Positions 1 to 64,000 of a stretch of DNA of 64,000 nucleotides are shown piece after piece; positions within the stretch are counted from its first letter, which is position 1, and every line of letters begins with the position of its first letter. The notes under the pieces are model-generated. The model had not been told where the DNA came from, searched no databases, and was given only the letters and a program-made list of their open reading frames with translations. Source of the stretch: Nocardioides marmorisolisilvae (GTDB lineage: Bacteria; Actinomycetota; Actinomycetes; Propionibacteriales; Nocardioidaceae); the NCBI RefSeq assembly GCF_031656915.1, contig NZ_CP134227.1:3472001-3536000 (forward strand). The letters are read 5' to 3'. The position numbers were made by a program, and so were the translations under genes.

Positions 1-681
1 TACGAGAACCGGCTGGCGGAGTTCCTCGCCTGGGCGCGGTCGGTCCCGCGGTTGCTCAACGGCGCCGACGTGTTCGCCTGGAACACCGACAAGGCCTACC
101 TGACCCAGCTGGTCGACGCAGGTGTGCCCGTCGTACCCACGATCACGGTCGAGGAGGAGCAGGCGCTGGTGCCGGCGATCGCCGGCGTCGGCCGCTCGGT
201 GGTGAAGCCGCGGGTCGGTGCGGGCGGTCGCGGCGTGGTGGTCGTCGACGTCGAGCCCGGCGGAGTGCCCGACCTGGACGGCGCCGAGCACGGTGCCGGC
301 CCGTGGATCGTGCAACCGCTGGTCGAGTCGGTGCGGACCGAGGGGGAGACCTCGGTGTTCGTGCTGGCCGGTGAGCCGGTCTCGCAGGCGCAGAAGCAGC
401 CCGCCGCCGGCGAGATCCGCGTGCACGAGCGGTACGGCGGCCGCACCATCGCCGTACCGCTGACCGAGGAGGCCACGGGTCTGGCCCGGATCGCGGTGGC
501 CGCGGCCGAGTCGCACGTCGGGCACCGGCTCGACTACGCCCGGGTGGACGCGATGCGACTGGCCGACGGCACCCTGGTGGTCAGTGAGCTGGAGCTGACC
601 GAGCCCGGGCTCTACCTCGAGGTGCTCCCGGGGAACGCAGCCGCCTTCGCCGCCCTGGTCGCGGACCGGCTGGCAGGCTGA
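1..681 (+). CDS. ATP-grasp family protein, C-terminal part (5' end outside window)
   Basis: The reading frame is open from the first base, so the true start lies upstream and at least 226 residues are visible. The sequence resembles the C-terminal half of a RimK/glutathione-synthetase-like ATP-grasp ligase: a VVKPRVGAGGRGV glycine-rich nucleotide loop, then WIVQPLV, ETSVFVLAGEPV, and a YARVDAMRLADG ... VSELELTEPGLYLE segment that matches the metal-binding ExE region of ATP-grasp enzymes. Such enzymes join a carboxylate to an amine or thiol with ATP. The substrate cannot be deduced. The gene ends 127 nt before groEL and is not part of that heat-shock unit. Family confidence is good; function is unknown. 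Confidence 0.8.
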   Translation, partial: YENRLAEFLAWARSVPRLLNGADVFAWNTDKAYLTQLVDAGVPVVPTITVEEEQALVPAIAGVGRSVVKPRVGAGGRGVVVVDVEPGGVPDLDGAEHGAGPWIVQPLVESVRTEGETSVFVLAGEPVSQAQKQPAAGEIRVHERYGGRTIAVPLTEEATGLARIAVAAAESHVGHRLDYARVDAMRLADGTLVVSELELTEPGLYLEVLPGNAAAFAALVADRLAG

Positions 682-709
682 GCCCGCGGCAGAAAAACCC
701 GGGGGACCG

Positions 710-736
710 TTTGCACTCGCTTGGGTCGAGTGCTAA
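710..736. promoter_or_regulatory. CIRCE operator 1 (HrcA site) upstream of groEL
   Basis: TTTGCACTC, nine spacer bases, then GAGTGCTAA. This matches the CIRCE consensus TTAGCACTC-N9-GAGTGCTAA with one mismatch. A plausible promoter overlaps it: -35 TTGCAC at 711-716 and -10 TAAACA at 734-739 with 17 nt between. HrcA binding here would block RNA polymerase, the usual mode of class I heat-shock control. Confidence 0.93.
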
Positions 737-2440
<1,704 letters not shown>

Positions 2441-2485
2441 TCCCGCGCGCCTGATCTTGTGCAGGCGCCTTGAAGCAATGTTCAG

Positions 2486-2521
2486 GCGAAAGGGCCTCGG
2501 GTTCTCCCGGGGCCCTTTCGC
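2486..2521 (+). terminator. Terminator hairpin after groEL
   Basis: A perfect 11-bp stem, GCGAAAGGGCC with GGCCCTTTCGC, encloses a loop that can itself form a short CGGG/CCCG stem. There is no long T run, which is common for actinobacterial terminators. It sits 45 nt after the groEL stop. Confidence 0.85.
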
Positions 2522-2549
2522 TGTGCTGGCAGCGCGGTCCTTGGTCACC

Positions 2550-2577
2550 GTTGTAATGTTGATTACATGATTACAAC
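2550..2577. promoter_or_regulatory. Inverted repeat overlapping the start codon of the next gene
   Basis: GTTGTAAT (2550-2557) and ATTACAAC (2570-2577) are perfect inverted 8-bp arms. A second ATTACA at 2562-2567 makes a nested TGTAAT-N4-ATTACA palindrome. The ATG at 2567 lies inside the element, so a protein bound here would cover the translation start and probably the transcription start. AT-rich sequence of this kind stands out in a genome of about 70 percent GC. Confidence 0.6.
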
Positions 2578-3088
2578 TGAGGCTCAAGAGCGGGTCCGCG
2601 GCTGGTTCAACGGTCGACTGCCCGAGGACTGGAAGCAGACCGCTCCAGCCATCACGATCGACCGCGACGAGATCACCGTCCTGCTCACGCTTCCCGACGT
2701 GGAGATCGGTGCAGGGGCGAGCGCGGCCGGGGCCGCCGAGACCCGAGCCGGCCGCGCGAAGGCCTTCCGTGAGGACACCCGTGAGCAGCGGATCGCGATC
2801 GCCCGCGAGGCCGAGCACCGCTTCGAGCGCAAGGTCTCGTGGGGAGTCGTCATCGGCGACCGCTCCGAGCTGTTCACCCACCTGGCGAGCCCGGTGATGA
2901 CCCGGCTCCGGCAGCCGCAGCGACAGGTGCTGGACACGCTCGTCGACTCCGGCGTCGCGCGCTCGCGCGCTGATGCCCTGGCCTGGTGCGTCCGGCTGGT
3001 CGCCCAGCACCAGGACGCATGGTTGGCCGAGCTCCGCGCGGCGATGGACCAGGTCGACCAGGTCCGCACCAAGGGACCGGTCGCCTGA
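2567..3088 (+). CDS. Hypothetical protein with possible RHH-like C terminus
   Basis: A 173-residue soluble protein of unknown function. The first half (PAITIDRDEITVLLTLPDV) looks like a beta-rich domain. A charged helix follows (about 63-100, rich in Arg and Glu), then SWGVVIGDRSELF. The last 50 residues (VLDTLVDSGVARSRADALAWCVRLV) have the pattern of a ribbon-helix-helix or similar short DNA-binding helix pair. No Shine-Dalgarno sequence precedes the ATG, and the start sits within an inverted repeat, so a leaderless, self-regulated message is plausible. It stands alone between the groEL terminator and the molybdenum-enzyme genes. Its assignment as a regulator is inference only. Confidence 0.75.
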   Translation: MITTEAQERVRGWFNGRLPEDWKQTAPAITIDRDEITVLLTLPDVEIGAGASAAGAAETRAGRAKAFREDTREQRIAIAREAEHRFERKVSWGVVIGDRSELFTHLASPVMTRLRQPQRQVLDTLVDSGVARSRADALAWCVRLVAQHQDAWLAELRAAMDQVDQVRTKGPVA

Positions 3089-3108
3089 CCGCTGCTTAGG
3101 GTGAGGGC

Positions 3109-3657
3109 ATGACGATCCACGGGCTGCTGCTCGCCGCCGGCGCGGGCCGGCGGATGGGCCGGCCCAAGGCACTGGTCGACGACTGGCTGGTGCGCAGCGT
3201 CGAGGTCCTGCGTGCCGGCGGCTGTGACCGGGTGACGGTGGTCCTCGGGGCCGAGGCCGAGTTGGCCCGCGAGATCGTGCCGGACCTTGCTGGCGTCGTG
3301 GTCGCCGACGACTGGGCGGAAGGTATGGGGGCCTCGCTGCGGGCGGGACTGGCGAGGATGTCGGAGTCCGCAGATGCCGATGCCGTCCTCGTGTCGCTCG
3401 TCGACCTTCCGGACGTCGATGCGGATGTCGTCCGCCGGGTGCTCGCCGCCGCGGTCGGGCCGGCCTCACTGTCGCGAGCGACGTACGCCGGCCGCCCCGG
3501 CCACCCGGTGCTGATCGGTCGTGACCACTGGGCCGGCGTACGAGCCGCCGCGGTCGGTGACCGGGGCGCCCGCGACTACCTGCGCGGCCACCCGCACGAC
3601 CTGGTCGAGTGCGGTGACCTCGCGACCGGTCGGGACGTGGACCGCCCGATCGCCTGA
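3109..3657 (+). CDS. MobA/MocA-like nucleotidyltransferase (molybdenum cofactor cytidylyltransferase type)
   Basis: 182 residues with the N-terminal signature of MobA-like NTP transferases, LLAAGAGRRMGRPKAL (residues 6-22), followed by VTVVLGAEAE and the metal-binding region VSLVDLPDVDADVV. MocA-type enzymes attach CMP to molybdopterin to make the MCD cofactor used by xanthine oxidase/CODH-family hydroxylases. The coxD-coxE-xdhC genes just downstream support that role. The MocA versus MobA distinction rests mainly on context. A GGTGAGG sequence just upstream of the ATG may serve as ribosome-binding site. Length is slightly short for the family (about 190-200). Confidence 0.85.
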   Translation: MTIHGLLLAAGAGRRMGRPKALVDDWLVRSVEVLRAGGCDRVTVVLGAEAELAREIVPDLAGVVVADDWAEGMGASLRAGLARMSESADADAVLVSLVDLPDVDADVVRRVLAAAVGPASLSRATYAGRPGHPVLIGRDHWAGVRAAAVGDRGARDYLRGHPHDLVECGDLATGRDVDRPIA

Positions 3658-3767
3658 CCGTTGCCCGGAGAGGGGCGAACCGTCCGGCCCGGGGGCGAGC
3701 CCGACCAGATGAGGACTCCCCTGTGGGTCGACCCAACCTGGCGCCAACGTGGCGCCGAGTAGCCTCC

Positions 3768-4667
3768 ATGGACATGGACACCGAGTCGCTCGACGCACTG
3801 GGCGAACGGCTGCGATCGACCGGCTACGTCTGCGACGACGCACTGGCCACCGTGGTGCACCTCGCCCTGGCGATGCAGCGTCCGCTGCTCCTCGAGGGCG
3901 AGCCCGGCACCGGCAAGACCAGCCTCGCCGAGTCGATCGCCGAAGCGCTCGACCTGCCGCTGGTGCGGCTGCAGTGCTACGAGGGCATCGATGCCAGCCA
4001 GGCCCTCTACGACTGGGACTTCCCCCGCCAGATCCTGCACCTTCGCGCGTTGGAGGCCGTCCACGAGTCGGGCTCGAACAGCGGCTCGGCCACCGTCGAG
4101 GAGGCCGAGAAGAGCCTGTACGACGAGCGCTTCCTGCTGGCCCGACCGGTGCTGGCGGCCCTGCAGCGCAGCCCCGCGGTGCTGCTGGTCGACGAGGTCG
4201 ACCGGGCCGACGACGAGTTCGAGGCGTTCCTGCTCGAGGTGCTGTCCACCTACCAGGTGACCATCCCCGAGCTCGGCACCATCCGGGCTGCGGTGCCGCC
4301 GGTCGTCGTGCTCACCTCGAACCGCACCCGCGAGCTGCACGACGCGCTCAAGCGACGCTGCCTCTATCACTGGATCGAGCACCCGGGCCTGGAGCGGGAG
4401 GTCGAGATCGTCCGCTCCCGGGCCCCGGAGGTCGCCGAGCGGCTAGCCCGCCAGGTGGTCACCGCCGTGCAGCGGCTGCGCGAGGGCGAGCAGCTGCTCA
4501 AGCCGCCCGGAGTCGCCGAGACCCTCGACTGGGCGCGCGCCCTGCACACGCTCGGCGCCAGCGAGCTGGACCTGGCGACCGCCGCCCGCACCCTCGGCGC
4601 GCTGGTGAAGTACCGCGAGGACACCGACCGCGTGCAGCAGGCGCTCGACCGGATGCTCGCGACATGA
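3768..4667 (+). CDS. coxD: CoxD-like MoxR-family AAA+ ATPase
   Basis: 299 residues from the ATG at 3768. AAA+ ATPase of the MoxR class: Walker A GEPGTGKT at 44-51, Walker B VLLVDEVDRADDEFE, and the sensor region PPVVVLTSNRTRELHDALKRRC. In CO-dehydrogenase systems CoxD partners with a VWA protein (CoxE) to mature the Mo-S-Cu or Mo=S active site. An upstream in-frame GTG at 3723 would add 15 residues that do not resemble the family. A GGCGCC-N5-GGCGCC repeat (3740-3756) lies before the start. The stop overlaps the coxE start as ATGA. Confidence 0.9.
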   Translation: MDMDTESLDALGERLRSTGYVCDDALATVVHLALAMQRPLLLEGEPGTGKTSLAESIAEALDLPLVRLQCYEGIDASQALYDWDFPRQILHLRALEAVHESGSNSGSATVEEAEKSLYDERFLLARPVLAALQRSPAVLLVDEVDRADDEFEAFLLEVLSTYQVTIPELGTIRAAVPPVVVLTSNRTRELHDALKRRCLYHWIEHPGLEREVEIVRSRAPEVAERLARQVVTAVQRLREGEQLLKPPGVAETLDWARALHTLGASELDLATAARTLGALVKYREDTDRVQQALDRMLAT

Positions 4668-5764
4668 GCGTCCACGCTCCCGAGGAGGTGCTGCTCGGCT
4701 TCACCCGCGCGCTGCGCGCCGCCGGCGTCCCCGTCACCCAGGACCGGGCGCAGGGCTTCCTCGAGGCCACCTCTCTGCTCGGCGCGGACGACCCGCTGGG
4801 CACCTACCGGGCCGGCGCGGCCACGCTCTGCGGCTCGCCGGAGGACCTGGCCCGCTACGACCAGGTCTTCGAGGCCTGGTTCCGCGCCCGCGACGGGCTG
4901 CCGCGCACCGTGGTCTCCGAGCCGGCGCCGGTGGTCTCGAGCTTCCCCGCCGAGGAGGGCGGGGACGGTGAGTCCGGCGAGGACGCCGGCGTGGTCCGGG
5001 CCGCCGCCAGCGCCACCGAGCGGCTCCGGCACCGTGACATCGCGGCGCTGAGTGCCGCGGAGAAGCACCGCTTGGCCGCCATGTTCGCCACCCTGCGGGT
5101 GCGGGTCCCCGCCCGCCGTACGGCGCGGCACGAGCGCTGGCACCGCGGCTCCGTGGACGGCCACGGCACCCTGCGCGAGAGCCTGCGCCGGATGGGGGAG
5201 CCGGCCGACATCGTGCGGCGGCGGCGGCGGACCCGCCCGCGCCGGGTGGTGCTGCTCGTCGACGTCTCCGGATCGATGAGCGAGTACGCCGATGCCGTCC
5301 TCAGGCTCGCCCACCGGGTGGTCAGCGCCGCCGGCACCGTCGAGGTCTTCACGGTCGGCACCCGGCTCACCCGGGTCACCCGGGCGATGCGCCTGCGCGA
5401 TGCCGACCGGGCCCTGGTGGCCGCGGGTGAGACGGTGCCGGACTGGTCCGGCGGCACCAGGCTTGGTGAGACCCTGCGCGTCTTCCTGGACCGGTGGGGT
5501 GTCCGCGGCGTGGCCAGGGGCGCGGTCGTCGTGGTGTTCTCCGACGGCTGGGAGCGTGGCGACCCGGCCCTGCTGGCCGAGCAGATGCAGCGGCTGCACC
5601 GGATCGCCCACCGGGTGGTGTGGGTCAACCCCCATCGCGGCAAGGCGGGCTACGAGCCCATCCAGCAGGGCGTGGTCGCAGCCCTGCCCCACGTCGACGA
5701 CTTCCTCGCCGGCCACTCGCTGGCGACCTTCGCCGAGCTGTTGGAGGTGGTCGGACGTGCGTGA
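4664..5764 (+). CDS. coxE: CoxE-like VWA-domain protein
   Basis: 366 residues. The C-terminal von Willebrand A domain begins at VVLLVDVSGSMS with the metal-ion (MIDAS) motif D200-x-S202-x-S204, and SGGTRLGETLRVFLDRW and VVVFSDGWERGDP follow as further MIDAS elements. The N-terminal half is helical and acidic. CoxE and CoxD act together as a chaperone-like pair for molybdenum hydroxylases, known from Oligotropha; here the role is inferred from homology and order. The start overlaps coxD by 4 nt (ATGA) and the end overlaps xdhC by 8 nt, so the set is translationally coupled. Confidence 0.9.
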   Translation: MSVHAPEEVLLGFTRALRAAGVPVTQDRAQGFLEATSLLGADDPLGTYRAGAATLCGSPEDLARYDQVFEAWFRARDGLPRTVVSEPAPVVSSFPAEEGGDGESGEDAGVVRAAASATERLRHRDIAALSAAEKHRLAAMFATLRVRVPARRTARHERWHRGSVDGHGTLRESLRRMGEPADIVRRRRRTRPRRVVLLVDVSGSMSEYADAVLRLAHRVVSAAGTVEVFTVGTRLTRVTRAMRLRDADRALVAAGETVPDWSGGTRLGETLRVFLDRWGVRGVARGAVVVVFSDGWERGDPALLAEQMQRLHRIAHRVVWVNPHRGKAGYEPIQQGVVAALPHVDDFLAGHSLATFAELLEVVGRA

Positions 5765-6905
5765 GGTGCTCCCCGAGCTGCTCGAGTGGTGGCGGGCCGG
5801 TGAGACGGTCGGCATGGGCACGGTGGTGGCGACGTTCCGCTCCGCACCCCGGCCTCCGGGCGCGTCGATGCTCGTCGGCCCGTCCGGCACCGCGGTCGGA
5901 TCGGTCTCCGGCGGCTGCGTGGAGGGCGCGGTCTACGAGCTCGCCACGGAGGTGACGGAGTCCGGCAGCCCGGTGCTCAAGCGCTACGGCATCTCCGACG
6001 AGGACGCCTTCGAGGTCGGGCTCACCTGTGGTGGCATCCTCGACGTCTACGTCGAGAGGGTGTCCCAGCAGGACTTCCCCGAGCTCGGGCAGATCGCCGA
6101 CGACCTCGAGGCCGGCGTACCCGTGGCAGTGGCCACGGTGGTCGACCACCCGGACTCGTCGTACGTCGGGCGGAGGGCGATCATCCGTCCCGACCGGGCG
6201 GGACCGGAGGCGGGCGACGCGACGCTGTCGGCGTCCTTGGGCAGCGACCGGATCGACGCGGCGGTGCTCGACGACGCCCTCGGGCTGCTCGCCCAGGGCA
6301 CCAGCGCGACCCTGGGCTACGGACCGGACGGCGAGCGACGCGGTGAGGGGATGCGGGTGTTCGTCTGGGCGTTCGCGCCCCGACCGCGGATGCTCGTCTT
6401 CGGTGCCATCGACTTCGCTGCGGCCGTGGCCCGGATGGGCAGCTTCCTCGGCTACCAGGTCACCGTCTGCGATGCCCGGCCGGTGTTCGCCACCGCGACC
6501 CGCTTCCCCGAGGCCGACGAGGTCGTCGTGCAGTGGCCGCACAAGTACCTGCGTGCCGAGCAGGCCGCGGGCCGGGTCGACGGGCGCACCGTGATCTGCG
6601 TGCTGACCCACGACCCCAAGTTCGACGTGCCGCTGCTGGAGGTGGCGCTGAGGCTGCCGGAGGTCGGCTACATCGGCGCGATGGGGTCGCGCAAGACGCA
6701 CGACGACCGCCAGGACAGGCTGCGCGAAGCTGGCGTCACCGACGCGGAGATCGGCCGGCTGCACTCGCCGATCGGGCTGGATCTCGGCGCGCGCACCCCG
6801 GAGGAGACCGCGATCAGCATCGCGGCCGAGATCATTGCCGGCCGGTGGGGCGGCTCGGGCAACCGGCTCGCCCAGATGGCGGGCCGGATCCACCACCCCG
6901 ACTGA
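5757..6905 (+). CDS. xdhC: XdhC/CoxI family molybdenum-enzyme maturation factor
   Basis: 382 residues from the GTG at 5757, inside the end of coxE. The N-terminal XdhC_CoxI domain shows MGTVVATFRSAPRPPGASMLV and GSVSGGCVEGAVYE. The C-terminal Rossmann-like XdhC_C domain shows MLVFGAIDFAAAVARMGSFLGYQVTVCDARPVF and GYIGAMGSRKTHDDR. XdhC binds the molybdenum cofactor, promotes its sulfuration and delivers it to the apo-hydroxylase. The GTG start is preferred because the protein then begins at the usual REVLPELLEWWRAGE helix. It closes the accessory operon mocA-coxD-coxE-xdhC. Confidence 0.92.
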   Translation: MREVLPELLEWWRAGETVGMGTVVATFRSAPRPPGASMLVGPSGTAVGSVSGGCVEGAVYELATEVTESGSPVLKRYGISDEDAFEVGLTCGGILDVYVERVSQQDFPELGQIADDLEAGVPVAVATVVDHPDSSYVGRRAIIRPDRAGPEAGDATLSASLGSDRIDAAVLDDALGLLAQGTSATLGYGPDGERRGEGMRVFVWAFAPRPRMLVFGAIDFAAAVARMGSFLGYQVTVCDARPVFATATRFPEADEVVVQWPHKYLRAEQAAGRVDGRTVICVLTHDPKFDVPLLEVALRLPEVGYIGAMGSRKTHDDRQDRLREAGVTDAEIGRLHSPIGLDLGARTPEETAISIAAEIIAGRWGGSGNRLAQMAGRIHHPD

Positions 6906-6973
6906 GCTCCACGCCCCGCTGCACCCGTGCCCCCGACCCGGGCAGCGGCTACGGTGGGGCCAGGAGGCGTGGC

Positions 6974-8230
6974 ATGGGCGTTGATGGTGAGCTGCGCGAC
7001 CGCCGGCTGCACACCGTGCGGGCGTGGACGACGTTCGTGGAGCGCGGCGACGCGGCCCAGGCCCTGGTCCGGCCGGAGATCCTGCACAGCTGGCAGCGCT
7101 CGGAGCAGGCGATCCCGATCGACGTCGCCGCAGCGCCGCTGGCCGACGAGGACGACACCCGCAGCTTCTGGCGTGACTCGCCGCTGCAGGTCGCCGTCGG
7201 ACGGGTCGAGGCGGAGCTGCGTCGTACGGCGGAGGACGGCGACCTGGTGCTGGCCGTCACCGACCGGCAGACCCGGATCCTGTGGACCTACGGCGGCCGA
7301 GTGATGCGCCGCAAGGCCGAGACCGTCAACTTCGTGCCCGGCGGCCGGTGGGACGACACCAGCGTCGGCACCAACGCGCTCGACCTCGCCCAGCGGCTGG
7401 CCAAGCCGTCGATGGTGTTCAGCGCCGAGCACTTCGCACCGATCGTGCACAACTGGGTGTGCTGGGCCGCGCCGGTGCACGACCCGGCCACCGGCGAGCA
7501 GCTCGGCGTTGTCGACCTCTCCACCACCTGGGACCGCAGCCACCCCATCGGGCTGGCCACCGCGCGGGTGCTGGCGCGGCTGCTCGAGACCGCGATGCCG
7601 CACACCAGCCTGGGCGCGCGGCCCGGGGGTGGCGGGGTCTGGCCCGGCGCCGAGCCCGAGGAGGCGCCCGGGCTGGAGCTCCGGCTGCTCGGCAATGCCG
7701 AGGCAAGGATCGACGGCCAGCGGCTGCTGCTGAACCGCAGGCAGACCGAGATCCTCGCGCTGCTCGCGCTGCATCCCGACGGGCTGTCCCTGGACCAGCT
7801 GCACGCCGCGCTGTACGGCGACCAGGCGGTCACGCTGACCACGGTGAAGGCCGAGGTCTCGCACCTGCGGCGTGCGCTCGGAGGCCAGCTGGCCTCGCGC
7901 CCCTACCGGCTGATGATGCCGATCCGCACCGACGTCGAGCTGGTCCTGGCACTGCTGGAGCGTGGCCGGGTCGCGGACGCGGTCGCGGCGTACGGCGGCG
8001 ACCTGCTGCCGGGCACCAACTCGCCGGCGCTGACCGAGATGGCCGACTACGTCGCGGTCGCCGTACGCGAGGCGCTGCTGGACTGCCCGGAGCCCTCCGC
8101 GGTGCTGCGCTACATCGAGCTGGTGCCCTACGACACCGAGGTCATCGAGGTCTGCCTGGCTCGTCTCGGCGGCGAGCAGCACCCGGCACGGGCGATGCTG
8201 CGCGCTCGACTGGCCGCGGTCCAGCGCTGA
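6974..8230 (+). CDS. GAF-domain regulator with OmpR/SARP-like winged helix
   Basis: 418 residues; the ATG at 6974 follows a perfect AGGAGG at 6962-6967. Residues about 60-205 resemble the GAF sensor part of AcoR-type activators (LHSWQRSEQAIP, then DLVLAVTDRQTRILWTYGG, WDDTSVGTNALDLA, EHFAPIVHNWVCWAAPVHDPATGEQLGVVDLSTTW). Instead of a sigma54 AAA+ module, the C-terminal part begins LELRLLGNAEARIDG and LLLNRRQTEILALLALHPDGLSLDQLHAALYG, a winged helix of OmpR/SARP type, with helical repeats after it. Position between the accessory and structural cox genes suggests it senses substrate and activates coxSLMG. That target is inference. Confidence 0.85.
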   Translation: MGVDGELRDRRLHTVRAWTTFVERGDAAQALVRPEILHSWQRSEQAIPIDVAAAPLADEDDTRSFWRDSPLQVAVGRVEAELRRTAEDGDLVLAVTDRQTRILWTYGGRVMRRKAETVNFVPGGRWDDTSVGTNALDLAQRLAKPSMVFSAEHFAPIVHNWVCWAAPVHDPATGEQLGVVDLSTTWDRSHPIGLATARVLARLLETAMPHTSLGARPGGGGVWPGAEPEEAPGLELRLLGNAEARIDGQRLLLNRRQTEILALLALHPDGLSLDQLHAALYGDQAVTLTTVKAEVSHLRRALGGQLASRPYRLMMPIRTDVELVLALLERGRVADAVAAYGGDLLPGTNSPALTEMADYVAVAVREALLDCPEPSAVLRYIELVPYDTEVIEVCLARLGGEQHPARAMLRARLAAVQR

Positions 8231-8311
8231 GCCGGCGGCGTCGATCGGCCGGCGACGCGGTGCGTGGCCGGGCCGCCAACCTTTCGCCAACCGGGGGGTT
8301 CTACGGTGGGC

Positions 8312-8325
8312 GTGACGGCCGTCAC
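8312..8325. promoter_or_regulatory. Perfect 14-bp palindrome before coxS
   Basis: GTGACGGCCGTCAC reads the same on both strands and lies 26 nt before the coxS ATG, between the regulator gene and the structural genes. It is a candidate operator for the upstream GAF regulator or another dimeric factor. No clear -10/-35 pair can be assigned. Confidence 0.55.
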
Positions 8326-8351
8326 ATGTCCCCACGGAGGTCCTGCACGCC

Positions 8352-8834
8352 ATGGCAAAAATCTCTCTCACCGTCGACGGAGCCCAGGTCACCGACGACG
8401 TCGAACCCCGGATGCTGCTGGTGCAGTACCTGCGCGAGACGCTCGGCAAGACCGGCACCGTGATCGGGTGCGACACCAGCAACTGCGGGGCCTGCACGGT
8501 CCTCTTCGACGGGGTGAGCGTGAAGTCCTGCAACGTGCTCGCGGTCCAGGCCGAGGGGCACGAGGTCACCACCATCGAGGGGCTGGCCAGCAACGGCGAG
8601 CTGCATCCGGTCCAGCAGGCCTTCCACGACTGCCATGCTCTGCAGTGCGGATTCTGCACCCCGGGGATGATCATGCGCAGCGTCGACCTCCTCAACGAGA
8701 ACCCGCACCCGACCGAGGAGGAGATCCGGAACGGCCTCGAGGGCAACCTCTGCCGGTGCACCGGCTACCACAACATCGTCAAGGCCGTGCAGCAGGCGGC
8801 CGGCGCCCCGGCGACCACGGGAGGTGCGTCATGA
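8352..8834 (+). CDS. coxS: CODH-like small subunit, two [2Fe-2S] clusters
   Basis: 160-residue iron-sulfur subunit of a molybdenum hydroxylase. The plant-type cluster is held by C40, C45, C48 and C60, and the second cluster by C99, C102, C134 and C136 (QCGFCTPGM and CRCTGYH). It passes electrons from the Mo site in CoxL to FAD in CoxM. Length is normal. GGAGG lies 11 nt before the ATG. The stop overlaps the coxL start as ATGA. The order S-L-M, rather than M-S-L, is typical of form II clusters. Confidence 0.96.
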
Positions 8835-11302
8835 CCGTCACGGACGATGCTGCTCCCGCCGAGGGCGCCGTCAAGGAGATCGGACTGGCTCGGCGCCGCA
8901 AGGAGGACCAGCGGCTGATCACCGGTCGGACTCGGTGGACCGACAACCTGACTCTGCCCGGGATGCTGCACCTGGCCATGGTGCGCAGCCCCTTCGCACA
9001 CGCGAAGATCACCTCGATCGACACCGCGGCGGCCAAGTCGTCCGTCAACGTGGTCGACGTGCTGACCGGCGCCGACCTGGGCGAGTCCCAGGGTGTGAAC
9101 ATCAACGCCTGGCCGATCACGCCGGACCAGAAGACGCCGGTGCACCTGCCGATGCCGGTCGACCGGGTCGCGTTCGCCGGCGAGATCGTCGCCGTGGTCG
9201 TCGCCCGCAGCGCCGCAGCCGCCCGCGACGCGGCCGAGCTCGTCGACGTGGAGTACGACGAGCTGCCCGCCGCGCTCGACATGATGGAGGCCCTGGAGGC
9301 GGACTCCTCCCACGGCGCCCTCGCGCATCCCGACCTCGGCACCAACAAGTCGGCGTTGTGGGTCTTCGACTCCGCCGAGGCCGGCACCGGCGGCAACGTC
9401 GAGGAGGCCATCGCCAAGGCCCGGACCGACGGTGTGGTGATCGAGCGGGACTTCCGCCAGCAACGGCTGATCCCGGCGTTCATGGAGCCGCGGTCGGTGG
9501 TCGTGGACCCGACCGGCGAGCAGATCACGATGTGGTCGGCAACCCAGATCCCGCACATCCTGCGCTTCGCCCTGGCCGCCACCACCGGGGTGCCGGAGTC
9601 GAAGATCCGGGTGATCGCGCCCGACGTCGGCGGCGGTTTCGGCGGCAAGCTGCAGACCACCCCGGAGGAGTGGCTGGCCTGGGCGATCGCGCGCCGGATC
9701 GGCAAGCCGGTCAAGTACACCGAGACCCGGTCCGAGTCGCTGATGTCCGGCCACCACGGCCGCGACCAGTGGCAGAAGCTCACCCTCGCCGCCGAGAAGG
9801 ACGGCACCGTCACCGGCTTCAAGGTCGAGCTGACCGCTGACCTCGGTGCCTACGTCTCCCTGGTGGGCGGCGGGGTACCGGTGCTCGGGGCGTTCATGTT
9901 CAACTCCATCTACAAGTTCCCGGCCTACCACTTCGCCTGCCAGACGGTGCTGACCAACAAGACCTGGACCGACGCCTACCGCGGCGCGGGTCGGCCCGAG
10001 GCCACCTTCGGCATCGAGCGGATGATGGACGAGCTCGCCGCCGAGCTCGGCGTCGACCCGCTCGAGTTGCGGGAGAAGAACTGGATCCGGCACGAGGAGT
10101 TCCCGTTCACCACCGTCGCCGGCCTGGAGTACGACTCGGGCAACTATGAGCAGGCCACGGCTCGGGCCAAGGAGCTCTTCGGGTACGACGAACTGCGGGC
10201 CGAGCAGAAGCGGCGCCGGGAGGCGAACGACCCGGTCCAGCTCGGCATCGGGGTCTCGACGTTCACCGAGATGTGCGGGCTCGCGCCGTCCCGGGTGCTC
10301 GGCAGTCTCGACTACGGCGCCGGCGGCTGGGAGCACGCCGAAGTGCGGATGCTGGCCACCGGCAAGGTCGAGGTGGTCACCGGCACGTCGGCGCACGGCC
10401 AGGGCCACGAGACGGCGTTCAGCCAGATCGTCGCCGACCGGCTCGGGGTCCCGTTCGAGGACGTGGAGGTGCTGCACGGCGACACCCAGGTCTCCCACAA
10501 GGGTCTGGACACCTACGGGTCCCGGTCGCTGACCGTCGGCGGTGAGGCATTGGTGCGGGCCGCGGACAAGGTGATCGAGAAGGCCAAGCCGGTCGCGGCC
10601 CACCTGCTGGAGGCCTCCGTCGACGACCTGGAGTTCGCCGACGGCCGGTTCACGGTGCGCGGCACCGACAAGGGCGTCGGGATCACCGATCTCGCCGCCG
10701 CGGTCTTCGCCGCCCACGACTACCCCGAGGGGATGGAGCCGTCGCTGGACTCCGAGGCGACCTACGACCCGGTGAACTTCAGCTTCCCGCACGGCACCCA
10801 CCTGTGCGCGATGGAGGTCGACACCGAGACCGGTGCCACCCGGATGCGGAAGTACACCTGCGTCGACGACATCGGCACGGTGATCAACCCGCTGATCGTC
10901 GAGGGCCAGGTCCACGGCGGGCTGGTGCAGGGCATCGCGCAGGCGCTGTGGGAGGAGGCGGTCTACGACGACAGCGGCACCCTGGTCACCGGGTCGTTCG
11001 TGGACTACACGCTGCCGACCAGCGCGGACACGATCAGCTTCGAGACCGACCACCGCAGCACCGCCTCGACCACGAACACCCTGGGCACCAAGGGGGTCGG
11101 CGAGGCCGGCACCATTGCGTCGACGCCGGCGGTGGTGAACGCGGTCGTCGACGCGCTGAGGCCGTTCGGGGTCGACGACGTCACGATGCCCTGTACGCCG
11201 CAGCGTGTCTGGCAGGCGATCCATCGGGGCGGCGGAGGCGGGTCCGAGGCCGTTACCGAGGCGACACAACCCCACTTCGAGGGCGAAGGGAACCCGTCAT
11301 GA
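8831..11302 (+). CDS. coxL: Form II CODH-like molybdenum hydroxylase large subunit
   Basis: 823 residues, the catalytic Mo-MCD subunit. Motifs include [22 protein letters not shown] at the N terminus, VGGGFGGK in the Mo-binding core, the active-site loop A382-YRGAG-R388, and GVGEAG with the catalytic Glu at E758. True aerobic CO dehydrogenases (form I) carry AYXCSFR with a copper-binding Cys; here Arg-Gly-Ala-Gly replaces it, so there is no Cys to bind Cu. The enzyme belongs to the form II group, whose physiological substrates are uncertain. ATGA overlaps couple it to coxS and coxM. The C terminus has a Gly-rich extension after QAIHR. Confidence 0.94.
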
Positions 11303-12153
11303 TCCCCGCACAGTTCGACTACCTGGCTCCGACCTCGGTCGACGAGGCGCTGGCCGCGCTCGCCGAGCACGGCGACGATGCCAAGATCATGGCCGGCGGG
11401 CAGAGCCTGCTGCCCGTCCTGCGGATGCGGCTGAACGCGCCCGAGGTGGTCATCGACCTCGGCCGCATCGAGGGCCTGCGCGGCATCCGCGAGGACGGCG
11501 ACGACCTGGTGATCGGCGCCATGACCACCCACAGCGACGTGGGCGGCAACGCACTGGTCGCCCAGCACGCCGCCCTGATCACCAAGGCCGTCGAGCACCT
11601 GGCCGACGCCCAGGTGCGGCACCGCGGCACCTTCGGCGGCGCGCTCGCGCACGCCGACCCCGCCGGCGACCTCGGTGCACCGGCACTGGCCCTGGGCGCG
11701 TCCTTCGTGATCGCGGGATCCGGCGGCACCCGCACCGTGGCCGCGGCGGACTTCTTCACCGACGTGTTCACCACCGCGATCGGCGACGACGAGATCCTCA
11801 CCGAGGTGCGGATCCCCAAGCACACCGGCTGGGGCGCGCACTACGAGAAGTTCGTCCGGGTCTCCCACCAGTGGGCGATCGTGGCGGTCGCGGCCACTGT
11901 GCGTGCGGAGGGAGGGACCATCGCCGAGGCGGCGGTCGGACTGACCAACATGGGCTCCACCCCGTTGCGGGCCTCCGCGGTCGAGCAGGCGCTGGTGGGC
12001 CAGCCGGCGACCGAGGACGCCGTACGACGTGCCGCGGAGCGTGCCGCCGAGGGCACCGAGCCACCCTCGGACCTCAACGGGGACGCCGACTACCGTCGCC
12101 ACCTGGCCGGGGTGCTCACCCGGCGGGCGGTTCTCGCCGCGGCAGCAGGGTAG
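11299..12153 (+). CDS. coxM: CODH-like medium subunit, FAD-binding
   Basis: 284-residue flavoprotein subunit. It has the FAD pyrophosphate motifs of the family: AGGQSLLPVLRMR at 32-44 and RGTFGGALAHADPAGD at about 109-124, equivalent to the AGGHS and TIGG motifs of CoxM. The C-terminal CO_deh_flav_C domain follows from about 175. It takes electrons from the CoxS clusters to an external acceptor, probably the quinone pool. Start overlaps coxL as ATGA. Spacing to coxG is 9 nt. Confidence 0.94.
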   Translation: MIPAQFDYLAPTSVDEALAALAEHGDDAKIMAGGQSLLPVLRMRLNAPEVVIDLGRIEGLRGIREDGDDLVIGAMTTHSDVGGNALVAQHAALITKAVEHLADAQVRHRGTFGGALAHADPAGDLGAPALALGASFVIAGSGGTRTVAAADFFTDVFTTAIGDDEILTEVRIPKHTGWGAHYEKFVRVSHQWAIVAVAATVRAEGGTIAEAAVGLTNMGSTPLRASAVEQALVGQPATEDAVRRAAERAAEGTEPPSDLNGDADYRRHLAGVLTRRAVLAAAAG

Positions 12154-12162
12154 GGGGACTGC

Positions 12163-12891
12163 ATGCAGCTCACCCACGACTTCACCGTGCCCGCCTCGAT
12201 CGAGGAGACCTGGGCCGCTCTGAACGACATCGAGGGGGTCGCGGGGTGCTTCCCGGGCGCCACCGTGACCTCCGCGGAAGGCGACACGTTCAAGGGCTCG
12301 TGCAAGGTCAAGCTCGGTCCGATCGCGCTGGTCTACAACGGCTCCGGGCGGTTCATCGAGAAGGACGAGGGCGACCGCCGGATGGCCATCGAGGCCAAGG
12401 GCAAGGACAAGCGCGGCAACGGCACCGCCGGCGCCGACGTGGTCGCGACGATGACGCCGAGCGCCGACGGCACCCGGGTCACCGTGGTCACCGACCTGAA
12501 GATCACCGGCAAGCCGGCGCAGTTCGGCCGGGGGGTGATGCAGGACGTCAGCGACAAGCTGCTCGGCCAGTTCGTCGAGTGCCTGGCCCGGCGGCTCGAG
12601 TCGCCAGAGCCGGCGGTCGATCAGGACAGCGGACCGGCGTCGCAGCCCACAGGCGCGGCCGCCGAGGACAGCCCGGCTTCCGACCCCGATGCCGGCCCGG
12701 CCTCCGCGCCGCAGCCCGAGCCCGTGCGCGACCCCGCGCGCACCGCGCCGGCCCCGCAGTCCACCGACGACGCGCTCGACCTCGGCGCCACCGTGCTGCC
12801 GGTGCTGGCCCGCACCTACTGGCGCCACGCGCTCGCGGGCGTCCTCGCCCTGCTGGTGCTGCGCCGGGTCGTCCGCCGCAAGCGCCGCTGA
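12163..12891 (+). CDS. coxG: CoxG-like SRPBCC protein with C-terminal membrane anchor
   Basis: 242 residues. The first about 145 form an SRPBCC/CoxG fold (HDFTVPASIEETWAALNDIEGVAGCFPGATV ... FKGSCKVKLGPIALVYNGSGRFIEKDE). A Pro/Ala-rich linker of about 55 residues follows, then a hydrophobic segment (ALAGVLALLVL) and a basic tail RRKRR, so the protein is tail-anchored with its fold in the cytoplasm. CoxG is reported to anchor CODH to the membrane or to pass quinone, which fits the last gene of a coxSLMG operon. Confidence 0.92.
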   Translation: MQLTHDFTVPASIEETWAALNDIEGVAGCFPGATVTSAEGDTFKGSCKVKLGPIALVYNGSGRFIEKDEGDRRMAIEAKGKDKRGNGTAGADVVATMTPSADGTRVTVVTDLKITGKPAQFGRGVMQDVSDKLLGQFVECLARRLESPEPAVDQDSGPASQPTGAAAEDSPASDPDAGPASAPQPEPVRDPARTAPAPQSTDDALDLGATVLPVLARTYWRHALAGVLALLVLRRVVRRKRR

Positions 12892-12995
12892 CGTCGCCCC
12901 TCCCCGAGCCGGCACCACCGCCCACGCCAGGTGCAGTGCTCGCCAAGATGTCCCGTACGTCCGTGAACGAGTTCTCGTACTCGTCCGGCTCGACG

Positions 12996-13016
12996 CCCGG
13001 GACTAGCGAGCCCGGG
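12996..13016. terminator. Short CCCGGG hairpin between convergent genes
   Basis: CCCGGG, a nine-base loop, then CCCGGG, between the end of coxG and the end of the S53 peptidase gene on the other strand. The 12892-13047 gap holds nothing else recognisable apart from an ACGAG/CTCGT mini-repeat. Termination for one or both strands is plausible but weakly supported. Confidence 0.4.
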
Positions 13017-13047
13017 GGCCGACGCCGACGACCAGCGCGGCCGGACC

Positions 13048-14367
13048 CTACTGCGCGAGCTGCGGGACCAGCGCGTCCGCCTTCGGGGAGCCCAGGCCGG
13101 TCACGGCGTCCCAGCCCGGACCCGCGGAGTAGCCCGCGATGCTGCCGAAGTCGTTGTCGCCCGCGGTCACGTCGTGGAACAGCCGGTCAGCGAGCCGGGC
13201 ACCCCGGCCCCAGGCGTAGAGCCGGTCGTTCAGGTAGCCCACGCGCCCGCCGTTCATCTGGGCCGCGTCGGCCACCAGCCCGGCCCACTGCGGGCTCCCA
13301 GCGCTGGTGCCGCCGAACCGGAAGAACGCCGGCTGGCCGAGGGGAACGCTGAACACGGCCAGCACGCCGCCGTCGATCCCCGCGTTGTAGGCGACGTCCG
13401 GGACGGCCCGGCTGGGCAGGTGCAGCTTCTTCTGGAAGCGGGGCGTGCCGTAGAGCGTGCTGAAGCCGCCGCCGGCGTCGCCGAAGGTCGACACCTCGTC
13501 CCAGGCCTGCTCCGACTCGTAGGAACCACTGCTGTCGGCGACCAGTCGGGTGCCGCCCACGGCCGTCACGTAGGGGTCGGTGGCAGGGGTGCTCGCCGAC
13601 TTGAAGTACCCGGGGCCGGTGCAGTTCTGCTGGGCAGCGCCCTGGTCACCCGACGACGCGAGCAGGGTGATGTCCTGCGACACCGCCTGGCGGAAGACCG
13701 CGTGCTGTGCCTTGACGAGAGCCGGGTCCATGCACGTCTCGCCCTCGCCGAAGCTCTGCGAGATGACATCGCCGAGGTCGTGGTCCACGGCGTACCGGGT
13801 GGCGGAGAGGATGTCCGCGTCATTGTTGGACCTGGCGAGGACGAGGTCGATCGTCGCGCCCGGCGCGATGGCGTGGGCCCACTCCACGTCGAGCGTGATC
13901 TCGCCGGCCCAGCCCACCTGGTTGGTGTCGTTGTCGTCGAAGGGCGTCAGTCCGTCCGGTGCGATGACGTTCAGCGTGCTGTCGGGGAGCCCGAAGACCT
14001 GGTCGAACAGGGCCAGGTCCTGGTTGATCGTGGGGCTCTGGAAGGCATCCACGATCACGATCGTGCGGCCGGTGCCGTCGACGTCCAGCTTGTTGAAGCC
14101 GTACGCCGCGCGCATCTGTGCCGGCGAGTAGCACCCGGCGTCGTCCTGGCAGGAGAAGTGGGTGTCGGGGTCGGTGGTGTCGACCAGCCCGACGAAGCGC
14201 CCGTGCGGACCGGTGGAGATCGCTGGTGAGAACCCGCCGGAGCCACCGGATGCGGGGGACGAGGCGGCGACGGCACTGGTGGCAACGGGGGCCGCCGCGA
14301 GCGAGATGGCGGTGGCGGTGGCCGCGAGAGCGGCCGCGAGTGCCGACCGGCGAGGAGGGAGAGCCAC
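13048..14367 (-). CDS. Secreted S53 (sedolisin) family serine-carboxyl peptidase without prodomain
   Basis: 439 residues from a GTG at 14367, which follows AAGGAAG at a good distance. A signal peptide (RRSALAAALAATATAISLAAAPVATSAVA) precedes the catalytic domain beginning at SPAQMRAAYGF. Catalytic residues: E156 and D160 in GEITLD, oxyanion D241 in SSGD, nucleophile S355 in GGTSAGS. The C-terminal HDVTAGDNDFG ... WDAVTGLG region is the calcium site. Sedolisins usually carry a prodomain of about 170 residues; only about 45 residues lie between signal peptide and catalytic domain here. An upstream start at 14439 would put a hydrophilic stretch before the signal peptide and is rejected. Likely an extracellular protease. 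Confidence 0.92.
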   Translation of the reverse strand: MALPPRRSALAAALAATATAISLAAAPVATSAVAASSPASGGSGGFSPAISTGPHGRFVGLVDTTDPDTHFSCQDDAGCYSPAQMRAAYGFNKLDVDGTGRTIVIVDAFQSPTINQDLALFDQVFGLPDSTLNVIAPDGLTPFDDNDTNQVGWAGEITLDVEWAHAIAPGATIDLVLARSNNDADILSATRYAVDHDLGDVISQSFGEGETCMDPALVKAQHAVFRQAVSQDITLLASSGDQGAAQQNCTGPGYFKSASTPATDPYVTAVGGTRLVADSSGSYESEQAWDEVSTFGDAGGGFSTLYGTPRFQKKLHLPSRAVPDVAYNAGIDGGVLAVFSVPLGQPAFFRFGGTSAGSPQWAGLVADAAQMNGGRVGYLNDRLYAWGRGARLADRLFHDVTAGDNDFGSIAGYSAGPGWDAVTGLGSPKADALVPQLAQ

Positions 14368-14526
14368 GAGAATCTTCCTTGCTGTCAGGAGCGGGCACCG
14401 GTTCGCGGGCCCGAGCAGGTGGTGGACAGGAGCAACCAACGGGTCGGACGCTACGCCCCGGCGCGGGTCCGGGTGAATAGTCCGCCCGTGCCATTGCGCC
14501 GACCCGACGCCGGGCTCAGCGCCGGC

Positions 14527-17010
14527 TCAACGCGAACCGGAGTCGATGCCGACCACCAGCGGGTCGTGGTCCGACGCGCGGAACGGGTCGGGGGCGTAGA
14601 AGTCGGTGGCGTTGTCGTTGTAGCGGCTGTACTCCAGTGCCACCGGCTCCACGGAGTTGATGTTCCACACGTGCGCGCCCCTCACCATGCCGAGTGCGGC
14701 GCGGTTGGCGAGCACGTGGTCGAGTGAGCCGACCATGCCGTCGAACTGGTAGGTGTACTCGCCGGGCGCCTCGGTCGATCCGATGTCGGTGTAGCCGGCG
14801 GCGTAGAGGTGCCGCATCGGGTCCTCCTGCGTATAGGAGTTGAAGTCGCCGGACAGGAAGACCCGCGGGGTGTGGTACGTCGCCTGCACCCGGTCGGCGA
14901 ACTGGGTGAGCTCGTCGGCCTCGGCGATCCGCTGCGGGTTGGAGTTGCCCTGCCCGGTGCCGTCGTCGGGCCCGGAGCCCTTGGACTTGAAGTGGTTCAC
15001 GATCACGGCGAAGCGCTGGTCGAGTCCGCCACGCCGCGGCGCGAACGCCTGGGCCAGCGGGTCACGGGCGACGTCGAAGGCCGGCGCGTCGTCGATGATC
15101 GACGGCCCGACCGCCTTCACCCTTGCCGGCTTGTAGATGAACGCCGTGCGAATGACGTCCTCGTCGCTCTGGTCCCCGGCCGTCGGCGGCGTCGGCACGT
15201 AGCGCCAGGTGTGAGCGCCGGCCTCTGCGTTGAGCGCGTCCACCAGCTTGGCGACCGCCCAGTCGCGGGAGTGGGCGAACTTCGCGGAGTTCTCGATCTC
15301 CTCCAGCGACACGATGTCCGCGCCGAGGTGGTTGATCGCGTGCACGATCTTGATCTGCTGACGCTCCAGGTTGGCCTGGTCGGCGGCCCCGCGCGGGCCG
15401 TCGTCGCCGGCGGCGTCGGTGCAGTTCTTCACCGTGATGTGGTTGCCCTCGCGGTCGTCGTACCAGGTGCAGGTGCCGCCCGAGGCGACCCAGTCCGCAC
15501 CGGTGGTCGGGAAGTAGTTGAGCACATTGAACGAGGCCAGGTGCAGATTGCCGCCGGTCGGCGCCGGAGCGTCCTGACGGGTGTGCCCGAACGTCGCCGG
15601 AGCGGCGTCCGCTGCGGTCAGCTGGCCCGTCGGCTGCAGCTTCCACAGGTTGTTGCGGTAGTCGACGACCATCGGGGAGGTGAAGCGGACCGGCGCTCCG
15701 ACTCGGAGCTCGTGGTCCTGGGTCAGCCACGGCAGCGGGACGTCCTTGCCCGAGGTGAGGAAGTTGGTGGACGCGCCGTCGTCGAGGGTGATCAGCCGCG
15801 CGGCGTTGTCGGTCTCGACCGCGGCGATCGCGGCCGCGTCGTGCGGGTCCGCGACGTCGGTGGGTGTGGGCAGCGGGTGGTCGCCCGTGGCCAGGCCGAT
15901 CTCGGCGTACTGGTTGGTGGCGTAGTTGTCGCTGACCGTGTAGTCGCCCTGGGGGTCGATGAGCATGCCCTCGAGCGACTCCCGCTCGGCATCGGTCCGC
16001 GGCCACACCACCGTGGCCGGCTTGACCGCAGGGGCGGCGTCCGGGTCGGTCGTCACGTCGTCGGCATCGAGCTCGGTGAGCCCGCGGAACTCGCTGACCG
16101 TGCCGGACACGGTGACGTGGCTGCCCACCGGGGGTGCGGAGTCGGCGCGGGCGCCACCGAGGTAGACGAAGACCGCGTCGGAGGCGTGGTGCGTGGCCAG
16201 GTCGATGTCGCCACCCGTGCCGGGCGTCTGCAGGTAGAACCCGTTGAACCCGCCGGTGCGGTAGGACGCGGTCACCAGTCCGGACGTCACGACCGACATG
16301 CCGCTCATCGGGCTGCTGTCCCCGGTGCCCTGGATCTGCTCGATGGTCGCCGTACCGCCCTCTCCGGGGGGCTCGCTGCCGCCGCCGGCCGCCGCCGGAC
16401 TGGGCGCTCCGGCGCTGAGGTCGGCAGCGTTGTCGTCGGTGTCGGTGCCCTCGGCAGCGCGCGAGATCGAGCTGGTGCTGCTCGGTGCCGGTGCCGCGGC
16501 GGTCTCGAAGGTGTTGGTCGCTCCGAAGCCCACCAGGTCGAGGACCTGCGGGTCACCGGTCAGCGAGCCCGTCGGGGGAGCGGACAACGCGCCGGTGCGG
16601 TCGGCGAGGAAGACGGTGCCCTTGCTGGCGGAGATGTTGATGCCGGTGGCCTGCACGTCGGGAGCCACCGGGAGGTCCGCGCCGGTGCCGCCCTTGGCCA
16701 GACCGACCAGGAAGTGCCCGCCAGCCGCGATCGTGCCGGTCAGGTCGGCGACACCGGTCGGATCCGAGATGCCGGTGGCGGAGCGGTACTGGATCGAGGT
16801 GCCGGCGAGGTCGACGGCGGCCGTGGTCGGATTGAAGAGCTCGACGAAGTCCTGGTCATAGCTGGCCCCGGCGTTGGCGCCGGCGCCGTACACCTCGCTG
16901 ATCACGACTGTCGAGCCGTCCGGCGTGGCGCTCGCCGGGATGGCGGTCAGCAGGCTGGCCGGAACCGCCAGGGCGGACGCGGCGGCTGCCGCGACCATGG
17001 AGTGCTTCAT
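14527..17010 (-). CDS. ExeM/NucH family secreted endonuclease with lamin-tail domain
   Basis: 827 residues. The N-terminal signal peptide ends near ASA-TPDG. A lamin-tail-like domain (about 33-190) starts VVISEVYGAGANAGASYDQDFVELFNPT. A middle OB-like segment (SHVTVSGTVSEFRGLTELDAD) follows. The C-terminal half from NLHLASFNVLNYFPTTG is an endonuclease/exonuclease/phosphatase fold with SLEEIENS, VNHFKSKGSG, LSGDFNSY and SDHDPLVVGID. This arrangement is that of ExeM/NucH extracellular DNases, which degrade environmental DNA. GGGAGGGG lies just before the ATG. A hydrolase for DNA as nutrient or phosphate source is the likely role. Confidence 0.93.
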   Translation of the reverse strand: MKHSMVAAAAASALAVPASLLTAIPASATPDGSTVVISEVYGAGANAGASYDQDFVELFNPTTAAVDLAGTSIQYRSATGISDPTGVADLTGTIAAGGHFLVGLAKGGTGADLPVAPDVQATGINISASKGTVFLADRTGALSAPPTGSLTGDPQVLDLVGFGATNTFETAAAPAPSSTSSISRAAEGTDTDDNAADLSAGAPSPAAAGGGSEPPGEGGTATIEQIQGTGDSSPMSGMSVVTSGLVTASYRTGGFNGFYLQTPGTGGDIDLATHHASDAVFVYLGGARADSAPPVGSHVTVSGTVSEFRGLTELDADDVTTDPDAAPAVKPATVVWPRTDAERESLEGMLIDPQGDYTVSDNYATNQYAEIGLATGDHPLPTPTDVADPHDAAAIAAVETDNAARLITLDDGASTNFLTSGKDVPLPWLTQDHELRVGAPVRFTSPMVVDYRNNLWKLQPTGQLTAADAAPATFGHTRQDAPAPTGGNLHLASFNVLNYFPTTGADWVASGGTCTWYDDREGNHITVKNCTDAAGDDGPRGAADQANLERQQIKIVHAINHLGADIVSLEEIENSAKFAHSRDWAVAKLVDALNAEAGAHTWRYVPTPPTAGDQSDEDVIRTAFIYKPARVKAVGPSIIDDAPAFDVARDPLAQAFAPRRGGLDQRFAVIVNHFKSKGSGPDDGTGQGNSNPQRIAEADELTQFADRVQATYHTPRVFLSGDFNSYTQEDPMRHLYAAGYTDIGSTEAPGEYTYQFDGMVGSLDHVLANRAALGMVRGAHVWNINSVEPVALEYSRYNDNATDFYAPDPFRASDHDPLVVGIDSGSR

Positions 17011-17119
17011 GGGTGTCCCCTCCCGAGATGATCAACAACCCGGCCACTCAACACTGCGGCACCGACAGCTGGGAAGGGCCGGAACGTGCATGTTCCTGCA
17101 GCGACGGGTGGTGCAGAAG

Positions 17120-17752
17120 TCAGAAGACGTTGCGCGGGCGGAACTGGACGCTGATCCGTGGACCGACGGGACGCGCCGTCTTGGGCACGGCGTGCTCCCA
17201 GGTGCGCTGGCAGGAGCCGCCCATCACCACCAGGTCACCGTGCCCGAGGGCGAAGCCGTGCTCGACCCGGCCGCCGCGGGGCCGGAGCAACAGGTTGCGC
17301 GGCGACCCGAACGACACGATCGCGACCATGGTGTCCTGGCTCCGACCGCGGCCCACCGTGTCGCCGTGCCAGGCCACCGAGTCCGAGCCGTCGCGGTAGA
17401 AGCAGCAGCCGGCGGTGACGAACGGCTCGCCCAGCTCGCCGGCGTAGTGCCGGGTCAGCTGGGCGCGGGCCCGGGCCAGCGACGGATGGGGCAGAGCGTC
17501 GCCGACCCCATAGGTGTGCACGAGCCGGGGCACGTCGACCACCCGGTCGTACATCGACCGGCGCTCGGCCCGCCATGGGACGTCGTCGAACAGGAGCGGG
17601 AAGAGGGCGTCGGCACCGTGGAACCAGCCGGGCAGCACGTCGACCCAGGCGCCGGCCGAGAGCGTCGTACGGCGCAGGTCGGCGAGCGCGCCGGGCCCGG
17701 GCTCGGGTGCGTCGATGCCGTCGAGGAGGGACGGCTGGAAGGCGACCGTCAT
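17120..17752 (-). CDS. AlkB-family 2-oxoglutarate/Fe(II) dioxygenase
   Basis: 210 residues. The iron ligands are the His and Asp of WHGD (HxD) and the later His of WEHAVPK, and the 2-oxoglutarate-binding Arg is in RISVQFRP. AlkB-like enzymes repair alkylated bases in DNA or RNA by oxidative demethylation. The sequence DTMVAIVSFGSPRNLLLRPRGG and LGHGDLVVMGG fit the bacterial AlkB2-like group. A -10 box TAGGGT (17764-17759) stands 6 nt before the ATG, so the message is probably leaderless. The gene stands alone, divergent from the ABC exporter. Confidence 0.92.
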   Translation of the reverse strand: MTVAFQPSLLDGIDAPEPGPGALADLRRTTLSAGAWVDVLPGWFHGADALFPLLFDDVPWRAERRSMYDRVVDVPRLVHTYGVGDALPHPSLARARAQLTRHYAGELGEPFVTAGCCFYRDGSDSVAWHGDTVGRGRSQDTMVAIVSFGSPRNLLLRPRGGRVEHGFALGHGDLVVMGGSCQRTWEHAVPKTARPVGPRISVQFRPRNVF

Positions 17753-17862
17753 GAGGGCACCCTAGCACCACGGTCGAACAGACGTTCGAGGAGCCTGGCC
17801 GTGTCGGACCGCCGGAAAACCAGAGGCGCACCGGGGGTGCTGGCACGTACGGTCGATGGATC

Positions 17863-20800
17863 GTGAGCACCACCGACCTCCCCACCACCGTCGTGACTGC
17901 GCCCTCGACCATCGAGCCGGCGGCGCCCCAGCGCGTCCCCGTGGACTGGCGCCGGATGCGACGCCCGATCGCCGGCCTCGCCCTGGCGTGCTCGTTCGTG
18001 GCAGCGGTCGGCACGTCCGTCGGGTCGGTCGTCGCTGGGCGGCTGGCCACGGACGCGACGTCCACCCTGGTGGCGCTGCTCGCGCTGTGCGTGCTGGGCG
18101 CGGGCGTGCTGGACACCGTGGGCCGGACGATCTGGGCGGGCGTGGTGGACCGAGCCGAGGGCCGGCTGCGGGCAGACCTGCTCGCTGCGGCGATGGCGCA
18201 GCCGCTGTCGACACTGACCGAGCAGGCGGTCGGCGAGATCCTCGACCGACTGGACGACGACACCCACGAGGTGGGCGTGCTGCTGCGGCAGAACGTGTGG
18301 CAGGCCGCGCGGACCGTGCTCGCCGTCGGACCGTTGTGGCTCGTCGCCGGGCTGACCTGGTGGCCGGCCTTCGTGCTCTTCCCGGCCTCGGGTGCGGCGG
18401 CCTTTTGGGTGGTCCGGCCGATCCTGCCTGTGCTGTCTGCGCGCAAGGTCCTCGAGGAGATCGCCTGGACCGACCATGCGGCCGCGCTGGAGGAGGGCGT
18501 CGCCGCGCGTGACGATCTGCGCACCGCGCTGGGCCAGGCCTACGTCGTCCGCCGCAGCGCGGAGCTGGCCGCGGCGATCCACACCCGGTTCGACCAGGTG
18601 CTGAGCCTGGAGAGCCGGATCACCCGACGCACCGGGATGCTGCTGCACGCGGTCCTCGCCGGCACCGCGCTGGTCGGTGTCGCGCTGGTCCTCGACCACC
18701 GGCTGTCCACCGCGGCTCTGGTCACCCTGTTCCTGGTGACCACCACCTTCGTCGGTCAGGTCGACCAGCTGGCCCGGCACCTGCCCGACCTGCAGGCCGG
18801 CTTCGGCGCGGTGCTGCGGTTGCGCGCCCTGATGGCCACCCCGGCTGAGCCGTACGGCGGCCGTCCGCTCCCCGACGGCCTGCTCGACATCGAGATCACC
18901 GACCTGCACTTCGCCTACGAGCACGGCCGGTTCGCCCTCGAGCACGTCGACCTGACCGTGCCCGCGGGCTCCACCTGTGCGCTGGTGGGTCGCACCGGAT
19001 CGGGGAAGTCCACCCTGGCCGCGCTGCTGTCCCGGGCCGTCGAGCCCGAGCCCGGCTCGGTACGGCTCGGTGGCGTCGACGTGCGCGAGGTCGACCTGCA
19101 ACAGCTGCGCTCGGCGATCGGCGTGGTCACCCAACGCACCGAGATCCTCTCCGGGACGCTGGCGGAGAACATCACGCTGTTCGCCGACCTGCCCCGCGCG
19201 AGGGTCAGCGAGGCGGTCGACCAGCTCGGCCTCTCCGCGTGGGTCGCCGGTCTGCCGCAGGGGCTCGACACCCCGCTGGGTCCCGGCGGCACCACGTTGT
19301 CGGCCGGCGAGGAGCAGCTCGTCGCGTTCGCCAGGCTGCTGGTCCGCGACGTGCGCGTGGTCGTCCTCGACGAGGCCACCGCGCGGATGGACCCGCTGAC
19401 GGAGGCGAGGGTGGTCCGGGCTGCCGATCGCCTGCTGTCCGGGCGCACCGGCATCCTGGTCGCGCACCGGCTGTCCACCACCGAGCGTGCCGAGCGGGTG
19501 GCCGTGCTGGAGGCCGGGCGGATCGTCCAGCAGGGTCCACGCGCGACCCTGGCCCGCGCTGACGGTGCCTTCCGCGACCTGCTGCTCGCCTCGGACGGCG
19601 AGCAGGTGCCACCGGTCGGCCCCACCGCCACGGGGGTCGACACCCACCCTGGCTCGGACACGGTCGGGACGGTACGCCGTTCCGGCGTACCGCCGACGCG
19701 CCCGCGGCTCGGCCGGATCCCGAGCCTCTCCCGGGCCACGCTCAGCGCGCTGCTGATCGAGCCGCAGTGGGGCCTGGTCGGGTTGGCGCTCTTCCTGGTC
19801 TCCGCGCTGACCGGTGCCTTCGGTGCACTGACCGGCTGGGTGTGGGGCCACCTGGTGGCGGACCTCCAGGCGGGTGGCCGGCCGGTGGGTCTGACTGCGG
19901 TGCTGGCCGTGTCCCTGGTGGTGGCGCCGCTGCTGCTGTCGCTGGCGATCCGGGTCTACCCGCGGTGGTGGGTCGCGGTGATGCTCCGCGCACGGACAAG
20001 CGTGCTGGTCGGCCAGACCGCCGACCACCGGTTGGCCCGGACGCCCGCGGGCGAGGTGGTGGGCCGTGCGATGGACGCGGACCGGCTGGCCCGCTACGCG
20101 GACAGGTGGGTGGACTTCCTGAACGGGCTGGCCATCGCGGCGGTGACCGCGGCCGTGGCGGGCAGGCTGCTGGCTGGTGCTGTGCTGCTCGCCGTCATGG
20201 TCGTCTCGGCGGTCGCCTCCTCGTTCGGACGGAGGGTGGCCGGCCGGTCCGCCGCTGCATCCTCGACGGCGAGGGCTCGGTTCGGACGCTCCCTGGTCTC
20301 GGGCCTGGACTCGATCCGGACGGTCAAGCTCGCCGCGGCCACGCCGGACCTGCACGCGCATCTACGCAAGGTCGACGGCGGACGGGTGGACGCCGCAGTC
20401 CGCGAGCACCGTGTGCAGGCCATGCTCGACGGCGTGCCGATCGTGATGGTCCAGGCGGGCGTCGTCGCTGCCTGGGCGATCCTCGTCGCCGGTGGCTGGG
20501 GTGTCGCCACCGCGCTGCTGGTGGCCGGCGCGGTCAACGGCTTCGACTGGTTCGGCCGGGTCGCCGGCTCGGTGATCACCGAGGCACCCGGCACCCGCGC
20601 CTGGATGCGGGCGACCAGCCGGCTCGCCGGTGGCACGGACCTGATGCGGCTCCCGGCGGGGATCGACCTGGTCGGCGGCTCCGCACCGCCTCCTGCGTCG
20701 GCGGTCCGGGAGCGGCTGGACGAGCTGCGGGTCACCGGGCTCAGCGCGGTCCACGATGACGGCACGATCGGCGTGGACGGCGTCGACCTCGTCGTCCGGC

Positions 20801-21399
20801 GCGGGGAGCTGGTGCTGCTGGTCGGAGCGGTGGGGTCGGGCAAGTCCAGCCTGCTCGGTGCGCTCGCCGGTTTGGTGAGCAGCCGGGGTGAGATCAGCTG
20901 GAACGGACGGCTCGTCACCGATCCTCAGGTCGCGCTGCGCCCGGGACGAGTGGCGCACGTCGCCCAGGTCCCGCGGGTGCTGTCGGGCACCTTCGCGGGC
21001 AACGTGGGCCTCGACCACCCCGACCGTGCGGTGCTGCCTGCACTGACGGCTGCGCGGATGGCGCGCGACGTCGATGACGCGGGCGGCCCCGACGCACTGG
21101 TCGGCCACCGCGGGGTGCGTCTGTCCGGCGGCCAGGTGCAACGGCTCGCGCTGGCCCGCGCGCTGGCCTGCGACGCCGAGCTGCTGCTCGCCGACGACGT
21201 CTCGTCCGCCCTTGATGCCGCGACCGAGATCGAGCTCTGGGCCGCGCTCCGCGAGCGCCGGGCCACCGTGGTCGGCGCCACGTCGAAGGCGGCGGCGCTG
21301 GAGCAGGCCGACCGGGTCGTCGTGCTGCACGGTGGCCGGGTGGTCGCTTCGGGCCCCTGGCAGCAGCTGGCTCCGGCCTGGCGCCACCTCGCCGGCTGA
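17863..21399 (+). CDS. Single-chain ABC exporter with two membrane and two ATPase domains
   Basis: 1178 residues, two fused half-transporters (TMD1-NBD1-TMD2-NBD2). NBD1: Walker A GRTGSGKS 376-383, degenerate signature LSAGE 479-483, Walker B with catalytic E504, switch H535. NBD2: Walker A GAVGSGKS 988-995, canonical signature LSGGQ from 1087, Walker B with D1112 where Glu is expected, and no His at the switch (GATSK). In the head-to-tail dimer, NBD1 motifs meet the NBD2 signature to give one intact site, while the other site is degenerate on both sides. This is the pattern of asymmetric exporters for drugs, lipids or peptides. Substrate unknown. GTG start, with TACGGT 9 nt before it. Confidence 0.93.
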   Translation: MSTTDLPTTVVTAPSTIEPAAPQRVPVDWRRMRRPIAGLALACSFVAAVGTSVGSVVAGRLATDATSTLVALLALCVLGAGVLDTVGRTIWAGVVDRAEGRLRADLLAAAMAQPLSTLTEQAVGEILDRLDDDTHEVGVLLRQNVWQAARTVLAVGPLWLVAGLTWWPAFVLFPASGAAAFWVVRPILPVLSARKVLEEIAWTDHAAALEEGVAARDDLRTALGQAYVVRRSAELAAAIHTRFDQVLSLESRITRRTGMLLHAVLAGTALVGVALVLDHRLSTAALVTLFLVTTTFVGQVDQLARHLPDLQAGFGAVLRLRALMATPAEPYGGRPLPDGLLDIEITDLHFAYEHGRFALEHVDLTVPAGSTCALVGRTGSGKSTLAALLSRAVEPEPGSVRLGGVDVREVDLQQLRSAIGVVTQRTEILSGTLAENITLFADLPRARVSEAVDQLGLSAWVAGLPQGLDTPLGPGGTTLSAGEEQLVAFARLLVRDVRVVVLDEATARMDPLTEARVVRAADRLLSGRTGILVAHRLSTTERAERVAVLEAGRIVQQGPRATLARADGAFRDLLLASDGEQVPPVGPTATGVDTHPGSDTVGTVRRSGVPPTRPRLGRIPSLSRATLSALLIEPQWGLVGLALFLVSALTGAFGALTGWVWGHLVADLQAGGRPVGLTAVLAVSLVVAPLLLSLAIRVYPRWWVAVMLRARTSVLVGQTADHRLARTPAGEVVGRAMDADRLARYADRWVDFLNGLAIAAVTAAVAGRLLAGAVLLAVMVVSAVASSFGRRVAGRSAAASSTARARFGRSLVSGLDSIRTVKLAAATPDLHAHLRKVDGGRVDAAVREHRVQAMLDGVPIVMVQAGVVAAWAILVAGGWGVATALLVAGAVNGFDWFGRVAGSVITEAPGTRAWMRATSRLAGGTDLMRLPAGIDLVGGSAPPPASAVRERLDELRVTGLSAVHDDGTIGVDGVDLVVRRGELVLLVGAVGSGKSSLLGALAGLVSSRGEISWNGRLVTDPQVALRPGRVAHVAQVPRVLSGTFAGNVGLDHPDRAVLPALTAARMARDVDDAGGPDALVGHRGVRLSGGQVQRLALARALACDAELLLADDVSSALDAATEIELWAALRERRATVVGATSKAAALEQADRVVVLHGGRVVASGPWQQLAPAWRHLAG

Positions 21400-21429
21400 C
21401 GGGGCGGAGCCTGGTGCGGCCCGCCGACC

Positions 21430-21930
21430 TCAGCCCTGGACGCCCACCGAACGCCAGTAGCTGTTGAGCGCGCCGTTGGTCTTCACGAACCACACGATCG
21501 GACCGACCAGGATCAGCGTGCCGAGGGTGCCCCACAACCCGGTGAGCGCCGAGACCGGCTCGGGCTGTCCCCTGCGGGCGTAGAGCCGGCCGACTTCGTA
21601 GGGAGTGAGGAACGCCATCACGATGCTCACGAAGATGCCCAGGATCAGGCCGACCGCGCCGCCGATCCCGTCGCCGGTGTGCCGCTTCATCTCCTCGTGG
21701 ACGTTGTAGTACCAGAACCATCCGTAGATGCCGAGCGTCACCACGAACAGCAGCATGCAGACGCCGGTGGAGCGGATCCGACCGGTTGGGCCGGCGGCGG
21801 ACGGAAGGCCGACCCCGGCGTACGTCGGCGCCGCGACCGCCGCGCCCTGGCCGAAGGCGGGGGGCGGGGGAGGTGGGGGAGGCGGGTAGTTGTGCGGCTG
21901 GTCGGCGGCCGGCGGCGTGGGATCACTCAT
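21430..21930 (-). CDS. DUF4234-like membrane protein with proline-rich N terminus
   Basis: 166 residues from ATG 21930. The N terminus is a disordered Pro-rich tail (a run of nine prolines). A DUF4234-like core follows (RSTGVCMLLFVVTLGIYGWFWYYNVHEEMKRHTGDGIGG) with three or four membrane helices: VCMLLFVVTLGIYGWFWYY, AVGLILGIFVSIVMAFL and LGTLILVGPIVWFV. Function unknown. An in-frame GTG at 21978 would add 16 residues and is less likely. It converges with the ABC exporter with a 30-nt gap. Confidence 0.8.
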   Translation of the reverse strand: MSDPTPPAADQPHNYPPPPPPPPPAFGQGAAVAAPTYAGVGLPSAAGPTGRIRSTGVCMLLFVVTLGIYGWFWYYNVHEEMKRHTGDGIGGAVGLILGIFVSIVMAFLTPYEVGRLYARRGQPEPVSALTGLWGTLGTLILVGPIVWFVKTNGALNSYWRSVGVQG

Positions 21931-22062
21931 GGCCGTCAAGGTAGGCGTCTTCGTCGATGTGGGAGGGGTTTTCACCAACCCGCGCTCCGGCCGCCACCCA
22001 GCTGCACAGGCGCAGGGCGCGGGACGCGCCGCCGGGCGACCTACCGGGCGACATCGGGACCA

Positions 22063-23400
22063 CTACTCGGGGGTGCTGACCGCCGGGCCGGTCAGGACCA
22101 TGGCTCCACGCTCGGCCATCGCATCCGTCGAGGCGTCGGTGTGTACGCCGTTGGCGCGGGCGCCGAGCTGCGGCTCCAACCGGAACAGGGCCAGCGCGGC
22201 GCATGCGGCGCAGCCCACCAGCAGCAGGACGATGTACGCCGCGCCCAGCTGGTGGCCGATCAGCCAGCCCGAGATCGGTGGCGCGACCACCGCGGGCAGC
22301 TGGAACGCGGCCGAACCGAGCGCGTTGGTGCGGCCGCGCAGCCGGTCGGTGGTCAGATCATTGGTCATCGCCGGCACGGTCGGCTGCAACAGCGTCTCGC
22401 CGAGCGCGAACACCGAGGCGCAGGCGGCGATCAGCAGCGTCGCGCCCCACGTGCCGGGCACCAGCCCGGCCGCGCCCATGCACAGCCAGGCGACCGCCCA
22501 GATCGCGGTCATCACCGCGATCACCCGGGTGCGTCGACGGCCCTCGATGCGCTGCAGCACCACCAGCTGCAGCAGCACGATCACGAAGGTGTTGGCCGCG
22601 AACGCGATGCCTAGCCCGCCCGTCGATACCTGGCCGAGGGCGCGGGCGAAGGCAGGCATTCCGGTGTTGAGCTGCGCGTAGCCGACGAAGGAGGTCAGGA
22701 AGGTCAGCGCCAGCATCGTGGGCAGAGCCGGCAGCCGCAGCACCTCCCGGTAGCTGCCGGCACCGTGGGTGGCCAGGTCGTCGCGCTCTGCGCGGCCGGC
22801 GACGTGGCGCAGCGGCACCAGCAGGAGAAAGAGCCCGGGGAGGAAGCTCGCCGCGTCGGCGAGGTAGATCGTCTGGAAGGTCCAGAGTCGATGCACGTCA
22901 AGGAAGGCTCCGCCGACCAGCCCGCCGATGCCGATGCCCAGGTTGAGCAGGCTGAAGTTCACCCCGAAGTAGCGCTGTCGGATCTCGGTCGGCACGACGT
23001 GCGCGATCATCGTCTGCGAGGCCGGCCACGAGGCGCCGAAAGCGATCCCGCCCAGCGCCATCCCGAGCGCGGCCACCCCGACGGACGAGGCGACCGACAT
23101 GACCAGCTCGCCGGCGATCACGCAGATCAGCGAGCCGATCAGCACCACTCGGCCTCCGACCCGGTCGATCAGCGTCCCGCCGGGACCGACGACGAGCAGA
23201 CCCGCCAGCGGCTGGAGCCCGAGGAGCACTCCGGTGACGGCCAGCGAGAAGCCGCGGACCTCGTGCAGGTAGACGACCCAGAAGGGCAGCACCAGCCCCG
23301 TCCCGACGAACTCGAACACGACGACCGAGAGCAGGAGGCGCCCCTCGCGTGGCAGGTCACGCCAAAAGGAGCTCAGCGTGGGGCGGGGTGAGGGGTTCAT
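22063..23400 (-). CDS. MFS transporter, 12 membrane helices
   Basis: 445 residues, a major facilitator superfamily protein. Hydrophobic segments run throughout, with the loop 2-3 signature region GPGGTLIDRVGGRVVLIG (family pattern GxLaDrxGrkxxl) and a second-half counterpart LTTDRLRGRTNALGSAAFQLPAVVAPPISGWLIG. The long loop after helix 6 (VPLRHVAGRAERDDLATHGAGSY) divides the halves. MFS proteins of this kind are usually proton-driven drug or metabolite exporters. Substrate unknown. It is divergent from the GntR gene (84 nt apart), so that regulator could control it. Confidence 0.9.
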   Translation of the reverse strand: MNPSPRPTLSSFWRDLPREGRLLLSVVVFEFVGTGLVLPFWVVYLHEVRGFSLAVTGVLLGLQPLAGLLVVGPGGTLIDRVGGRVVLIGSLICVIAGELVMSVASSVGVAALGMALGGIAFGASWPASQTMIAHVVPTEIRQRYFGVNFSLLNLGIGIGGLVGGAFLDVHRLWTFQTIYLADAASFLPGLFLLLVPLRHVAGRAERDDLATHGAGSYREVLRLPALPTMLALTFLTSFVGYAQLNTGMPAFARALGQVSTGGLGIAFAANTFVIVLLQLVVLQRIEGRRRTRVIAVMTAIWAVAWLCMGAAGLVPGTWGATLLIAACASVFALGETLLQPTVPAMTNDLTTDRLRGRTNALGSAAFQLPAVVAPPISGWLIGHQLGAAYIVLLLVGCAACAALALFRLEPQLGARANGVHTDASTDAMAERGAMVLTGPAVSTPE

Positions 23401-23470
23401 GGCCGGTCGAGTGTGTCACCGCCCCTTGCTCGCACGCATCGGGTTTTCCGGACCGTCGGGGTGCGGGGTC

Positions 23471-23476
23471 TAGGCT
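23471..23476 (+). promoter_or_regulatory. -10 box for the GntR gene, leaderless layout
   Basis: TAGGCT lies 8 nt before the ATG at 23485, so transcription would start at or near the start codon. No Shine-Dalgarno sequence is present. Confidence 0.55.
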
Positions 23477-23484
23477 GGCTCGGG

Positions 23485-24264
23485 ATGACACCCCGAAGCC
23501 GCGGGCCCGCCACCGGGCCCGAGTTGCCCGACGACACCGCCGGACGGATGCGGATGCGGCGGGGCCACAAGCACGTCGTCGTCCGCGACTACGTCCGCAG
23601 CTTCGCCGAAGGCTCAGAGCCCGGTACGCCGGCACCGTCCGAGCGCGACCTCGCCCGCCAGTTCGGGGTGGCCCGGATGACCGTCCGGCACGCCATCGAC
23701 GGGCTGGTCGCTCAGGGCCTGCTCGAGCGGGTCGCCGGTCGCGGCACCTTCGTGGCCAGGCCCCAGGTCGACCTGCAGATGCGACTGTCGTCGTACACCG
23801 AGGAGATGCACCGGCGCGGCAAGCAGCCCGAGGCGCGCACGGTGATGGCCCGCCGCGAGTCCGCCGGCCCGGGGGTGGCGCGCGCGCTCGAGGTCGACGA
23901 GGGCGCTCCGGTCGTGCACTGGGAGCGGCTGCGCCTGGCCGACGGTGAGCCGATGGCGGTGCAGCACGCCTACCTGCCGCTCGAGCCGTTCGCCGCGCTC
24001 CTGGACGGGGAGCTCCCGAAGAGCCTCTACGCGTGGCTCAAGGAGCGGGATCTGATGCCCACGTGGGGCGAGGACGCCGTGCACGCCGGGGTGGCCTCGG
24101 AGGAGACGGCGGCGCAGCTCGGCCTGGAGCCCGGCGCGGCGGTGCTGCACGTCGCGCGGCGGGCGTTCTGCCGCGAGATCGCCGTCGAGGTGACCAGGTC
24201 GGTCTATCGCGCGGATCGGTACACCCTGTGGGTGCCGGTGCTCCGGCCGCCGCACGAGTCCTGA
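23485..24264 (+). CDS. GntR-family (HutC/UTRA type) transcriptional regulator
   Basis: 259 residues. The N-terminal winged helix-turn-helix runs from about 30 to 100 (VRDYVRSFAEGSEPGTPAPSERDLARQFGVARMTVRHAIDGLVAQGLLERVAGRGTFVA), and a UTRA ligand-binding domain follows (LSSYTEEMHRRGKQPEARTV ... VVHWERLRLADGEPMAVQHAYLP). HutC/DasR-type regulators respond to small metabolites such as amino sugars. The ligand is unknown. ATG 23485 is chosen because upstream residues are not family-like and a -10 box is correctly placed. Divergent MFS gene is a candidate target. Confidence 0.92.
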   Translation: MTPRSRGPATGPELPDDTAGRMRMRRGHKHVVVRDYVRSFAEGSEPGTPAPSERDLARQFGVARMTVRHAIDGLVAQGLLERVAGRGTFVARPQVDLQMRLSSYTEEMHRRGKQPEARTVMARRESAGPGVARALEVDEGAPVVHWERLRLADGEPMAVQHAYLPLEPFAALLDGELPKSLYAWLKERDLMPTWGEDAVHAGVASEETAAQLGLEPGAAVLHVARRAFCREIAVEVTRSVYRADRYTLWVPVLRPPHES

Positions 24265-24269
24265 CCGGG

Positions 24270-24623
24270 TCAGAGCTCGCCGACCGACGCCACCCGGATG
24301 CCGGCGCGCTCGCACACCCAGGCGGGGTCCGGCCCGCCGAGGTCCGGATCGACGTGCAGCGCATGCGGGTCGTCGCTGTCGCACACCGGGCACAGCGGCC
24401 AGCGTCCGCGCGTCTCCAGCAGCGCATCCTGCACGTCCTGGGCCACCAGGCCCACGACGTAGTCACGGCCCTCGGCCCACTGGGAGACCCACCAGGTCCG
24501 GTCCGAGACAGCGTCCTCGAGCAGCGACACGATCGACGGTTCGGCCACGCCGGTGGCCTCCAGATCGTGCAGCACCCGGGCGCGGGCGTGGAGCGTCGCG
24601 GATTCGGGGCCGTCTGCTGTCAC
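24270..24623 (-). CDS. Conserved hypothetical protein
   Basis: 117 residues, function unknown. The N-terminal half is helical (EATGVAEPSIVSLLEDAVSDRTWWVSQWAEGRDYVVGLVAQDVQDALLETRGRWPLC). The second half has CPVCDSDDPHALHVDPDLGGPDPAWVCE, which could bind a zinc ion through Cys and His. The GTG start at 24623 is separated by one base from the ATG of the divergent CutC-like gene. A later start (GTG at 24575) would lose 16 residues and cannot be excluded. The 3' end converges with the GntR gene, 5 nt apart. Confidence 0.75.
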   Translation of the reverse strand: MTADGPESATLHARARVLHDLEATGVAEPSIVSLLEDAVSDRTWWVSQWAEGRDYVVGLVAQDVQDALLETRGRWPLCPVCDSDDPHALHVDPDLGGPDPAWVCERAGIRVASVGEL

Positions 24624-24624
24624 G

Positions 24625-25377
24625 ATGTCGATTGTGACTGGTCAGACCCAACCCGAGGAGCAGACGCTGCTCGAGGTCGTCGTACTCCACCCTCGCGATG
24701 CGGCCGCGGCGACCGACGGGGGCGCCGACCGGCTGCTGTTCCTGGTCGGGCCCGAGGACGTCGGACGCTCGCCCGATCCGGCCGCCGTCTCCGCCGTCGT
24801 CCGGGAGACGTCGCTGCCGGTCCGGGTGCTGTTGCGCGTCGAGGACGGGTATGCCGCGTCGGCCGAGGGGCTGCGTCGCCTCGCCGGCCTGGCCGGCGAT
24901 CTGCGCCAGCTCGGGGCCGACAGCTTCAGCTTCGGCTTCCTCGATCACGACCTCGAGATCGACCGGGCCGCCTGCGCGGCCCTGGCAACCGAGGTCGGCA
25001 CGGCGTGGGGCTTCCACCGTGGCTTCGACGCGGCGCTCGAGCCCGGACGCGCCTGGCGCGACGTGGTCACCCTGCCCGGCATCGACGCGGTCGCCTCGGC
25101 CGGGTCGTCGCGTGGGATGGCCATGGGCGGCGACGAGCTCACGGCGTACGCCTCGGCGCTCCCGGAGGTCGCCCGGCTGGTGCTCGCCTCCGGCGGCCTG
25201 GTGCCCGACCAGGTGCCGTGGCTGGTGCGCGCCGGCGTACGTCAGTTCGGCATCGGCGCCTCGGCTCGCCAGGACGGCTCCTGGACCAAGGCGTACGTCG
25301 ACCCCGGTCGGGTTCGGGCCTGGCGGATGCTCCTCGACGATGCGCTGTCCAGGGCGCTCGGCATCCCCGTGGACTGA
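24625..25377 (+). CDS. cutC: CutC-family protein
   Basis: 250 residues, a TIM-barrel protein of the CutC family named for copper homeostasis, although its biochemical role is not firmly known. The N terminus LLEVVVLHPRDAAAATDGGADRLLFLVG matches the [25 protein letters not shown] start of CutC, but the ELC end is replaced. Later strands include VRVLLRVEDGYAAS, FSFGFLDHDLEID and ASGGLVPDQVPWLVRAGVRQFGIGASAR. ATG 24625 or GTG 24634 are both possible starts. No copper gene lies nearby. Confidence 0.8.
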   Translation: MSIVTGQTQPEEQTLLEVVVLHPRDAAAATDGGADRLLFLVGPEDVGRSPDPAAVSAVVRETSLPVRVLLRVEDGYAASAEGLRRLAGLAGDLRQLGADSFSFGFLDHDLEIDRAACAALATEVGTAWGFHRGFDAALEPGRAWRDVVTLPGIDAVASAGSSRGMAMGGDELTAYASALPEVARLVLASGGLVPDQVPWLVRAGVRQFGIGASARQDGSWTKAYVDPGRVRAWRMLLDDALSRALGIPVD

Positions 25378-25391
25378 CGGCAAGAACCGAA

Positions 25392-25403
25392 TGTCGCGCG
25401 ACA
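25392..25403. promoter_or_regulatory. 12-bp palindrome upstream of the TAP-like hydrolase
   Basis: TGTCGCGCGACA is a perfect palindrome 98 nt before the hydrolase ATG. GC-rich palindromes occur by chance in this genome, so its operator role is only a suggestion. Confidence 0.3.
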
Positions 25404-25501
25404 CGTGCGCGAAAGGTCTTCGCGACCGCGATGGGTTGGATAGAAAGTCCTCCTGTCGCGGCGACGGGTCGCGTCCACACAGTGCGGAGGATTCCCTTTC
25501 G

Positions 25502-27124
25502 ATGAAGCGCCTCATCATCGTCGGCATGGCCGGCGCTCTCGGGCTGAGCCTCGCGGGTACGTCCGCGGGCCAGGCAGCCCCGGCCCCGACGGGACTCGAC
25601 GCAGTCGCCGTGGCGTCCTCCACGGCGCCCAGCGTCCACTGGGGCAGCTGTCCCACGGGCAGCTACGACTACGCGTCCTACGGGATCCAGTGCGGCACGT
25701 TGCGGGTGCCGCTCGACTACCGGCACCCGCACGGGCGCCAGATCACCCTGGAGGTGAGCCGGCGCAAGCACGACCCGAAGGCCGGCCCCTCCAAGGGCAT
25801 CATCCTGATCAACCCCGGGGGTCCGGGCGGATCCGGCCTGATCATGCCCTACCTGCAGCAGTACGTTCCGCACAGCGTGGGGATGCGCTACGACTGGATC
25901 GGCTTCGACCCTCGCGGGGTGGGGGCGAGCAGGCCGGCGCTGCACTGCAACAGGGAGCTCTTCGGCACCGACCGTCCGTACTACGTGCCGAACAGGAAGC
26001 GCACGAAGTACTGGCTCGGCATCACCAAGCGCTACGCCCACGACTGCGCCACGTCGAAGGCGAGCCGGCTGCTGCCGCACATGACCACCGCGGACAACGC
26101 CCGTGACATGGACCGGATCCGGGCCGCGCTCGGGCAGTCGAAGATGAGCTACTACGGGTTCTCGTGGGGCACCTACCTGGGCGCGGCGTACGCCAAGCTC
26201 TTCCCGCACCGGGTCAAGCGGATGATCCTCGACGGCGTCGTCAACCCGAACCGGGTCTGGTACGGCGCGAACCTCGACCAGGACAGGGCGTTCGACCGCA
26301 ACATGGACGTCTACTGGCGCTATCTGGCCAAGCACGACGACTCCTTCCACCTGGGCACGGACTGGAAGACCATCAAGACGGGCTACTACGCCGAGGTGCA
26401 GAAGCTGCGCGGTCACCCGCGAGCGGGCGGCAGGCTCGGACCTGACGAGCTCGGTGACGCGATGCTCGACGCCGGCTACTACGTCTACGACTGGGTCGAC
26501 ATCGGCAACGCCTACTCCGCGCTGATCAACAAGGGCGAAGGCAGGGCGCTGTTCAAGATGTACAAGTCCAGCAGCATGGGCGCCGACGCCGAGAACGGCT
26601 ATGCGGTGTACGACGCCGTGCAGTGCACCGACAACCCGTGGCCGGGGTGGAAGAAGACCCGGAGCGACAGCTGGCGTGTCTACCAGAAGGCGCCGTTCCT
26701 GACCTGGGGCAACACCTGGTACAACGCGCCGTGCCTGCACTGGGGCGTCCCTGCCCAGCACCGGCTGCACATGAGCGGCAAGAGGCTCAAGCACCACGTG
26801 CTGATGATCAGCGAGACCAAGGACGCGGCGACCCCGTTCAGCGGGGCGTTGGAGCTGCGCAAGCTGTTCCCGACCGCGTCGCTGATCGCCGGCCGCAACG
26901 GCACCACCCACGCCGGCTCCCTGTCCGGTGTCGCCTGCGTGGACAACAAGATCGCGAGGTACCTCGCGAACGGGTCGGTGCCCCGCCGGGTCGCGGGCAA
27001 CCGGGCGGACGTCTACTGCCCCCACGTGCCCGCGCCGCAGCCGACGAGCACCAGCACGTCCGGTCGGCGGATGCTCGACCTGCGCGCGGTCCTGATGCGG
27101 GCGCAGCAGAGCATGCTGCGCTGA
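25502..27124 (+). CDS. Secreted alpha/beta hydrolase, TAP-like (tripeptidyl aminopeptidase type)
   Basis: 540 residues. A signal peptide (MKRLIIVGMAGALGLSLAGTSAGQAAPAP) leads to an alpha/beta-hydrolase core: oxyanion motif INPGGPGGSGL, nucleophile elbow GFSWG with S221, and the TAP C-terminal domain with VLMISETKDAATPF (acid) and TTHAGSL (His). This is the layout of Streptomyces tripeptidyl aminopeptidases and SlpD-like proteins, which clip N-terminal tripeptides outside the cell. GGAGGA lies 8-13 nt before the ATG. The frame is open further upstream, but MKR followed by a hydrophobic core fits a signal peptide start. Confidence 0.92.
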   Translation: MKRLIIVGMAGALGLSLAGTSAGQAAPAPTGLDAVAVASSTAPSVHWGSCPTGSYDYASYGIQCGTLRVPLDYRHPHGRQITLEVSRRKHDPKAGPSKGIILINPGGPGGSGLIMPYLQQYVPHSVGMRYDWIGFDPRGVGASRPALHCNRELFGTDRPYYVPNRKRTKYWLGITKRYAHDCATSKASRLLPHMTTADNARDMDRIRAALGQSKMSYYGFSWGTYLGAAYAKLFPHRVKRMILDGVVNPNRVWYGANLDQDRAFDRNMDVYWRYLAKHDDSFHLGTDWKTIKTGYYAEVQKLRGHPRAGGRLGPDELGDAMLDAGYYVYDWVDIGNAYSALINKGEGRALFKMYKSSSMGADAENGYAVYDAVQCTDNPWPGWKKTRSDSWRVYQKAPFLTWGNTWYNAPCLHWGVPAQHRLHMSGKRLKHHVLMISETKDAATPFSGALELRKLFPTASLIAGRNGTTHAGSLSGVACVDNKIARYLANGSVPRRVAGNRADVYCPHVPAPQPTSTSTSGRRMLDLRAVLMRAQQSMLR

Positions 27125-27145
27125 GCGGAGCCGGTGGCACCGCGG

Positions 27146-27181
27146 CGCCGAGGACCTGCTCAGGCAGGCAGGTCCTCGGCG
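27146..27181. terminator. Bidirectional terminator hairpin, 14-bp perfect stem
   Basis: CGCCGAGGACCTGC (27146-27159) pairs perfectly with GCAGGTCCTCGGCG (27168-27181) around an 8-nt loop. It ends the hydrolase message on the + strand and the helicase message on the - strand. The helicase stop codon (27160-27162) is in the loop and its last codons form one arm. Confidence 0.8.
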
Positions 27182-28800
27182 TCCACGATCCGATAGGCGT
27201 AGCCCTGCTCGGCAAGGAAGCGCTGCCGGTTCTGGGCGAAGTCGGCGTCCACGGTGTCGCGGGACACGATGGCGTAGAAGCGGGCCGTCCGGCCGTCCCG
27301 TTTGGGTCGCAGCAGCCGTCCCAGCCGCTGGGCCTCCTCCTGTCGGGAGCCGAAGCTGCCGGAGACCTGGATCGCCACCGCGGCCTCGGGCAGGTCGACG
27401 GAGAAGTTCGCGACCTTGCTGACCACCAGGAGGTCGATCTCGCCGTCGCGGAACTGCTGGAACAGCTCCTCACGCTCCCTGACCGGGGTACCGCCCTTGA
27501 TCACCGGAGCCCCCAGGTGGTCGCCGAGCTCGTCGAGCTGGTCGAGGTACTGCCCGATCACCAGGGTCGGCTCGCCACGGTGCTGCTCGACGAGCTGCTC
27601 GGCCACCTTGCTCTTGGCGAACGTGCACGACGCCAGCCGGTAGCGCTCCTCGGGCTCGGCGGTCGCATAGGCGATCCGCTCACCCTCCGGCATGGTGACC
27701 CGCACCTCGACGCAGTCCGCTGGCGCGATCCAGCCCTGGGCCTCGATGTCCTTCCAGGGCGCGTCGTACCGCTTGGGGCCGATCAGGCTGAACACGTCGC
27801 CCTCCCGCCCGTCCTCCCGCACGAGCGTGGCGGTCAGGCCGATCCGTCGACGGGCCTGCAGGTTCGCGGTCATCCGGAAGATGGGCGCGGGCAGCAGGTG
27901 CACCTCGTCGTACACGATCAGGCCCCAGTCCCGCGCGTCGAGCAGTTCGAGGTGGGAGTAGACGCCCTTCCGGCGCGTGGTCAGCACCTGGTAGGTCGCG
28001 ATCGTGACCGGCCGGACCTCCTTGCGGGAGCCGGAGTACTCGCCGATCTCGTCCTCGGTCAGGTTCGTGCGTTGGAGCAGCTCGTGCTTCCACTGCCGGG
28101 CGCTGACGGTGTTGGTGACCAGGATCAGCGTGGTCGCCCTCGCCTGGGCCATCGCCGCGGCGCCCACCAGGGTCTTGCCGGCGCCGCAGGGGAGTACGAC
28201 GACTCCGGACCCGCCGTGCCAGAACGACTCCACGGCCTGGCGTTGGTAGTCGCGCAGCGCCCAGCCGTCCTCGACGAGGTCGATGGCGTGCGCCTCGCCG
28301 TCGACGTACCCGGCGAGGTCCTCGGCCGGCCAGCCGAGCTTGAGCAGCGCCTGCTTGAGGTTGCCGCGCTCGCTGGGGTGCACCGCGACCGCGTCCGGGT
28401 CGATCCTGGCGCCGAGCATCCCGGCGATCTTCTTCGCACGCACCACTTCCTCGAGGACTGCGCGGTCGGTGGTCGACAGCACCAGCCCGTGGACCGGGTG
28501 CTTCTCCAGCCGGAGCCGGCCGTAGCGGGCCATCGTCTCGGCGATGTCGACCAGCAGGGCGTGGGGTACGGCGTACCGGCTGAAGGTCAGCAGCACGTCG
28601 ACCACCTGCTCGGCGTCGTGGCCGGCGGCCCGGGCGTTCCACAGGCCGAGCGGGGTCAACCGATAGGTGTGGATGTGCTCGGGTGACCGCTCGAGCTCGG
28701 CGAACGGCGCGATCGCCTTGCGGCAGGCATCGGCGAGTTCGTGGTCGACCTCGAGCAGCAGCGTCTTGTCCGACTGGACGATCAGGGGGCCGTCGCTCAC
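27160..28800 (-). CDS. xpb: XPB-type DNA repair helicase
   Basis: 546 residues from GTG 28800. The protein begins SDGPLIVQSDKTLLLEVDH as in mycobacterial XPB. An N-terminal XPB damage-recognition region (about 1-180) precedes the SF2 helicase core: PCGAGKT (Walker A), DEVH box, the XPB RED motif in TLVREDGREGD, and motif VI EEAQRLGRLLRPKRDGR. Bacterial XPB is a 3'-5' DNA helicase implicated in nucleotide-excision repair. The longer open frame to 28902 lacks similarity. TACACT stands 6 nt before the GTG (leaderless). Its usual helicase-associated partner lies beyond the DinB gene and repeat array. Confidence 0.95.
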   Translation of the reverse strand: MSDGPLIVQSDKTLLLEVDHELADACRKAIAPFAELERSPEHIHTYRLTPLGLWNARAAGHDAEQVVDVLLTFSRYAVPHALLVDIAETMARYGRLRLEKHPVHGLVLSTTDRAVLEEVVRAKKIAGMLGARIDPDAVAVHPSERGNLKQALLKLGWPAEDLAGYVDGEAHAIDLVEDGWALRDYQRQAVESFWHGGSGVVVLPCGAGKTLVGAAAMAQARATTLILVTNTVSARQWKHELLQRTNLTEDEIGEYSGSRKEVRPVTIATYQVLTTRRKGVYSHLELLDARDWGLIVYDEVHLLPAPIFRMTANLQARRRIGLTATLVREDGREGDVFSLIGPKRYDAPWKDIEAQGWIAPADCVEVRVTMPEGERIAYATAEPEERYRLASCTFAKSKVAEQLVEQHRGEPTLVIGQYLDQLDELGDHLGAPVIKGGTPVREREELFQQFRDGEIDLLVVSKVANFSVDLPEAAVAIQVSGSFGSRQEEAQRLGRLLRPKRDGRTARFYAIVSRDTVDADFAQNRQRFLAEQGYAYRIVDAEDLPA

Positions 28801-28806
28801 TGCTTG

Positions 28807-28812
28807 AGTGTA
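28807..28812 (-). promoter_or_regulatory. -10 box for xpb, leaderless layout
   Basis: TACACT on the minus strand, followed by six bases and the GTG at 28800. This decides the short start over the in-frame ATG further upstream. Confidence 0.55.
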
Positions 28813-28858
28813 GGAGGCGAGCCGAAAGGACTGGACGACGATGGCAGGCTGGGGGTCC

Positions 28859-29395
28859 ATGAGCGGAATGTGGATGCCCTGGGACGACGATCCCCGCAAC
28901 ACCGGACGCCAGCCGGTCGGCGAGCGCGAGGTGCTCTTGGACTATCTCGCGCACTATCGCACGACGTTGGAGCTGAAGTGCGAGGGTCTCGATGCCGAGC
29001 AGCTCGCCCAGCAGTCGGTGCCGCCGTCGAACATGTCCCTGCTCGGCCTGGTCCGGCACATGGCCCGGGTGGAGCACAGCTGGTTCCGCCGGGTGATGGA
29101 GCACCAGCCCGATCTGCCGCTGCTCTATCGCAGCAAGGAGGACCCAGACCTCGACTTCAACGGCGCCGTACCCGACGAGGCCTGTGTCGCCGATGCCTGG
29201 TCGACCTGGCGCGCCGAGGTGGCACACGCCGAGGAGTTCGTCGCCGGCGCGCAGTCGCTCGACATCGAAGGCTCACACCGCGACGGCCCGATCACGCTGC
29301 GCGAGCTGCTGGTGCACATGATCGAGGAGTACGCCCGCCACTGCGGCCACGCCGACCTCCTCCGCGAGTGCATCGACGGCCGCACCGGCCAGTAG
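28859..29395 (+). CDS. DinB/DUF664-family protein
   Basis: 178 residues from ATG 28859. A four-helix DinB-like fold of DUF664 type: VLLDYLAHYRTTLELKCEGLDAEQLAQQSVPPSNMSLLGLVRHMARVEHSWFRRVMEH, with a second His-rich helix LLVHMIEEYARHCGHADLLRECIDG. The three conserved His of the fold, which bind a metal, are visible in RHMARVEH and ARHCGHAD. Some relatives are thiol (mycothiol/bacillithiol) transferases. The actual substrate is unknown. CAGGCT lies 8 nt before the start. It is divergent from xpb and followed by the 21-bp repeat array. Confidence 0.88.
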   Translation: MSGMWMPWDDDPRNTGRQPVGEREVLLDYLAHYRTTLELKCEGLDAEQLAQQSVPPSNMSLLGLVRHMARVEHSWFRRVMEHQPDLPLLYRSKEDPDLDFNGAVPDEACVADAWSTWRAEVAHAEEFVAGAQSLDIEGSHRDGPITLRELLVHMIEEYARHCGHADLLRECIDGRTGQ

Positions 29396-29426
29396 CCGCC
29401 CGCCCCCGCCCCGCCCCGCCCTGCCC

Positions 29427-29531
29427 GCGAGTGGTCCCATATTGCGCGCGAGTGGTCTGTCATTGCGCGCGAGTGGTCCCATATTGCTCGCGAGGTGTCT
29501 GATATGACGCGCGAGTGGTCGCATCTGGCGG
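29427..29531 (+). repeat. Five direct 21-bp repeats (forward half of inverted array)
   Basis: Units begin at 29427, 29448, 29469, 29490 and 29511, an exact 21-bp period. Each starts with the core GCGAGTGGTC (fourth unit GCGAGGTGTC) followed by an 11-base tail, typically ending TATTGC plus GC or TC. The period equals two DNA helical turns, so the cores lie on one face of the helix. There are no unique spacers, which excludes CRISPR. The units stand just after the DinB-like gene. Confidence 0.93.
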
Positions 29532-29540
29532 CGTCAGGCA

Positions 29541-29646
29541 TCGCAATTCCTGGCCACTCGGCGGGCAATATGAGACCACTCGCGCGTCGTACGGGACCAC
29601 TCGCGCGGCATTTTCGACGTCTCGCGAGCAATTTGGGACCACTCGG
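29541..29646 (-). repeat. Five inverted 21-bp repeats (reverse half of array)
   Basis: The same unit on the minus strand at 29626-29646, 29605-29625, 29584-29604, 29563-29583 and 29541-29561. The period is 21, with one extra base between the last two. Cores are CCGAGTGGTC, GCGAGACGTC, GCGAGTGGTC, GCGAGTGGTC and CCGAGTGGCC. Together with the forward half this is a 220-bp imperfect inverted repeat with a 9-base centre (29532-29540). It ends 3 bases before the stop codon of the helicase-associated gene. Confidence 0.93.
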
Positions 29647-29649
29647 CGG

Positions 29650-31851
29650 TCAGGTGATCGCGGCGGTGGTGATCCGATGCAGGGCGAACTCGCGGTCGTC
29701 GTCGGTGCGCTCGTCGTACGCCGAGAGCCGGCCGCCCTCGACCTGTCGGGGGGTGACCAGGCGCTCGGCGACCGTCCCGTCGGATCCCACATAGGCGATC
29801 AGCACGGTGTCGCCGGACTCGACGGCCGTGCGGAGCAGGGACACGACGTCGGCGGGGGAGCTGACCGGCGCCCGGGCCGGGCGGGAGGCGGCGGCGCGGT
29901 CGCCGGCGCGGATGGCCGCGATGACGGCCGCTGTCCGAGCACCGGCTCGCGCCTCCCCCGCGGCGGGCGACCGGCCCCGCGGCACCTTCGCCCGGAAGAC
30001 GTCGGGACGGGCCACCCGCACGGTGCCGTCCGGCGCCTCCACCACGGGGGCCAGACCGAGGTCGCGGATCCGGGGCAGCAGCGTGTCGAGGGGTACGTCG
30101 GAGACCAGCACCGTCGGGGCCAGCCGGCGCAGTCGCAACCCGGCCGCGTCCCGGTGGTGCAGCAGCTCGGTCAGTGCGGTCTCGTCGTCGGAGCGCAGGA
30201 ACGACTCCGCGTGCCCGGCCCGCAGGACGCCGAACCGCCGGGAGACGTCGTCGACGAGATAGCTCAGCGCCTGGGGGACCGGCGTCCGCGAGACCGACCC
30301 GACGAAGTCGTGCACCTCGGTCGCCGACCAGCCGGCATCGAAGGCACGGCGCACCGATCCTGCGGTGAACCGGTAGACCGTCGCGCCGCCCCGTGACTCG
30401 ATGTCGGCCAGCAGCGCCAGCCGGCGAGCCAGCTCCGACTCCAGCGGCCCGGGTGCGACCGCGGTCAGGTCCGCCTGGACGAGCACATGGTCGACCGGCG
30501 CCGGCAACAGCGCGGCAAGCACCTTGGAGGGGTCGCTGCCGGCAAGCAGGATCCGACCCTGGTCGGACATGCCACCGCGGCCGGTGACGCCGAGTACCGC
30601 CGCTTCGGTGACCACCGACTCGATCGCGCTGCGCCGGCTGGCGGGCTGGCGGGGCTGCTGCCAGCGCAGCCGGTCGAGCAGGCTCGGCAGACCGGTGCCG
30701 GCGGCCAGCACGTCGCCGGGCGGCAGGGCCGCGAGCGCAGCCAGGACGGTACGGCGCAGCGTCGGCAGCCAGCTGCGCTCCAGCCCCTCGCCGAGCGCGT
30801 TGACCGGCTTGTCGGCCCGGCGACTGCCCACCAGTGAGACCAGCCGCGGGTTGCCCAGCCAGGCGGTGGCAAGCCGGGTCCACCGTTGGGCGGGCTCGGC
30901 GGCCAGCCACGCGTCGTACCGCTCAGTGGGCAGCCAGGCCGCATCACTGTCGTCGGTCATCCCCACCGCGAGCAGGCCGGCTGCGGCCGCGGTCTCGACG
31001 ACGAGCGCGGTCTCCGCGGGTTCCAGGTGAAGCAGGGTGGCGGTGGCCCGCAGGTCTCGTACGCCGAGGCCGCCACCGCGCAGCGCCCCCGGCGGATGGG
31101 TGCCCCACCGGTCGAGCAGCACCTCGGTGCGGCGGACCACCTCGAAGGCCGCGCCGGCCGCACTCCGGTCGACCAGCGCCGGCTCGGCCCTCGACACCGC
31201 CAGGTCCGGGATCGCGTCCACCGGCTCGCGGGTGGAGCGGCCGCCGCGCTGCACCAGCCGGACCGACCACGGCAGGGTGACGTGCCGGGCGTCCCGCGGC
31301 GCCAGCAGGCCGCGCACCAGGAGTTGCTCGGTCGGCGTGCTCGCGGAGTCCCTGGTCAGCCGGGCCGGTACGGCGTCGACGGTGCCGTCTGCCCCGGTCT
31401 GGTCGAGGTGCTCGACGATCGCGCGAGCCCGGTCGTCGACCTCCGCGAGCAGCTGCGGCACCCGCTCGACAGGTGGGCCCTCCGGGACGGCGAGCAGCTC
31501 GGCCGCCGCGGTCACCGCCCGCAGCCCGTGCCCGTCGTCCCACACCAGCAACCGCGCCCGCAGCACGTCGAGCGCCGCGTCGACGCGGGTCGCATTGACG
31601 ACCCCGGCCAGCTCGGCGACCGGTACCGGCCCAAGGGTGGCCACCGCCTCGAGAACGGTCAGCTGGAACAGGTCCAGGTGGTCCAGGGCACGCTGCACCG
31701 AGGCCCGAGTGGCGGCCCGGGCGGCGAGCTGGGCCGAGTCGTGCGGGGCAGGGACCGTCAGGTCCGGCCGGGCTTCCAGGAGCGCCGCGAGCTGCTCGCC
31801 GGACCAGCTGCGCAGCTGGTCGGCGAGGGTACGGAACGCTCCGGTGGACAT
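29650..31851 (-). CDS. Helicase-associated (XPB/Ssl2-like) domain protein
   Basis: 733 residues from ATG 31851. The N-terminal third is helical, with winged-helix-like patterns (ALDHLDLFQLTVLEAVATLGPVPVAELAGVV). The C-terminal part (VLVQADLTAVAPGPLESELARRLALLADIESRGGATVYRFTAGSVRRAFDAGWSATEVHDFV) matches the Helicase_C_3/XPB-Ssl2 helicase-associated domain. A final WYL-like region ends DDREFALHRITTA. No helicase motor motifs are present. In mycobacteria the homologue is the neighbour of xpb, suggesting a shared repair role. TAGAAT stands 7 nt before the ATG. The ORF ends 3 bases from the repeat array. Confidence 0.88.
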   Translation of the reverse strand: MSTGAFRTLADQLRSWSGEQLAALLEARPDLTVPAPHDSAQLAARAATRASVQRALDHLDLFQLTVLEAVATLGPVPVAELAGVVNATRVDAALDVLRARLLVWDDGHGLRAVTAAAELLAVPEGPPVERVPQLLAEVDDRARAIVEHLDQTGADGTVDAVPARLTRDSASTPTEQLLVRGLLAPRDARHVTLPWSVRLVQRGGRSTREPVDAIPDLAVSRAEPALVDRSAAGAAFEVVRRTEVLLDRWGTHPPGALRGGGLGVRDLRATATLLHLEPAETALVVETAAAAGLLAVGMTDDSDAAWLPTERYDAWLAAEPAQRWTRLATAWLGNPRLVSLVGSRRADKPVNALGEGLERSWLPTLRRTVLAALAALPPGDVLAAGTGLPSLLDRLRWQQPRQPASRRSAIESVVTEAAVLGVTGRGGMSDQGRILLAGSDPSKVLAALLPAPVDHVLVQADLTAVAPGPLESELARRLALLADIESRGGATVYRFTAGSVRRAFDAGWSATEVHDFVGSVSRTPVPQALSYLVDDVSRRFGVLRAGHAESFLRSDDETALTELLHHRDAAGLRLRRLAPTVLVSDVPLDTLLPRIRDLGLAPVVEAPDGTVRVARPDVFRAKVPRGRSPAAGEARAGARTAAVIAAIRAGDRAAASRPARAPVSSPADVVSLLRTAVESGDTVLIAYVGSDGTVAERLVTPRQVEGGRLSAYDERTDDDREFALHRITTAAIT

Positions 31852-31858
31852 CCGCACG

Positions 31859-31864
31859 ATTCTA
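31859..31864 (-). promoter_or_regulatory. -10 box for the helicase-associated gene, leaderless layout
   Basis: TAGAAT on the minus strand with seven bases to the ATG at 31851 and no Shine-Dalgarno sequence. It supports ATG 31851 over 31857. Confidence 0.55.
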
Positions 31865-31942
31865 CGGCCGGGGAGAGTGCGCCCACCCCGGGCGCCTTCC
31901 TCACCGGCCGGCCCTCACCGGCTGATCTTCACTGACACACCC

Positions 31943-32695
31943 TCACTGGCAGGGTTCGAGCAGCCTCCGCAGCAGGCCTCGGCGGTCGGCGGCCCGCAGC
32001 CGCTCGCGGCGCAGCCGCTCCACTGCGGGGTCGACCCAGTCACCCAGGGGCGAGCCCAGGGCGCCCTCGAGGAGGTGATCGGCCAGGTCGGGGTTGCGGG
32101 CCAGCACCGGCCCGTGCAGGTAGGTGCCGAGGACCCCGAGCTGCCGGGCGCCCTCGTTGCCGGCGTGACCGTTGCCGACCCCGCCGAAGACCTCGCCCAG
32201 GGGTACGGCGTCCGGGCCGAGCCGGGCGTCGCCCTGGTGATTCTCGTAGCCGGTGATCAGCCCCCAGCGGTCGTCGTACGGGCGGGCCACCACCTCGCCG
32301 ACGGCACGGGATCCCGGCAACCGGCCGCACTCCACGTCCAGCACACCGAGCCCTGCGTGCGTGCGACCGTCCGGCCCGGTATAGCCCTGGGAGAGCAGCT
32401 GGAATCCGGCACACACCGCGAGACAGCAGGCGCCGGACCGCAGCGCCCGGACGAAGGCGTGCTGCTCGGCGAGCAGCTCACCGGCCACCAGCATGCTGGC
32501 GTCCTCGCCACCGCCCAGCAGGTAGATGTCGGCCTCCGCGGGGACCGGCTCCCCGGCACCGACCCGGAGCACCCGGACGCGATGCCCACGGGCCCGCGCA
32601 CGGTGCGCCAGTGCCATCGCGTTGCCCCGGTCGCCGTACAGCCCGAGCAGCTCGGGGTAGACGAGGACCACGTCGAGCGCGTCCGGGGTGGTCAC
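31943..32695 (-). CDS. gatD: GatD, glutamine amidotransferase subunit of lipid II amidation
   Basis: 250 residues. A class I glutaminase-like (CobB/CobQ type) domain with nucleophile C95 in CAGFQLL and H194 in GTYLHGPVLARNP, matching the Staphylococcus GatD catalytic pair. GatD releases ammonia from glutamine and MurT uses it to amidate the D-Glu of lipid II, a step needed for efficient peptidoglycan cross-linking in many Gram-positives. The GTG start overlaps the murT stop as GTGA. A C-terminal basic helix (ERLRRERLRAADRRGLLRRLLEPCQ) extends beyond the core. Confidence 0.95.
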   Translation of the reverse strand: MTTPDALDVVLVYPELLGLYGDRGNAMALAHRARARGHRVRVLRVGAGEPVPAEADIYLLGGGEDASMLVAGELLAEQHAFVRALRSGACCLAVCAGFQLLSQGYTGPDGRTHAGLGVLDVECGRLPGSRAVGEVVARPYDDRWGLITGYENHQGDARLGPDAVPLGEVFGGVGNGHAGNEGARQLGVLGTYLHGPVLARNPDLADHLLEGALGSPLGDWVDPAVERLRRERLRAADRRGLLRRLLEPCQ

Positions 32696-33939
32696 GCCGC
32701 GAGCTCCCGGAACGCGTCGCGGAAGGCGGTGTAGTTGGCGACCAGGTCGACCGGCCCGGCGGGGAGCCGGTGCAGGGCGCCGTCCAGCCGCTCGAACTGG
32801 CCGACCTGCGGCACACAGTCGACGAGCAGCCGGACCGACATATCGCTGCCCCGACGTCCGAACACCGCCACCGGACGATGCCTCAGCGCGGCGAAGTTCA
32901 CGTCGTAGAGCCACGAGGGGTCGCGCCCGTCGACCCCCTCGGCGTTGAAGCCCAGCACGACCGGCCGCTGCGAGGCGCCGATCATCCGCAGGGCGCTCTG
33001 CCAGCCGGCCGGGTTCTTCGCCAGCAGCAGCCGGACCTGGTGGTCGCCCCGGGTGAACACGGCGTACCTGCCCGAGACCTGCTCGAGGCCGGCGAGACTG
33101 CGAGCGCCCTCGGCGACCGGCACTCCCGCAGCGGTGGCGGTCGCGAGCGCCATCGCCGCGTTGGCCAGGTTCACCGGGCCGGGCAGGTCCAACGTGACGG
33201 CCAGCGGGTGCCCGTGCCACGCAACCTCCGAGCCGCGCGCCGTCCAGGTCGGCTCCGGGCGGGCGAGCCCGCACCGGCAGGACCAGTGGTCACGATCGCG
33301 ACGGAGCAGCGCGCCGCACGCCGGGCAGACCACGGCGTCGTGCTGCCAGGACTGGCCCGCGCCGACCCAGATCTGTCGCTGCGCCGCCGACGCCGCCCAC
33401 ACCACCGCAGGATCGTCGGCGTTGGCCACCACCAGTGGCACCTCGGCGAGAGCGGAGCGCCAAGCGGCAGCCAGGCCCTGCACCTCCGGGTGCCGGTCCA
33501 GCTGGTCACGGCTGAGGTTCAACAGCACGGCGATCGCGGGTCGAGTACGGCGGACCGCCCAGGGCAGCCAGCCCTCGTCAGTCTCGAGCACCGCGTGGCT
33601 GCCCACGTCTGCGAGCGCGGTGACCAGGCCCGGTCCGGTGTTCGCGCCGTCCAGGTTGCTCGTCGTCGGGTAGCGGCCCGCCAGAGCGCTGCGCAGCATC
33701 GCCGTCGTCGTCGACTTGCCGTTGGTGCCGCTGACCAGCACCACCGTCCGGTCGCGGGACAGCCGCTCGGGCGCGTCCGGCACCATCCGCAGCACCACGC
33801 GTCCACCGATGACCCCGCCACCGCCGCCGGCGAGGCGCCGCGACAGCCAGGCCGCCGAGCGTCCGGCGGTCAGCGCCGTGCGCAGCCGTGCGTCGAAGGG
33901 GCTCGGGGCCGGGTGGGGGACGAGGATCGGTGCTTCCAT
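32692..33939 (-). CDS. murT: MurT, lipid II isoglutaminyl synthase ligase subunit
   Basis: 415 residues from ATG 33939. Mur-ligase central domain with GTNGKST at 71-77, a Cys4 zinc-ribbon insertion (CPACGALLRRDRDHWSCRCG) characteristic of MurT, and a C-terminal DUF1727-type domain (YDVNFAALRHRPVAVFGRRGSDMSVRL). It activates the D-Glu carboxylate of lipid II with ATP and accepts ammonia from GatD. A longer open frame to 34059 lacks family similarity. Divergent from the ABC-2 transporter genes, with 113 nt between. Confidence 0.95.
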   Translation of the reverse strand: MEAPILVPHPAPSPFDARLRTALTAGRSAAWLSRRLAGGGGGVIGGRVVLRMVPDAPERLSRDRTVVLVSGTNGKSTTTAMLRSALAGRYPTTSNLDGANTGPGLVTALADVGSHAVLETDEGWLPWAVRRTRPAIAVLLNLSRDQLDRHPEVQGLAAAWRSALAEVPLVVANADDPAVVWAASAAQRQIWVGAGQSWQHDAVVCPACGALLRRDRDHWSCRCGLARPEPTWTARGSEVAWHGHPLAVTLDLPGPVNLANAAMALATATAAGVPVAEGARSLAGLEQVSGRYAVFTRGDHQVRLLLAKNPAGWQSALRMIGASQRPVVLGFNAEGVDGRDPSWLYDVNFAALRHRPVAVFGRRGSDMSVRLLVDCVPQVGQFERLDGALHRLPAGPVDLVANYTAFRDAFRELAA

Positions 33940-34052
33940 GCCGACAGCAGACCGCGGGTCCGTGACGTCAGGCTGATCGATATGTGACGGGCAGGTGAGG
34001 GGAACCTGTGAACTACATCCGGGCCGACCGCCGCTCTGATTGGATGCTCGGC

Positions 34053-35009
34053 ATGGCACTGGTCGAGGCGCGGGGACTTGCGAAGAACTACGGAGGCAAG
34101 CCCGCGGTCAACGACCTGTCCTTCGAGGTGAGACCGGGGTCGGTCACCGGCTTCCTCGGGCCGAACGGCGCCGGCAAGTCGACGACGATGCGGTTGATGC
34201 TCGGCCTGGACAGCGGCGCCGGTACGACGACCTTCGACGGCCGACCGTTCACGTCGCTGACCCAGCCGATGCGTCATGTCGGCGCGTTGCTCGAGGCCAA
34301 GCCGTTCCACCCCACCCGCAAGGCTCGCAACCACCTGCGGATGCTGGCCGCGGCCAACCGGATCCCGGTCAGCCGGGTGGACGCGGTGCTCGACCAGCTC
34401 GGCCTCGCAGAGGTCGCCCAGAAGAAGCCACGGACGTTCTCCCTCGGCATGGGGCAGCGGCTGGGCCTGGCGGCGGCGCTGCTCGGCGACCCGCACACCC
34501 TGATCCTCGACGAGCCTGCCAACGGCCTCGACCCCCAGGGGATCCAGTGGATGCGCCAGCTGCTCAGACACCTCGCCGGCGAGGGGCGGTCGGTGTTCGT
34601 CTCCAGTCACCTGCTCTCGGAGATGGCCCTGATGGCCGACGAGCTCGTGGTGATCGGTCGTGGCCGGCTGATCGCCAGCGGTCCGGTCGCGGACTTCCTC
34701 AAGACCTCGCGCGGCAACGCCGTACTCGTCCGCACGCCGCAGGCCACCGAGCTCGCCGGTCTCCTCACCGGCCGTGCCGGCGTGCATGTCAGCGGTGGGA
34801 CCGGCGAGCTGCGCGTCACCGGCGCGACCACCCAGGAGATCGGGGACCTCGCCTTCGAGCACCGGATCCGGCTGCATGAGCTGGCCGCCCAGACCGCGAC
34901 CTTGGAGGAGGCGTTCCTGGAGGCGACCTCCGGCTCCGAGGAGTTCCAGGCCCACGAGGTCCACCAGGCGACATCTGCCGGCACCACACCGGGAAGCGAG
35001 TCTCGCTGA
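34053..35009 (+). CDS. ABC-2 type transporter ATP-binding protein
   Basis: 318 residues from ATG 34053 (alternatives 34044 and GTG 34008). Walker A GPNGAGKST, signature SLGMGQRLGLA (LSxGQ-like with Met), Walker B LILDEPANGLD and SSHLLSEM with the switch His. The C-terminal part carries a regulatory region as in DrrA/CcmA-type subunits. It powers the adjacent permease (1-nt overlap, TGATG). Drug, lipid or bacteriocin export is typical; the real substrate is unknown. Confidence 0.92.
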   Translation: MALVEARGLAKNYGGKPAVNDLSFEVRPGSVTGFLGPNGAGKSTTMRLMLGLDSGAGTTTFDGRPFTSLTQPMRHVGALLEAKPFHPTRKARNHLRMLAAANRIPVSRVDAVLDQLGLAEVAQKKPRTFSLGMGQRLGLAAALLGDPHTLILDEPANGLDPQGIQWMRQLLRHLAGEGRSVFVSSHLLSEMALMADELVVIGRGRLIASGPVADFLKTSRGNAVLVRTPQATELAGLLTGRAGVHVSGGTGELRVTGATTQEIGDLAFEHRIRLHELAAQTATLEEAFLEATSGSEEFQAHEVHQATSAGTTPGSESR

Positions 35010-35818
35010 TGAGGGATGCTCTCGCCTACGAGCTGGTCCGGATCCGCACCATCCGGTCGACCTGGTGGCTGACCGGCACCGCCATCGTGATCGGTCTGGC
35101 GATCACCACCCTGATGAGCTGGGCGATCGGGCACGACTTCGGCCAGCACGGCACGTCAGCCGACGACCTGAGGGGACTCGGCCCGATCGTGGTGACCCAG
35201 CTCGCCGCCACCGGACAGCTGCCCAGCCTGGTCGCCTTCCTGATGGCGATGGTCGGGATCTTCGCGTGGGGGCACGAGTACCGCCACGGCATGATCCGGG
35301 CGTCGCTGACCGCGTTGGACTCGCGGACCGCGTTCTGGATCGCCAAGTACGCCGTGTGCGTGGCGTGGGCGGTGGCCGTCTCGCTGGTCACCATGCTGCT
35401 CGCGGGGCTGATCGCGACCGCGTTCCTGCACGACTACGTGACGATCTTCTCCGGCCAGACCTGGGGCGTGATCGGCCGCCAGCTGGTCTACGTGGTGATC
35501 CTGACCTGCCTCGGGATGGCGTTCACCTCGCTGACCCGCTCACAGGCGTTCGCGCTGGTGACGCTGTTCTTGTGGCCGCTGCTGATCGAGTCGATCATCT
35601 CGCTGATCTTCCACCTCGTCCCTGGTCTGCGGGACCACTCCGAGGTGACCCGGTTCCTCCCGTTCGGCGCCGGCCGGCGGCTGGTGGACGTCCTCGACCA
35701 CGGGCACTCCACCTTCGGCGACCCGCTGTCCGCGCTGGGTGGCGGGATCATCTTCGGGCTGGTCGCGGTGGTGCTGATGGCCGCGTCGTACCTGCTCTTC
35801 CAACGGCGCGACGCCTGA
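35009..35818 (+). CDS. ABC-2 type transporter permease
   Basis: 269 residues with six predicted membrane helices, for example TWWLTGTAIVIGLAITTLMSW, LPSLVAFLMAMVGIFAWGHEYRHGMI, VCVAWAVAVSLVTMLLAGLI and IFGLVAVVLMAASYLLF. The YRHGMIRASLTALDSRTAFWIAKY cytoplasmic segment is typical of ABC-2 permeases and contacts the ATPase. Its start overlaps the ATPase stop by one base, so the two form a two-gene operon. The 3' end faces the convergent lipoprotein gene, 20 nt away. Confidence 0.9.
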   Translation: MRDALAYELVRIRTIRSTWWLTGTAIVIGLAITTLMSWAIGHDFGQHGTSADDLRGLGPIVVTQLAATGQLPSLVAFLMAMVGIFAWGHEYRHGMIRASLTALDSRTAFWIAKYAVCVAWAVAVSLVTMLLAGLIATAFLHDYVTIFSGQTWGVIGRQLVYVVILTCLGMAFTSLTRSQAFALVTLFLWPLLIESIISLIFHLVPGLRDHSEVTRFLPFGAGRRLVDVLDHGHSTFGDPLSALGGGIIFGLVAVVLMAASYLLFQRRDA

Positions 35819-35838
35819 GCCTCACCGCGGTGTCGGCT

Positions 35839-36306
35839 TCACTTCGGCGCGGCGAGCACCTGCACCACGGTCTGCCTCGGACAGGTCGCCGACTCCCGGA
35901 TGGCCCATCGACCGTGGAAGCCGTTGCCTGTCCAGTTCGCCTCGGCGTCGTGCGACTCGGTCTCGCCGTTGGTGACCTTGAAGCCGGCGCGTTGGGCGGG
36001 ACCATTCAGCGCGGCGAGCACCTGCTTGAACGGCAGCAAGGTCACCCCGGAGACGATCACGCCGTCAGCGCCCCTGTCCTCCGCGTGATAGACGACTGTC
36101 CGGGGTGGGAACGGGAACTCCTGCGGGAACCGGGCCGGGTACGACGAGATGGGCTTCGCGTCCGCGACGCAGACCGAGGTGTCGGCCCCCGCATCGATCT
36201 CGTGGTGGGCGTCGTCGCTTTCAGAGTGGCTCCCACAGCCGGTGAGCACGACGGCCAGGGCGACCGATAGGACAGGCCACCACAGCCACCACAGCCGCCG
36301 CGTCAC
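35839..36306 (-). CDS. Small lipoprotein of unknown function
   Basis: 155 residues from GTG 36306, which overlaps the stop of the upstream BNR gene (GTGA). The lipoprotein signal is VTRRLWWLWWPVLSVALAVVLTGC with lipobox LTGC. The mature part contains SSYPARFPQEFPFPPRTVVYHAEDRGADGVIVSGVTLLPFKQVLAALNGPAQRAGFKV, a small globular domain. Two cysteines (CVADAK and ATCPRQ) may pair. Translational coupling suggests it works with the BNR protein at the cell surface. Function not recognised. Confidence 0.82.
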   Translation of the reverse strand: MTRRLWWLWWPVLSVALAVVLTGCGSHSESDDAHHEIDAGADTSVCVADAKPISSYPARFPQEFPFPPRTVVYHAEDRGADGVIVSGVTLLPFKQVLAALNGPAQRAGFKVTNGETESHDAEANWTGNGFHGRWAIRESATCPRQTVVQVLAAPK

Positions 36307-38405
36307 TGGGTGACTACCTGGACCTGCTTGTTGTCCGACTCGTCGGACTCGGTGACCAGGTTCAGCGGGTCGACCACGGCGGTTACCGTGTGGCCACCGC
36401 CGGTCGCCTTCCACCTGAAGGTCAGGGTGGTGGACCTGCCCGGGTCGAGCGAGGTGCCGACATCGCCGACAGGCTTGCGGTTGTCGAGGACTTGAACGTC
36501 GAATGCGTCGACCGGCTGGTTCCCGGAGTTCGTCACCCCGACCTTCGCCACGAACTGCCCCGATTGGTCGGACACGTTCAGAGAGCTCAGGGTGAGGTTC
36601 GTGGTCGGGTCGTACTGGGAGAACAGGGGCATGCCGCTGCTCTGCCGGGCGATCGTCGCATAGGCGGCTTGGGCGTCGGCGGGCCCGGCGCCGCTGGTCT
36701 CGCTCGCGTCGGTCACACAGGTCTTGATGCACCCGTCGGCGTACGCGACCTCGATGTGCCCGGTCCTATCGACCGTGGCGTCGATGAAGTCCAGCAGGTT
36801 GCGGTCGCTGCCGCAGGTGGTCCCACCGGTACAGATCGAGCCGCGCTGCACCGGGTCGTTGGGAGTCGCGTCCGAGGTCTGCCAGGTCTTGCCGCCGTCG
36901 TAGGTGGTGGCCACGTAGAGGTGCCACACCCCGTCGAAGTTGGCGGCGTCCTGGTAGTTGCCGTCGGTGGGTGTCCCGATGAAGGCCAGCGCCGCCCTGT
37001 CGTCGTCGCCGGCAACCATCGCCGGGAACACGGCGTTGTTGATCCCGAACTCGGTCCCCACATGCTGCGGGGTCGACCAGGTCTCGCCGCGGTCGTGGCT
37101 GACCGCGACCGCGGGCCGGCCGTCGGAGCCGACGTATCCGAAGTACGTGGTGCCATTGGCGCCGATGCCCACCGAGGGGTCGGCGTCACTGGTCGAGCTG
37201 CCCGGCACCTTGTGGACCGTCCAGCTGGAGCCGTCGTCGGTGGAGGTCACCACCGCCGCGTTGTTGCCGCACCCCTTGTTGGGCAGGTAGGCGGTGCCGT
37301 CCGGGGCGACCTTCACGTGCCCGTGCAGGCCGCCGCAGTCGAGCAGGCTGTAGGTGGACACGCCAGGACCGAAGGTGGTCCCGCCGTCTCGTGAGGTGGC
37401 ACAGAACGCCGTTGCGATGTCCTGGCTGCAGTAGTAGACCGCGTTCGGGTAGGTGGAGGTCGGCAGCGCACCCACCCCGCCAGCGCTGAAGGGGCCGCCA
37501 CCGATGGTCTGGTGGTCGACGCCGCTGGGGATGCCACCGCCTTGCGAGGGGAACCAGGTCGCACCGTCGTCGTCGGTCCAGCAGGTCAGCGAGTCCTGGC
37601 CGGAGAGCTGGGACTCGAAGGTCCGGCCGGTGGCGTGGTCGGTGAACAGGATCGGGTCCAGCGACGTCGTGCCGCCCTGGGGGCAGCCGTTCGACGCGGT
37701 CGCGCTCACGTCGCTCCAGGCGGCCCGTGCGGGGGACACGCTGTCGTCGAAGTCGACCTTGTATGTCGAGAGGTAGGACTGGAAGAGGGTGGCGTCCGAC
37801 TTCCAGTTGGTGCCGATCGACGGTTCCCCGGCGTTGTTGGCGTCGGTGAAGGACGACGGCGCGGTGTAGTTGTGGAACCCCGGAGGCGTGTCGGTGCCTG
37901 GCGGGGAATCGGCCGGCGTCGCGACCAGCGCGGCCGTGGCGGAGTAGGACTCACCGAGGGGCGCGAACGGGACGACCCGGACGGTGTAGGTGCCGGTGGT
38001 CGGCGGCAGCACGACCTCCTCGGGGTCCGCGCTCGAGGCCGCCGTCCCGACCAGGTTGCCGCTCGCATCGAGCACGTAGACATCGAAGTCCGCGGCACTA
38101 TTGGTCCATGAGACGTCGATCTTCAACTCATGGCCGGTGTCGTAGCCGGCCGGCGTCGACACGTGCAGAGTGAAGTCGTCACAGGACTGTGGCACCGAGC
38201 AGTCCGGGGTGCCGTTGACCTGCGCGGTGACGTTGGCGGCCACGAAAGGCCCCCCACCCCAGCTGGTCACGGTGCCGGTGTCGGACACGGAGCCCTCTTC
38301 CGGAGTGCTCGCCTGTGCGGCGGTGATGGCGAGGGTGGCTGCCGTGACAGCGCCGATCGCCAGTGCCAGTGCGCGCGTGGCGCGCCGAGTTGAAGCAGGA
38401 AACAT
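36303..38405 (-). CDS. Secreted BNR/Asp-box propeller protein with CARDB-like C terminus
   Basis: 700 residues from ATG 38405, which follows GGAAGGAC. A signal peptide is followed by a pre-peptidase-like beta domain (about 50-165), then a beta-propeller with at least five Asp boxes (SRDGGTTFG, STDDGSSWT, SHDRGETWS, TYDGGKTWQ, TDDDGATWF). The last about 90 residues (LTLSSLNVSDQSGQFVAKVGVTNSGNQPVDAFDVQVLDNRKPV) form a CARDB/Ig-like adhesion domain. The fold is that of sialidases and related proteins, but the catalytic Arg triad was not identified, so enzymatic activity is not claimed. A surface or secreted binding role is plausible. Confidence 0.85.
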   Translation of the reverse strand: MFPASTRRATRALALAIGAVTAATLAITAAQASTPEEGSVSDTGTVTSWGGGPFVAANVTAQVNGTPDCSVPQSCDDFTLHVSTPAGYDTGHELKIDVSWTNSAADFDVYVLDASGNLVGTAASSADPEEVVLPPTTGTYTVRVVPFAPLGESYSATAALVATPADSPPGTDTPPGFHNYTAPSSFTDANNAGEPSIGTNWKSDATLFQSYLSTYKVDFDDSVSPARAAWSDVSATASNGCPQGGTTSLDPILFTDHATGRTFESQLSGQDSLTCWTDDDGATWFPSQGGGIPSGVDHQTIGGGPFSAGGVGALPTSTYPNAVYYCSQDIATAFCATSRDGGTTFGPGVSTYSLLDCGGLHGHVKVAPDGTAYLPNKGCGNNAAVVTSTDDGSSWTVHKVPGSSTSDADPSVGIGANGTTYFGYVGSDGRPAVAVSHDRGETWSTPQHVGTEFGINNAVFPAMVAGDDDRAALAFIGTPTDGNYQDAANFDGVWHLYVATTYDGGKTWQTSDATPNDPVQRGSICTGGTTCGSDRNLLDFIDATVDRTGHIEVAYADGCIKTCVTDASETSGAGPADAQAAYATIARQSSGMPLFSQYDPTTNLTLSSLNVSDQSGQFVAKVGVTNSGNQPVDAFDVQVLDNRKPVGDVGTSLDPGRSTTLTFRWKATGGGHTVTAVVDPLNLVTESDESDNKQVQVVTQ

Positions 38406-38460
38406 GCCCGAGTCCTTCCGTTTCCCCTGTGTCCCCGTCCCAGGCCACAACGACGACCCC

Positions 38461-38476
38461 ACCGTGAGGTCACGGT
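38461..38476. promoter_or_regulatory. 16-bp palindrome between divergent genes
   Basis: ACCGTGAGGTCACGGT is perfect apart from its two central bases. It lies 50 nt before the acyl-CoA synthetase start and 55 nt before the divergent BNR gene. It could be an operator for a dimeric regulator of one or both. Confidence 0.5.
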
Positions 38477-38513
38477 CGTGTCCGAAGGGTGCCCGGACCC
38501 GGGGGCCCAGGAG

Positions 38514-38519
38514 TAACTT
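38514..38519 (+). promoter_or_regulatory. -10 box for acyl-CoA synthetase, leaderless layout
   Basis: TAACTT is followed by seven bases and the ATG at 38527. It supports that ATG over earlier in-frame starts. Confidence 0.55.
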
Positions 38520-38526
38520 TCGCGTC

Positions 38527-40170
38527 ATGGAGTCCTATGCAGCCGGTGAGACCGAGCCCGCCCTTCTCGAGGCGACCATCGGGGCCAACTTCGAGCGCGC
38601 CGTCGCGGCGTACGGCGGCAGCGAGGCGCTGGTCGAGTGCGCCACCGGCCGACGCTGGACCTACACCGAGCTGGACCGGGCCGTCGACGACGTCGCCCGG
38701 GGGCTGATCGCCGCCGGTCTGCGCAAGGGTGACCGGGTCGGGATGTGGGCGCCCAACTGCGCCGAGTGGACGATCACCCAGTACGCGACGGCAAAGATCG
38801 GCGCGATCCTGGTCAACGTCAACCCCTCGTACCGCACCCACGAGTTCTCCTACGCGGTTAACCAGTCGGGCATGCGGATGTTGGTCAGCGCCTCGGCGTT
38901 CAAGACCAGCGACTACCGCAAGATGGTCGAGGACACCTCCGCGGAGACCCCGAACCTCGAGCGCGTGGTGTTCTGCGACACCGACGACTGGGCGGCGCTC
39001 ATCGAGGAGGGAAGGGGGCTGGCCGAGGACGCGGTCGCGGAACGGATGGCGCAGCTGGCGCCCGATGAGCCGATCAACATCCAGTACACCTCCGGCACCA
39101 CCGGCTACCCCAAGGGCGCCACCTTGAGCCACCGCAACATCTTGAACAACGGCTACAACGTGACCGGTCTGATGGGCTTCACCGACGCCGACCGACTTGC
39201 GATCGCGGTGCCGTTCTACCACTGCTTCGGCATGGTGATGGGCAACCTGGGCTGCACCTCGCGGGGCGCGACCATGGTCATCCCCGCGCCGGGCTTCGAC
39301 CCCGAGCTGACGCTGCGTGCGGTCGAGGATGAGAAGTGCACCGCGGTGTACGGCGTGCCGACGATGTTCATCGCTATGCAGAACCACCCGAAGTTCGCCG
39401 ACTTCGACCTGTCGACGCTGCGCACCGGTTGCATGGCCGGTTCGCTGTGCCCGGTGGATGCGATGAAGCGCTGCATCGACGATATGAACATGGGCGAGGT
39501 GTGCATCGCCTACGGGATGACCGAGACCTCACCGGTGTCCACCCAGACCAGGGTCGACGACGACCTCGACCGGCGTACCGCCACCGTCGGTCGCGTGCAC
39601 CCGCACGTGGAGATCAAGGTCGTCGACCCGGCCGGCGGGGAGACGGTCGAGCGCGGCGAGGCCGGCGAGTTCTGCACCCGCGGCTACAGCGTGATGCTGG
39701 GCTACTGGCCCCTCGACGCCGAGGAGGGCCGCGAGAAGACCCGGGAGGCCATCGACGCGGATGGCTGGATGCACACCGGCGACCTCGCGGTGATGCGCGA
39801 GGACGGCTACTGCACGATCGTCGGCCGGATCAAGGACATGGTGATCCGCGGTGGGGAGAACATCTACCCCAGCGAGGTCGAGGCCTTCCTGTACAGCCAC
39901 CCCGACGTCGAGGACGTGTCTGTGATCGGGGTCCCCGACGAGAAGTACGGCGAGGAGTTGTGCGCCTGGGTGCGGATGCGTGCGGGTGCCGAGCCGCTGG
40001 ACGCGGACCGGGTCCGGGAGTTCGCCATCGGCAAGATCGCGCACTACAAGATCCCGCGCTACGTGATGGTGGTCGAGGAGTTCCCGATGACGGTGACCGG
40101 GAAGATCCGCAAGGTGCAGATGCGCGAGGAGTCCACGGCCGCGCTCGGGCTGACCGCGCCTGCCTCCTGA
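38527..40170 (+). CDS. Acyl-CoA synthetase (AMP-forming, fatty-acid type)
   Basis: 547 residues. The ANL-family P-loop is YTSGTTGYPKGATLSH, followed by YGMTETSPV (adenine binding), DGWMHTGDLAVMREDG (ribose-binding Asp) and GRIKDMVIRGGENIYPSEVEAFL, with the catalytic Lys in VTGKIRKVQMR. The enzyme activates a fatty or aryl acid to acyl-AMP and transfers it to CoA. It resembles medium/long-chain FadD-type ligases. Chain-length preference cannot be read. The palindrome upstream suggests regulation. It stands alone on the + strand before the DUF885 gene (83 nt). Confidence 0.94.
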   Translation: MESYAAGETEPALLEATIGANFERAVAAYGGSEALVECATGRRWTYTELDRAVDDVARGLIAAGLRKGDRVGMWAPNCAEWTITQYATAKIGAILVNVNPSYRTHEFSYAVNQSGMRMLVSASAFKTSDYRKMVEDTSAETPNLERVVFCDTDDWAALIEEGRGLAEDAVAERMAQLAPDEPINIQYTSGTTGYPKGATLSHRNILNNGYNVTGLMGFTDADRLAIAVPFYHCFGMVMGNLGCTSRGATMVIPAPGFDPELTLRAVEDEKCTAVYGVPTMFIAMQNHPKFADFDLSTLRTGCMAGSLCPVDAMKRCIDDMNMGEVCIAYGMTETSPVSTQTRVDDDLDRRTATVGRVHPHVEIKVVDPAGGETVERGEAGEFCTRGYSVMLGYWPLDAEEGREKTREAIDADGWMHTGDLAVMREDGYCTIVGRIKDMVIRGGENIYPSEVEAFLYSHPDVEDVSVIGVPDEKYGEELCAWVRMRAGAEPLDADRVREFAIGKIAHYKIPRYVMVVEEFPMTVTGKIRKVQMREESTAALGLTAPAS

Positions 40171-40253
40171 GGCGCTGCGAATATCAGCACGCGCCGTGGG
40201 CTCGACCGTGCGTAGGTTGGTCACCCACCCGCCCCACGAGAGGACCTGGGGCA

Positions 40254-41900
40254 GTGACCGACGAGATCAACGCGCTGGCGGCCGATTACTTCGAGGCGAT
40301 GATGGTCGCCGAGCCGACCTGGGCGCACCTGCTCGGCGACTACCGGTACGCCGACCGCTTCGAGGACGCGACCCGGGCCCACGAGGACGAGCGCATCGCC
40401 GAGCTGACCGCCTTCGCCGAACGGGTGCGGGCGGTTCCCGAGGAGGCCCTCGACGCCGATGGGCGGATCACCCGTGGCGTGCTGCTCAGCGACGCGACGA
40501 CCCGGGCCGACCTGGCATCGGCCCGACTGGCCGAGGTGGCCGCCGACCCCATCTTCGGGCCCCAGGTGATGGTCTCGGTGTACGCCGGGATGCTCGGGGT
40601 CCCCGACGCGGAGGTCGCGGAGAAGGTGCTCACCAAGGTGGCGGCCATCGGCGAGCACTTCGCGCAGTTGGCGCAGCGGCAGCGCGAGGGGGTGGACTCC
40701 GGTCGGGTCTCCGCCCGGTTCGCCGTCGAGGGCACCATCGCCCAGATCGACGCCGCCCTCGTCGTACCGGCGGACCAGGACCCCCTCGTCGGCGCCGTCC
40801 AGCTGCCCGGAGACGTCGACGCAGATCGGTGGCGCGCGAGGGCCGCCGAGGCCGTGCAGCGCTCGCTGCGTCCCGGGATGACCGCCTTCCGCGACGTGCT
40901 GCGCGACGAGGTGTCCCCGCACGCACGCTCGGACGACGCCGCGGGACTGTGCCACCTGCCCGACGGTGCGGCGGCGTACGACGCGGCGCTGCGCTACTTC
41001 ACCACCACGTCGCTGTCGGCCCAGCAGATCCACGACGTCGGGCTCGCCCAGATCGAGAAGCTGGCCGAGGAGTACCGCGAGCTCGGCGGCAGCGCGCTCG
41101 GCACCAGCGACCTGGCAGAGGTGCTCGACCGGATGCGCACCGACCCGGCGCTGCACTTCGAGAGCGCCGACGAGATGGTCCGGGCCAGCGAGGTCGCGAT
41201 GCGGCGCGCCTGGGAGGCGATGGGCGACTGGTTCGAGGTGCTGCCGCAGGCACCGTGTGCCGTCGAAGGCGTGACCAGCGGCCCGAAGGCCTACTACTTC
41301 CCGCCGGCCAAGGACGGCAGCCGCGGGGGCACGTTCTTCATCAACGTCGACGACCCGACGTCCTGGGGCACCTTCGAGCTGGAGTCGATGGCCTTCCACG
41401 AGGGCATCCCCGGCCACCACCTGCAGCTCGCGATCGCCGACGAGCTGCCCGACTCGGTGCCCGCGATCCGCAAGTACGCCGAGACTGCGGCGTACGCCGA
41501 GGGCTGGGGTCTCTACACCGAGCGGCTGGCCGACGAGATGGGCCTCTACTCCTCACCGATCGACCGACTCGGCATGCTCGCCGCCGACTCGATGCGTGCC
41601 TGCCGGCTGGTGGTCGACACCGGCCTGCACGCCCTCGGCTGGAGCCGGCAGCAGGCGGTCGACTACATGGTCGCCAACTCCCCGCTGCGCGAGACCATGG
41701 TCCGGCCCGAGATCGACCGCTACATCGTCCATCCCGGGCAGGCCACGTCGTACATGATCGGCCGGCTGGAGATCCAGCGGATGCGCCGCGAGGCCGAGGC
41801 CCGGCCCGGCTTCGACATCAAGCGGTTCCACTCCGCGGTGCTCGACTCCGGCACCCTTCCGCTCGAGGTGCTCGACCAGGTGGTGCGGGCCCGGCTCTGA
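40254..41900 (+). CDS. DUF885 family protein (zinc-peptidase-like)
   Basis: 548 residues from GTG 40254, which follows GAGAGG. The DUF885 core has AFHEGIPGHHLQLAIADE, whose HExxPGHH looks like a gluzincin-type metal site, and a downstream YAEGWGLYTERLADEMG with a possible third ligand Glu. The C terminus has YMIGRLEIQRMRREAEARPGFDIKRFHSAVLDSGTLPLEVLD, well conserved in this family. Members are soluble or secreted; no signal peptide is seen here. A peptidase or dipeptidase activity is inferred from the motif, not demonstrated. Confidence 0.9.
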   Translation: MTDEINALAADYFEAMMVAEPTWAHLLGDYRYADRFEDATRAHEDERIAELTAFAERVRAVPEEALDADGRITRGVLLSDATTRADLASARLAEVAADPIFGPQVMVSVYAGMLGVPDAEVAEKVLTKVAAIGEHFAQLAQRQREGVDSGRVSARFAVEGTIAQIDAALVVPADQDPLVGAVQLPGDVDADRWRARAAEAVQRSLRPGMTAFRDVLRDEVSPHARSDDAAGLCHLPDGAAAYDAALRYFTTTSLSAQQIHDVGLAQIEKLAEEYRELGGSALGTSDLAEVLDRMRTDPALHFESADEMVRASEVAMRRAWEAMGDWFEVLPQAPCAVEGVTSGPKAYYFPPAKDGSRGGTFFINVDDPTSWGTFELESMAFHEGIPGHHLQLAIADELPDSVPAIRKYAETAAYAEGWGLYTERLADEMGLYSSPIDRLGMLAADSMRACRLVVDTGLHALGWSRQQAVDYMVANSPLRETMVRPEIDRYIVHPGQATSYMIGRLEIQRMRREAEARPGFDIKRFHSAVLDSGTLPLEVLDQVVRARL

Positions 41901-42025
41901 GCCCGGCCGGCCCCCGGTCCGAGGACTGAATGCGGTCGCGAGGGGGCACACTGGGCCGTAGGCTGTGCGATCGCGCGACGCCGCGCGTCACCTGTATCGA
42001 CTCGCCCATCAGAAAGGCCAGGACA

Positions 42026-42421
42026 GTGCCCACCGGAAAGGTCAAGTGGTACGACGCGGAGAAGGGCTTCGGCTTCCTCTCCCGCGAGGACGGCGACGAC
42101 GTCTATGTCCGCGCCTCGTCGCTCCCCGAGGGCGTGACCACGCTGCGTGCCGGCACCCGGGTCGAGTTCGGCATCCTCTCGGGCCGCAAGGGCGACCAGG
42201 CTCACCAGGTGCGGGTCCTGGACGCCCCGCCCTCGGTGGTGGCCGCCCAGCGCGCCGCGACCCGGAAGAAGCCCGAGGAGATGGTCGGGATCGTCGAGGA
42301 CCTGATCCGGCTGCTCGAAGGTGTCCAGCACGCCTACCGCGCCGGCCGACACCCCGACCCGAAGACCGCTCGTCCCACCGCCAAGCTGCTCCGCGGCCTG
42401 GCCGATGAGCTCGACGGCTGA
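42026..42421 (+). CDS. Cold-shock-domain protein with C-terminal extension
   Basis: 131 residues from GTG 42026, which follows AAAGG. The cold-shock domain spans residues 1-66: PTGKVKWYDAEKGFGFL contains RNP1 (KGFGFL), and DVYVRASSL replaces the usual VFVHxSxI of RNP2, with Arg for His. About 65 further residues (APPSVVAAQRAATRKKPEEMVGIVEDLIRLLEGVQHAYRAGRHPDPKTARPTAKLLRGLADELDG) form a mostly helical tail absent from classic CspA (about 67-70 residues). It probably binds RNA or single-stranded DNA. The ORF can extend upstream to 41930 but the family starts at M-P-T-G-K-V-K-W. Confidence 0.92.
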   Translation: MPTGKVKWYDAEKGFGFLSREDGDDVYVRASSLPEGVTTLRAGTRVEFGILSGRKGDQAHQVRVLDAPPSVVAAQRAATRKKPEEMVGIVEDLIRLLEGVQHAYRAGRHPDPKTARPTAKLLRGLADELDG

Positions 42422-42482
42422 TTCCCCCGGCTGGCGCGGGTCGCCCAGGCGGACTTTCCCAGGTTAAGAACCCAAGCGTCGC

Positions 42483-42510
42483 CTTCACACATCAGAGTCG
42501 GTGTGTGAAG
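42483..42510. terminator. Hairpin between convergent genes
   Basis: CTTCACACA (42483-42491) pairs with TGTGTGAAG (42502-42510) around a ten-base loop. It is AT-richer than its surroundings and lies between the cold-shock gene and a convergent gene. The 42422-42581 gap has no other clear element. Confidence 0.6.
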
Positions 42511-42581
42511 AACGACCTTCCTGGGTGAAGTACGACGGCCCCGACGACCCAGACCGCCCCGACCGATCAACCCCCGATCGA

Positions 42582-43424
42582 TCAGCCCAGCGAGACGACC
42601 ACGCGGGTGGGTACGGCGGCGCGGGCTCGGGTCCAGCCCTTCTCCGACGCGCGACCGATCTGCCAGTGCCGGTGATCGAAGGAGATCTCCTGGACGTGCA
42701 GCCGCTTGGCGTGGGCCACGACGTACTGCGCGACGGCCCAGCCGGTACGCCGGCCCGCGGGGCCGGCGGGGATCGCGACGGTGACGTCCTGGCGGGGCCC
42801 CCGCGCGGTCGGGATCGGCCCGAACGCGCCGGTGATGGAGTCGGTCACCGCCACCGCGGTGCCGTGCGCCTGGCTGTCGTGGACCACGCAGCTGAACCGG
42901 CCGCCGGGGCTGTAGCCGGTCAGCGCCGATGCCAGCGCGCGGGCGTCGGGCGCGTGCTCCGCGTAGGCGTCGGGGTAGCCGCTGCGCTGCACCCGCTGGG
43001 CGGCCACCGTGATCTGCATCGTCTGGTAGCCGTGCACCTTCTGCAGGGCGTCATAGAACGCGTTGATCGCGTAGACCGGGTTGCGGATCTGGGCCCGGCT
43101 TCCCCAGCCCTGGGACGGCCGTTGCTGGAAGACGCCGACGGAGTCCCGGTCGCCGCCCGGAAGGTTGCGCAGCTTGCTCTCCTGGAACCCGGTGGCCAAG
43201 GCGATCGAGACCGCCCGCGCCGGCAGGCCCCGGCGTACGCCGACGGCTGCGATCAGGCTGGCGATCTCGCCCTGCCCGGTGTCGACCGCGACATGGTGCC
43301 CGGCCACCGTCGCCGAGCAGCCCTCGGGGTTGGGCAGAGGACCGGCGCCACGCCAGATCGCGAAGCCGACCCCGACGACCACGGCCACGACGACCAGGAA
43401 GGTGACTGTTCGAAGGAAGCGCAT
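42582..43424 (-). CDS. Membrane-anchored protein with lysozyme-like (transglycosylase-type) domain
   Basis: 280 residues from ATG 43424. An N-terminal signal anchor (FLRTVTFLVVVAVVVGVGFAIW) puts the rest outside the cell. The core SIALATGFQESKLRNLPGGDRDSVGVFQQRPSQGWGSRAQI resembles a goose-lysozyme/SLT-type fold with a candidate catalytic Glu in FQES. The last third is a separate domain with VAQYVVAHAKRLHVQEISFDHRHWQIG. Homologues are often annotated as heavy-metal transporters, which the sequence does not support. It lies 11 nt downstream of dapD, so cell-wall linkage is plausible. Catalytic activity is inferred from weak similarity. Confidence 0.78.
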   Translation of the reverse strand: MRFLRTVTFLVVVAVVVGVGFAIWRGAGPLPNPEGCSATVAGHHVAVDTGQGEIASLIAAVGVRRGLPARAVSIALATGFQESKLRNLPGGDRDSVGVFQQRPSQGWGSRAQIRNPVYAINAFYDALQKVHGYQTMQITVAAQRVQRSGYPDAYAEHAPDARALASALTGYSPGGRFSCVVHDSQAHGTAVAVTDSITGAFGPIPTARGPRQDVTVAIPAGPAGRRTGWAVAQYVVAHAKRLHVQEISFDHRHWQIGRASEKGWTRARAAVPTRVVVSLG

Positions 43425-43435
43425 CGTGGAGCCGA

Positions 43436-44422
43436 CTAGTTGGCGTGCAGGTCGGCGTTGAGCTCGATGCCGCCGCCCTTCCACGGAACGGCCTCGACGG
43501 TGCCGGTGATCGAGTTGCGCCGGAACAGCACGTTGTCGGAGCCGGCGATCTCCAGCGCCTTGATGACCTTGGGCTTGGAGTCCATGTCGAGCACGGTCAC
43601 CTTGGTGCCGGCGGTGACGTAGAGGCCGGCCTCGACGACGCAGTCGTCGCCCAGCGGGATCCCGACCCCGGCGTTGGCGCCGAGCAGGCAGCGCCTGCCG
43701 ACCGAGATGACCTGGGTGCCGCCGCCGGAGAGCGTGCCCATGATCGAGGCGCCGCCACCGACGTCGGAGCCGTCCCCGACCACGACACCTGCGGAGATCC
43801 GGCCTTCGACCATCGAGGCGCCCAGGGTGCCGGCGTTGTAGTTGACGAACCCTTCGTGCATCACGGTGGTGCCCTCGGCGAGGTGCGCGCCGAGGCGGAC
43901 CCGGTCGGCGTCGGCGATGCGTACGCCGGTGGGCAGCACGTAGTCGGTCATCCGCGGGAACTTGTCGACACCGAGCACCTGGACCGGCCCTCGGGCACGC
44001 AGCGCGGCACGCACCTCCTCGAACCCGTCCACGGCGCAGGGCCCGTGGTTGGTCCACACGACGTTGGTGAGCGTGCCGAAGATGCCGTCGAGGTTGGTCC
44101 CGTGCGGGCGGACCAGCCGATGGCTGAGCAGGTGCAGGCGCAGGTAGGTGTCCGACGCGTCCGCCGGCGGCTCGGCCAGGCGGATGACCTTCCGGACCAC
44201 CTCGGTGCAGACCCGGCGTGCGGTGTCCTCGCCGACCAGCGCGGTCAGCGACGCCGGTGCCTGGGCGTCGTCGGGGGCGTCACCGAGTGCGGGGGAGGGG
44301 AACCAGGTGTCCAGGACGGCGCCGGCGGCAGGACCCTCGGACACCACGGTGGCCAGGCCGAAGCCCCACGCGGTCTCGGGCAGCGCGTCGGCCGGGGTGG
44401 TGTCGGCGGATGTCGTCGGCAT
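43436..44422 (-). CDS. dapD: Tetrahydrodipicolinate N-succinyltransferase
   Basis: 328 residues. Enzyme of the succinylase branch of lysine/diaminopimelate synthesis: it transfers succinyl from succinyl-CoA to tetrahydrodipicolinate. The C-terminal half is a left-handed beta-helix with hexapeptide turns ([62 protein letters not shown]), ending with [25 protein letters not shown]. The long N-terminal domain is the actinobacterial DapD type. dapE, the deacylating enzyme two steps later, is 1.2 kb away on the other strand. The DAP produced feeds peptidoglycan. Confidence 0.95.
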
Positions 44423-44482
44423 GCGAAGAGGTTACCGACTGACTGCACAGGGCCAGGAACGGCCGCCGGGCCCGGACCCGGC

Positions 44483-45505
44483 TCAGTCGTCGCGTGGCCC
44501 GCGGCGCAGGGTCTCGTCCAGCCACCCCTTGAGCTGGCCCGCGACGCCGGCAGCGTCGTGCAGCATCCGGCCCAGCGAGTCCTGCGTTCGCCGGAAGCTG
44601 TCGGTATAGCTCCGAGCCGCGTCCTGGGCAGCCGCGGAGACGCTCGCCGCCGCGTCGGTGCCCCGCTGGGGGTAGTCACCGGACAGGATCGCGGTGTACT
44701 CGCCGCTGTCGACCCAGCGGCGCAGCTCGGTGGCGCGTACGACGGCGAACGGATGCGACTGGCCCTCCACCAACATCAGCTTGATGAACGAGTCCCGCAG
44801 GTCGCCGGACTCGTCGTACTCCTGGCCCTGCGCCAAGAATGCAGTGCTGTCCAGGTCGGCCAGGTGGCCGCCGCTCGCCAGCGCCATGTGGGTGCGGAAC
44901 GCGGTGGCCGGGTCCTGGGTGGCGAGCAGCCCGGCCCGGTCCGCGGAGAGCTCGGCCTTGCGCGACCACTCCATCAGGCCGGCCATCACGGCGCGGAACC
45001 CCAGTCCGCCCAGCGGGATCGCCGCGAACAGACCGCTGAGCATCAGCAGCCGCTGCAGCAGGGTCTGGTAGACGGCGTGGCCACTCAGCGCGTGCCCGAG
45101 CTCGTGGCCGATCACGAACCGGAGCTGGTCGTCGTCGAGCAGGTCCACCAGTGCGGAGTTCAGCACGATCATCGGCTTGTTCACGCCGATCGTCACAGCG
45201 TTGAGGACCGGGCTGGCGGCGACGTACATCTCCGGGACCTGCTCGGCGTCGAGGGCGGTCGCGGACTCCTGGAGCAGCCGATGCAGCCGCTCGAACTGGC
45301 GCTCGTCGACACGGACCGCCGACCCGAGCAGCGCGAGCCGGACCACACGCTCGTTGAAGAACCCGGAGAGCACCTTGACCACCTGGTCGTAGCCCTTCAG
45401 CCTGCGCAGTGCCACCAGCGCGCCGCGGTCGGCGGGGTGCTCCCACGCCCGCGAGCTGATGCCGGTGAGCGCCTTGCGGGCGCGGATGGGCTCGTTCCTC
45501 GTCAT
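44483..45505 (-). CDS. M48-family zinc metallopeptidase
   Basis: 340 residues from ATG 45505. HExxH zinc motif in FVIGHELGHALSGH, with the downstream Glu ligand in WSRKAELSADRAGLLAT (ExxxD). The hydrophobic segment LLMLSGLFAAIPLGGLGFRAVMAGLM follows the HExxH and may be a membrane helix or hairpin. M48 proteases such as HtpX cut membrane proteins in stress or act in quality control; the substrate is unknown. The N-terminal region VSGFFNERVVRLALLGSAVRVDERQ is typical of actinobacterial members. It sits between dapD and dapE. Confidence 0.92.
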   Translation of the reverse strand: MTRNEPIRARKALTGISSRAWEHPADRGALVALRRLKGYDQVVKVLSGFFNERVVRLALLGSAVRVDERQFERLHRLLQESATALDAEQVPEMYVAASPVLNAVTIGVNKPMIVLNSALVDLLDDDQLRFVIGHELGHALSGHAVYQTLLQRLLMLSGLFAAIPLGGLGFRAVMAGLMEWSRKAELSADRAGLLATQDPATAFRTHMALASGGHLADLDSTAFLAQGQEYDESGDLRDSFIKLMLVEGQSHPFAVVRATELRRWVDSGEYTAILSGDYPQRGTDAAASVSAAAQDAARSYTDSFRRTQDSLGRMLHDAAGVAGQLKGWLDETLRRGPRDD

Positions 45506-45596
45506 GCCCAGAGTCTGCCTCTCCGGTGGCTGTTCCCGACCGGTCCACGGATTCCCGCGGTGAGGTACGCCGTGCCGGCCTGACAAGATGACCGAC

Positions 45597-46661
45597 ATGG
45601 GACTGGACCTCACCGTGGACGGGGTGGCGCTCACCGAGGCGCTGGTCGGCATCGAGTCGGTCAGCCGCAACGAGGGACCCATCGCCGACGCTGTCGAGTC
45701 GGCGCTGCGCGAGCTCGGACACCTCGAGGTCGTCCGGCTCGGCAACTCGGTCGTCGCCCGGACCGGACTCGGCCGAGCCGAGCGGGTGGTGATCGCCGGG
45801 CACCTCGACACGGTGCCGCTCAACAACAACCTGCCGGTGCGCAACGACGGAGTGAACCTGCACGGCCTCGGCACCTGTGACATGAAGGGCGGCGTGGCCG
45901 TCGCACTCCGGCTGGCCGCAGGCCTGCCCGACCCGAGCCGCGACGTCACCTACGTGTTCTACGAGTCCGAGGAGATCGACGACCGGTTCAACGGCCTGCG
46001 GCTGATCAGCCAGGCCCGCCCCGACCTGCTCGAGGCCGACTTCGCCATCCTGATGGAGCCGAGCGAGGCGACGGTCGAGGCCGGCTGCCAGGGAACCCTG
46101 CGGGTCGAGGTCCGCACTCGCGGTGAGCGGGCGCACCCGGCGCGTGCGTGGAAGGGCGTCAACGCCATCCACGGTGCCGCCGAGGTGCTCGCCCGGCTCA
46201 ACGAGTACGTCCCCCGCCGGCCAAAGATCGACGGGCTGGAGTACCACGAGGGCCTCAATGCGGTGCTGATCGCCGGTGGTGTTGCCACCAACGTGATCCC
46301 CGACGAATGCGTGGTGACGGTGAACTACCGCTACGCCCCCGACCGCACCGAGGAGGAGGCGCAGGCCTTCGTCCGCGACTTCTTCGACGGCTACGACGTG
46401 ACCGTTGTGGACAGCGCGCCCGGGGCGATGCCCGGCCTGGGGCTGCCGGCGGCCAGGGCGTTCGTCGAGGCCATCGGCTCCGCGCCCCAGCCGAAGTTCG
46501 GCTGGACCGACGTCGCCCGGTTCACCGCGCTGGGCGTCCCGGCCGTGAACTTCGGGCCGGGCGACCCGAGCTTCGCCCACAAGCAGGACGAATTCGTGCC
46601 GATCGAGCAGATCAGGGCATGCGAGCACAAGCTGCGGCAGTGGCTGGGAGGAGACGCATGA
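45597..46661 (+). CDS. dapE: Succinyl-diaminopimelate desuccinylase
   Basis: 354 residues from ATG 45597 (an ATG at 45588 is also possible). M20 dizinc hydrolase: VVIAGHLDTVPLNNN (His and Asp ligands), GLGTCDMKGGVAVAL (bridging Asp), VFYESEEIDDRFNGL (general-base Glu) and GWTDVARFTALGVPAVNFGPG. It removes succinate from N-succinyl-LL-DAP, completing the succinylase route with DapD. CAAGAT stands 7 nt before ATG 45597, a leaderless layout. The stop overlaps the next gene as ATGA. Confidence 0.94.
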   Translation: MGLDLTVDGVALTEALVGIESVSRNEGPIADAVESALRELGHLEVVRLGNSVVARTGLGRAERVVIAGHLDTVPLNNNLPVRNDGVNLHGLGTCDMKGGVAVALRLAAGLPDPSRDVTYVFYESEEIDDRFNGLRLISQARPDLLEADFAILMEPSEATVEAGCQGTLRVEVRTRGERAHPARAWKGVNAIHGAAEVLARLNEYVPRRPKIDGLEYHEGLNAVLIAGGVATNVIPDECVVTVNYRYAPDRTEEEAQAFVRDFFDGYDVTVVDSAPGAMPGLGLPAARAFVEAIGSAPQPKFGWTDVARFTALGVPAVNFGPGDPSFAHKQDEFVPIEQIRACEHKLRQWLGGDA

Positions 46662-47476
46662 GCGGACCAGAGGGATCGGCCCGGCCGGCCCACGAGGGAC
46701 GCCGGTCCAAGCAGCGCGGCCCGACCGTGCTGCGCGGTTCCCAGGTCGACCTGTCGACCACCGACCAGCGGCTGCTCGACGAGCGCGGGCCGAGCGAGTG
46801 GGTGCACACGGACCCGTGGCGGGTGCTCCGGATCCAGGCCGAGTTCGTCGAGGGCTTCGGTGCGCTCGCCGAGCTGGGTCCCGCGATCGCGGTCTTCGGA
46901 TCGGCCAGGACGCTGCCGGACAGCCCCTACTACGCGCTGGCGACCGAGCTCGGCGAGCGGCTCGCCCACGCGGGCTTCGCGGTCATCACCGGGGGCGGCC
47001 CCGGGACGATGGAGGCGGCCAACCTCGGCGCCAGCCGCGCCGGCGGGGTCAGCGTCGGGCTGGGCATCGAGCTGCCCTTCGAGACCGGGCTCAACGAGTA
47101 CGTCGACATCGGCATCAACTTCCGCTACTTCTTCGCCCGCAAGACGATGTTCGTGAAGTATGCCCAGGGCTTCGCGGTGCTGCCCGGCGGACTGGGCACC
47201 TTCGACGAGCTCTTCGAGGCACTGACCCTGGTACAGACGCAGAAGGTCACCTCGTTCCCGGTCGTGCTCCTCGGCGTGGCCTATTGGAGCGGGATGCTGG
47301 ACTGGATCCGCGGCACCGTGCTTGCCCAGGGCAACGTCTCGGCCAAGGATCTCGACATGATCAGGCTGACCGACGACGTCGACGAGGTGGTCGAGGCGAT
47401 GGTCCAGGCCCGCGCCGAGCACGGCCAGGCGCCGGGCTCGGGCGCGAAGCCCGGCCAGCCGAAGCGACCCGAGTAG
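46658..47476 (+). CDS. LOG-family (TIGR00730) Rossmann-fold protein
   Basis: 272 residues. The lonely-guy signature is clear: VITGGGPGTMEA and AVLPGGLGTFDELFEALTLVQ (PGGxGTxxE). Plant and some bacterial LOG proteins hydrolyse cytokinin riboside 5'-monophosphates or other nucleotide 5'-monophosphates to base and ribose phosphate. Here the role is not known. A GGAGGAG ribosome site precedes the ATG, which overlaps the dapE stop. In other Actinobacteria the same gene follows dapE, so the coupling is old. An N-terminal basic extension of about 25 residues precedes the fold. Confidence 0.92.
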   Translation: MSGPEGSARPAHEGRRSKQRGPTVLRGSQVDLSTTDQRLLDERGPSEWVHTDPWRVLRIQAEFVEGFGALAELGPAIAVFGSARTLPDSPYYALATELGERLAHAGFAVITGGGPGTMEAANLGASRAGGVSVGLGIELPFETGLNEYVDIGINFRYFFARKTMFVKYAQGFAVLPGGLGTFDELFEALTLVQTQKVTSFPVVLLGVAYWSGMLDWIRGTVLAQGNVSAKDLDMIRLTDDVDEVVEAMVQARAEHGQAPGSGAKPGQPKRPE

Positions 47477-47512
47477 CCGCGTCGCGGCAACCGGCAGGGA
47501 GGAGGAGCGCCG

Positions 47513-47764
47513 ATGGCATGGTTCTTCGGGGTGGTGCTGGTGCTGTTGATCGGCGGCGTCGTCGTCGTCGCCGCCGGCCGGGGCGAGGGTCTGGCACCGG
47601 CGCAGTCCGACGATCCTCGGCCCGCGCTGCCCGACCACACCCTGGGTGCGGCGGACCTCCGCGCCGTCAGGTTCTCCACCGCGCTGCGCGGCTACCGCGT
47701 CGAGGAGGTCGACGCGCTGCTACGCCGGCTGGCGGCCGAGATGGAGCAGCGCGAGACCCGGTAG
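47513..47764 (+). CDS. Small DivIVA-domain membrane protein
   Basis: 83 residues. A membrane helix (FFGVVLVLLIGGVVVVAAG, residues 4-22) is followed by a linker and a short DivIVA-like coiled-coil motif LRAVRFSTALRGYRVEEVDALLRRLAAEM. Full DivIVA/Wag31 binds curved membrane and steers polar growth; this short version, known in Actinobacteria, probably binds the membrane through its helix. Strong ribosome site GGAGGAG lies upstream. It follows LOG by 36 nt, likely the same operon. Confidence 0.88.
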   Translation: MAWFFGVVLVLLIGGVVVVAAGRGEGLAPAQSDDPRPALPDHTLGAADLRAVRFSTALRGYRVEEVDALLRRLAAEMEQRETR

Positions 47765-47771
47765 CGACCGG

Positions 47772-48584
47772 TCAGCGGCCATGGAACTCGGGCTTCTCCT
47801 TGGCCACGAAGGCCGAGACTGCGGCGCGATGGTCGGCGGTGCCGCCGGTGAGCGTCATCATCGACGACTCGAAGTCGAGGGCGTCCGCGAGGTCGTGACC
47901 GGCCGAGTGGGTGACCGACCGGCGGATGGCGCCGTACGCCACCGTCGGCCCGGAGGCGAGTCGGCGGGCCAGCTGGGTCGTGGTGGCCACGAGCTGGTCG
48001 GCAGGGACGACCGTAGTGGCCAGCCCGAGCTCGAGTGCCTCCCTCGCAGGAATGGTCCGCGGGAAGTAGAGCAGCTCCAGCGCCCGGGCGCGGCCGATCA
48101 GCCGAGGCAGGGTCCACGACGAGCCGGTGTCGCAGGAGAGCGCGACGCCGGCGAAGGCGAGGTTGAAGCCCGCCGACTCCGCGAGCACCCGCAGGTCGGC
48201 GGCGAACGCCAGGCTCGCGCCCGCGCCGGCGGCCACGCCGTTGACCGAGGCGATCACGGGCTTGGGCATCGTGAGCAGGCTGCGCACGATCGGGTTGTAG
48301 TGCCGGTCGACGGTGGTGAACAGCTCCTCGGAGCTGCCCGAATCGAGCAGTTGGCGGTGCTCCTTGAGGTCCTGGCCGACGCAGAACGCGCGCCCCGACC
48401 CGGTCAGCACGACGCACCGGACCGAGTCGTCCGCGGCCGCGTCGGTCACCGCTGCGAGGAGTGCCTCCTTGATCTCGATGTCCAGGCCGTTCATGGCGTC
48501 GGGGCGGTTCAACGTGATGGTGGCGACCCCGTCGACGACCTCGTAGTGCAGGGAAGTGCTGTCCTGATTCTGCTGCTGGTCCAT
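47772..48584 (-). CDS. Enoyl-CoA hydratase/isomerase family protein (PaaG-like)
   Basis: 270 residues of the crotonase superfamily. The oxyanion-hole region is GSGRAFCVGQDLKEH and the second is VNGVAAGAGASLAFAADLRV. The positions of the hydratase Glu pair are taken by other residues (SCDTGSSWTLPRLIG), which matches the PaaG isomerase subgroup (Asp in place of Glu). Fatty-acid or phenylacetyl-CoA metabolism is possible. It is convergent with the DivIVA-like gene (7 nt apart) and divergent from DUF3117. Confidence 0.9.
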   Translation of the reverse strand: MDQQQNQDSTSLHYEVVDGVATITLNRPDAMNGLDIEIKEALLAAVTDAAADDSVRCVVLTGSGRAFCVGQDLKEHRQLLDSGSSEELFTTVDRHYNPIVRSLLTMPKPVIASVNGVAAGAGASLAFAADLRVLAESAGFNLAFAGVALSCDTGSSWTLPRLIGRARALELLYFPRTIPAREALELGLATTVVPADQLVATTTQLARRLASGPTVAYGAIRRSVTHSAGHDLADALDFESSMMTLTGGTADHRAAVSAFVAKEKPEFHGR

Positions 48585-48703
48585 GCCTCGGAGTCTGCCC
48601 TACGCCGAGGGCTCGTGGTGCGGCCGGCGGCGGGCATGGGGGATAATGGATCGGACAGGGCGCTTGTACGTGGCGCGCAGGGAACTGAGGAAGAGGTGTT
48701 CGG

Positions 48704-48871
48704 ATGGCGGCGATGAAGCCGCGGACGGGCGACGGCCCGCTCGAGGTCACCAAGGAGGGTCGCGGCATCGTCATGCGGGTACCCCTCGAGGGCGGTGGGC
48801 GTCTGGTGGTCGAGCTCAATGCCGAAGAGGCCGGTGCCCTGGGCGAAGCGCTCAACAACGTGGTCGGCTGA
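48704..48871 (+). CDS. DUF3117 small protein
   Basis: 55 residues, easily missed because it is so short: MAAMKPRTGDGPLEVTKEG is followed by RGIVMRVPLEGGGRLVVELN and AEEAGALGEALNNVVG. This is the DUF3117 family, universal in Actinobacteria and of unknown function. GAGG at 48687-48690 and 48693-48696 precedes the ATG. It lies between the divergent enoyl-CoA hydratase gene and the aminopeptidase, with 73 nt to the latter. The same gene follows the DivIVA-like gene in mycobacteria, which supports the call. Confidence 0.93.
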   Translation: MAAMKPRTGDGPLEVTKEGRGIVMRVPLEGGGRLVVELNAEEAGALGEALNNVVG

Positions 48872-48931
48872 CCAGCACGGTCGGCCGCTCGAGGCCCCGG
48901 GACGTCCCCATCGGACGACCCGGGGCTTCGC

Positions 48932-48937
48932 TATTGT
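48932..48937 (+). promoter_or_regulatory. -10 box for leucyl aminopeptidase, leaderless layout
   Basis: TATTGT is followed by seven bases and the GTG at 48945, with no Shine-Dalgarno sequence. Confidence 0.55.
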
Positions 48938-48944
48938 CGAGGCC

Positions 48945-50477
48945 GTGCCGTTGCCCTCGCAGGTCTCACCCCCGGAGTTCGCGTTCACCGACGCCCCGCC
49001 CTCGCGCGTCATCGGCGCCGCGGTGGTCGCGCTGCCCGTGCTGGCCGGTGGTGAGGACGGGCCCGAGCTGGGGCCCGGTGCCGCCGAGCTGGCCGACGAC
49101 CTCGACATCGACCTGCTCCAGATCGCGGAGTCCCTCGGTGCGACCGGGCAGGTGGGCCGCGTCGACGCCGTACCCCTGCTGCGTACCGGCGACCTGGCCA
49201 ACCCCTCGCTGCGCACCGTTCTCCTGGTCGGCGTCGGAGGCGGCTCCCCGACGGCCTGCCGTCGAGCAGGTGCCGCGCTGGCCCGCGCCGTCCGCGGCCG
49301 GCACTCGGTGGCCACCTCGATCCCGTCGGTCGGGGGCAGCGACTGCCTGACCGCGTTCGTGGAGGGGGCCGTCCTCGGCTCCTTCTCGTTCACGATGCGC
49401 TCCGAGGGGGCGCCGGAGCCGCCGGTCCAGCGGATCGTGCTGGCGCACACCAACGAGCCCGAGGAGGGGCTGCTCTCCCGGGCCCTTGCACTGGCCGGCG
49501 CCGGCTGGCTGGCCCGTTCGCTGGCCACCGTCCCCTCCAACGTCAAGTCCCCGCAGTGGCTCGCCGACCAGGCCGTCTCCACCGCCCAGCAGGCCGGACT
49601 CGACGTCGAGGTCTGGGACCAGGACGTGCTGGCGGACAAGGGATTCGGCGGCATCCTCGCGGTGGGCCGCGGCTCGGCGACCCCACCGCGGCTGGTGCGG
49701 CTCGGCTACCGGCCGCCCAGGCGCGCGCGTCGCGTCCCGCACATCGTGCTGGTCGGCAAGGGGATCACCTTCGACAGCGGTGGACTGAGCATCAAGCCCG
49801 GCGAGGCGATGGTCAACATGAAGCGCGACATGACCGGCGCCGCCGTGGTCCTGGCGGTGATGGCCGCGCTCGCCGACATGGAGTGCCCGGTCCGGGTGAC
49901 CGGGCTGATGTGCATCGCCGAGAACGCCATCGGCGGTGATGCGATGCGACCCGGGGACGTGCTGCGGCAGTACGGCGGCCGCACCACCGAAGTCGTGAAC
50001 ACCGACGCCGAGGGCCGCCTGGTGCTGGCCGACGGGCTGGCGCACGCGGTCAAGGACCTCAAGGCCGACGTGGTCGTCGACGTGGCGACGCTGACCGGTG
50101 CCGCCAAGGTGGCGCTCGGGCTCCAGACCGGCGGGCTGTTCAGCAACGACGACGTGCTGGCAGCGGCGCTGCTGGCCGCGGGCGCCGAGGCGGGCGAGCC
50201 GCTGTGGCGGCTGCCGCTGGTGCCGGAGTACGCCGAGCGGCTCAAGTCCTCGGTGGCCGACGCGATCAACGCGCCGACCTCGGCGGGCGCCATCTGCGCC
50301 GCCCTGTTCCTCCAGCCGTTCACCGGCGGGCTCCCCTGGGCCCACCTCGACATCGCCTCGGTCGGGGATGCCCAAGAGGACAGCTTCGAGTGGACCAAGG
50401 GGCCGACCGGCTTCGGGGCCCGGCTGCTGCTGCGCTGGCTGGGATCCGCGGACCCGCTCGAGGGGGTCGCGCGATGA
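48945..50477 (+). CDS. pepA: Leucyl aminopeptidase (M17)
   Basis: 510 residues from GTG 48945. The C-terminal catalytic domain shows VGKGITFDSGGLSIKPGEAMVNMKRDMTGA (metal and substrate residues) and the M17 hallmark NTDAEGRLVLADGLA. The N-terminal domain (about 1-190) is the typical macrodomain-like part. The enzyme removes N-terminal residues, often Leu, from peptides in the cytoplasm and uses two metal ions. The next gene overlaps as ATGA. Confidence 0.95.
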   Translation: MPLPSQVSPPEFAFTDAPPSRVIGAAVVALPVLAGGEDGPELGPGAAELADDLDIDLLQIAESLGATGQVGRVDAVPLLRTGDLANPSLRTVLLVGVGGGSPTACRRAGAALARAVRGRHSVATSIPSVGGSDCLTAFVEGAVLGSFSFTMRSEGAPEPPVQRIVLAHTNEPEEGLLSRALALAGAGWLARSLATVPSNVKSPQWLADQAVSTAQQAGLDVEVWDQDVLADKGFGGILAVGRGSATPPRLVRLGYRPPRRARRVPHIVLVGKGITFDSGGLSIKPGEAMVNMKRDMTGAAVVLAVMAALADMECPVRVTGLMCIAENAIGGDAMRPGDVLRQYGGRTTEVVNTDAEGRLVLADGLAHAVKDLKADVVVDVATLTGAAKVALGLQTGGLFSNDDVLAAALLAAGAEAGEPLWRLPLVPEYAERLKSSVADAINAPTSAGAICAALFLQPFTGGLPWAHLDIASVGDAQEDSFEWTKGPTGFGARLLLRWLGSADPLEGVAR

Positions 50478-50830
50478 CGGTCCCGATGAGCGGGCTGACG
50501 GTGCGCTGGTCGCTGGCGGGCTGTCCCGCCGGCGTTCCCGACGAGCTGATCGCCTATGTGGCCGACAGCTCCCACCGGCGGTTCCAGGGCGCGGCGACGC
50601 TTCGCTTCAAGACCTGGCGGATGCGTCGCGACGACTGGTTCGAGGGCTGCTACGTGTTCGCCGATCCCGAAGCGCGGTCGGCCTTCCAGGAGTCCTTCAC
50701 GGCGACCGCGGCACAGTCGCCGGTCTCGCAGATCGTCGGCTCGGCCCCGATGCTGATCGAGGCCTGCGAGATCGTCGGGATCGCGGAAGGTGCCGAGTCC
50801 TTCACCAGCGCGGCGTCGTACGACGGCTGA
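50474..50830 (+). CDS. Small conserved hypothetical protein, possibly YdhR-like
   Basis: 118 residues. Overlaps the pepA stop (ATGA), so it is translationally coupled. The sequence VRWSLAGCPAGVPDELIAYVADSSHRRFQGAATLRFKTWRMRRDDWFEGCYVFADPEARSAFQESFTATAAQSPVSQIVGSAPMLIEACEIVGIAEG has the pattern of a small ferredoxin-like alpha/beta fold resembling YdhR-type putative monooxygenases. No catalytic residues can be assigned. Function unknown. Confidence 0.78.
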   Translation: MTVPMSGLTVRWSLAGCPAGVPDELIAYVADSSHRRFQGAATLRFKTWRMRRDDWFEGCYVFADPEARSAFQESFTATAAQSPVSQIVGSAPMLIEACEIVGIAEGAESFTSAASYDG

Positions 50831-50844
50831 GACGCCCGCTCAGC
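50826..50844. terminator. Short hairpin between convergent genes
   Basis: GCTGAG, seven bases, CTCAGC, overlapping the stop codons of both the YdhR-like gene and the O-methyltransferase. A bidirectional termination role is possible. Confidence 0.45.
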
Positions 50845-51490
50845 TCTCCGGCGTCCACACCTTCTTGGCCAGGAGCAGGCCGTCACCGACCGGCAGCAGC
50901 ACGCCGACGAGGTTCTCGTTGTCGGCGATCGTCCGGCCGAGCTCGCGGACCGCGATCGTCTCCTCGTCGCGCTGAGCCGGGTCGGCCACCCGGTCGTGCC
51001 ACAGCGCGTTGTCGAAGGCGACCACGCCACCGGGGCGGAGCAGGCGCAGCGCCTCGCCGAGGTAGTCGGGGTACTCCCGCTTGTCGCCGTCGCAGAAGAC
51101 CACGTCATAGTGACCGTCGGTCAGCCGGGGCAGCACCTCCAGTGCCGAGCCGGGGATCAGCCGGGCCCGTTGGGCGGGGATCCCGGCCTCGTTGAAGGTC
51201 TCCCGCGCGAGGCGCTGGTGCTCGGCCTCGGTGTCGACCGAGGTGAGCACCCCGTCGGGGCGCATGCCCCGCAGCAGCCACAGGCCGGACACGCCGGTCC
51301 CGGTGCCGATCTCCACGACGGCACGGGCCTCGAGCACCGAGGCGAGAAAGCGCAGTGCGGCTCCGCCGCCGGGCCCGATCGGGACGACCCCGACCTCCTC
51401 TGCACGGCCACGGGCACGGGCGAGGAGGTCGTCCTCGGCGACGTACTCCTCGGAGTAGGTCCAACTGGCGGGCTTGAGCGGTGTGGTGAT
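50840..51490 (-). CDS. O-methyltransferase (class I SAM-dependent), start uncertain
   Basis: About 216 residues. SAM motif [19 protein letters not shown], acidic [12 protein letters not shown], catalytic-metal [40 protein letters not shown], typical of caffeoyl-CoA/Rv1220c-like O-methyltransferases. The gene is divergent from sigE, as in mycobacteria. No ATG, GTG or TTG lies at the expected start. GGAGG at 51500-51496 stands five bases before an ATC at 51490 that would open the frame at I-T-T-P-L-K, so ATC is used here provisionally. A TTG at 51577 would give a longer protein but lacks a ribosome site. Coordinates of the 5' end carry this uncertainty. Confidence 0.88.
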
Positions 51491-51593
51491 GACGGCCTCC
51501 GGTGCTCGGTTTGGGGGGAGATTACCGCTCAGCGAGCCGACCAGGCAGCACCCGCGCGGGCAGGAGCGGCGGAACAACGTGCGCAGCGGCGTG

Positions 51594-51621
51594 GGAACAA
51601 CGTGGCGCGCTGGTCCGTTCC
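51594..51621. promoter_or_regulatory. Palindromic ECF-type promoter between O-methyltransferase and sigE
   Basis: GGAAC (51594-51598), 18 bases, GTTCC (51617-51621). On the + strand this is a GGAAC -35 and a CGTT -10 with 17 bases between, the pattern of sigma-E/H-type promoters; being palindromic, it also reads as a promoter on the minus strand. A second copy of GGAACAACGTG lies at 51571. Start of sigE is about 85 nt downstream. Autoregulation of sigE is likely. Confidence 0.6.
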
Positions 51622-51709
51622 GCAGGAGAATGGCTTTCCCAGCCTCCGGCTGGGAGCTGCTAAGTCCCGTCTCAGGGACCGATGGTTCATTGGAGGTCGA
51701 GAGCACACG

Positions 51710-52339
51710 ATGGCGATCCGACGCGCCGCGCAGCACCGCCGGGGGAGGGAGTCCGCGATGTCGCAGGCAGAGCAGGTGCACCCCGACGCCCCGTCGTGGG
51801 AGCAGATCGTCGACGAGCACTCCGATCGCATCTACCGGCTCGCCTACCGCCTGACCGGCAACCGGCACGACGCAGAGGACCTCACCCAGGAGGTCTTCGT
51901 GCGGGTCTTCCGCTCGCTGCACACCTACACGCCGGGCACCTTCGAGGGCTGGCTGCACCGCATCACCACGAACCTGTTCCTCGACCAGGCCCGCCGCAAG
52001 CAGCGGATCCGCTTCGACGCGCTGCCCGACGACGCCGACAACCGGCTGCCCAGCGACGGCGGGACCCCTGAGGACGCCAGCGTCGACCAGCTGCTGGACT
52101 CCGACATCGAGTTCGCGCTGGCCTCCCTCCCGGCCGACTTCCGAGTGGCCGTGGTGCTGTGTGACATCGAGGGCCTCAGCTACGAGGAGATCGCCGACGT
52201 CCTCGACCTGAAGATGGGCACCGTCCGCTCCCGGATCCACCGAGGCCGCGCCCAGCTGCGCAAGGCGCTGGCCCACCGGGCGCCCTCGCCCGACCGGGTC
52301 CGCTACCTCGGACCGAAGCTGAGCGGTCAGCTGTCATGA
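51710..52339 (+). CDS. sigE: ECF RNA polymerase sigma factor SigE
   Basis: 209 residues from ATG 51710 (alternative ATG 51758, which has a better GGGAGGGA ribosome site 7 nt away and gives 193 residues). Region 2 is [67 protein letters not shown], and region 4 is [51 protein letters not shown]. The match to mycobacterial SigE is strong, and rseA-htrA-tatB follow. SigE directs the response to envelope and oxidative stress. Multiple translation starts are known for mycobacterial SigE, so both ATGs may be used. Confidence 0.95.
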
Positions 52340-52360
52340 GGCTCTTCCGATGAGGACGTC

Positions 52361-52855
52361 ATGAGAGCGCTGCATCTCACCGGACACATCGGGTCGAGCG
52401 TCTCCGCGCTCGTCGACGGCCAGTTGTCGACCCAGGAGGAGGAGCGCGCCTGGGCGCACGTGCTGACCTGCGCCGGCTGCCGCCGCCTCGTCGAGCGCGA
52501 GGGCTGGACCAAGACCCGGCTGCGCACGCTGTCGGTCGTCCCGGACCGCACCCAGGCGCCGTCGGCCCTCCTCGGCTCGTTGTACGACGTCGACGCGTGG
52601 GCCGAGGTCGACCGGATCGAGCGGGCCAGCGTGCGCCGGCGTACCGCGGCCGCCGTGGTCGGCGTCGGGTCGCTGGGCTTCGCGGTCCTCGGCATCGTGG
52701 CGGCGACCACCCCGCCCGCGGGCCGCGGCGAGGTGCCGGGGACGCCCTCCCCCGCGATGATCCGCTCCGAGCTGATCGGCCCGGCGGTCGGTGCCGGGGT
52801 CGGGACCGGCGCAGGGGTCACCGAGCACGTCGCTGTGCGGCGTGCGGCAAGATAG
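52361..52855 (+). CDS. rseA: Zinc-finger anti-sigma factor (RseA-like)
   Basis: 164 residues. An N-terminal ZAS-type zinc site appears in HVLTCAGCRRLVER (HxxxCxxC), the binding region for SigE. A membrane helix follows (AAAVVGVGSLGFAVLGIVAA, about 94-113), then a short extracytoplasmic tail. It holds SigE inactive at the membrane until stress or proteolysis releases it. Starts 21 nt after sigE, same operon. The third His of the usual HxxxCxxC plus upstream H motif may be LTGHIGSSVSALVDG near residue 9. Confidence 0.92.
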   Translation: MRALHLTGHIGSSVSALVDGQLSTQEEERAWAHVLTCAGCRRLVEREGWTKTRLRTLSVVPDRTQAPSALLGSLYDVDAWAEVDRIERASVRRRTAAAVVGVGSLGFAVLGIVAATTPPAGRGEVPGTPSPAMIRSELIGPAVGAGVGTGAGVTEHVAVRRAAR

Positions 52856-52860
52856 ACCGA

Positions 52861-54036
52861 GTGACGGAGAGCCAGGGCGACAGTCAGCCGACCGGCATCG
52901 AGCACAGCGCACCGGGGGGAGCACGAAATCCGGAGCCCTCGGAGGCCCGGCTGCCGGTCTGGGTCTGGCCGATGATCGCCGTGGTCGCCCTGCTGCTGGG
53001 GCTCAGCGGCGGCGCCTTCGCCGGCTACGTCGTGGCCGGCCACCGTAGCGGCGGCGACACCCCCGGCGGCGTTCTCAAGGTCCAGCGCCGCACGGTCGCT
53101 CCGCTGCCGGCCGACAACAGCAGCATCCCCTCGGTGGCGAAGAAGGTGCTGCCGAGCACGGTGCAGATCATCGCCGAGTACGACGGTCACGCCCGCGGCG
53201 CGACCGGTTCGGGCTGGGTCTTCGACAAGCAGGGCCACATCATCACCAACAACCATGTCGTGGCCCAGGCCGCGGCCGACCACGGCCCGATCGAGGTGAT
53301 CGACCAGCGCGGACGGCACTTCTCGGCGAAGGTAATCGGTCGCAGCGCGGTCTATGACGTGGCCGTCCTCGAGGCCAAGGCGGCGCGGTCCCTGCGCCCG
53401 GCGGCCATCGGCTCGGCCGACCAGATGAACGTGGGCGAGACCGTCGTGGCGATCGGCTCGCCGCTGGGCCTCTCGGCCACGGTCACCTCCGGGATCGTCA
53501 GCGCCGTGCACCGCCCGGTGACGACCGGTGACGGCAGCGACTCGTCGTACATCAGCGCGATCCAGACCGATGCCGCGATCAACCCGGGCAACTCCGGTGG
53601 CCCGCTGGTCGACCTCCAGGGACAAGTGGTCGGCGTCAACTCGGCGATCGCGTCGCTGGGCACCGCGATCGGCAGCGACGAGAGCGGCAACATCGGCGTC
53701 GGCTTCGCGATCCCGATCGAGCAGGTCGAGACCACGACCGACCAGATCCTGCGGACCGGACGAGCGGAGTACCCCGTGATCGGGGCCGGTGTCCGGGGGA
53801 CCACGGCGATGTCCGGCGCACGCGTCGAGTCGGTCACCGACAGCTCGCCGGCGGCGCGCTCGGGCCTGCGCCCCGGAGACCTGATCACCGCGCTGGACGG
53901 CGAGAAGGTCACCGGGTCCATCGATCTCGTGGTGGCGATCCGCACCCACGTACCGGGCGACACCGTCACGCTCACGATCGAGCGCAACGGTCACCAGCGC
54001 CAGCTGCGGGTCAAGCTGGCTGCGAAGACCGGCTGA
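52861..54036 (+). CDS. htrA: HtrA-like trypsin-fold serine protease with PDZ domain
   Basis: 391 residues from GTG 52861. A signal anchor (VWPMIAVVALLLGLSGGAFAGYVVAG) is near residue 37-57. The protease domain has the catalytic triad H132 (ITNNHVV), D166 (YDVAVLE) and S245 (GNSGGPL). A PDZ domain occupies about 300-385 (GARVESVTDSSPAARSGLRPGDLITALDG). HtrA proteins degrade misfolded extracytoplasmic proteins, and in this operon the enzyme also feeds the SigE response. CAAGAT stands 7 nt before the GTG, so it may also be expressed from its own leaderless promoter. Five bases separate it from rseA. Confidence 0.95.
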   Translation: MTESQGDSQPTGIEHSAPGGARNPEPSEARLPVWVWPMIAVVALLLGLSGGAFAGYVVAGHRSGGDTPGGVLKVQRRTVAPLPADNSSIPSVAKKVLPSTVQIIAEYDGHARGATGSGWVFDKQGHIITNNHVVAQAAADHGPIEVIDQRGRHFSAKVIGRSAVYDVAVLEAKAARSLRPAAIGSADQMNVGETVVAIGSPLGLSATVTSGIVSAVHRPVTTGDGSDSSYISAIQTDAAINPGNSGGPLVDLQGQVVGVNSAIASLGTAIGSDESGNIGVGFAIPIEQVETTTDQILRTGRAEYPVIGAGVRGTTAMSGARVESVTDSSPAARSGLRPGDLITALDGEKVTGSIDLVVAIRTHVPGDTVTLTIERNGHQRQLRVKLAAKTG

Positions 54037-54045
54037 CCCCTGCTC

Positions 54046-54372
54046 TCAGGTCGACTCGGGGTCGTACGGCGGCCGCGCGCCGCGGGCGAGCACGTCGGAC
54101 CGGCCGGTGGGACCGGGCTCATCCTCGTCCTCGAGGGCCTCCAGGATGTGCCGCCGGATCGCCTGGCGCGGGTCGAGGTCGGTCAGCTTGAGGTCGGCGT
54201 ACTCCGGGCCGAGCTCGCGGCGCAGCTCGTTCTGCGCGCTGAGCGCGAACTGGCGCACCTGCCGGACGAACCGACCGGCCTGCCGGCCGAGCTCGGGGAG
54301 GCGGTCCGGGCCGAACACCACCAGTGCCACCACCAGGATGACCGCCAGCTCGGGGAGACCGACTCCGAACAC
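54046..54372 (-). CDS. tatB: TatB, Sec-independent translocase subunit
   Basis: 108 residues. The N terminus MFGVGLPELAVILVVALVVFGPDRLPELGRQAGRFVRQVRQF is a single membrane helix followed by an amphipathic helix with the FGPxxLPE hinge; the remainder is a charged tail. TatB starts with a residue pair of Glu in place of the Gln found in TatA, and binds twin-arginine signal peptides with TatC. It is convergent with htrA, 9 nt apart, and close to mrp (8 nt). TatC is not in the window. Confidence 0.93.
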   Translation of the reverse strand: MFGVGLPELAVILVVALVVFGPDRLPELGRQAGRFVRQVRQFALSAQNELRRELGPEYADLKLTDLDPRQAIRRHILEALEDEDEPGPTGRSDVLARGARPPYDPEST

Positions 54373-54379
54373 GACTGCC

Positions 54380-55543
54380 TCAGAACTTCGACGTGGGTGT
54401 CAGGCCGAGCTGCATTCCGGCGAGGTTGCGGCCGCGGCCGGCGAGGCGCTGGGCGATGCCGGCCAGGGCACGGGCAGAGGGAGCGGTCGGGTCGGCCTCG
54501 AGCACCGGCTTGCCGGAGTCGCCGCCGGCCCGCAGCTCGACGTCGAGCGGGATCTCGCCGAGCACCGGCACGTCGTAGCCGAACCGTGCCGACAGGGTCG
54601 CGGCCACCCGGGCGCCACCGCCGGATCCGAAGACCTCGAGGCGGTGCTCCCGGCCCTCCTCCGCGCAGTGCGGGCAGGGCAGGAACGACATGTTCTCCAC
54701 GACGCCGATGACCCGCTGGTGCATCATCGAGGCCATCGTGCCGGCGCGCTCGGCGACCTCGGCAGCGGCCTCCTGGGGAGTGGTCACCACGATGACCTCG
54801 GCGTTCGGGAGGTGCTGGCCGAGCGAGATCGCGATGTCACCGGTGCCCGGGGGCAGGTCGAGCAGCAGTGCGTCGAGGTCGCCCCAGTAGACGTCGGCGA
54901 GCATCTGCACCAGCGCGCGGTCGAGCATCGGGCCGCGCCATGCGACCACCTGGTCGCGGCGCGGCTTGAGCTGGCCGATCGAGATCACCGAGACCCCGGA
55001 GGGGGTCGGGACCGGCATGATCAGGTCCTCGACCTGGGTGGGGCGGTGGTCGGCGACGCCGAGCATCGCCGGCACCGAGTGACCGTAGATGTCGGCGTCG
55101 ACGACGCCGACCTTGAGGCCCTGCTGGGCCAGGCCGAGGGCCAGGTTCACCGTGACCGAGGACTTGCCGACACCGCCCTTGCCGGACGCGATCGCGTACA
55201 CCTTGGTCAGCGAGTCGGGCTGGGCGAACGGGATCTCGCGCTGGGCATGGCCGGCCCTCAGCACGGTCTGCAGCTCCGCACGCTGCTCGGCGCTCATCAC
55301 CCCGAGCTGGAGGTCCACCGCGGTCACCCCGGCGACCTTCGAGACCGCCGCGGTGACGTCGCGGGTGATCGTGTCCTTCAGCGGGCACCCGGCGACGGTG
55401 AGCAGCACGGTCACCGCGACCTTGCCGGTGTCGTCGACGTCGAGCGACTCGACCATGTTCAGGTCGGTGATCGGGCGCTTGATCTCCGGGTCGTTGACCG
55501 TCGCCAGCGCAGCGCGGATCTGGTCGAGATCGGGGGATGTCAT
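54380..55543 (-). CDS. mrp: Mrp/ApbC Fe-S cluster carrier ATPase
   Basis: 387 residues. An N-terminal MIP18/DUF59 domain (1-100) precedes the P-loop GTPase-like ATPase with KGGVGKSSVTVNLALGLAQQG, DADIYGHS and LDLPPGTGD. CPHC in VENMSFLPCPHCAEEG is the cluster-binding CxxC. Mrp binds a [4Fe-4S] cluster and transfers it to apo-proteins. Together with tatB (8 nt apart), DUF1003 and the MgtE-like gene it forms a minus-strand gene group seen in other Actinobacteria. Confidence 0.94.
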   Translation of the reverse strand: MTSPDLDQIRAALATVNDPEIKRPITDLNMVESLDVDDTGKVAVTVLLTVAGCPLKDTITRDVTAAVSKVAGVTAVDLQLGVMSAEQRAELQTVLRAGHAQREIPFAQPDSLTKVYAIASGKGGVGKSSVTVNLALGLAQQGLKVGVVDADIYGHSVPAMLGVADHRPTQVEDLIMPVPTPSGVSVISIGQLKPRRDQVVAWRGPMLDRALVQMLADVYWGDLDALLLDLPPGTGDIAISLGQHLPNAEVIVVTTPQEAAAEVAERAGTMASMMHQRVIGVVENMSFLPCPHCAEEGREHRLEVFGSGGGARVAATLSARFGYDVPVLGEIPLDVELRAGGDSGKPVLEADPTAPSARALAGIAQRLAGRGRNLAGMQLGLTPTSKF

Positions 55544-55563
55544 GACCTCAAGAGTACGTGCCG

Positions 55564-56232
55564 TCAGGGGGCGGTGGGCCGGCCCCCGGAGTGATCCGCC
55601 TCATCCCCCGGCTCGCTGCCTGCGTCCCCACCGGTCCGGTCCCCGGACTGCTCCTCGGAACGGCCCTCGGCGTCCGGCTCGATGGCCGCGGACCTCTCGT
55701 CGAGCTCGTTGAGCAGCGCCCGCAGCTCGGAGCGGACGTAGTCGCGGGTGGCGACCTCACCGATGGACATCCGCAGCGAGGCGACCTCGCGGGCCAGGAA
55801 CTCCATGTCGGCGTGCGACGCGGCGTCCGCCTGCCGGTCCTGCTCGGCGACCACGCGGTCGCGCAGCTCCTGACGGTTCTGCGCGAGCAGGATCAGCGGG
55901 GCGGCGTACGACGCCTGCAGGCTGAGCATCAGCGTCAGGAAGATGAAGGCGTACCGGTCGAAGCGCAGCGACGGGGGCGCAAGCGTGTTCCAGCCGATCC
56001 AGACGACCACGAACACCGTCATCCAGATGAGGAACTTCGCGGTGCCCATGAAGCGGGCGAACTGCTCGGCGAAGACGCCGAACCGGTCGGTGTCCATGCT
56101 CGGTCGACGGACCAGCCGGCGGCGCAGCTCGCGGGGGGTGTCCAGGCGGGAACGGGTGCGGTCGTCGAGCGTGGTGTCCGGCTTGCGCTCCGTGTTGCGC
56201 GGCGTACGACGCTCCTGGGGGTCTCGTGCCAT
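55564..56232 (-). CDS. DUF1003 membrane protein
   Basis: 222 residues. The DUF1003 core has RFGVFAEQFARFMGTAKFLIWMTVFVVVWIGWNTLAPPSLRFDRYAFIFLTLMLSLQASYAAPLILLAQNRQELRDR with two membrane helices. A coiled coil (about 120-150, ADMEFLAREVASLRMSIGEVATRDYVRSELRALLNELDERSA) and a low-complexity acidic tail follow. Function unknown. It lies between mrp and the MgtE-like gene, 6 nt from the latter, and is probably in the same operon. Confidence 0.88.
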   Translation of the reverse strand: MARDPQERRTPRNTERKPDTTLDDRTRSRLDTPRELRRRLVRRPSMDTDRFGVFAEQFARFMGTAKFLIWMTVFVVVWIGWNTLAPPSLRFDRYAFIFLTLMLSLQASYAAPLILLAQNRQELRDRVVAEQDRQADAASHADMEFLAREVASLRMSIGEVATRDYVRSELRALLNELDERSAAIEPDAEGRSEEQSGDRTGGDAGSEPGDEADHSGGRPTAP

Positions 56233-56238
56233 CCGTGC

Positions 56239-57492
56239 TCACCCCCTCCCGATGGTGCGGTCGCGCCAGCCCTCGGGCAGCAGGTGGTCGAGGAGGTCGT
56301 CGACGGTGACCGTGCCCAGCAGCCTGCCCTCGTCGTCGACCACGGGGGCGGCGACCAGGTTGTAGGTCGCCAGGAAGGTGGCCACGTCCTCGAGCGTGGC
56401 CTCGGGTCGCAGGTAGGTGATCGAGGTGTCCAGCACACCCGCGACCAGGGTCGACGGCGGCTCCCGCAGCAGCCGCTGGATGTGCGCGATCCCCAGCAGT
56501 CGCCCGGTGGGCGTCTCGAGCGGCGGCCGGCACACGTGCACCAGGGCGGCGAGGGAGGGGGTGAGCTCCTCGTTGCGGACGCGGGCGAGCGCCTCGGCCA
56601 CGGTGGCGTCGGGGGAGAGCACGACCGGCTCGGGGGTCATCATGCCGCCGGCGGTCTCCTCGCCGTAGACCATCAGGCGGCGCACGTCCTCCGCGCCCTC
56701 GGGCTGCATCAGGTTGAGCAGCTGCTGCGCGGTCTCGGGAGCGAGGTCGGCGATCAGGTCGGCGGCATCGTCGGGGGACATCTCCTCGAGGACGTCGGCG
56801 GCCCGCTCGACATCGAGGTGGCCGAGGATCTCGACCTGGTCCTCCTCGGGCAGCTCCTCGAGGACGTCGGCGAGCCGCTCGACGTCGAGCGCGGCCACGA
56901 CCTCGCTGCGACGGTCGGTGGGCAGGTCGTGGATGACGGTCGCGGCGTCCGCGGCGCGCAGGTCGGCCAGCGCCGCGATCAGGTGGGTGGCTCCCTCGTG
57001 GGTGCCGGTGCGCTGCAGCCCCTCGACCTCGTCCCACTCCACGACGTGGGTCTGCGGGCGCCGGCGGAAGCCCTTGGAGCGGGTGCCTTCGGCGATCGCC
57101 ACCCGGGACAGCACCCAGTCGCGGGTGCGGGCCTGTTCCATGCCGACGTCGAAGACCACGCCCTCGGTGCCGGTGGCCCGCACCCGCACCAGCCGGTCCA
57201 GGAGCTGGCCGATGACCAGGGTCTCGGTGGAGCGCTGCTCGAACCGGCGCATGTTGAGCAGTCCGGTGGTGATCACCGACCCGGCGTCGATGTTGGTCAC
57301 CCGGGTCATCGGGGCGAAGATGCGCCGCCGCCCGAAGACCTCCACCACGAGCCCCACGACCCGGGGCTGCCGGAGGTCGGAGCGGAGCACCACGACGATG
57401 TCGCGAACCTTGCCCACCTGGTCGCCCTGGGGGTCGAAGACGGGCAGGCCGGCGAGGCGGGCCGCGAAGACGCGAGTGGGTGCGGTGCTCAC
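56239..57492 (-). CDS. Soluble MgtE-like protein (PRC-like barrel, MgtE N-domain, CBS pair)
   Basis: 417 residues from GTG 57492. Residues 1-80 resemble a PRC-type barrel (AGLPVFDPQGDQVGKVRDIVVVL), the middle is the MgtE intracellular helical bundle (DVERLADVLEELPEEDQVEILGHLDVERAADVLEEMSPDDAADLIADL), and residues about 260-395 form two CBS domains (GGMMTPEPVVLSPDATVAEALARV ... TLEDVATFLATYNLVAAPVVDDEGRLLGTVTVDDLLDHLLP). The five-helix membrane channel of MgtE is missing, so it cannot carry Mg2+ alone; it may sense Mg2+ or nucleotides. Confidence 0.88.
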   Translation of the reverse strand: MSTAPTRVFAARLAGLPVFDPQGDQVGKVRDIVVVLRSDLRQPRVVGLVVEVFGRRRIFAPMTRVTNIDAGSVITTGLLNMRRFEQRSTETLVIGQLLDRLVRVRATGTEGVVFDVGMEQARTRDWVLSRVAIAEGTRSKGFRRRPQTHVVEWDEVEGLQRTGTHEGATHLIAALADLRAADAATVIHDLPTDRRSEVVAALDVERLADVLEELPEEDQVEILGHLDVERAADVLEEMSPDDAADLIADLAPETAQQLLNLMQPEGAEDVRRLMVYGEETAGGMMTPEPVVLSPDATVAEALARVRNEELTPSLAALVHVCRPPLETPTGRLLGIAHIQRLLREPPSTLVAGVLDTSITYLRPEATLEDVATFLATYNLVAAPVVDDEGRLLGTVTVDDLLDHLLPEGWRDRTIGRG

Positions 57493-57537
57493 TCTGCGTC
57501 CCCGCGGAGGCACGAGCGCAGCGAAGTACTCCGGGGT

Positions 57538-57572
57538 CCCCGCGCGAAGGCAAGCGAAGTGCGTTCGCGGGG
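57538..57572. repeat. GC-rich inverted repeat upstream of the MgtE-like gene
   Basis: CCCCGCGCGAA and TTCGCGGGG face each other with a short bulge around a 15-base loop. It lies in the 212-nt gap between the MgtE-like gene start and the end of the secreted-protein gene. Terminator for the upstream gene is one possibility. Confidence 0.4.
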
Positions 57573-57704
57573 GGTGGAGCCTCGTGGGGTGGTCACGACC
57601 TGTCAGCCTAGTGGCCGACAGGTCGTGAGCCCGTCCCGAAAGGCGGTGTCACCGCCGGTTGTTCAGGGCTGGTTGTCCGGCCCGGTTGTACGACGGATCG
57701 CGGG

Positions 57705-58808
57705 TCACTGCGCCTGCGACGGCGGAGCGCCGGGCTTCGACCGACTGAAGTAGGCGTACTTGTCGCTCTTCACGGTAATGGCGCCGAAGATGTCCGCAGG
57801 TACCGACAGCGGGTGCTTTCCGCTGACCAACGAACCGCTCCAGCTGGTCTGGGTGTACTTGGTCTTGTCGCCCCTGCCGCAGGTGTTGAGGGCGGGGTAT
57901 CCCGGATTGCTGCTGGTGATCTTGCCCGACGTCTTGTTGGGGCCCTTCGCGAGCAGTGTCGCGCCGCCGCTGGTGGTAGTCAGCTTGGGCTTCGGAGCAC
58001 TGGTGGTGACGATGTCGGTGCGTGACGCCCCCTGGGGCCTGGCCAGCTGGGTATTCCGGCTGCCCGTAATGGCAGCGTGGGAGGCGCCCTGCTTGAGGAA
58101 GCCGTACAGCGACGTGGAGATGTGGGTCGCCTTGTTGTAGGCCGACACGTTCCAGGTGGTCCCGTAGGTGCAGGGAATCGTTGGGGTGCCTCCGCCGCAG
58201 TCGCCGGTCGAGGCGTAGCCGAAGGTCAGGTAGCTCTTCGTCGAGAAGTGGAAGGTCTTGCTCTTGCTCCCGACAGCGCCCCACTTGTGCCTTCCGGAGG
58301 ACTTGGTGTTGAAGAAGAACGTGCCCGAGATCGTGCCCTGCCAGGTGCGTGAGCTGATCGCGCCACCGCAGTTGTAGACCTTGGCGGACTTGGACTTCTT
58401 GAACTTCAGGGCAACCTTCCCGTAGGGACCGAGCTTGGTCTTGACGCTGCCCTTGCCCTTCATCGATGCCTGGATCGCGGAGGCCGGGATGGGGATGTAC
58501 CAGCTGTGGGTCTCGGAGTGGTCGCGCTTGGATACGTCGACCGACACGTTGCCCGTCTTCGACGCCTCGGCGCCCAGGCTCTTCGATGCGTACATATCCA
58601 CGGTGAGCTTCGTGTGTGCGGACGACACCACGTTGACCGACCCCCCGTAGAGGCTGACGTAGTCCGGGCTGGGCGCGGCTGCGTGGGCCGGCATGGTGGC
58701 GACCGTCCCGGCGAGCGCCATGCCGCCGGTCGCCAGCAGACTGAGCAGGAGACGCGTCGTACGTCGCCCCCGTGGCATTGCAGGTGTTGCTTCTCGTACG
58801 GTCGACAC
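57705..58808 (-). CDS. Secreted protein of unknown function
   Basis: 367 residues from GTG 58808 (ATG 58778 also possible). The signal peptide is MPRGRRTTRLLLSLLATGGMALAGTVATMPAHA. The mature protein is rich in Ser, Thr, Gly, Lys and aromatic residues (YVSLYGGSVNVVSSAHTKLTVDMYASKSLG, TFHFSTKSYLTFGYASTGDCGGG, PKPKLTTTSGGATLLAKGPNKTSGK), likely a beta-rich exported protein. Cysteines are few (CGGAI, CGGGTPTIPC, CGRGD). No known domain was recognised. It could be a surface or matrix protein. Divergent from the lipoprotein gene at 59011. Confidence 0.8.
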   Translation of the reverse strand: MSTVREATPAMPRGRRTTRLLLSLLATGGMALAGTVATMPAHAAAPSPDYVSLYGGSVNVVSSAHTKLTVDMYASKSLGAEASKTGNVSVDVSKRDHSETHSWYIPIPASAIQASMKGKGSVKTKLGPYGKVALKFKKSKSAKVYNCGGAISSRTWQGTISGTFFFNTKSSGRHKWGAVGSKSKTFHFSTKSYLTFGYASTGDCGGGTPTIPCTYGTTWNVSAYNKATHISTSLYGFLKQGASHAAITGSRNTQLARPQGASRTDIVTTSAPKPKLTTTSGGATLLAKGPNKTSGKITSSNPGYPALNTCGRGDKTKYTQTSWSGSLVSGKHPLSVPADIFGAITVKSDKYAYFSRSKPGAPPSQAQ

Positions 58809-58952
58809 GTTGACCAACTCCGATTCGAAGGGTGCGCAGGAGTCGAGCCCCGAGTTGCTCGTTCCGGGAGCGTCGCGCTTCCCGGCTCCCCGCGCAATCG
58901 CCCGATCGAACTAGTCCGCGCCACCCGCGCCCCTGTGTCGTGCTCCCATGTC

Positions 58953-58976
58953 GCGTCGAGGTGGGCGTCGAGGTGA
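58953..58976 (+). repeat. 12-bp tandem direct repeat
   Basis: GCGTCGAGGTGG followed at once by GCGTCGAGGTGA, in the gap before the lipoprotein gene. Two copies only; a binding site or chance duplication. Confidence 0.45.
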
Positions 58977-58998
58977 GCACAGCGGCCCTTGGCCTTGT

Positions 58999-59004
58999 TA
59001 GCAT
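58999..59004 (+). promoter_or_regulatory. -10 box for the small lipoprotein, leaderless layout
   Basis: TAGCAT, six bases, then the ATG at 59011; no Shine-Dalgarno sequence is seen. Confidence 0.55.
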
Positions 59005-59010
59005 CGGTTC

Positions 59011-59415
59011 ATGCAGCGATCCCGCGTCTCCGTGTGCCTGCTGATGCTGGCGGCCCTGGGGGCCTTCGTGCTCGCTGGCTGCGGCAGCGCGGCCGGCCCC
59101 GGTGACGCAGCGGCGTCGACGAAGCCGACGACCAGTTCCTCGCCGAGCCCGTCGGACACCCAGAGCCGACCGGCGAAGCCGCTTCCCGCCTGCAGCCGGA
59201 TCTGGATCGCCGGCCACAAGCTGCCGTCGAGCTACCACGGATGCGTACGCGGTGGCCACGAGATCGCCTCCCACCACTACGCCTGCTCCTCTGGCCAGGT
59301 CCTCGAGGCGTACGGCGACCACTATTTCGCCGCACGGGGCGGACCCGTCCAACGGGTCTCCGACCTGCGCCACGACAAGCGCTACGCACAAGCGGTGCGC
59401 TCCTGCACCGGCTGA
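59011..59415 (+). CDS. Small lipoprotein
   Basis: 134 residues. Lipobox LAGC in LLMLAALGAFVLAGC with the cysteine at position 24. A Ser/Thr/Pro linker follows, then SRIWIAGHKLPSSYHGCVRGGHEIASHHYACSSGQVLEAYGDHYFAARGGPVQRVSDLRHDKRYAQAVRSC with four cysteines. Function unknown. TAGCAT stands 6 nt before the ATG, so the message is probably leaderless. Confidence 0.85.
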   Translation: MQRSRVSVCLLMLAALGAFVLAGCGSAAGPGDAAASTKPTTSSSPSPSDTQSRPAKPLPACSRIWIAGHKLPSSYHGCVRGGHEIASHHYACSSGQVLEAYGDHYFAARGGPVQRVSDLRHDKRYAQAVRSCTG

Positions 59416-59525
59416 TCAGGGGCGCAGGGCCCGGGGCCGATCCACGGGCGATGCGCGTTTCCGTGGGCGGTGCAAGTTAGAGTGATCGTCGCCCGACCGC
59501 GAGTCTCGTTATTGGGGGAATGGTC

Positions 59526-60818
59526 ATGTCACGTCCGTTGAGGGTCCTGGTGCCCACGCTGGCGATCGCCGTCGTCCTGGGCGTCGTCGCCCTTGCGGCG
59601 CCGACGACGGCGGCGACCCGGGCGGCGGCCACGCAGGTGGCTGCTCGTACGACGACGCCGTGGTCGCCGAGATCCGGCCCGGTCTTCAACGATGCCAACG
59701 GCACGTGGCCCGAGCGCAACCGGATCGCGCGCAAGATCATCCGGAGCATCGACGGATCCAAGAAGGGCTCCACCATCCGGATCGCGACGTGGAGCTTCTT
59801 CACCCGCCCGGCCCTGCACGCCCTGATCCGTGCGCACCAGCGAGGTGTCTCCGTCCGGCTGGTGATGGCATCCGGCCGGGCCAAGCAGAGCCCTAACTAC
59901 TGGACCCTGAAGCGCGCGCTGAAGAAGGGGAACCGGAAGCGGCCGCCCGCGATGCGCAGCGGTGCCCGCACCTGCCGGGCGACCTGCCGAGGCACGCACG
60001 GAACGCTGCACAGCAAGCTGTTCCTCTTCTCCAAGGTCGGCCACGCCCGGGACATCACCATGTGGGGCTCACCGAACCTCACCTCCTCGGCGGTGCGGAT
60101 CCAGTGGAACGACCTCTACACCGAGGCGAACCGGAAGGGCCTGTTCGACTACGCCTCGAAGATCTACCGGCAGCTGTGGCGTGACCAGCCGGTCAAGGAC
60201 GGGTATCGAGTCAAGAACTTCGGCCGCGTCGGCTTCTCCGCGCTGCCCTACCACGGGACCAGTGACTGGATCACCAAGCAGCTGCGCAAGGTGCGGTGCA
60301 GCGGCGCCAAGGGCTGGGGGACCGTGAACGGCCACACCCGGATCAAGATCGCCCAGGCGGTGATCCGGGGCACCCTGGGCAACCGCATCTCCCGGCACCT
60401 GAAGTCGCTCTATGACAGCGGCTGCGAGGTGACGATCCTCTACTCCGTCAGGGGAAGGTCGGTGGCGAAGATCCTCGAGTCCCACAGCGGACGCGGCGCG
60501 ATCCCGATGCGTCACTTCGTGCAGGACACCAACGGCGACGGGCTCTACGACAAGTATCTGCACATGAAGGTGCTGGCGATCAGCGGGCACATCGGCAGCG
60601 ACCCGAGCGCCAAGCTCGTGATGAACGGCTCGGAGAACTGGGCCAACATGTCGTACCACAACGACGAGATCGTCGGGTACTTCCACAACAAGAGCTACCG
60701 GCAGTACTCCCGCTGGCTGACCTACCTGTGGCGCCACGTCCCGGTCTCGGTGCCGCCGACGTACTACGCCCGCACACGCCCGCCGACGAACCCGTACGCC
60801 AACCTCGAGCTGGACTGA
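59526..60818 (+). CDS. Secreted PLD-like protein with degenerate HKD motifs
   Basis: 430 residues from ATG 59526, preceded by GGGGGA (a second ATG at 59520 lies too close to it). A signal peptide (RVLVPTLAIAVVLGVVALAAPTTAA) is present. Motif 1 is HSKLFLFSKVG ... GSPN, motif 2 is HMKVLAISG ... GSEN, so the HxK and GSxN parts of both phospholipase D motifs are present. Classical motif 1 ends in Asp four residues after the Lys (HxKxxxxD); Ser stands there in motif 1 and Gly in motif 2. Activity on phosphodiesters is therefore uncertain. It may bind or cleave phospholipid, nucleic acid or teichoic acid outside the cell. Confidence 0.85.
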   Translation: MSRPLRVLVPTLAIAVVLGVVALAAPTTAATRAAATQVAARTTTPWSPRSGPVFNDANGTWPERNRIARKIIRSIDGSKKGSTIRIATWSFFTRPALHALIRAHQRGVSVRLVMASGRAKQSPNYWTLKRALKKGNRKRPPAMRSGARTCRATCRGTHGTLHSKLFLFSKVGHARDITMWGSPNLTSSAVRIQWNDLYTEANRKGLFDYASKIYRQLWRDQPVKDGYRVKNFGRVGFSALPYHGTSDWITKQLRKVRCSGAKGWGTVNGHTRIKIAQAVIRGTLGNRISRHLKSLYDSGCEVTILYSVRGRSVAKILESHSGRGAIPMRHFVQDTNGDGLYDKYLHMKVLAISGHIGSDPSAKLVMNGSENWANMSYHNDEIVGYFHNKSYRQYSRWLTYLWRHVPVSVPPTYYARTRPPTNPYANLELD

Positions 60819-60900
60819 CCGCGGGTCAGCAGGTTGTCGTGCTGGCTGAACGCCCTCCGGCCCTGATCCGGCTGAGCAGGATCGGGGTCCGGCGTTGGGC

Positions 60901-60906
60901 TAGCCT
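60901..60906 (+). promoter_or_regulatory. -10 box for the LicD-like fusion gene
   Basis: TAGCCT is followed by six bases and the GTG at 60913, the same layout as other leaderless genes in this window. Confidence 0.55.
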
Positions 60907-60912
60907 GCGGTC

Positions 60913-62466
60913 GTGACGGCACGAGCAAGGGACCGGTCGCGCGGGCGCGAGGTCGTCTCCGTGGACGAGACCGGCATCGTGCTCACCGAAGGCGAGGACG
61001 GCCCCCTGGACGTCGAGTTCGATGGCCGTCGGGTGTGGTCGTTCTGGCTGGTGCGGGACACCGAGGAGGTCGGCGAGTCTCGGCGGCTGGCCGCGTGGCC
61101 GCGGCAGCTGCGCAACTATCTCGACGGGGTCACGGTCGTCGGGGTCCGCAGCCACGGAGACGAGCGGGCGCTCTTCGAGGAGGAACGCCGCTTCGGCACC
61201 TCCACGGAGCGGATCGCCGTCGTCGACAGCCGCGGCCAGCCGTTGGGCACCGACAAGTCCGGAAAGCTGGTGCCCACCTTCGAGAACCGTTCCGTCGAGC
61301 AGACCGCACCGCTGCTGGACTCCCTCGAGACCGTGCTCGCGGAGCTCGCCGCGGCGGGCGTGGCCGCGTTTCCGGCCTACGGCACGCTGCTCGGCGCAGT
61401 GCGCAGCGGTCGGCTGATCGGTCACGACTCCGACGCCGACATCGGCTACGTGAGCCGGCACCGACACCCGTTCGACGTGATCCGGGAGTCGTTCGCGATC
61501 CAGCGCAGGCTGGTCGCGCACGGCTACCACACGATGCGCTACAGCGGCGGATCGTTCCAGGTGCTGGTGACCGAGAGCGACGGCTTCGTGCGCGGACTCG
61601 ACGTCTTCGGCGGCTACTTCGACGGGGAGCGGCTCTACCTGATGGGCGAGGTGCGGACGCCGTACCGCGAGGAGTGGATCTTCCCGCTCAGCAACTGCGA
61701 GCTGGAGGGCCGCACCCTGCCGGCGCCGGCGGAGCCGGAGCGGCTGCTCGAGGCGATGTACGGCCCGGGTTGGCGGGTTCCCGACCCTGCCTTCGCGTTC
61801 ACCACCCCGGCAAGCACGGTGCGAGCCTTCGACCAGGTCTTCCGGATCAGCCGTGCGCGTCGTCGGCTCTGGGGACGCGCGCACCTGCAGACCACCGGCT
61901 CGTTGCCGCCGGTGCAACCGTCGCCGCTGGCGGCGTACGTCGCCGAGGGGGGCGTTCCCGCCCAGCTCCTCGACGTCGGCGCCGGCCGCGGGATCGACAG
62001 CCTGTGGTTCGCCCGCCAGGGCAGCGCCGTGACCGCGTACGACTACCTCGTCGGCACTCCCGGCCGCGCGGCCAGGAGAGCGGAGCGGGAGGGCCTCAGC
62101 CTGGACGTTCGCTGGCTGAACCTGCAGGAGTGGCGGTCGGTGCTCGCCGAGGGGGCCCGGATCGCCCGACTGCCCGGACCGCGGACGGTACTGGCCAACC
62201 ACGTGCTGGAGGCCACACCGGCGTTCGGCCGGGACTCGCTGGTCCGGTTCGCCTCGATGGCGCTTCGCGACGGGGGCCGGCTCTACGCGGACTTCTGGTG
62301 CGGGGGCGGCGAGCCGGGGGAGACCCCGGCCTGGCCGGTCCGGCTGGAGGAGGTCACCGCGCTCCTGCGCCGCGCGGGGGCACATATGCTGCAGGCTGAC
62401 GAGTTCGACGACGACGCGGCCCCGCTGGGCCGGCGCACAGGACGGGTGGTGGCGCAGTGGGCGTGA
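60913..62466 (+). CDS. LicD-like phosphotransferase/methyltransferase fusion
   Basis: 517 residues from GTG 60913. The N-terminal domain has FPAYGTLLGAVRSGRLIGHDSDADIGYVSRH, the Gly-Leu-Leu-Gly-x-x-Arg-x-Gly ... DxDxD pattern of LicD-family nucleotidyltransferases that put phosphocholine or similar groups on surface glycans. The C-terminal domain, from LLDVGAGRGIDSLWFARQGSAVTAYDY, is a SAM-dependent methyltransferase. LicD and methyltransferase in one chain could add and methylate a substituent such as phosphoethanolamine or choline. The substrate is not known. It heads an operon with a small coiled-coil gene and a sulfotransferase. Confidence 0.8.
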   Translation: MTARARDRSRGREVVSVDETGIVLTEGEDGPLDVEFDGRRVWSFWLVRDTEEVGESRRLAAWPRQLRNYLDGVTVVGVRSHGDERALFEEERRFGTSTERIAVVDSRGQPLGTDKSGKLVPTFENRSVEQTAPLLDSLETVLAELAAAGVAAFPAYGTLLGAVRSGRLIGHDSDADIGYVSRHRHPFDVIRESFAIQRRLVAHGYHTMRYSGGSFQVLVTESDGFVRGLDVFGGYFDGERLYLMGEVRTPYREEWIFPLSNCELEGRTLPAPAEPERLLEAMYGPGWRVPDPAFAFTTPASTVRAFDQVFRISRARRRLWGRAHLQTTGSLPPVQPSPLAAYVAEGGVPAQLLDVGAGRGIDSLWFARQGSAVTAYDYLVGTPGRAARRAEREGLSLDVRWLNLQEWRSVLAEGARIARLPGPRTVLANHVLEATPAFGRDSLVRFASMALRDGGRLYADFWCGGGEPGETPAWPVRLEEVTALLRRAGAHMLQADEFDDDAAPLGRRTGRVVAQWA

Positions 62467-62693
62467 GTGGCGGTGCGGGAGGACTCACCGGCCGGTTCCG
62501 AGCTCGACAGGAACGTGTGGAGGAGCTGGAGGCTCGCGTCGCCGAGCTGGAGGCCGACCTTGCCGAGTTGCGCGCCCAGCACCTCCGCCTTGCCGAGATC
62601 GCCGACGTCGTGCAGGAGCTGCTGATCCCGATGGCCTCGCGCGACCAGGAGAGGATCGACGCCGCGATCGCCGACTTCACCAAGGCCCTGTAG
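62463..62693 (+). CDS. Small coiled-coil protein
   Basis: 76 residues from GTG 62463, overlapping the fusion gene stop as GTGA (GTG 62457 is an alternative). The sequence VEELEARVAELEADLAELRAQHLRLAEIADVVQELL is a heptad coiled coil. No domain or signal peptide. It may hold the two flanking enzymes together or act as a small scaffold; this is inference from coupling. Nine bases separate it from the sulfotransferase. Confidence 0.72.
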   Translation: MSGGAGGLTGRFRARQERVEELEARVAELEADLAELRAQHLRLAEIADVVQELLIPMASRDQERIDAAIADFTKAL

Positions 62694-62702
62694 GGACATC
62701 GG

Positions 62703-63854
62703 ATGGCGGATCAGATCTTTCTCCATATCGGGCTGCCCAAGACGGCCACGACCTACCTTCAGACGATCGTCTGGAACGCGCGCGACCAGCTGCGCGACGA
62801 CGGCGTGCTGCTGCCCGGTGTCGGCCCTCGAGACCACCTGTGGACCGCACGCGCGGTGTGCGAGCACAAGGTCATGGAGACCGCGACGACCCGACAGCGG
62901 GCAGCTTGGGACCGGGTCAGGGCGGAGATCGCCGAGGCCGACGGTCGGGTACTGCTCACCCACGAGTTCCTGGCCTCGGCGACGGCCGAGCAGGCGCGCG
63001 GGATGGTCGAGGCCCTCCAACCAGCAGAGGTCCATCTCGTCCTTACCGCGCGCGAGACGCTCGGGCTGTTCACCGCGAGCTGGCAGGAGAGCCTGAAGAA
63101 CCGGGGCACCCGCCCGATGGCCGACTATCCCGGCTCGGCCCGCCGAGTGGCCCAGCCGGTGTGGCACTGGCACACCCTGGACCTGCGTGAGGTGCTGGAG
63201 CGGTGGACCGATGCGGTGCCGACGGATCGCGTCCACATCCTGCCGCTGCCTGGACCCGGCGCCCCGCGGCAGCTCATCTGGCAGCGGTTCGCGGGTCTCA
63301 TCGGTGTCGATCCGTCCGCCTACGCCACGGACGGCTTCGTCAACTCCTCGATGGGCGTCGCCGAGGCCGAGACGCTGCGACGGGTGAACCAGCACCTGGT
63401 CGAGCGCGACCTGCTGGGCCACCGTCACGAGCGCGGCACCATGATCCGCACCTACCTCGCCGATCAGCGCCTGGTCCCGCGCGGGGGGGACCGCTTCTGG
63501 CCCACGCCGCCGCAGATCGAGGAGTGCAGGACCCGTGCGGACCGCGCGATCGGGTACGTGGCCGAGCACGGCTACCACGTCGTGGGGGACCTGGAGGACC
63601 TCCGGGTCCCGGACCGGCTCGAGGAGCGGCGCGAGGCAGGCTCGGCGACGGACGCCGAGGTCGCCGAGATCGCGACCGACCTGGTGGCCCAGCTGCTGGG
63701 CGACGTCTACGCCGTGCGCCAGGAGCGCAACGCGGCCCGCCGTGCGCTGGACCAGGCACTCCTCGTGGTGCCGCCCCCTCCGCCCCCTCCGCCCCGCTGG
63801 CGCGCGCTGGCCGGCCGCGTCCGAGGGCGACTGACCCGCCGATCGTCGACCTGA
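62703..63854 (+). CDS. Sulfotransferase-like protein
   Basis: 383 residues. The N-terminal FLHIGLPKTATTYLQ is the PAPS 5'-phosphosulfate-binding loop pattern (GxPKxGTTxLQ), with Ala in place of Gly. Later parts (VLLTHEFLASATAEQARGMVEAL, LTARETLGLFTASWQESL) fit the 3'-phosphate-binding region of sulfotransferases. The C terminus has an EVAEIATDLVAQLLGDVYAVRQERNAARRALDQALL coiled coil and a run of eight prolines. It likely sulfates a carbohydrate or surface component. The operon with the LicD-like fusion supports surface glycan modification. No membrane helix was seen. Confidence 0.82.
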   Translation: MADQIFLHIGLPKTATTYLQTIVWNARDQLRDDGVLLPGVGPRDHLWTARAVCEHKVMETATTRQRAAWDRVRAEIAEADGRVLLTHEFLASATAEQARGMVEALQPAEVHLVLTARETLGLFTASWQESLKNRGTRPMADYPGSARRVAQPVWHWHTLDLREVLERWTDAVPTDRVHILPLPGPGAPRQLIWQRFAGLIGVDPSAYATDGFVNSSMGVAEAETLRRVNQHLVERDLLGHRHERGTMIRTYLADQRLVPRGGDRFWPTPPQIEECRTRADRAIGYVAEHGYHVVGDLEDLRVPDRLEERREAGSATDAEVAEIATDLVAQLLGDVYAVRQERNAARRALDQALLVVPPPPPPPPRWRALAGRVRGRLTRRSST

Positions 63855-63869
63855 GGACCCCGCATCGAC

Positions 63870-63886
63870 CGGCCCACGGAGGGCCG
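63870..63886. terminator. Small hairpin after the sulfotransferase gene
   Basis: CGGCCC, five bases, GGGCCG, sixteen bases after the stop. No T-tract. The 63855-63976 gap holds no other clear element apart from the ribosome site of the next gene. Confidence 0.4.
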
Positions 63887-63976
63887 TGCGCTGTGGCCTG
63901 TGTCGCACGCCATGGCAGCGATGTCGACGCGCCGGTAACATCGGCGGCGCCGTCCAGCCGAAGGAGAATCGAACAC

Positions 63977-64000
63977 ATGGGTCGTCTCTGCGAGACCGAG
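63977..64000 (+). CDS. Start of a further gene, truncated at window edge
   Basis: ATG at 63977 with an AAGGAG ribosome site at 63961-63966; eight codons (MGRLCETE) are visible. The ribosome site makes a real start likely. Product cannot be identified. Likely continues a surface-glycan region, but that is only position. Confidence 0.5.

Follow-up and report, generated by a model that had tools for sequence, protein, structure and literature searches.

A phased, inverted array of 21-bp units in Nocardioides marmorisolisilvae, probably a gene-less copy of a repeat family linked to AbiEi-nuclease genes

Why does an array of short repeats, one half forward and the other inverted, stand between the stop codons of two convergent genes? 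We addressed this question for a locus of Nocardioides marmorisolisilvae (RefSeq assembly GCF_031656915.1, contig NZ_CP134227.1), using a window of 64,000 nucleotides, by which we mean the whole stretch of DNA from position 3,472,001 to 3,536,000 of the contig. The array consists of ten 21-bp units at window positions 29428 to 29645, five forward and then five inverted, in agreement with the original prediction, whose starts lay one base earlier because they included a leading G. On the plus strand, the cores start at 29428, 29449, 29470, 29491 and 29512. Forward units 1 (29428 to 29448, core CGAGTGGTC plus tail), 2 (29449 to 29469) and 3 (29470 to 29490) share the core CGAGTGGTC, unit 4 (29491 to 29511) has the variant CGAGGTGTC, and the innermost unit 5 (29512 to 29532) has CGAGTGGTC again. 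A centre without strand (29533 to 29539) separates the two arms, and this is the spot where related arrays hold an AbiEi-nuclease gene. On the minus strand, with core positions 29552, 29574, 29595, 29616 and 29637, follow the innermost unit 5 (29540 to 29560, variant CGAGTGGCC), units 4 (29562 to 29582) and 3 (29583 to 29603), both with CGAGTGGTC, unit 2 (29604 to 29624, variant CGAGACGTC) and the outermost unit 1 (29625 to 29645, CGAGTGGTC). The step is 21 bp everywhere except for one of 22 bp on the inverted side, from 29552 to 29574, which is the 1-nt slip already described. The same 10-base core had been ascribed to every unit; the exact 10-mer GCGAGTGGTC is found in six of the ten, while the 9-mer CGAGTGGTC forms the core of seven. 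By itself, the 10-mer is no commoner in the window than expected (13 matches at up to one mismatch vs 15.2). The spaced pair of 9-mer, 12 bases and 9-mer (at most two mismatches) occurs seven times in the window and not once in 60 first-order Markov shuffles.

Both neighbouring genes point towards the array. The upstream gene (28868 to 29395, plus strand), with its stop 31 bp before the array, had been called DinB-like, but its best Pfam score assigns it to the mycothiol-S-transferase (MST) family (PF04978, 156.7 bits vs 38.8 for DinB_2). Downstream, on the minus strand, lies the helicase-associated gene (29650 to 31851), coding for a Helicase_C_3 protein with a sub-threshold WYL match; its stop codon is 3 bp past the array, as had been predicted for an array end at 29646. 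Among 22 relatives, 11 have the helicase-associated gene followed directly by what reads as an XPB-type helicase gene, with neither the MST gene nor a 21-bp array between them. The window has both the MST gene and the array between the helicase-associated gene and XPB (27160 to 28860), and the array alone is not separable from the MST gene. No clean empty site was seen for an array by itself, and insertion is therefore presumptive.

A search of the complete window genome (G000, 4,228,226 bp) for the core at 21-bp spacing, a check suggested by the original prediction, gave 18+14 exact matches to the relaxed pair pattern, compared with 0+0 for the reversed-pattern control. Together with looser matches, these form at least 13 intergenic loci, including the window array, and many consist of a forward block followed by an inverted one, which bears out the suspicion of a REP-like dispersed family. 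The number 13 is a minimum that leaves out a menD-like locus at 2488478. Depending on the filter, we counted 75 units (about ten of them judged coding false matches), 55 with stricter settings, or 62 with a third filter. The unit tails, which had been described as variable, share a consensus near CCAnATTGCGCG and are not free. In 11 of the 13, no more than 35 bp separate the start of the array from a stop codon, a raw count that has no baseline for distance. Five loci lie in convergent gaps, seven in tandem gaps and one in a divergent gap, according to a simple codon-usage caller whose gene starts are approximate. Minimal elements, in which a single forward core and a single inverted core, both exact, are separated by 5-35 bp, were absent from the window genome. 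With at most one mismatch, the 21-bp pair occurred 16+13 times in the window genome vs 0-3 times in each of 57 other genomes, and under a looser pattern the other 23 genomes of the genus gave 0-4 matches apiece. The menD-like locus (C1:2488478-2488530; L269:3479-3531) has three 21-bp units in frame inside the gene, encoding ETSQIVAETSHIAAESS, and two of the three have the core CGAGACGTC. The names menD, rbpA, pgl, uppS, fur, relA, serA, coaX and pepO are what we take these genes to be from the starts of their proteins.

The 23 other genus genomes have 0-3 of the 21-bp pairs each, but at least seven of them carry arrays with another core, CGACCGGGC, at 32-bp spacing. Pairs of CGACCGGGC with gaps of 10-30 were sought in 24 genus genomes and numbered 37 in G003, 36 in G009, 28 in G012, 20 in G010, 13 in G020, 10 in G006, 4 in G007 and 0 in the window genome. 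Controls gave 0-4 per genome; since the four pairs of G007 do not exceed its control of 4, its arrays were deduced from fetched stretches, which show 32-bp units in G007 as well as in G020. The spacing was exactly 32 bp for 36 of 36 pairs in G009, 35 of 37 in G003 (where four rows are probably duplicated at contig ends), 14 of 20 in G010, 8 of 10 in G006 and, among the matches listed, 27 of 27 in G012. G003 is a single contig, and one array stretch recurs close to its two ends (C1:192-328 and 4052017-4052153), which suggests an untrimmed circular overlap. The spacing therefore amounts to two helical turns in the window genome (21 bp) and to two or three in its relatives (22 or 31-33 bp, see below), and because 32 bp is not a multiple of a codon, it follows helical turns and not codons. 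The prediction that the cores are helically phased is supported by these related arrays.

Of 40 congener blocks, 33 start no further than 35 bp from a stop codon (again a raw count with no baseline for distance), and 25 are in convergent gaps; when 400 kb of G007 were sampled as a baseline, 44 of 275 pairs of neighbouring genes were convergent. By eye, where the orthologue of the helicase-associated gene ends in G007 and G012, there are inverted repeats with a CGACCGGGC-like core. Array position is kept at shared loci in G003, G009 and G010, matched by the start of the neighbouring proteins. The two arms carried opposite majority core letters in all seven elements of G003, in 7 of 12 of G009 and in 15 of 27 overall; this polarity gave a permutation p of.03 for 21 elements of G003, G009 and G010 and is weak overall. 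Just past the helicase-associated stop in three congeners (L149, L150, L151), we saw by eye a perfect hairpin followed by a word X, of which two copies (X') come in inverted orientation, with X differing among the three and the layout kept. Copies of a CCCTGAGCCTGTCGAAGGG-like repeat were also noted at L272 and at L045:11571-11723, the latter being a 24-bp tandem array of GAAGGGCGCTGCCCTGAGCCTGTC.

A link to a nuclease gene, which the original prediction had not foreseen, emerged from these relatives. A gene for a protein of about 320 amino acids lies exactly between the two blocks in G003 (six units forward, the gene, five inverted), G009 (where the gene is broken) and G012. The window genome has a copy of the gene at uppS-fur, enclosed by 32-bp CGAGGCGGC units. 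The AbiEi_4 profile gave 32 matches in five genomes, of which 30 genes were fetched; 16 of these had inverted repeats between their 300-bp flanks scoring at least 16.5, a value that marks the 99th percentile for 198 genes of G007 taken as controls. In the window genome, 21-bp CGAGTGGTC arrays surround none of the seven AbiEi_4 genes found, and the cognate enzyme there is therefore deduced from relatives, or has been lost.

Homologues of the G003 protein (E ≤1e-20) are present in 89 of 120 genomes of the family, covering 23 of 26 genera. We fetched 30 of their loci, one per genome, picked by similarity to the array-enclosed query; three loci are common to this set and the 30 AbiEi_4 genes. The inverted-repeat score around the homologues reached 16.5 at 25 of 30 loci and exceeded the control maximum of 19.5 at 24, strong inverted repeats being absent around the other five. 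A mismatched-flank control, combining the upstream flank of one species with the downstream flank of another, gave 31 at 95%, 81 at 99% and a maximum of 114, and many true flank pairs score below its upper range, but the likeness between the arrays of different species means that this control is not a true null. For flank periodicity, 28 of the 30 loci reached the 95th percentile (15.8) and 14 the 99th (42.2) of a control made from G007 DNA, which carries its own arrays. The spacing at these 28 loci was 32 (19 loci), 31 (3), 33 (3), 22 (2) or 29 (1), so that 27 of the 30 loci, including all 14 strongest, have a spacing of 22 or 31-33.

The same locus may carry the gene or lack it. One such place is the gap between a relA-like gene and the gene convergent with it: the element there is gene-bearing in G098 (L318), the arrays of G003 (L274) and G009 (L230) are gene-less, and both neighbours match. 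Gene-bearing and gene-less alleles are less certain at a serA-like gene (G110 vs G003 and G012) and at a CoA-transferase-like gene (G087 vs G009), each having one matching neighbour. At 15 of the 30 loci, the nuclease gene lies between rbpA-like and pgl-like genes (one assigned by the rbpA side only, two flipped). Several copies have a stop inside the match. The nuclease gene had no match among phages and three weak, partial matches among plasmids.

The encoded protein matches the Pfam family AbiEi_4 at its N-terminus, and the AbiEi models of PADLOC extend to about residue 190. At the C-terminus, Pfam gave REase_MTES_1575 or DUF559 in five of seven proteins, mostly below the cut-off. NCBIfam offered no model for the six proteins tested, and a sequence search against solved structures gave no match (best E 0.96). 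Seven residues were invariant in all 32 aligned homologues (E211, D243, E254, G257, H261, D270 and R273, G003 numbering), and D256 was present in 29 of the 32. This pattern resembles what we take to be the EDxHD/Vsr-type endonuclease signature. Judged by these profiles and residues, the protein combines an AbiEi/winged-helix-like N-terminus with a nuclease-like C-terminus and is a probable DNA-cutting enzyme.

We then compared the unit tails, defined as the 13 bases after the core; the congener tail tables omit units without CGGGC. Tail identity between gene-flanking and dispersed units, as against that among dispersed units, was.65 and.65 in G003 (11 flanking units),.64 and.60 in G009 (5),.86 and.81 in G012 (6) and.58 and.59 in G006 (2). 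Gene-flanking and scattered units thus match within species in four of five species, the exception being G010, where gene-flanking units match G003 (.57) better than their own dispersed units (.51). Between species, tail identity was mostly.22-.52, with higher values for G012 and G020 (about.80), G009 and G006 (up to.59) and G003 and G010 (up to.57). At six loci taken as shared by G003 and G009 from their same neighbouring proteins, the units were no more alike than elsewhere (.334 vs.340), which means that the positions were kept through a complete turnover of the units' sequence. Units of the same arm and locus were closer to each other than to other units (.608 vs.545 in the window genome,.744 vs.565 in G003). 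As read from these identities, the arrays within one species evolve together.

The tails of the window family were also scored against gene-flanking units of other genomes. They matched best the 32-bp units at uppS-fur of the congener G013 (CGAGGCGTC GCAGATTGCGG...), with a score of 5.22, compared with a mean of 4.23 within the window family itself, 3.69 for the next-best gene-flanking match and 3.00 for shuffled tails; ungapped identity was.63 with the G013 units vs.56 within the family. The CGAGGCGGC tails at uppS-fur of the window genome itself were near background relative to the dispersed family (3.44 vs 3.00; identity.36).

The nearest case of 21-bp GAGTGGTC arrays beside the nuclease gene is Agrococcus terreus, an actinomycete of the Micrococcales (the genome of locus L109). 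The 21-bp pair occurs there at eight places vs one in the control, seven of the eight being outside called genes, and in the places that were read, units of the GAGTGGTC type point both ways. At L343, a 290-aa AbiEi-nuclease homologue has GAGTGGTC-type units upstream and downstream, with an inverted-repeat score of 29.5; the units are diverged, with a periodicity of 9-11 that is under the control. This protein is matched by 32 of 32 relatives and reaches 34.7 bits with REase_MTES_1575, just under the cut-off; the Agrococcus fragment tested matched the nuclease models alone and no AbiEi model.

An exact-core search of 84,980 species genomes returned 56 stretches, and viral contigs gave seven. 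Ten of these 63 loci were read. Forward-plus-inverted arrays with apparent stop codons on both sides were seen in N. luteus (L122, L139) and arrays at 21-bp spacing in Aeromicrobium, Fictibacillus, a Bacteroidetes bin and UBP14, and many of the others look lone or coding. A whole-genome recount covered 11 of the 12 array-bearing species, leaving out N. luteus. Counts were above control in the Bacteroidetes bin (4+9 vs 2+0), Agrococcus terreus (2+6 vs 0+1), Fictibacillus (0+11 vs 0+0, on two contigs), G148 (1+4 vs 0+0) and G144 (1+3 vs 0+0); G147 had 0+3 and G149 0+1, both vs 0+0, and G141, G142, G150 and G151 were about at control level. Cores of the GACCACTCG type were noted in L116 (Fictibacillus), L108/G146 (the Bacteroidetes bin), G148 and G144, some of them in other phyla. 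The 63 loci, viral and genomic, held no AbiEi-like gene, nor did three further loci of G144 and G146, and the array had no match among plasmids and phages.

We propose that the window array is probably a gene-less copy of the dispersed repeat family of a repeat-nuclease system. Its unit has a core of roughly the CGASNSGKC type and a tail common within a species; in relatives, the gene lies between the forward and inverted blocks, in Agrococcus between two such elements, and one locus may be gene-bearing or gene-less in different genera. The N-terminal AbiEi/winged-helix-like domain would bind the units along a single face of the helix, and the C-terminal domain would cut in or near the array. 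Repair from other arrays could then expand and homogenise the units and seed new copies, and might at times bring the gene to the centre of an array or remove it from there. Array copies would survive mainly just past stop codons, where they do least harm, such that position would reflect tolerance. In the window genome, these steps of binding, cutting and spread would depend on an enzyme whose existence we infer. More tentatively, and with a good deal of reservation, we suggest a general class in which vertically kept nucleases with an AbiEi-type wHTH and an EDxHD domain bind phased arrays, cut them, and spread and homogenise species-specific arrays behind stop codons, the gene homing into and out of the centre; such a class would be built on another enzyme than that of REP/RAYT. 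To our knowledge, REP/RAYT is the main example of tiny repeats that are maintained as a population in a bacterial genome along with a domesticated nuclease. If the proposal is true, a second, unrelated system of the same logic would exist in a whole bacterial family and in Agrococcus, and such populations would arise repeatedly. Genes of the AbiEi/DUF559 type, which are abundant and at present carry toxin-antitoxin names, would also gain a function, and natural arrays whose core and spacing (two vs three turns) have changed between congeners would make the binding rules directly testable.

Other explanations account for part of these data. Helical phasing, the conservation of array positions at shared loci in G003, G009 and G010, the rbpA-pgl neighbourhood at half of the 30 loci, and the near absence of phage and plasmid matches would all be expected if the arrays were functional, operator-like sites that no nuclease copies, and AbiEi or another protein bound them so as to shape the chromosome or shield neighbouring genes. 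We regard this as unlikely, as the nuclease-like residues are invariant in 32 of 32 homologues, several gene copies have a stop inside the match, and the complete turnover of units at shared loci is easier to obtain with active copying. Plain satellite DNA, which needs no enzyme of its own and arises when tandem duplication is joined by ordinary gene conversion, would predict through local duplication the greater likeness of units of the same arm and locus; the AbiEi genes would then simply have landed in the same spots. This reading is highly improbable given a gene between the blocks at most of the 30 loci in many genera, another beside 21-bp arrays in Agrococcus, and a tail common to gene-flanking and dispersed units in four of five species. 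As 21 is divisible by three, and an open frame (REWSHIA-like) runs through the array, a coding heptapeptide repeat was considered too, all the more with three units in frame in the menD-like gene. It has practically no chance of being correct: relatives use 32, 31 and 22 bp, single-base slips occur, the units sit between the stop codons of called genes, and the 32-bp units of relatives refute it.

The original prediction had also offered a bidirectional terminator or a structured RNA, and the ability of the halves to form a large hairpin. The arms, by folding, would stop transcription or protect the 3' ends of the convergent genes. Folding is indeed predicted to be strong (-150.6 kcal/mol, z -12.3, equalled by 0 of 200 shuffles), but any inverted array folds well, and covariation lends a hairpin role no support: the tail identity of opposite arms at one locus was.522 in the window genome,.560 in G003,.517 in G009 and.667 in G012, compared with.545,.565,.523 and.649 between different loci. 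Arms of the same locus are thus no more alike than arms of different loci, and there is no sign of arm-to-arm compensation; the opposite core letters on the arms of G003 (7/7), G009 (7/12) and the whole set (15/27) would spoil pairing as well. The closeness to stop codons (11/13 and 33/40, without baseline) and the excess of convergent gaps (25/40 vs 44/275) fit termination, to which lone one-direction blocks and a divergent gap are opposed, and a scan of 29300-29760 for intrinsic terminators (GC hairpin and U tract) found none (0.1 in shuffles). Rfam returned nothing above its thresholds for the array (best mir-H11, E 0.55, 19.9 of 70 bits, below the gathering score), and a promoter scan gave nothing. 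We therefore consider a terminator or RNA hairpin quite improbable.

The repeat-nuclease system that we favour can be set beside several known ones. A REP is a 20-50-nt palindrome preceded by a GTAG-type tetranucleotide, according to PMC8266576. REP/REPIN-RAYT systems share with ours dispersed intergenic repeats, two inverted blocks, repeats presumed to be non-autonomous, and a cognate nuclease-type gene that largely stays at one locus, without phage matches (PMC8049555, PMC8266576). With at least 13 intergenic loci and 55-62 units, the window genome also has a dispersed population, smaller than that of classical REPs. RAYT genes, too, are flanked by repeats. Unlike REPs, the window unit is a 21-bp direct repeat with the core CGAGTGGTC and no short GTAG hairpin; the units are tandem and helically phased, and the enzyme is AbiEi-like with a restriction/Vsr-like domain. 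The Y1/HuH transposase (PF01797) had no match in the window genome, with control matches in 5 of 14 known genomes. The system works like a REPtron but is not a member of that group.

The EDxHD homing endonuclease family, which includes I-Bth0305I, is described in PMC3943268. Our protein appears similar in its residues (E..D..E.D..H..D) and in having a putative DNA-binding region joined to a nuclease; its gene lies inside repeated, target-like sequence, with gene-bearing and gene-less alleles and apparently broken copies. This family is presumably linked to Vsr. In contrast to I-Bth0305I-type enzymes, the AbiEi-nuclease has no phage match, is intergenic, and is flanked by inverted multi-unit arrays that are scattered elsewhere too. 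With AbiEi of the type IV toxin-antitoxin system AbiE, the protein shares its N-terminal half, which matches the PADLOC AbiEi models and Pfam AbiEi_4, but here this part is fused to a nuclease-like domain, and the neighbours of the 30 loci, by protein starts, are mostly recognised as housekeeping genes. MITE and foldback elements are similarly short, gene-less, inverted and multi-copy, and foldback elements end in tandem repeats; the window array has inverted blocks, and no target duplication was seen. CRISPR and TIGR arrays have constant repeats, unique spacers and an RNA-guided effector gene nearby. Both were rejected, TIGR-Tas on anatomy, and the earlier view that the array is not CRISPR is borne out: within a species the tails follow one consensus (across loci, their mean identity is.52-.65), the blocks are inverted, and the neighbours are the MST and helicase-associated genes.

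A literature search, which covered few subscription journals and only titles and the starts of abstracts, retrieved no account of AbiEi/DUF559 genes with repeat arrays. Other AbiEi_4 lineages have the same hairpin, or inverted repeats without tandem units, on both sides of the gene, as seen at L254/L252, L264/L256, L245/L247, L255 and L262/L265, with about 40 bp of perfect repeat at L262. The enclosure of AbiEi_4 genes may extend beyond the array type.
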